In this document: one piece after another, positions 1 through 20,060 of the stretch
Layout: every line of letters starts with the position of its first letter
Position numbering within the stretch: the first letter of the stretch is position 1
IMG/VR virus record: IMGVR_UViG_3300010158_000405
Location: 1 to 20,060 of that record
DNA: 20,060 bases
Origin: a virus
Strand: one strand, 5' to 3'
Notes under the pieces: generated by a model
Database searches by the model: none
Told to the model about the DNA's origin: nothing
The model's input: only the letters and a program-made list of their open reading frames with translations
Made by a program: the position numbers and the translations under genes

Positions 1-201
1 ATCCATCGTAGTGATATTAAGGCTATTGCGATTATGATGCCAATCACCCATAAAGATACCTGTATCACAACCTTCCTCCTTTGCTTTAGCAATGTACCAG
101 TCTACAAAATCTTCACAGTCTTGGTTGTGTACTGAGCTGTTAGATTTCAATCCAAAATGTATGTCCGTAAAACAGGCAACTTTTTTAAACAGATTACTCA
201 C
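1..201 (-). CDS. gp47: Recombination endonuclease subunit gp47 (SbcD/Mre11-like), 5' part
   Basis: Only the first 67 codons are in the window; the gene runs off the left edge. The translation begins MSNLFKKVACFTDIHFGL and continues to GIFMGDWHHNRNSL. These match the first two metal-binding motifs of the calcineurin-like phosphoesterase fold: D-x-H (Asp13, His15) and G-D-x-x-H (Asp53), as in SbcD, Mre11 and T4 gp47. In T4, gp47 pairs with the ATPase gp46 to process DNA ends for recombination-dependent replication and host DNA breakdown. I chose GTG at 201-199 because it is preceded by a strong ribosome binding site, the D-x-H motif lies 12 residues in, and the next in-frame Met is residue 51. 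The gene overlaps the end of gene 55 by 8 bases, so the two are probably translated from one message. The 55-47 neighbourhood is typical of T4-like phages. gp46 would be expected further left. Confidence 0.85.
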   Translation of the reverse strand, partial: MSNLFKKVACFTDIHFGLKSNSSVHNQDCEDFVDWYIAKAKEEGCDTGIFMGDWHHNRNSLNITTMD

Positions 202-1042
202 TAGTTTCTTCCCCCGCACGTTTCAAAGCGGCCGCATGTTCACCAGCACCAGTTCTACTATAACTTGGGTTCATACCATTCATTTCTAGAATATCATCGC
301 GGATGTTCTGATTGCGTTTTTCTATATTAATGACACGTACAAAACTATTAGTAACAGCGGCAGTAAAATACGCAAAAGGGTTGTCTGATTTTGATTCATC
401 AAATTGAAGTCCTATTTGTGTTAATTGCAAAATGGCTTGACCTTTCATCTCGTCGTTGTATGTGTAGCCACGAACGTTGCCGCGAGTAGCGTACCTCTCA
501 CATAATTTTAACATCATACGAGCCAAGGTGTTAGTTATTTGGCCCGCATCCTTGTCAAACTTGCCCTTTTCCAAGTCGCCTTTCCAGTGACTCTTACCAA
601 CACAAATCAGTGTTCCGCCTGTTTCATCATCAAACTTCCAATGTTGGAATGGTGGGAAATTGACTTTGTCTCTATGGTCGGCAAGACTTTTGGGATTCTT
701 TTTGCGTACATTGTTCAAAGGAATGTGATCAAAGGTCATGATCCTAAATACTAGGTCTGTCTTTTGGATCTTTTTGTAGTCAACTTCACAGTCTGCCTGT
801 TTGACTTTCTCGCCAGCTTTTTTGCGAGTAGCGTATGCTAGGTCGCCGATACGTTTGGCTTGATTACGCTTGGCCTCTGCTATTGTTCGAATATTGATTT
901 TATCTATGCTTGGTAGTATGATATCATACTGGTGATATTCAGGTTTGGTAAAGCTACAAAAACTTGTTTTACTTCTGTGTATTTCTAGCAACATATCTTT
1001 GTTGTTTAGATAATTCACTTTTACGGGGGTTGTTGGTATCAT
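194..1042 (-). CDS. gp55: RNA polymerase sigma factor for late transcription, gp55
   Basis: The 282-residue product carries the gp55 signature in its C-terminal third: YTYNDEMKGQAI (193-204), FDESKSDNPFAYFT (214-227), then FVRVINIEKRNQ (234-245). This corresponds to the region-2-like core of T4-family late sigma factors, which binds the polymerase beta' coiled coil and recognises the TATAAATA element. T4 gp55 is about 185 residues. Here about 100 extra residues, roughly 45-160, rich in Lys, Arg and Asp, separate an N-terminal segment from the core. The T4 protein ends in a hydrophobic tail that binds the sliding clamp gp45. The C-terminus here (ending KRAGEETSE) is polar, so clamp contact may differ. 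The ATG is preceded by AGAGGA at 1056-1051 (8-base spacing) and by a well-formed sigma70 promoter. The gene overlaps gp47 downstream. Its targets are probably the late motifs at 1093 and 6572. Confidence 0.85.
   Translation of the reverse strand: MIPTTPVKVNYLNNKDMLLEIHRSKTSFCSFTKPEYHQYDIILPSIDKINIRTIAEAKRNQAKRIGDLAYATRKKAGEKVKQADCEVDYKKIQKTDLVFRIMTFDHIPLNNVRKKNPKSLADHRDKVNFPPFQHWKFDDETGGTLICVGKSHWKGDLEKGKFDKDAGQITNTLARMMLKLCERYATRGNVRGYTYNDEMKGQAILQLTQIGLQFDESKSDNPFAYFTAAVTNSFVRVINIEKRNQNIRDDILEMNGMNPSYSRTGAGEHAAALKRAGEETSE
208..215 (-). promoter_or_regulatory. Ribosome binding site for gp47, supporting a GTG start
   Basis: Read on the minus strand, GGGGGAAG lies six bases before the GTG at 201-199. 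It is inside the last codons of gene 55. This purine-rich stretch is the best evidence that GTG, rather than the internal Met at codon 51, is the start of gp47. Confidence 0.6.
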
Positions 1043-1064
1043 CCTTAGAGTCCTCTAATGTCTA

Positions 1065-1093
1065 ATTATAAACTACGTAGTTAATAAAGTCAA
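1065..1093 (-). promoter_or_regulatory. Sigma70-type promoter for gene 55 (and 47)
   Basis: On the minus strand a -35 box TTGACT (1093-1088) is followed by exactly 17 bases and a consensus -10 box TATAAT (1070-1065). It points at the gene 55 start at 1042, so transcription would begin near 1058. One mismatch in twelve positions at optimal spacing makes this a strong candidate for a host-polymerase early or middle promoter. It lies in the only sizeable non-coding gap on this side of the gene. No experimental start site is available. Confidence 0.7.
1071..1082. promoter_or_regulatory. Perfect 12-base palindrome in the promoter spacer (possible operator)
   Basis: AACTACGTAGTT is its own reverse complement and fills most of the 17-base spacer between the -35 and -10 boxes of the gene 55 promoter. 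A dimeric repressor bound here would block polymerase. It has no loop, so it is not a terminator hairpin. The operator role is inferred from position only. Confidence 0.35.
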
Positions 1094-1100
1094 ATAAATA
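1093..1100 (+). promoter_or_regulatory. T4-type late promoter element for the tail/baseplate operon
   Basis: AATAAATA differs at one base from the T4 late consensus TATAAATA. It lies 24 bases before the ATG at 1125, leaving room for a start near 1106 and the AGGGG ribosome binding site at 1111-1115. The same core with a preceding C recurs before gene 6. It abuts the -35 box of the divergent gene 55 promoter. Confidence 0.65.
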
Positions 1101-1124
1101 ATACACCAAAAGGGGATTATTATT

Positions 1125-2102
1125 ATGGCAGTTACTGGTGCAAGCGGTTTAGTAAATATTGGTACAAGTGTTAACAAGTTAGCAGGCGCCGCCACTTCCG
1201 CAGTGGGTGCAGTAAGCCAGTTAGGATCCGCAATCAGAACAGGCGGGTTTTCACTTGCTGATTTACCAAGAGCCGGCGAAATTGCTGGAGATCTATATGC
1301 GGCAGTGGCCGCATTTACCGACCTTGAAGGCGAAAACGAATGGCGGGTACGGTTAAGTTTACCAACATGGCCCAGTTTTAGAACAAGTCCTGTATTGAAA
1401 CCGTTAAGTGATGCAGGCGGTATGATTTTTCCTTATACTCCAGAAGTACAAACACAATCAATAGCCAAGTATCAGGCTCTTAATCTTACTCATACAAATT
1501 ATAATTTTCAGGCTTACCAACACAGTGAACCTGGACAGATAACTATTACAGCCCCAATGTATGTTGAAGATCGAACTCAGGGTCTTTACTGGATTGCGGC
1601 CATACACTATTTAAGATCCTTAACCAAAATGTTTGTAGGAAATGATCCAAAGGCTGGCAATCCTCCTCCAATAGTATATCTTAATGGATATGGAAATTAT
1701 GTGTTTAACAATATTCCTGTTGTCGTAACAAATTTTACAACCACACTGGCTAAAGATTGTGATTATATCAGTGTTCCAGTAGTTGGCAGTGCCGCCGGTG
1801 CTGTTCAAGGCGTAACAGATGCTATAGGCGGACTTGCAGATGCATTTGGTGGTTACGGCGGAATTGCTGGAATTTCACCCAGCGATGTAGGAGCACTTGC
1901 CGGAGGAATAGGACAAGTGGCAGCATTAGGCTCGTTGTTTGGCATTGGTGGAGAAACACCTGGAGGTGACAGTTATGTCCCAACGAAGAGTTCATTCAGT
2001 GTTACACTACAGCCAATGTACAGTAGAAATTCAGCACAAAAATTCAGCCTTGATAGATTTGTTACAGGTGGATACTTGAACACCGGACCAGGATATATTT
2101 AA
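1125..2102 (+). CDS. Baseplate tail-tube junction/initiator protein (gp48/gp54-like)
   Basis: The 325-residue product opens the structural operon. Its core (about 70-220 and 284-325) is beta-rich: EWRVRLSLP, a FPYTPEVQTQ strand, NYNFQAYQHSEPGQITI, the aromatic helix GLYWIAAIHYLRSLTKMFVG, then PPPIVYLNGYGNYVFNNIPVVV, and a C-terminal FSVTLQPMYSR. From memory this pattern belongs to the tube-like proteins capping the baseplate hub in myoviruses, on which the tail tube polymerises (T4 gp48 and gp54). The match is by pattern recall, not alignment. Two Gly/Ala-rich stretches stand out: residues 1-68, and 221-283 inserted between two core strands. AGGGG at 1111-1115 precedes the ATG, and the late motif at 1093 would drive it. 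Gene 53 follows after one base. It could instead be another hub or tube-like baseplate protein. Confidence 0.55.
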   Translation: MAVTGASGLVNIGTSVNKLAGAATSAVGAVSQLGSAIRTGGFSLADLPRAGEIAGDLYAAVAAFTDLEGENEWRVRLSLPTWPSFRTSPVLKPLSDAGGMIFPYTPEVQTQSIAKYQALNLTHTNYNFQAYQHSEPGQITITAPMYVEDRTQGLYWIAAIHYLRSLTKMFVGNDPKAGNPPPIVYLNGYGNYVFNNIPVVVTNFTTTLAKDCDYISVPVVGSAAGAVQGVTDAIGGLADAFGGYGGIAGISPSDVGALAGGIGQVAALGSLFGIGGETPGGDSYVPTKSSFSVTLQPMYSRNSAQKFSLDRFVTGGYLNTGPGYI

Positions 2103-2103
2103 T

Positions 2104-2403
2104 ATGGCAACATACAGCAAAACTAGCCCCTACCATACTACTCCTGTAGTTAACACATACCTTGATATTTTGAATATCAGATCAGTTAGTTCCAATGTTG
2201 ACGATTTTTTGTATACCATACAACCGCAATACACCTATCGACCAGATTTATTAGCACACGATCTCTACGGCGATTCAACGTTATGGTGGGTGTTTATACA
2301 ACGCAATCTTGATGTGTTGCAAGATCCTATTTTGGATTTTGTACCGGGTACACAAATCTATATTTGCAAACTTAGCGAACTAACACCAGCACTGGGTATA
2401 TAA
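2104..2403 (+). CDS. gp53: Baseplate wedge subunit gp53, short form
   Basis: At 99 residues this is about half of T4 gp53 (196 residues). The conserved block is clear: YTYRPDLLAHDLYGDSTLWW (43-62), followed by FIQRN and by DPILDFVPGTQIYI (74-87). In T4-like phages gp53 clamps neighbouring wedges together around the hub, completing the six-fold baseplate. The full-length protein ends in a LysM-like domain. Here the chain stops soon after the PGTQIYI strand, so that domain is missing or reduced to one element. AGGA at 2090-2093 is the ribosome binding site. The gene starts one base after the upstream stop and ends two bases before the next ATG, indicating translational coupling. The stop is clean, with no LysM coding sequence continuing downstream. 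Confidence 0.8.
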   Translation: MATYSKTSPYHTTPVVNTYLDILNIRSVSSNVDDFLYTIQPQYTYRPDLLAHDLYGDSTLWWVFIQRNLDVLQDPILDFVPGTQIYICKLSELTPALGI

Positions 2404-2405
2404 TA

Positions 2406-4508
2406 ATGGCAACCATTGCACAAACAGGCCCAGCTGCCGGAGATGTCCTTAAAGGAATTAAAAAACTTGCAGGTGGATCATATACTGGTAAACTACCAAT
2501 TCCCAATGTATTAAGTAGATTCGCCAGTTATAACTACGTGTTAGGATTATCTTGCTTAACACCTAACGAACTCAATTTTCCCGACGAAAGTTATAAGACT
2601 GGCAAAACCCCAGAACTAGGATTTATTTGCAAAAGTGCCAGTATTGATACTGCAAATCGATTCAATGCAGTTGGCGGATACAAATTAGATTTTGTTATGA
2701 CACAGTTGACACTAAACGGCCAATACGGATTTGAAAAACTTACAGGTAATACAAATACGTTAACTCTTGAATTCACTGTGGTAGAGCCCTATAGTATGGG
2801 GCAATTTGTTACAATTATGCAAGTGGCCGCATACCAAGCAGGTTATTCAAACTATAATGATGCGGCATATTTAATTACTGTGGATTTTAGAGGCAACACA
2901 GAAACTGGACAATTAGTTAATATTCCAAATACAACTAAACATGTACCTTTCAAAATCACTAGTATTGAGATGAAAGTGTCAGCATCTGGAGCCACATATA
3001 GTGTCAAAGGCTATATCACAAACGGCGAAGCATTTAATAACACGTATGCAACAGTAAAATCTGATATTTTTATAGCAGGCGAAACTGTTCAGGAGATGTT
3101 GCAGTCCGGTGAAAAAAGCCTACAAACTATATTAAATCGTCAACTCAAAGAATTAAAAAGACAAACCGAAGTAGAGCCCGATCAAATTTTTATTTTATTT
3201 CCGGATGAAAGAGCATCCGGGTCAGATGCAGGAATACCAAAAACTGCATCTGTATCTACACTGGCGTCGATAAAGAAAAAACTACAGATATCGGAATCGA
3301 GTTACGGCACGCTCGAACAAAACAGTGCGCTCAATCCTATCGGCTATGCCTTGATGAATTTTGATCTTGCTCGCAATAGCAAAGAATTTCCTGAGAATGT
3401 ACTAACATGGGACAATGATATTAACAAGACTAGACGAGCAGACAATAAAATAGATCCTAAAAAAGGTGTATTTCAATTCAAGCAAGGTATTAGAATAGAA
3501 CAGATTATCAATGCTGTAATACTACAAAGTGGGTACCCTAAGGATGCAATGGCACCTGGTGCAGATGATTCTGCCGGAATGCGAGCTTGGTGGAGGATAG
3601 ATACCCAAGTATTTCATGTTCCTAGTAAAGCTAACAAGAGTGGAACAGGATTTACTCCCAAGATAGTAGTGTATAGGGTTTTACCATACGGCTATCACGA
3701 CAGCAAAATGTTGGCAGCTGGCGCAGGTGCACCGGGTTTAAAAGAATTAGAAAAACGTGTTGCTAAACGATACGAATACTTGTATACCGGATTGAACACA
3801 GAAGTGTTGTCATTCGATCTTACCATAAGAAATGGATTTATATCGGCGTTTGCATTTGACCAGTTTGGAAGAAATCAGGATGCATTTAAACAAAACAAAA
3901 CCGGTTCAGTGAACCCCGATAAAACTAAACAAGGACAAATAGTGGTGGCTAACAAGGGTGATGTGGTCTTGCAAGGTGGCTCGGTTCAAGGTAGTCAAAG
4001 TCGTTATAATGCTATCAGTACCGAAACGGAAGGTATGACAGGATCACCCACAGAAAATCAGTTTGTAGTGGCCGCAAAATTAATGATGAAAGCACTAACC
4101 ACGCCTTATGACATGGTTAATTTAAACTTGAAGATTGTTGGAGATCCGTATTATATTGCCAACAGCGGAATGGGAAACTATACCATTTTTTCTACTGCTC
4201 AAAACATAACAGAAAAGGGCGATATCGATTTTCAATCTAGTGAATCGGATATAGTAATCAATATTAAATCGCCTACAGACATTGCACAATCTACTGGATT
4301 ATATGATTTTAGAAAAACACAAACAACAAATATGTTCAAAGGGTTTTATAAATTATTAAAGGTAGTTAGTACTTTCAAGGACGGTTCATTTACACAGCAA
4401 CTATCTGGCTATAGAAGACCTGGACAGGATGTGGAGTATAAAAAAGAAGGAACACGTTTGACCTCTGAGACCGAAATACCAAACAACGGCTGGGGCGAGG
4501 GCACCTAA
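2406..4508 (+). CDS. Baseplate hub-type structural protein, 700 residues (gp27 position)
   Basis: This large protein lies between gp53 and gp5, where the hub partner of the spike is expected. The N-terminal third (about 30-220) looks like a tube/hub beta domain: LSRFASYNYVLGLSCLT, GGYKLDFVMTQLTLNGQYGF, LEFTVVEPYSMGQFVTIMQ, then ITSIEMKVSASGATYSVKGY. A helical segment (about 226-256, LQSGEKSLQTILNRQLKEL) links it to a second part. The C-terminus (about 644-678) contains YKLLKVVSTFKDGSFTQQLS, a motif I recall from hub proteins of marine T4-like phages. T4 gp27 is about 391 residues, so this is larger by about 300. No enzyme motif is visible. The stop overlaps the gp5 ATG by one base. The hub role is inferred from position and fold impression; 'virion structural protein' is the safe fallback. 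Confidence 0.55.
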   Translation: MATIAQTGPAAGDVLKGIKKLAGGSYTGKLPIPNVLSRFASYNYVLGLSCLTPNELNFPDESYKTGKTPELGFICKSASIDTANRFNAVGGYKLDFVMTQLTLNGQYGFEKLTGNTNTLTLEFTVVEPYSMGQFVTIMQVAAYQAGYSNYNDAAYLITVDFRGNTETGQLVNIPNTTKHVPFKITSIEMKVSASGATYSVKGYITNGEAFNNTYATVKSDIFIAGETVQEMLQSGEKSLQTILNRQLKELKRQTEVEPDQIFILFPDERASGSDAGIPKTASVSTLASIKKKLQISESSYGTLEQNSALNPIGYALMNFDLARNSKEFPENVLTWDNDINKTRRADNKIDPKKGVFQFKQGIRIEQIINAVILQSGYPKDAMAPGADDSAGMRAWWRIDTQVFHVPSKANKSGTGFTPKIVVYRVLPYGYHDSKMLAAGAGAPGLKELEKRVAKRYEYLYTGLNTEVLSFDLTIRNGFISAFAFDQFGRNQDAFKQNKTGSVNPDKTKQGQIVVANKGDVVLQGGSVQGSQSRYNAISTETEGMTGSPTENQFVVAAKLMMKALTTPYDMVNLNLKIVGDPYYIANSGMGNYTIFSTAQNITEKGDIDFQSSESDIVINIKSPTDIAQSTGLYDFRKTQTTNMFKGFYKLLKVVSTFKDGSFTQQLSGYRRPGQDVEYKKEGTRLTSETEIPNNGWGEGT

Positions 4509-6088
4509 TGTCACTAGACTCGGCAACTAAACCTCGACAACCTGCTCCTGAAACACCTCGACTTGCAGAAGTGGTAGGCCATACCGATCCTGATTATGGC
4601 GGCGGCTTAAAAGTACGAATCCTAAGAGAAGTTGGTAACAGCAATTTTTCCGGCGAAGTATTCCAAGTCAAAGCCATGATGCCATTTGCTGGACAAACCG
4701 GCAGTGATTATGTAACTAAAAATAACAAGTACGATGACACACAGAAAAGTTACGGTATGTGGTTTGTTCCACCCGACCCAGGCACATTAGTAATTGTAAT
4801 TTTTATAAATGGTGACGCCGCAAGGGGATATTGGATAGGATGTGTGCCAGACACTGGTGCAAATTTCATGACTCCTGGCATGGCTGCTACTGCGTTCACA
4901 GTAGAGAATGACGGTGTAAGAGCGCCGGCTGCTGAAGTTAATAAAGTAGTGCTTGAGTCTAGTTCTAATGCTCCTAAAAACTTTACTCAGATTGCAAAAC
5001 CTAAAAGTTTATTTGCCGATGTTTTAAAATTACAAGGATTGTTGATAGACGATGTCCGCGGGATCACAACCAGCAGTGCCAGACGTGAAACACCAAGCAC
5101 TGTATTTGGTATCAGTACACCTGGACCGGTTGATAGAAGACCAAATGCTCCAACCGGTAAGATAGGAACATTGCCACAAAAAGTAGCTAATATTAGCAGG
5201 CTGGGCGGCACCACATTTGTAATGGATGATGGCGACGATAATTTTAGACGAAAACTACCCGCCGGAGGTGACAAAGCAGGCCCACCAGAATATGCATCAG
5301 TGGAAGGTGGCGAGCCAACCCTCGGCGATCCCACAATTCCGCACAACGAATTAGTGCGTATACGAACACGCACTGGTCACCAAATACTTTTACACAATAG
5401 TGAGGATTTGATCTACATTGGTAATTCTCGAGGCACTGCGTGGATTGAATTAACCAGTAATGGAAAAATTGATATCTTTGCCGCTGATAGTATCAGTGTG
5501 CATACCAAAGCTGATATGAATTTTTATGCTGATCGTGATATCAACATGGAAGCTGGTCGCAATATCAACATGAAGTCTACAACACGAACTCAAGTAGAAT
5601 CCGTTGGTGACTTTAATTTTATTGCTGGCGGAAACTACAAAGTAAAAGTGACTGGCGATTATATCAATGTATTAAAAAACTTAAATGTAGAAACCACAGC
5701 ATCTATCAATTTGACCAGTTTGAATACCAATCTAAAAAGCACAAACAACATATTGTTGACTGCAACCACAATAGGAGAAAATGGTCCGGCTGCACCTTCT
5801 GCATTAACGACTGCACCAATACCCCTAACAACATTTAGCAATACCTATTCGAAAGAACTAGACAAGATAACCAGTATAATGAAACGTATACCAAACGTTG
5901 AACCTTGGCCTCAACACGAAAATTTAGATCCATTATCTATGACATCAATAAAAACTGATAGAGAAGTGACTTCGCCTGTTATTTTTACTAATGGCACAAA
6001 AACATCACCTGAGTACTATCTCAAGTATACTACAGCAACGGATACATTTGATTTCATACTAGGCCCAGAAAAAGCCCAGAAAGCATAA
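4508..6088 (+). CDS. gp5: Baseplate hub spike/needle protein gp5, without lysozyme domain
   Basis: The 526-residue product has the gp5/VgrG plan. An N-terminal OB-fold (about 18-118) contains EVVGHTDPDYGGGLKVRILR, MMPFAG and MWFVPPDPGTLVIVIFINGD. A linker has TPSTVFGISTPGP (about 195-208) and GGTTFVMDDGD. From about 290 a beta-helix follows: GHQILLHNSEDLIYIGNSRG, then short repeats such as DINMEAGRNINMKS to about 420. This trimeric needle pierces the outer membrane when the tail contracts. T4 gp5 (575 residues) carries a lysozyme domain between OB fold and needle. Here that interval shows no lysozyme motif, so cell-wall digestion must come from elsewhere. About 100 residues after the needle (about 421-526) form a C-terminal tail of unknown role, including EPWPQHENLDPLSM. 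GAGG at 4497-4500 is the ribosome binding site. Confidence 0.85.
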   Translation: MSLDSATKPRQPAPETPRLAEVVGHTDPDYGGGLKVRILREVGNSNFSGEVFQVKAMMPFAGQTGSDYVTKNNKYDDTQKSYGMWFVPPDPGTLVIVIFINGDAARGYWIGCVPDTGANFMTPGMAATAFTVENDGVRAPAAEVNKVVLESSSNAPKNFTQIAKPKSLFADVLKLQGLLIDDVRGITTSSARRETPSTVFGISTPGPVDRRPNAPTGKIGTLPQKVANISRLGGTTFVMDDGDDNFRRKLPAGGDKAGPPEYASVEGGEPTLGDPTIPHNELVRIRTRTGHQILLHNSEDLIYIGNSRGTAWIELTSNGKIDIFAADSISVHTKADMNFYADRDINMEAGRNINMKSTTRTQVESVGDFNFIAGGNYKVKVTGDYINVLKNLNVETTASINLTSLNTNLKSTNNILLTATTIGENGPAAPSALTTAPIPLTTFSNTYSKELDKITSIMKRIPNVEPWPQHENLDPLSMTSIKTDREVTSPVIFTNGTKTSPEYYLKYTTATDTFDFILGPEKAQKA

Positions 6089-6097
6089 GGAAAGATT

Positions 6098-6547
6098 ATG
6101 GCAACATCACTTTATAACAGAACAACAATACCTGGTACGGGTAATCCTGCTGTTCCGATCGCTAGAAAATATAGAGGTTTTAGTACAGTTAACAAAAACA
6201 GTAAGAATTTTGCGTTGTATGATTTTGAACTGATCAAGCAAGACTTGCTAAACAGTTTTTATGTGCGTCAAGGTGAGAAACTGATGGATCCAGAATATGG
6301 ATGTGTTATTTGGGACTTGTTATTTGAGCCATTAACACCACAAGTCAAGGACTTGTTATTGCAAAATATCAACGCTATAGTAAACGCAGATCCTAGAATA
6401 CAAGCCAGTAATGTTGTCATAACACAATATGAGACTGGTTTACAGTTGGAGATGACGTTGGCATACGTGACCTATAATTTAAGTGAAAATTTAAGGATAC
6501 ACTTTGATCAGAAAGTAGGGTTACTCGCCACTTCATTGAAGCAGTAA
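6098..6547 (+). CDS. gp25: Baseplate wedge subunit gp25
   Basis: The 149-residue product matches the gp25 family (T4: 132 residues), conserved in all contractile injection systems including type VI TssE. Visible signatures are FALYDFELIKQDLLNSFYVR (38-57), GEKLMDPEYGCVIWDLLFEP (59-78) and ADPRIQASNVV (97-107). gp25 binds the gp6 dimer in the wedge core and initiates sheath polymerisation. The family's EPR loop motif reads DPR here (98-100), a conservative change. The fold is lysozyme-like by homology, but the family has no enzymatic activity. The first 35 residues are a variable extension. AAGGAAAG at 6087-6094 is a strong ribosome binding site, partly inside the gp5 stop. A 50-base gap holding a late promoter separates it from gene 6. 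Confidence 0.87.
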   Translation: MATSLYNRTTIPGTGNPAVPIARKYRGFSTVNKNSKNFALYDFELIKQDLLNSFYVRQGEKLMDPEYGCVIWDLLFEPLTPQVKDLLLQNINAIVNADPRIQASNVVITQYETGLQLEMTLAYVTYNLSENLRIHFDQKVGLLATSLKQ

Positions 6548-6571
6548 TTAACTATGCACTTAATTTTATTC

Positions 6572-6579
6572 AATAAATA
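6572..6579 (+). promoter_or_regulatory. Second T4-type late promoter element, before gene 6
   Basis: AATAAATA, preceded by C, lies in the 50-base gap between gp25 and gp6, 18 bases before the gene 6 ATG. Identical in its eight bases to the element at 1093-1100, it lies in the only other gap long enough to hold a promoter on the plus strand. AGGA at 6588-6591 is the gene 6 ribosome binding site. It probably gives a second entry point for transcription of the two largest wedge genes. Confidence 0.6.
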
Positions 6580-6597
6580 CTGCTACTAGGAAAAATC

Positions 6598-9500
6598 ATG
6601 AGTTCAACCACAAGACAGAACAATCTTTTATTATCAGAAGACTGGAAAAAAATCTATCAGACATTTACCAATGCTGATTTTACCAGTTATGATTTTGAAA
6701 ATTTACGTCGAACTATGATAGATTATATTCGCGTTAATTTTCCTGAAGATTTTAACGATTATGTTGAAAGCAGTGAGTATTTGGCCCTTATTGATTTGAT
6801 TGCATTTGTTGGGCAAAGCATTGCATTCCGGGTGGACCTAAATGCTAGAGAAAACTTTATTGAAACAGCTGAACGTCGTAGTAGTTTGTTGAATCTTTCA
6901 CAATTAGTTAGTTATGTTCCTAGTAGAAGTACTAGTGCCAGCGGATTATTAAAGGTTGGCACAGTTACCACAACAGAAAATGTTACCGATAGCAACGGTA
7001 GAAATCTATCCGGACAAACTATTGCATGGAATGATGCCAGTAATACCAATTGGTACGATCAATTTATTAGAGTGCTAAATGCGGCCCTGCCTCAAACTCA
7101 GCAATTTGGCAACCCCATTGACTCCGCAACAGTTTACAATATACCAACCGCACAATATAGGTTCAATGCCACTAATACAAATATACCAGTCTTTAGTTTT
7201 ACAGCCAACGTGGCCGGACGAGGCATGCCTTTTGAAATAGTAAGTACTGCATTTGCAGGACAAGATTACATATACGAAGAAACTCCAAAAGCAGGAAATA
7301 GTATTGCCTGTGTTTATCTCGACGATGGCTACGGTGCAGGCAGTCCTACTACTGGATTTTTCTTCAGATTTGTACAAGGTTCGTTGAATCAGGGAACATT
7401 CACAGTTACTAACCCCACTACCAATGAAGTTGTTAATATCGATGCACAAAACATTAATGATTCGGATGTGTGGCTATGGCAGCTGAATCAAAATGGGTTA
7501 GAAGATACATTATGGACTAAAATTCCTGCATTGACCGGCAACAACATTATCTATAATAATTTAAATCAAAATACAAGCACAGTTTACAGTGTTACCACAC
7601 GAGTAAACGATACGATCTCTTTAAATTTTGCTGACGGAGTCTTTGGTAAAATACCGTTGGGTACTTTCAAAGCATACTATAGAGTATCTAACAATTTGTC
7701 CTATGCGGTTAATCCAACAGATATCAATAATATTTCTATAACCATACCTTATCTTAATTCCGCCGGCGGAAATGAAACACTAGTGATTACATTATCTTTG
7801 GCAACATCGGTGGCTAATGCAACATCAGCTGAGTCTAATGCAAGTATCAAACAAAATGCTCCGCAGACATACTACACACAAAACCGTATGATAACTGGCG
7901 AGGACTACAACATAAGTCCATTGTCTGCAAGTTTGCAAGTGGCAAAAGTAAAAGCTATTAACAGAACCAGTAGCGGTATTAGTAGATATTTTGATCTAAC
8001 AGATCCAACAGGCAAATATTCCAGTACTAACTTGTTTGCAGATGACGGAATTATCTATCGACAAGATTATACATCAGGTACGACATTTACCTATTTGACA
8101 ACAACAGACATCCAGGGTGTTCTTGACAATGTTGTGACACCTATTTTAGAAGATCCTAATCTTAGAAATTTCTTTTATCAAAATTTTATTAGCTATATTA
8201 CAACCAGCTTGAATGTTGCATGGTACAGCATAACCACTGATAGCAATAGTAGTACTGGTTACGTTGGCGGCACAACAGGAGCAACTCCATACCCGGTGGG
8301 TTCTTACACACTAACTGATTTGTTATATGTAACAGTGGGTTCGTTAGTGAAATTTGTAGCACCACTTGGTTATTATTTCAACACAATAAAGAATAACGAA
8401 TTAACAGCATATACCGGATCGGTGCCTGTAAACGGTACATTGTACATGTGGGCCGGCGTTGTTGCTATTGCGGGCGATGGTACTGCTTCAGGTACAGGTA
8501 AATTATCCACTGGCTTTGGCCCTATAACTTTAAGTAAATCTATTCCTAATTTAGTCACTAGAACAGGAATAGTGGCACCCGTATTAACACAAATTGTTCC
8601 ACAGTTTTCAACCACACTAACATCTAGTATAAAAGCTCAGATGATTGATCTAATTTCTGCAAACAGTGCGTTTGGATTAAGATATGATGCTCCAACACAA
8701 AGTTGGCAGATAATTTATTCAAGTAATATTAACTCTTCTGGCAATTTTAGTTTAAATTATCAAGGAAACAATGCAAATGCACAACTAGATGCCAGCTGGT
8801 TCTTATTGTTTACAACTAACACACAAACATATACTATAACACAACGTTCTACAAGATATATTTTTGAAAGTGACAAAGAAGTTATATTTTATTTTGATAC
8901 CACAAACAAAATTTATGACAAAGTATCAAGTAAAACCATTGTTGATTATATTAAAATTTTAAATGTTAATACACAACCCGGTGTTACTAGTAATTTTACA
9001 ACAGATTTGCAATGGGAAATTGTGTCAGAATATGTTGGTGCTGATGGATATATTGATCCTAAGAAAATAGTAATTACATTTGCGGATCCGTTCAATACCG
9101 GAGTAGTAGATAATCCTCAATTATTTTTAGATTTTGTGGCTCCTACAGTGGCTCCTCTCGAAAATAAATTTATTGTACAGAAAAAATATATCATATCCGT
9201 TGGTCAAGAAGATTATCGATATGTTTATAACAACCCTACCACAGGCCCTGTAGTTATTTTAGCTACAGAAGGATTAATTTATCCTCTTACTAAATGGAAG
9301 GACGGACAGTATTTTTATTTTATTGACACTCAAACAGTAGTCCAGTATATTGCAAGTACTGGATCGTATAGTCCAACTTTAGATTATAGAGTTTATTCGG
9401 GACGCGACAAAATAAGATTCCAATATACACATAGTGCAGATTACAATGCAAGAATTGATCCTAGCTCTAGCAATATCATAGATATCTATGTGTTAACTAA

Positions 9501-10095
9501 CAGTTATGATACAGCGTACCGTCAATGGGTCTCTGCCAAAGGAGTCGGAGCAGAACCATTGCCTCCAAGCTCAGATGCGTTGAATAATTTATTATCAGGT
9601 AAATTGGATCTTATAAAATCCATAAGCGATGAAGTAATATATCATCCAGTAAATTATGTATTGTTATTTGGTAAACAATCTGATCCCAGCTTACAAGCCA
9701 CATTTGAAGTAATGATTAATCCTAGCTCTACAGTATCTAATGCTAATGTACAAGCTAGAATATTAACTGCAATAAATCAGTTTTTTGCTTTGGAAAATTG
9801 GAATTTTGGAGATACGTTTTATTTCACAGAGTTATCTACCTACGTAATGCAACAGTTATCACCAGATATAATTAGTCTAGTCATTGTTCCAAATCAAACA
9901 GGACAGTATTTTGGTAGTTTGTTTGAAATCAAATGTCCAAGCAATGGTATATTCTTAAGTTGCGCTACCACAACCGATATTGTGGTTGTAGCAGGCCTTA
10001 CAAACACAAATTTAAAAACAGTTACAGGCACTGGGCTGGCATCATTGGTTACTAGTCAACAAATTACCAGCGCAAATTACGGAGCAAATAGTTAA
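6598..10095 (+). CDS. gp6: Baseplate wedge subunit gp6, enlarged
   Basis: The N-terminus is diagnostic of T4-like gp6: YDFENLRRTMIDYIRVNFPE, SEYLALIDLIAFVGQSIAFR, then RENFIETAERRSSLLNLSQL (residues about 30-105). A phage baseplate J-like core follows, with RMITGEDYNISPLSASLQVA near 433-452, and the C-terminal block GDTFYFTELSTYVMQQLSPD occurs near 1074-1093. gp6 forms the dimeric backbone of each wedge and the iris ring around the hub, binding gp25, gp53 and gp7. T4 gp6 is 660 residues; this protein is 1165, and much of the extra length lies between about 480 and 720 (Thr/Ser/Gly-rich, roughly 8035-8760) and in additional beta segments to about 1000. It has its own late promoter candidate. 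The stop overlaps the ATG of the next gene in TAATG, coupling the two. Confidence 0.88.
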   Translation: MSSTTRQNNLLLSEDWKKIYQTFTNADFTSYDFENLRRTMIDYIRVNFPEDFNDYVESSEYLALIDLIAFVGQSIAFRVDLNARENFIETAERRSSLLNLSQLVSYVPSRSTSASGLLKVGTVTTTENVTDSNGRNLSGQTIAWNDASNTNWYDQFIRVLNAALPQTQQFGNPIDSATVYNIPTAQYRFNATNTNIPVFSFTANVAGRGMPFEIVSTAFAGQDYIYEETPKAGNSIACVYLDDGYGAGSPTTGFFFRFVQGSLNQGTFTVTNPTTNEVVNIDAQNINDSDVWLWQLNQNGLEDTLWTKIPALTGNNIIYNNLNQNTSTVYSVTTRVNDTISLNFADGVFGKIPLGTFKAYYRVSNNLSYAVNPTDINNISITIPYLNSAGGNETLVITLSLATSVANATSAESNASIKQNAPQTYYTQNRMITGEDYNISPLSASLQVAKVKAINRTSSGISRYFDLTDPTGKYSSTNLFADDGIIYRQDYTSGTTFTYLTTTDIQGVLDNVVTPILEDPNLRNFFYQNFISYITTSLNVAWYSITTDSNSSTGYVGGTTGATPYPVGSYTLTDLLYVTVGSLVKFVAPLGYYFNTIKNNELTAYTGSVPVNGTLYMWAGVVAIAGDGTASGTGKLSTGFGPITLSKSIPNLVTRTGIVAPVLTQIVPQFSTTLTSSIKAQMIDLISANSAFGLRYDAPTQSWQIIYSSNINSSGNFSLNYQGNNANAQLDASWFLLFTTNTQTYTITQRSTRYIFESDKEVIFYFDTTNKIYDKVSSKTIVDYIKILNVNTQPGVTSNFTTDLQWEIVSEYVGADGYIDPKKIVITFADPFNTGVVDNPQLFLDFVAPTVAPLENKFIVQKKYIISVGQEDYRYVYNNPTTGPVVILATEGLIYPLTKWKDGQYFYFIDTQTVVQYIASTGSYSPTLDYRVYSGRDKIRFQYTHSADYNARIDPSSSNIIDIYVLTNSYDTAYRQWVSAKGVGAEPLPPSSDALNNLLSGKLDLIKSISDEVIYHPVNYVLLFGKQSDPSLQATFEVMINPSSTVSNANVQARILTAINQFFALENWNFGDTFYFTELSTYVMQQLSPDIISLVIVPNQTGQYFGSLFEIKCPSNGIFLSCATTTDIVVVAGLTNTNLKTVTGTGLASLVTSQQITSANYGANS

Positions 10096-13000
10096 TGGCT
10101 AACGAAAATAATCCAACTGGTAAACCCAGCCTTGGTATAAATTTCCTACCAGATTTTTATCAAACCCCTGCAAACAAAAAGTTCCTACAATCTACAATAG
10201 ATCAGTTGTATCAACCAGGTACATTGACCAAAACTAGCGGTTTCATAGGAAGAAAAAATGCCAAGGCCGCAAAAGGTACTGATGTTTATGTTAAGTCTGC
10301 TAACGATACACGACAAAATTATCAATTAGAGCCAGGACTTACTGCTAAAGATTCGTTGGGTAATATAACTTTTTTCAAAGACTATCAAGATTACATTAAT
10401 CAATTGGGAGTATTTGGCGCAAACACAACAAAGCACGACAGACTTAACAAACAAGAATTTTATTCTTGGGATCCACATATCGACTGGGACAAGTTTGTAA
10501 ACTTTCAAAATTACTACTGGCTACCGTACGGCCCTGAACCTATCAACATTTACGGACAACCGATCAATATAGAAAGTACATATACCGTTGGTGTTGAATC
10601 GGCTGGCAATGCTAATCAGTATATTTTTATACCTGACGGATTGGCACCTAATCCTATATTAAAACTCTATAGAGGGCAAACTTACGTTTTTGAGATTTCT
10701 AGCGAAGGCAATCCTTTTAGCATCAAGACTGCACGTAGCATTGGAATTACAGATAGGTACATAACATCGGACATCAGCGATTATGGTATCGAATCAGGTA
10801 CACTGGTATTTACAGTGCCGACAAATGCTCCTTCTATTCTGTTTTATCAAAGTGAAACAGATATAAATTTAGGCGGCGCAATCGAGATTCATGATATCAC
10901 CGATGCGAGTGTGTTGGATATAGACAAGGATTTGCTTGGTAAAAAAAGTTACATGCTATCTGATGGAACATTCCTTAGTAACGGAATGAAATTAAAATTT
11001 AATGGCAATGTGACCCCAGCCAGTTATGCATCGGGATTATATTATGTTGAAGGCGCCGGAGTTGCCATCAAACTAGTACCAGAAAAATTATTAGAAATAG
11101 TAAGCCCATATACCACAAGTCAAAACATATTATTTGACGCTACCCCGTTTGATCAGTATCCGTTCGACGATGCTACGGGATTTAGTTCTCTTAAAGATTA
11201 CGTAGTAATCAATCGTTCAAGCCGAGATCATAATCCGTGGAGTCGATACAATCGTTGGTTCCACAAGGATGTTATCGATATCAGCGCAAAATACAATAAC
11301 ATTGCGTCTAGCCTAGATCAGTCTGCCAGAGCTAATAGACCGATAATCGAATTTGAAGCAGATTTAAAATTATATAATTTAGGTACAACCTCTATCTCTG
11401 ACACACATTTGGTAGATGATTTTACAACTGATGTATTTTCTCTAATAGAAGGATCACGAGGATATAACATAGACGGTGTAAGTTTAGCACCGGGGTATCG
11501 TGTTCTATTCACAGCTGATACAGACCCGCTGGTATTCGGCAAAATTTTTGAAGTAAGTTTCATTAATATTAGCGGGTACGGACAAATACATTTAACTGAA
11601 GTTGCCACACCTGAATTAAACCAGTCTACCATTATCCTAAAAGGATTTAAAAATCAAAGTTCGATGTATTGGTACAACGGATCTGCATGGGTCAAAGGCC
11701 AGCTAAAGACAACCATCAATCAAGCACCGTTGTTTGATATCGTAGACAGTAACGGTGTCAGTTATTCAGATACATCTGTATATAATGGTTCAACATTTAC
11801 TGGCACCGGCTTATTTTGTTATAAAGTTTCATCTACGGGGTCTAAGGATACAGTATTAGGATTTCCATTAAGCTATCAAAATGTTAATAATATCGGCGAT
11901 ATCGTCTTTAGTTTTAATCTAGCGTCTGACAAATTCCAATACAAAGTAGGAACCAATGTCATCACTAAAAACACATCGGCAGGTTACTTACTGAGTAAAA
12001 CGTATGCAGGTATCACTCAGTATCTCAATGGTTGGCAAGTTTCTAAAGCTACAGCAGTACAAGCCGCTATTAGAATTTATAAAGATTCCAATCAAACGAA
12101 CAATTTTAATATTGATACATTTGATGACATCAACAATCTAGCAGATTTGGTAATAAAAGTCTATGTCAATGGCATTTATTTGCAATCTTCTAAGTATTCG
12201 ATAGTTACCACTTCGGTTTACAAATCAGTTTTGCTAAAAACTCCTATTGCACTTACTGATATTTTAACTATCAAAGCCTACTCGTCACAACCAATCAATA
12301 GTAACGGGTACTATGAGATTCCTTTGAATTTACAAAATAATCCGTTAAACGATGCCATGATAGATTTTACACTGGGCGAAGTTAGCGATCATGTGGAATC
12401 AATGATTGAAAATATTTCTACATTTGTGGGAGTGTTTCCAGGCGCGGGCAATTTGAGAGATTTAGGAAATATAACTGCTTACGGTACAAAGTTTGTACAA
12501 CACAGCGGTCCAGGCAGTCTTAGCCAATACCATATCACATCGGAATCTCATAACATTGTTAAGGCTATCGAACGTAGTAGAAATGACTATGGGTCTTTCA
12601 AACGTAATTTTATAGAAATATCTGGATCGTTAGGATTAAACACAGATACAATTACTCATGTGGATTTAGTTCTTCAAAAGCTAAATGAAAATAAACCTAA
12701 AACTGCTCCGTATTATTTTAGCGATATGGTACCATATGGTGCAAGTATAGTAACAGATTTAACCGTAGTGGATTACAGGATTAAAAATTATCCATTGTCT
12801 TCTGTATTTTCTTTGGATAACCTGTCTAATAAAGCTGTAAGTGTTTATCATACAACTACACTGACCGGCAAAAAAATCCAATTAATATATGAAAGAGATT
12901 ATGTATTTAATAGTCAGGGATTTATTACTATACAATCTGCTGTAGCATTGGCTACAGGCGATATTATCACAACTATTGAATATGATAATACAGACGGATG

Positions 13001-16000
13001 TTATGTTCCAGAAACACCGACAAAATTAGGGTTATGGCCAAAGTTTGTTCCACAGATTTATACAGATACATCTTTAATAACTCCTTTACAAATGATACAA
13101 GGGCATGATGGAAGTCAAATATTATGCTACGGCGATTATAGAGATGAGTTGTTACTAGAATTAGAAATAAGAATATATAACAACATCAAAGTTGCATACG
13201 ATCCAAATATTTTTGATATTAACGATATCCTTCCTTCTTATATTCGCACTCAAGATTATACGTTAGACGAATTCAATCAAGTATTGGCACCTTACTTCTA
13301 CCAATGGGCAGGTTTAGTAGGTGTTGATTTTTCACAACACATCTCGTTTGATAGAACAAACAGCTTTACTTACAATTATTCTAATAACAAGTCGCCGACT
13401 CAGACAGTAATACCAGCCTACTGGCGCGGCATATATCGATATATTTTAGATACAGATCGTCCAAATCAATGTCCTTGGGAAATGTTAGGGTTCAGTGTAG
13501 AGCCAACTTGGTGGACTGGAGTATACGGGCCGTCACCGTACACTAGTGATAATTTAATCCTATGGACTGACCTCGCTAACGGTATAGTAAGACAGCCGGG
13601 TATACCTGCATATACACTTGCAAAATACAAAAGACCGTTTTTATTAAAACATATTCCAGTCGATAGCTCGGGTAATTTAAAAAGTCCGCTAGTATCCGGA
13701 TTGGCCCAAGGCACAATTACACAGAATATTGATAATAATTTCGTATTTGGCGATGTGGGCCCGGTTGAGGCAGCCTGGCGTAGGAGCAGTTATTATCCGT
13801 TCAGTGTGTTAATTGCAAGTATGTTGTTGACTCCTGCAAATACTTTTGGACTGTTATTGGATAGATCGAGAATTGTACGTAACAAGGCAGGACAACTTGT
13901 TTATAAAGATACAAATTTAAGAATTCGCCCTGCAGATCTAGTTGTTCCTAATATCTACGCAGACGCAGTTCGTACACAAACTGCGGGTATTATTAATTAT
14001 GTAGTAAATTTAATTACCAATTTAATTTTTAGCAATAACTTAGATAGTTTTAATGCATACAAAAGTGATTTACAAAATTTAATACCTCGACTAAGCTATA
14101 GACTGAGTGCATTCACCAATCAAAATCAATTTAGCTTGTTGTTAGAATCTAAAACACCACTAGCAACGGGTAACGTGTTTATTCCTACGGAAAGTTATAG
14201 TGTGTTTTTGAATAGTTCAAGTCCTGTGACAAAATTAACATATAGTGGTGTGGTAATTACCAAGCTATCAACGGGGTTTGAAATTAAAGGTTACAGCAAT
14301 TCACAACCTTATTTTAAATATTACGATTATTTTTCTTCTGGAAGACTGGTAAATGTTGGCGGAATCAGCGATAGCTTTGTTGATTGGACACCAAATCAAC
14401 AGTACATCTCCGGGCAGATTGTAAAATATGCAAGTGCCTTTTATATTGCCAAGACAAACATTGTTGCCGGCACATCTTTCGCAGCCACTAGTTTTACAAA
14501 AATCGATAACTTGCCCATAGTCGGCGGTGCAAATGCTTATTTTAGAACACATTGGGATAAAAGTACAGAACTTACAGCACCGTACGGTACCGTATTTGCC
14601 ACTATTCAAGAAGTTGTTGATTTTCTTTTAGGTTACGAGCAATGGTTAATGGATCAGGGATTTGTATTTGAAGAATTTAATAACAACTTAGCCGTAGTTG
14701 CAAACTGGCAAACCAGTGCTAAAGAGTTTATGTTCTGGACTACACAAAATTGGTCTACAGGTCAACAGTATTGGAGCGATTGGCTACCAAGCCAGCCTTA
14801 TACTTACGGCACCATAGTGCGTCATGACGGATCATATTACACTGCCGCGTTCAATCTACCTGTTAATCCTGTTTTTGATGTAGATCAATGGACATTACTA
14901 GCCGGTTTATCAAATGTTGGTGGAAGTGTCATAAGTTTGAGCCCTTCGGCGAATGGTGTATCGTTTAAAACTAATCTCACAGTTGTTGATGATATTACTA
15001 ATATTTTTAATAATTACGAATTTTTTAAAGTTGATGGATCAACTATAAAACCTACAGAATTGGATTCGTACAGAGACGGAAATGTCGTTACGTATAGTCC
15101 ACGAACTACCGATGGAATTTATGGTGCTACATTCTATCTAATACAAAATGAGCATGTAGTTATAATAGACAACACTGATATATTCAACGATGTCATCTAT
15201 AGTCCTACTAGCGGATATCGAAGAGACCGTATCAAGGTATCTGGATATGTAACTAGTGGTTGGTATGGTGGTTTAGATATTCCAGGATTTATATTTGACT
15301 CTGCCAAAGTTTTCAACTGGCAACCTTATACAGATTATAATTTAGGTGATATTGTTTACTACCAAGGTAATTATTATACTGCAAATAGTGGTTTAGCCGG
15401 TACCAGTTCTTTCATAGCATCTTATTGGAACAAACGTAGTAAAGCACCCAGCTCTGAACTGCTTCCAAACTGGACAAATTCTGCAACACAATTTACAGAT
15501 TTTTATAGTTTAAACGTAGATAATTTTAATTCACAATACCAACAGTTTGCACAGCACTTAATTGGATATCAGTCAAGACAATATCTTCACAACATAATCC
15601 AAGACCCTGTAAGCGAATTTAAATTTTATCAAGGAATGATACGTGAAAAAGGAACACGAAATGTTCTAAATCATTTGTTTGGTGCATTAAATGTAGACAA
15701 AGTGGATAGTTTAACATTTTACGAAGAATGGGCGTTGCGGGTTGGTCGATACGGCGCAAGCGATGCTTTCGAAGATTTTGAAATCGTATTAGATGAGACA
15801 TTATTTAAAAATAATCCTCAAGGCTATGCATTGGTGAATAGAAAAGATAACAATATTAGTAATTTTGTTATTCAACAGACGCCAAACGACATCTATGTTA
15901 AACCTTTAGGCTATGAGTCGTCTCCGTTTCCAACATCAACAAATCTAACGCCGTTGCTAAGAAATGCAGGTTATGTGAATCCTGCTGATGTAAAATTTAG

Positions 16001-19000
16001 TTTAAAAACTATAGATGATATCACCAATATAGATATTTCACAACTGTCAGAAGGACAGTATGTATGGTGCTCTTTTGAAGGTGCCAGTTGGAATGTATAT
16101 AGATTTACAGATTTACTAATACGAGCTAGCGGTGTTGTATATGATAACGGTGTGCTAACAGTCACGACACAAAGTATTGTGCCATTAACAGTTGGGTCAT
16201 ATGTTGGCCTAAGTCTTGCTAGTGTGGGCTCTGCTACCCCGGATCCAATTAATGGTTTCTATCAGATAGCATCTGTTAAATTGAATTCTTTCACAATTAA
16301 AACAACAAAAAATATAGTTTCGCCGTTTACAAAAACCAATCAGCTGGTTATATTTTCATTGGTATCTCGTAAAATTAACAACCTTGATATTTTAGATTCA
16401 TTGCCATTGGCACACACTCTTTCAGGAGATTTGGTGTGGACAGATGATGATGGATCTGGGGCATGGGCAGTATGGAAGTATGCTCCGGTTTACAAACAAA
16501 AAACATTACCCAATCTTAATCCGCAAAGCGGATTGGCAAACGGCTCTTCCATTGCAATAAACAAACAGGGTAACATACTGGCAGTGGGTAATAGTCAAGG
16601 ATATGTAACAATATATGATAAAGTTGGCTCGTCGGTGGGATTCACACAACGAGCCACATTGAATACACCATTCCTTGCATTTAACGATACAGTGAATCCT
16701 GGTAGAAATGTAAAATTATCTCAAGTGGGCACAGTCTTATCTTTGAGTTCCGATGCCACTTGGCTAGTTGCCGGAAGTCCAGCAGTGGGATATGTCGCTA
16801 CAAGTTTTAAAGGAACATATTCTAGCATAACATCCTATGCTATTAATTCCATAGTGTCGGTAACCACAGGTAGTAGTAAAGCATATTGGCAAGCAGTATC
16901 GGCAGTTCCCGTCAACAGTATTCCTGCCGTCAATTCAATTTATTGGGAATCTATTCCTTATATTCCTGTAAGTCAAGCAACGGGTAGTAATTCCACATTA
17001 GCTTCACAGGGTGTTATAAGTTTATATAAAAAATCTTCGAATGACAACTATATTTTTATTGATTCCATAATAAGTCCAATCCCTGCGGCCAACGAACAAT
17101 TTGGCTCTAGCGTTGTATTTGGTACAGATGCAATGTATGTGGGCGCTCCTGGTTATAATAGTGGTATTGGTCGTGTGTATAAATTTAAGTATACTACTAT
17201 TCAATATGCCAGTACAGTATATAATCCCAACGGTAGTTCTAAAAATGTGATAGCTGTGGCATCCACAGCAGGCGTCCGCGCTGGTATGACCATAAATGGA
17301 ACTGGGTTCAGCGGACAGATAGTTAATGCATTATTAATTAAAATTAGATTGGCTGTAAATAGCTCGGGCAATACAGTCAGTATCAACAATCCAACATTAA
17401 CACCTACCAACTTGTCAGTAGGTATGACTGTAACTGGCCCTGGAATTTTATCAGCTGCCAACATATATTCGTTGGGAGTTGAACAAGTATTAGTTACCGG
17501 GGTTTATAGATCTTATAATTATATTGTTATATCCAGTTTGCAAGATGTAGATGCATCCATACTAACACAGGCCACATTTAACGGTGACAATAACCTAACA
17601 TTCTCAGTATTACAACTTAATTTTACTCCGTCGGTAGTTGGGTTAAACACATTGTTGCTTAATGAAGTTCCGGATAGCACTCCTAGTGGCATATTAACTT
17701 TTACAGAAACTACTTGGGCTTACGATTTTGCATATAACTTTGTTGGAGCGTCTAACAACAAGATTGGTTATACATTAGCTACCAGTAACAACGGAAACTT
17801 TTTGGCCATTGCCGCCGTCGGCCAGACAGTATCGGTTTATAAAAACAATATACTAGTTCAAGCAATACCTGCTCCAGCGAGATTACCAACACAAAGTTCT
17901 GCAACATCGTGGGGGCAGTCGATCACATTTAGCGATAACGGCGAATATTTTGCAGTTGCAGATCCAATTGCTCCGCTAGGTGCGTTGTATGAAGGGTTGG
18001 TAAAGATATATCGTTATAACAGCACTGACTACACATACCTATCAACATTGACAAACCATAATCCGCAACAAAACGGACAGTTTGGCAGCACGATATCTTT
18101 TATGAATGACTACAAGACACTAGTTGTCTATAGTAAGAACGGCGATACTTCTACTGTTAGAAATTTTGATAACGGTACAACCACATTTGATAAAAGATCT
18201 ACTAATTTTACAGAAACCGAATCTCGTGCAGGCAGAGTAGATGTTTATGATGTTTATAATAATATTTGGGTATTTAGTGAATCGTTACCGTCAAACAATT
18301 TACCTACTGATTTATATGGTGTAGGAGTTGCTGTGGGATCAAATAACGTTGTAGTTAGTGCTCCAGGGGCGCTAGACGGTAAATTATTATCGGGGCAAGT
18401 GTACAGTTACAACAAACAGCCAAACAAATATACATGGTCAATATTTCAACAACAGACCACATTAGCCGATGTTAGCAAAATTAAAAAAACATTTATATAC
18501 GATAAAAAATTAGAAACACTAACAACTTATCTTGATGTTATAGATCCTCTACAAGGAAAAATAGCAGGCCCTGCCGAAGAAGAATTGGCTTACAAAACCT
18601 ACTACGATCCAGCCATATACAGTTACAGTATCAATGTGAATGCAACCAGTGATACTACCAGCTATTGGGACTCTCCGCAAGTTGGTCAGCTGTGGTGGGA
18701 TTTAAGAACTTGTAAATTCCGTGAAAATCGATTTAAGGATTTTAATTATAGAAACAACACATGGAATACACTTGCAACTGGGGCTTCTGTAGATATTTAC
18801 GAATGGGTAGAAAGTAATTTAAAACCCAGTGCCTGGGATGCAACTGCTGATACACCCACCGGGTTGACAAAGGGCATAAGCGGTAAAAGTTTACATGGTG
18901 ATACTGCATACAGCATGTTAGAAAAGTATGACACCACCAGTAAAGTCTTTAGTAATTTATATTACTTCTGGGTAAAAAATAAAAAAATAATACCTAATGT

Positions 19001-20060
19001 TCAGGGCCGTTACATGGCAGCAAACGATGTTGCGAAACTTATCGCCAGCCCACGAGAACAGGGATATGCATGTTTGGCGATTACCGGCGCAGACTCGTTC
19101 AGTCTTATAAATTGTGCCAAATATCTTAAAGACTTGGATCGAGTACTGGCTATAGAATATTGGACCGTGGATAAAACGGATCAATCGATACATAGCCAGT
19201 GGAGTTTAATCAGTAACGACACTATAGTAGATCTTCCATCAGTTGTTGAAGAAAAATGGATAGATAGCCTATGCGGAGTAGACGCCGGCGGTAGAGCAGT
19301 TCCAGATCCGTTGTTGCCGACAAAACTTCGTTACGGTATTGAAAACCGTCCTCGACAGAGCATGTTTATCAACAGAATTGAGGCATTAAAAGAATTTATA
19401 GAACGTGTTAACCGCATATTGATTACTCAGCAAATTGTTGAATCTAGAAATATAAGCGATTTAGAATTAAAAGATCCTATTCCGACAACATTGAGCGGAT
19501 TATATGATAGATCCTATGATACATATTTGGATTTTACCACCAATCAAGGTGCGGTATCATCTACCTTACCAGTACTTGTTCCTGTAATTGTGAATGGTAG
19601 AATTCAATCAGTCACAATAAGCAATGCAGGTAAAGGATATATTATAGCTCCAACAATATCTATTATTGGTACCGGAGAACATGCTGCCGTAGTTTGTAAA
19701 ATTAATACCGCAGGACAAATCACATCCGTAGAAGTAAAAAATTCAGGTTATGGATATAGCAACACCACACAGGTAGTTGCGAGAGATTTTGCGGTACTTG
19801 TAAAAAGTGATTCAACTACTGGGGATCTTTGGAGTATATATGGATTCAATTCTGTTGACAACGTATGGAGTAAAATTCTCACACAGTCGTACAATGTCAA
19901 CAATTATTGGAGCAAAGTAGACTGGTATCAGACTGGGTTCAGTCAGTATAGTGCGGCCGATTATGCAGTGGCTACACTTGCAGATCTTTCTTCGGTAAAG
20001 TCCACAGTGGGTCAACTTGTAAAAGTATTGACTGCCAATGCTGGCGGCTGGTTATTGCTA
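10095..20060 (+). CDS. Giant baseplate/virion structural protein, at least 3322 residues, runs off the right edge (gp7 position)
   Basis: The frame starts at ATG in TAATG at the gp6 stop (GGAG at 10081-10084) and stays open without a stop to the window edge; I read it codon by codon. It lies where T4 has gene 7 (wedge initiator, about 1030 residues) but is over three times longer. Motifs I recall from large structural proteins of marine T4-like phages run along its length: HNPWSRYNRWFHKDVI (about 380-395), IQGHDGS and GDYRDELLLELEIRIYN (1001-1031), PWEMLGFS (1127-1134), TIQEVVDFLLGYEQWLMDQ (about 1503-1521), EFKFYQGMIREKGTRNVLNH (about 1841-1860), VGQLWWDLR, and RPRQSMFINRIEALKEFIER (3085-3104). 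Added modules: cupredoxin-like (189-266), three carbohydrate-binding-like repeats (1428-1782), a seven-blade FG-GAP-like region (2146-2774), and Gly/Tyr repeats (3166-3231). No signal peptide or enzyme motif was seen. Equivalence to gp7 is positional only. Confidence 0.85.
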   Translation, partial: MANENNPTGKPSLGINFLPDFYQTPANKKFLQSTIDQLYQPGTLTKTSGFIGRKNAKAAKGTDVYVKSANDTRQNYQLEPGLTAKDSLGNITFFKDYQDYINQLGVFGANTTKHDRLNKQEFYSWDPHIDWDKFVNFQNYYWLPYGPEPINIYGQPINIESTYTVGVESAGNANQYIFIPDGLAPNPILKLYRGQTYVFEISSEGNPFSIKTARSIGITDRYITSDISDYGIESGTLVFTVPTNAPSILFYQSETDINLGGAIEIHDITDASVLDIDKDLLGKKSYMLSDGTFLSNGMKLKFNGNVTPASYASGLYYVEGAGVAIKLVPEKLLEIVSPYTTSQNILFDATPFDQYPFDDATGFSSLKDYVVINRSSRDHNPWSRYNRWFHKDVIDISAKYNNIASSLDQSARANRPIIEFEADLKLYNLGTTSISDTHLVDDFTTDVFSLIEGSRGYNIDGVSLAPGYRVLFTADTDPLVFGKIFEVSFINISGYGQIHLTEVATPELNQSTIILKGFKNQSSMYWYNGSAWVKGQLKTTINQAPLFDIVDSNGVSYSDTSVYNGSTFTGTGLFCYKVSSTGSKDTVLGFPLSYQNVNNIGDIVFSFNLASDKFQYKVGTNVITKNTSAGYLLSKTYAGITQYLNGWQVSKATAVQAAIRIYKDSNQTNNFNIDTFDDINNLADLVIKVYVNGIYLQSSKYSIVTTSVYKSVLLKTPIALTDILTIKAYSSQPINSNGYYEIPLNLQNNPLNDAMIDFTLGEVSDHVESMIENISTFVGVFPGAGNLRDLGNITAYGTKFVQHSGPGSLSQYHITSESHNIVKAIERSRNDYGSFKRNFIEISGSLGLNTDTITHVDLVLQKLNENKPKTAPYYFSDMVPYGASIVTDLTVVDYRIKNYPLSSVFSLDNLSNKAVSVYHTTTLTGKKIQLIYERDYVFNSQGFITIQSAVALATGDIITTIEYDNTDGCYVPETPTKLGLWPKFVPQIYTDTSLITPLQMIQGHDGSQILCYGDYRDELLLELEIRIYNNIKVAYDPNIFDINDILPSYIRTQDYTLDEFNQVLAPYFYQWAGLVGVDFSQHISFDRTNSFTYNYSNNKSPTQTVIPAYWRGIYRYILDTDRPNQCPWEMLGFSVEPTWWTGVYGPSPYTSDNLILWTDLANGIVRQPGIPAYTLAKYKRPFLLKHIPVDSSGNLKSPLVSGLAQGTITQNIDNNFVFGDVGPVEAAWRRSSYYPFSVLIASMLLTPANTFGLLLDRSRIVRNKAGQLVYKDTNLRIRPADLVVPNIYADAVRTQTAGIINYVVNLITNLIFSNNLDSFNAYKSDLQNLIPRLSYRLSAFTNQNQFSLLLESKTPLATGNVFIPTESYSVFLNSSSPVTKLTYSGVVITKLSTGFEIKGYSNSQPYFKYYDYFSSGRLVNVGGISDSFVDWTPNQQYISGQIVKYASAFYIAKTNIVAGTSFAATSFTKIDNLPIVGGANAYFRTHWDKSTELTAPYGTVFATIQEVVDFLLGYEQWLMDQGFVFEEFNNNLAVVANWQTSAKEFMFWTTQNWSTGQQYWSDWLPSQPYTYGTIVRHDGSYYTAAFNLPVNPVFDVDQWTLLAGLSNVGGSVISLSPSANGVSFKTNLTVVDDITNIFNNYEFFKVDGSTIKPTELDSYRDGNVVTYSPRTTDGIYGATFYLIQNEHVVIIDNTDIFNDVIYSPTSGYRRDRIKVSGYVTSGWYGGLDIPGFIFDSAKVFNWQPYTDYNLGDIVYYQGNYYTANSGLAGTSSFIASYWNKRSKAPSSELLPNWTNSATQFTDFYSLNVDNFNSQYQQFAQHLIGYQSRQYLHNIIQDPVSEFKFYQGMIREKGTRNVLNHLFGALNVDKVDSLTFYEEWALRVGRYGASDAFEDFEIVLDETLFKNNPQGYALVNRKDNNISNFVIQQTPNDIYVKPLGYESSPFPTSTNLTPLLRNAGYVNPADVKFSLKTIDDITNIDISQLSEGQYVWCSFEGASWNVYRFTDLLIRASGVVYDNGVLTVTTQSIVPLTVGSYVGLSLASVGSATPDPINGFYQIASVKLNSFTIKTTKNIVSPFTKTNQLVIFSLVSRKINNLDILDSLPLAHTLSGDLVWTDDDGSGAWAVWKYAPVYKQKTLPNLNPQSGLANGSSIAINKQGNILAVGNSQGYVTIYDKVGSSVGFTQRATLNTPFLAFNDTVNPGRNVKLSQVGTVLSLSSDATWLVAGSPAVGYVATSFKGTYSSITSYAINSIVSVTTGSSKAYWQAVSAVPVNSIPAVNSIYWESIPYIPVSQATGSNSTLASQGVISLYKKSSNDNYIFIDSIISPIPAANEQFGSSVVFGTDAMYVGAPGYNSGIGRVYKFKYTTIQYASTVYNPNGSSKNVIAVASTAGVRAGMTINGTGFSGQIVNALLIKIRLAVNSSGNTVSINNPTLTPTNLSVGMTVTGPGILSAANIYSLGVEQVLVTGVYRSYNYIVISSLQDVDASILTQATFNGDNNLTFSVLQLNFTPSVVGLNTLLLNEVPDSTPSGILTFTETTWAYDFAYNFVGASNNKIGYTLATSNNGNFLAIAAVGQTVSVYKNNILVQAIPAPARLPTQSSATSWGQSITFSDNGEYFAVADPIAPLGALYEGLVKIYRYNSTDYTYLSTLTNHNPQQNGQFGSTISFMNDYKTLVVYSKNGDTSTVRNFDNGTTTFDKRSTNFTETESRAGRVDVYDVYNNIWVFSESLPSNNLPTDLYGVGVAVGSNNVVVSAPGALDGKLLSGQVYSYNKQPNKYTWSIFQQQTTLADVSKIKKTFIYDKKLETLTTYLDVIDPLQGKIAGPAEEELAYKTYYDPAIYSYSINVNATSDTTSYWDSPQVGQLWWDLRTCKFRENRFKDFNYRNNTWNTLATGASVDIYEWVESNLKPSAWDATADTPTGLTKGISGKSLHGDTAYSMLEKYDTTSKVFSNLYYFWVKNKKIIPNVQGRYMAANDVAKLIASPREQGYACLAITGADSFSLINCAKYLKDLDRVLAIEYWTVDKTDQSIHSQWSLISNDTIVDLPSVVEEKWIDSLCGVDAGGRAVPDPLLPTKLRYGIENRPRQSMFINRIEALKEFIERVNRILITQQIVESRNISDLELKDPIPTTLSGLYDRSYDTYLDFTTNQGAVSSTLPVLVPVIVNGRIQSVTISNAGKGYIIAPTISIIGTGEHAAVVCKINTAGQITSVEVKNSGYGYSNTTQVVARDFAVLVKSDSTTGDLWSIYGFNSVDNVWSKILTQSYNVNNYWSKVDWYQTGFSQYSAADYAVATLADLSSVKSTVGQLVKVLTANAGGWLLL
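10659..10892 (+). other. Cupredoxin-like module in the giant protein, ligands lost
   Basis: Residues 189-266 read as a small beta sandwich: LKLYRGQTYVFEIS, GNPFSIKT, SGTLVFTVPTNAPSILFYQS and NLGGAIEI. This is the pattern of the cupredoxin-like domains of marine phages, whose copper-competent form has HPF, then YYQC, H and MGG. Here the four ligand positions read Asn206, Ser253, Asp256 and Leu259, so metal binding is unlikely and the role is probably structural. Confidence 0.6.
14376..15440 (+). repeat. Three carbohydrate-binding-module-like (CBM5/12-type) repeats in the giant protein
   Basis: Three copies of about 43 residues share W-x-P-x3-Y-x2-G-x-I-V-x6-Y-x-A. Copy 1 is 14376-14507 (residues 1428-1471, DWTPNQQYISGQIVKYASAF), copy 2 is 14769-14900 (1559-1602, DWLPSQPYTYGTIVRHDGSY) and copy 3 is 15312-15440 (1740-1782, NWQPYTDYNLGDIVYYQGNY). 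The spacing of Trp, Tyr, Gly-x-Ile-Val and Tyr matches chitin-binding modules of family 5/12. Conserved structural sequence lies between them. Confidence 0.55.
16530..18416 (+). repeat. Seven FG-GAP-like blades in the giant protein (possible beta-propeller)
   Basis: Residues 2146-2774 divide into seven units, each with an aromatic/Gly opening, a strand, a turn, a second strand and a closing strand like VxxY. Openings are NGSSIAI, VGTVLSL, FGSSVVF, IGYTLAT, WGQSITF, FGSTISF and YGVGVAV; three units keep a GAP-like motif (VAGSPAVG, VGAPGYNSGIGRVY, VSAPGALDGKLLSGQVYSY). Insertions interrupt unit 2 (about 2237-2303) and separate units 3 and 4 (about 2367-2555). Seven units is the count of integrin-type propellers. 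Confidence 0.5.
19590..19787 (+). repeat. Two Gly/Tyr (SVTIxNxGxGY) repeats in the giant protein
   Basis: Residues 3166-3231 contain NGRIQSVTISNAGKGY and AGQITSVEVKNSGYGY about 38 residues apart, each followed by a beta strand (APTISIIG; NTTQVVAR). This repeat is frequent in phage tail and adhesin proteins. More copies may lie elsewhere in the unseen C-terminus. Confidence 0.5.

Follow-up and report, generated by a model that had tools for sequence, protein, structure and literature searches.

How does a T4-like phage tie the supply of its late sigma factor to the onset of its structural genes? The window analyzed here, a 20,060-bp stretch from an IMG/VR record, is a fragment of such a phage, in which the gene for a gp55-type late sigma factor and a baseplate/tail operon point away from each other across a short intergenic region. 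A sequence-only reading of this junction had proposed that a sigma70 promoter facing gp55 and a late promoter facing the tail operon are packed so tightly into 82 bases that the two polymerase complexes exclude each other, and that gp55-polymerase at the late site thereby shuts off gene 55. The 82 bases are simply the whole region between the two genes (1043-1124). Whether the two promoters merely share a small space or form a switch is the question addressed below.

Gene layout at the junction

The identification of the leftward gene as gene 55 is borne out by profile and structure-based matches, and the rightward operon is indeed a tail operon (Table 1): from 1125 it runs through a virion structural protein, a baseplate wedge protein, a baseplate hub protein and gp6, among others. 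Leftward, gp55 is followed by a gp47/SbcD-like gene at the end of the window. The gp55 of this clade carries an extra N-terminal domain of about 150 aa beyond T4 gp55, which is largely well modeled by AF2 (pLDDT mostly >90); in a Foldseek search with the gp55 model this domain found no convincing PDB fold match, and the sigma-2 part alone was matched (by T4 gp55). Transcripts from either predicted promoter would have a short leader that includes a good ribosome-binding site. The far end of the window is occupied by a single reading frame (10095-20060, >3,322 codons up to the window end) for a giant tail or baseplate protein, and the corresponding position in phage MIJ3 is taken by a gene of 11.6 kb. 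Blastn of the intergenic region against phage records gave no matches, and relatives were reached by protein searches.

Table 1. Coordinates of genes and regulatory elements in the window and, in the last row, in four relatives
Feature	Position	Strand	Basis or remark
Start of gp47/SbcD-like nuclease gene, next in gp55 operon	1..219	-	phrog_100 5e-19; synteny in named phages; cut by window end
gp55-type late sigma factor, 282 aa	194..1042	-	phrog_12791 E=1.6e-72; phrog_234 (residues 152-264) E=3e-26; T4 gp55 7d7c_F E=1.8e-6; AF2 model and Foldseek
Ribosome-binding site of gp55, AGAGGA	1051..1056	-	sequence
-10 box of gp55 promoter, TATAAT	1065..1070	-	sequence; conserved; predicted start near 1058
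Dyad TAAACTACGTAGTTAA, filling the -35/-10 spacer, centered 18 bp upstream of TAAATA	1069..1084	.	same element at gp6 and capsid late promoters
-35 box of gp55 promoter, TTGACT	1088..1093	-	sequence; conserved
Late box AATAAATA, core [AC]TAAATA at 1094-1100	1093..1100	+	conserved; start near 1106 predicted from T4 spacing (PMC1524935)
Ribosome-binding site of tail operon, AAAGGGG	1109..1115	+	sequence
Virion structural protein, first gene of baseplate/tail operon	1125..2102	+	phrog_12050 2e-44
Baseplate wedge protein, directly after the preceding gene	2104-2403	+	
Second dyad copy TTAACTATGCACTTAA, center 18 bp upstream of gp6 late box	6548..6563	.	
Late box AATAAATA of gp6 (gene starts 6598)	6572..6579	+	
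Small conserved gene (MSRPKPK..) in relatives	L087 329-613; L095 2890-3174; L105 18243-18539; L113 7317-7601		

Two conserved promoters back to back

The coordinates, strand, hexamers and 17-bp spacer given for the promoter pair in the sequence-only reading proved correct when checked on the sequence. With TTGACT-17-TATAAT, the gp55 promoter agrees with the consensus TTGACA-17-TATAAT at 11 of 12 positions, where at least 10 of 12 defines a sigma70 promoter, and it is one of the two best sigma70 matches in the 20 kb. Matches of at least 11/12 with a 17-bp spacer number 2, against 0.46 expected in shuffled 20 kb, and an abutting pair of sigma70 promoter and late box arose in 0 of 200 shuffles. 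This promoter probably drives gp47 (and gp46) too, and not just gp55.

On the other strand, the late box stands 24 nt ahead of the ATG of the tail operon and is an octamer of the T4 late type (TATAAATA-like, with NATAAATA or CTAAATA in relatives), an element that in this class precedes the start by about one turn; in Aeh1, CTAAATA is known as a variant of the late box (PMC1524935). In four large relatives, [AC]TAAATA is found on the sense strand within 45 nt upstream of 18/164, 32/146, 21/116 and 16/106 genes, where its overall density would predict about 1 and the antisense strand gives 4 to 7; many of the genes behind it are recognizable as structural. This strong enrichment points to a real late promoter class. 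The window copies standing before genes are two, at the tail operon and gp6; over the window as a whole (1-20060), the motif is depleted (4 copies, where first-order Markov shuffles predict about 17), a pattern resembling selection against stray late promoters. The claim that the -35 box and the late element share base 1093 is true as a position but carries little weight, since the late octamer begins with this base, and T4-like late promoters show little conservation at the corresponding position, -13 (PMC1524935); it is the conserved core that abuts the -35 box.

Late promoters are also arranged back to back with each other, as TATTTATC..CGATAAATA, between divergent genes of two relatives (L090, ~14468-14493; L101, ~1558-1579), making overlapping divergent promoters a recurrent layout. 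In four relatives, a late box is followed at once by TGCGTAC or TACGTAC before the small MSRPKPK.. gene, this element being downstream, not upstream, of TAAATA. We dropped TGCGTA as a candidate MotA box in view of its wrong position and the absence of a MotA homologue from the four genomes searched and MIJ3 (with T4 as positive control).

Conservation of the pair was gauged on 79 loci, namely the window and 78 gp55 loci with complete upstream sequence fetched from viral contigs, whose gp55, in the aligned set, is 80-92% identical to that of the window. All 79 have the block TATTTA[T/G]TTGAC-N18-TATAAT with identical spacing, single-base departures in the -35 and -10 boxes being rare; although the block search presupposed its general shape, every locus whose upstream sequence is complete passed it. 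In pairwise comparisons, the mean identity is 98.5% in the three boxes and 86% across the 36-nt block, as against 41% at four-fold degenerate gp55 sites, 50% in the 24 nt on the tail side and 39% in the 12 nt past the -10 box, and hence the block is under strong selection. The conservation in 79/79 loci is decisive evidence that the paired layout is real. The layout in which a full sigma70 promoter abuts the late box occurs once per genome in four large relatives, at the gp55-tail junction, with one poorly matching case elsewhere. The phages carrying the pair are a large, abundant group of uncultured freshwater phages.

A palindromic element shared with other late promoters

Conservation of the spacer in the gp55 promoter goes far beyond the needs of a sigma70 promoter. 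We rejected spacer conservation as a general feature of early promoters, because other TTGAC-17-TATAAT sites of the same genomes have different spacers. The 17-bp spacer instead owes its conservation to a dyad, absent from the sequence-only reading, that lies in it. Read on the tail strand, its consensus is TWAANTRC|GYANTTWA, with the center 18 bp ahead of the T with which TAAATA begins. When late promoters are aligned on TAAATA, the same dyad emerges before gp6 (51 distinct sequences) and the capsid gene (44), and the symmetry score peaks at -18 for the tail operon and gp6 and at -17 for the capsid gene, in each case as the clear best among 25 centers. At one mismatch or less, the motif has two sites in the window (tail operon and gp6) versus about 0.1 expected, and dyads with TAAATA 17-18 bp downstream are found at the tail, gp6 and capsid promoters and, in weaker form, before one additional gene. 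Because the consensus was derived from these very promoters, part of its fit to them is built in; independent support comes from the agreement in spacing among three unrelated intergenic regions and from the MIJ3-like group.

The gp6 and capsid promoters face no comparable opposing sigma70 promoter (gp6 of one relative, G001, has a weak antisense match, judged by eye). The MIJ3-like group, with its sigma70 promoter 36 nt away, has a dyad centered at -17 from TAAATA that is weaker and has TAAA/TTTA as its outer half-sites. The presence of the dyad at gp6 and capsid and its retention in the MIJ3-like group indicate that it goes with the late promoter, and we take the sigma70 promoter of the window clade to be laid over a late-promoter dyad. 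Its recurrence at gp6 and capsid makes it most likely the site of a dimeric factor. Many other late promoters are without it, so gp55 does not generally depend on it, and a search of the MIJ3 structural region gave no TAGCNGTTTA-type element. Among the small proteins conserved in G001, G002, G003 and G005, no candidate for a dyad-binding protein was found (Pfam search included). A possible candidate is the N-terminal domain of gp55.

An ancient gene pair with variable spacing

Tblastn with gp55 or the structural protein led to twelve named jumbo phages, all less than 60% identical: MIJ3, Deifobo, GAP32, SD-2_S15, pEa_SNUABM_19, Atu_ph07, Phosso, SCTP-2, Vibrio 2.275.O, XbC2, RaK2 and CBB. The divergent gp55-structural pair is retained in all twelve, and each gap has TATTTA pointing to the tail side and, pointing to gp55, a promoter of sigma70-like or middle-like type, the weaker gp55-side promoters being judged by eye. 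Almost all contigs related to MIJ3 gp55 likewise have both promoters. Thus, the prediction that related phages would keep both elements held in 79/79 close loci, 12/12 named phages and almost all of the intermediate contigs.

The distance from the late box to the -35 box is another matter: the two abut in the window clade, are a few nucleotides apart in the GAP32/RaK2 type and 36 nt apart in most MIJ3-like contigs, and lie much further apart in Sinorhizobium phage Phosso. Given this variation, the exact overlap is clade specific, and the comparison indicates that the divergent pair is ancient and the overlap a feature of the clade. It follows that exclusion is dispensable for the gene pair to work, which counts against reading the junction as a switch. 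The divergent arrangement is itself absent from T4, where gene 55 lies within a same-strand operon, and from cyanophage Syn33. The MIJ3 genome paper contains no promoter analysis, and no transcript map of the window clade was found in the searchable literature.

A putative early-to-late switch

Building on the observed boxes, their fixed geometry, and the dyad with its recurrence, we propose that the 82 bp act as a bidirectional switch from early to late transcription: sigma70 polymerase would be kept off the gp55-gp47 promoter by the late complex, to which a factor bound at the dyad may contribute; we put this at somewhat better than an even chance. Early in infection, host sigma70 polymerase on TTGACT-17-TATAAT would produce gp55 together with the downstream gp47 (and probably gp46) nuclease. 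As gp55 accumulates, gp55-polymerase would bind TAAATA on the other strand and transcribe the baseplate/tail operon, and growing late occupancy would close the sigma70 promoter. A dimeric factor on the dyad would help the late promoter and at the same time block the sigma70 promoter by sitting between its -35 and -10 boxes. Judging from general polymerase footprints, two polymerases should not be able to sit together on predicted starts near 1058 (minus strand) and 1106 (plus strand), about 48 bp apart, and it is from this geometry that we infer occlusion between the two promoters. When activated by the clamp, the T4 late complex protects 13 bp more on the upstream side (PMC2988020); such protection, if valid here, would extend further over the gp55 promoter.

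The mutual exclusion put forward in the sequence-only reading is thus supported in part: the divergent promoters are real and conserved, with predicted starts close together. Its specific claim, that gp55-polymerase itself shuts off gene 55, is weakened by the spacings in the MIJ3-like contigs and Phosso, which show the exact overlap not to be general, and by the dyad, since the switching may in fact be done by a different protein bound to the DNA. More tentatively, and with the chances somewhat against it, we suggest that a few late promoters carry an upstream palindromic activator site that at the gp55 junction is nested in the late sigma's own sigma70 promoter, so that one phage protein (or the gp55 N-terminal domain) would, in one binding event, turn on the major structural operons and turn off the early promoter. 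A point against any shutoff is its cost: gp46 and gp47 are expected to be useful late in infection, as in the recombination-dependent replication of T4.

It is also conceivable, though we think it unlikely, that the layout reflects compaction only, with each box conserved for its own use, physical exclusion having no regulatory role, and early sigma70 transcription being ended late by other means. Phage genomes are compact, the pair functions at other spacings in other clades, and gp55 competes with sigma70 for polymerase anyway (PMC2988020). Yet the offset is exactly fixed in 79/79 loci whose flanks have diverged to background, and the dyad is common to both promoters; free spacing should show drift of the gap, though a dyad tied to both promoters would also hold it. 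The dyad could, alternatively, be an early repressor site that keeps the main structural promoters silent until late. Fixed-position dyads near promoters are typical of repressors too, and the restriction of this one to the main structural operons would fit; however, with its center at about -28/-29 relative to the late start, a bound protein would not cover the late -10 box, late promoters are expected to be inactive early anyway for lack of gp55, and at the junction repression would extend, unhelpfully, to gp55 itself, all of which makes such a role improbable.

We give slightly less credence still to the gp55 promoter being of the middle type, with the spacer dyad as the site of its own MerR-like or MotA-like activator and the gp6 and capsid copies serving something else. 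Activators bound in the spacer do exist, as in the case of MerR, and gp55 of CBB and GAP32 stands behind a middle-like promoter class (PMC5259590). The -35 and -10 boxes of the window promoter are nonetheless near consensus at the optimal 17-bp spacing, unlike a T4 middle (MotA) promoter, in which a MotA box at -30 replaces the -35 box, and MotA profiles had no match in G001, G002, G003, G005 or MIJ3, with T4 as a positive control. Moreover, the dyad is also carried by late promoters with nothing comparable to this sigma70 promoter opposite them, and its distance to TAAATA is maintained even where the sigma70 promoter is 36 nt away. That the late box has no late function, being AT-rich by coincidence or extending the gp55 promoter in the manner of an UP element, is very improbable: its AT-richness and direct contact with the -35 box would suit this, but TAAATA is enriched genome-wide before genes on the sense strand, is kept at altered distances from the -35 box in other clades, and stands at late-promoter distance from the start codon of the tail gene. 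The switch from early to late transcription remains our preferred reading of the junction.

Comparison with known systems

The window clade shares with the T4 late system (gp55-gp33-gp45) the TAAATA box and a gp55 sigma-2-like factor. T4 late promoters are recognized by gp55-polymerase and activated by gp33 and gp45, and they have no conserved upstream or -35 sequence (PMC2988020, PMC7892883), whereas a few promoters of the window clade (tail, gp6 and capsid) have the dyad at -17/-18, a difference that calls for an explanation. T4-like late transcription is the textbook case of a bare TATA box sufficing, from which the dyad-bearing late promoters depart; they are a small set, belonging to the main structural operons, with one of them nested in the promoter of the late sigma itself. 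A further difference is the divergence of gp55 from the tail operon. The profile of the gp45 N-terminal clamp domain found no Pfam match in G001, G002, G003, G005 and MIJ3, with T4 positive; this agrees with the CBB report and may mean a diverged or different clamp or incomplete records.

In RB49 and the marine cyanophages S-PM2 and Syn9, overlapping early and late promoters give middle transcription (review, PMC2984593). These, too, combine a sigma70 and a gp55 promoter at one place, but both stand upstream of one gene, whereas those of the window face apart and serve two operons. For CBB and GAP32, three promoter classes have been described, with an ATAAATA late promoter at structural genes and, as in the window, gp55 behind a class of its own; the study treats the classes and not the gp55-structural pair as a switch, and its searchable passages do not mention an upstream dyad (PMC5259590). 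In the searchable literature, which takes in few subscription journals, we found no account of such a switch and none of a dyad upstream of gp55-type late promoters. If our proposal is true, a single site at the junction times the switch, coupling the supply of gp55 to the start of structural gene expression; divergent counterparts of the pair exist in culturable jumbo phages, where the switch is testable.

The best functional analogue, in our assessment, may be the A2c/A2b-A3 region of phi29, where p4 bound to inverted repeats represses the early promoters and activates the late one (PMC3100819). As in phi29, early and late promoters share one intergenic region, and the dyad at 1069-1084 is an inverted repeat that overlaps elements of the early promoter and lies upstream of the late one. 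The systems differ in that phi29 uses the host sigma factor for both promoters, together with p4/p6 hairpin DNA, whereas in the window a phage sigma factor is predicted for the late promoter, the box of which abuts the early -35 box. At the gp55 junction, the onset of late transcription would probably silence the early promoter.
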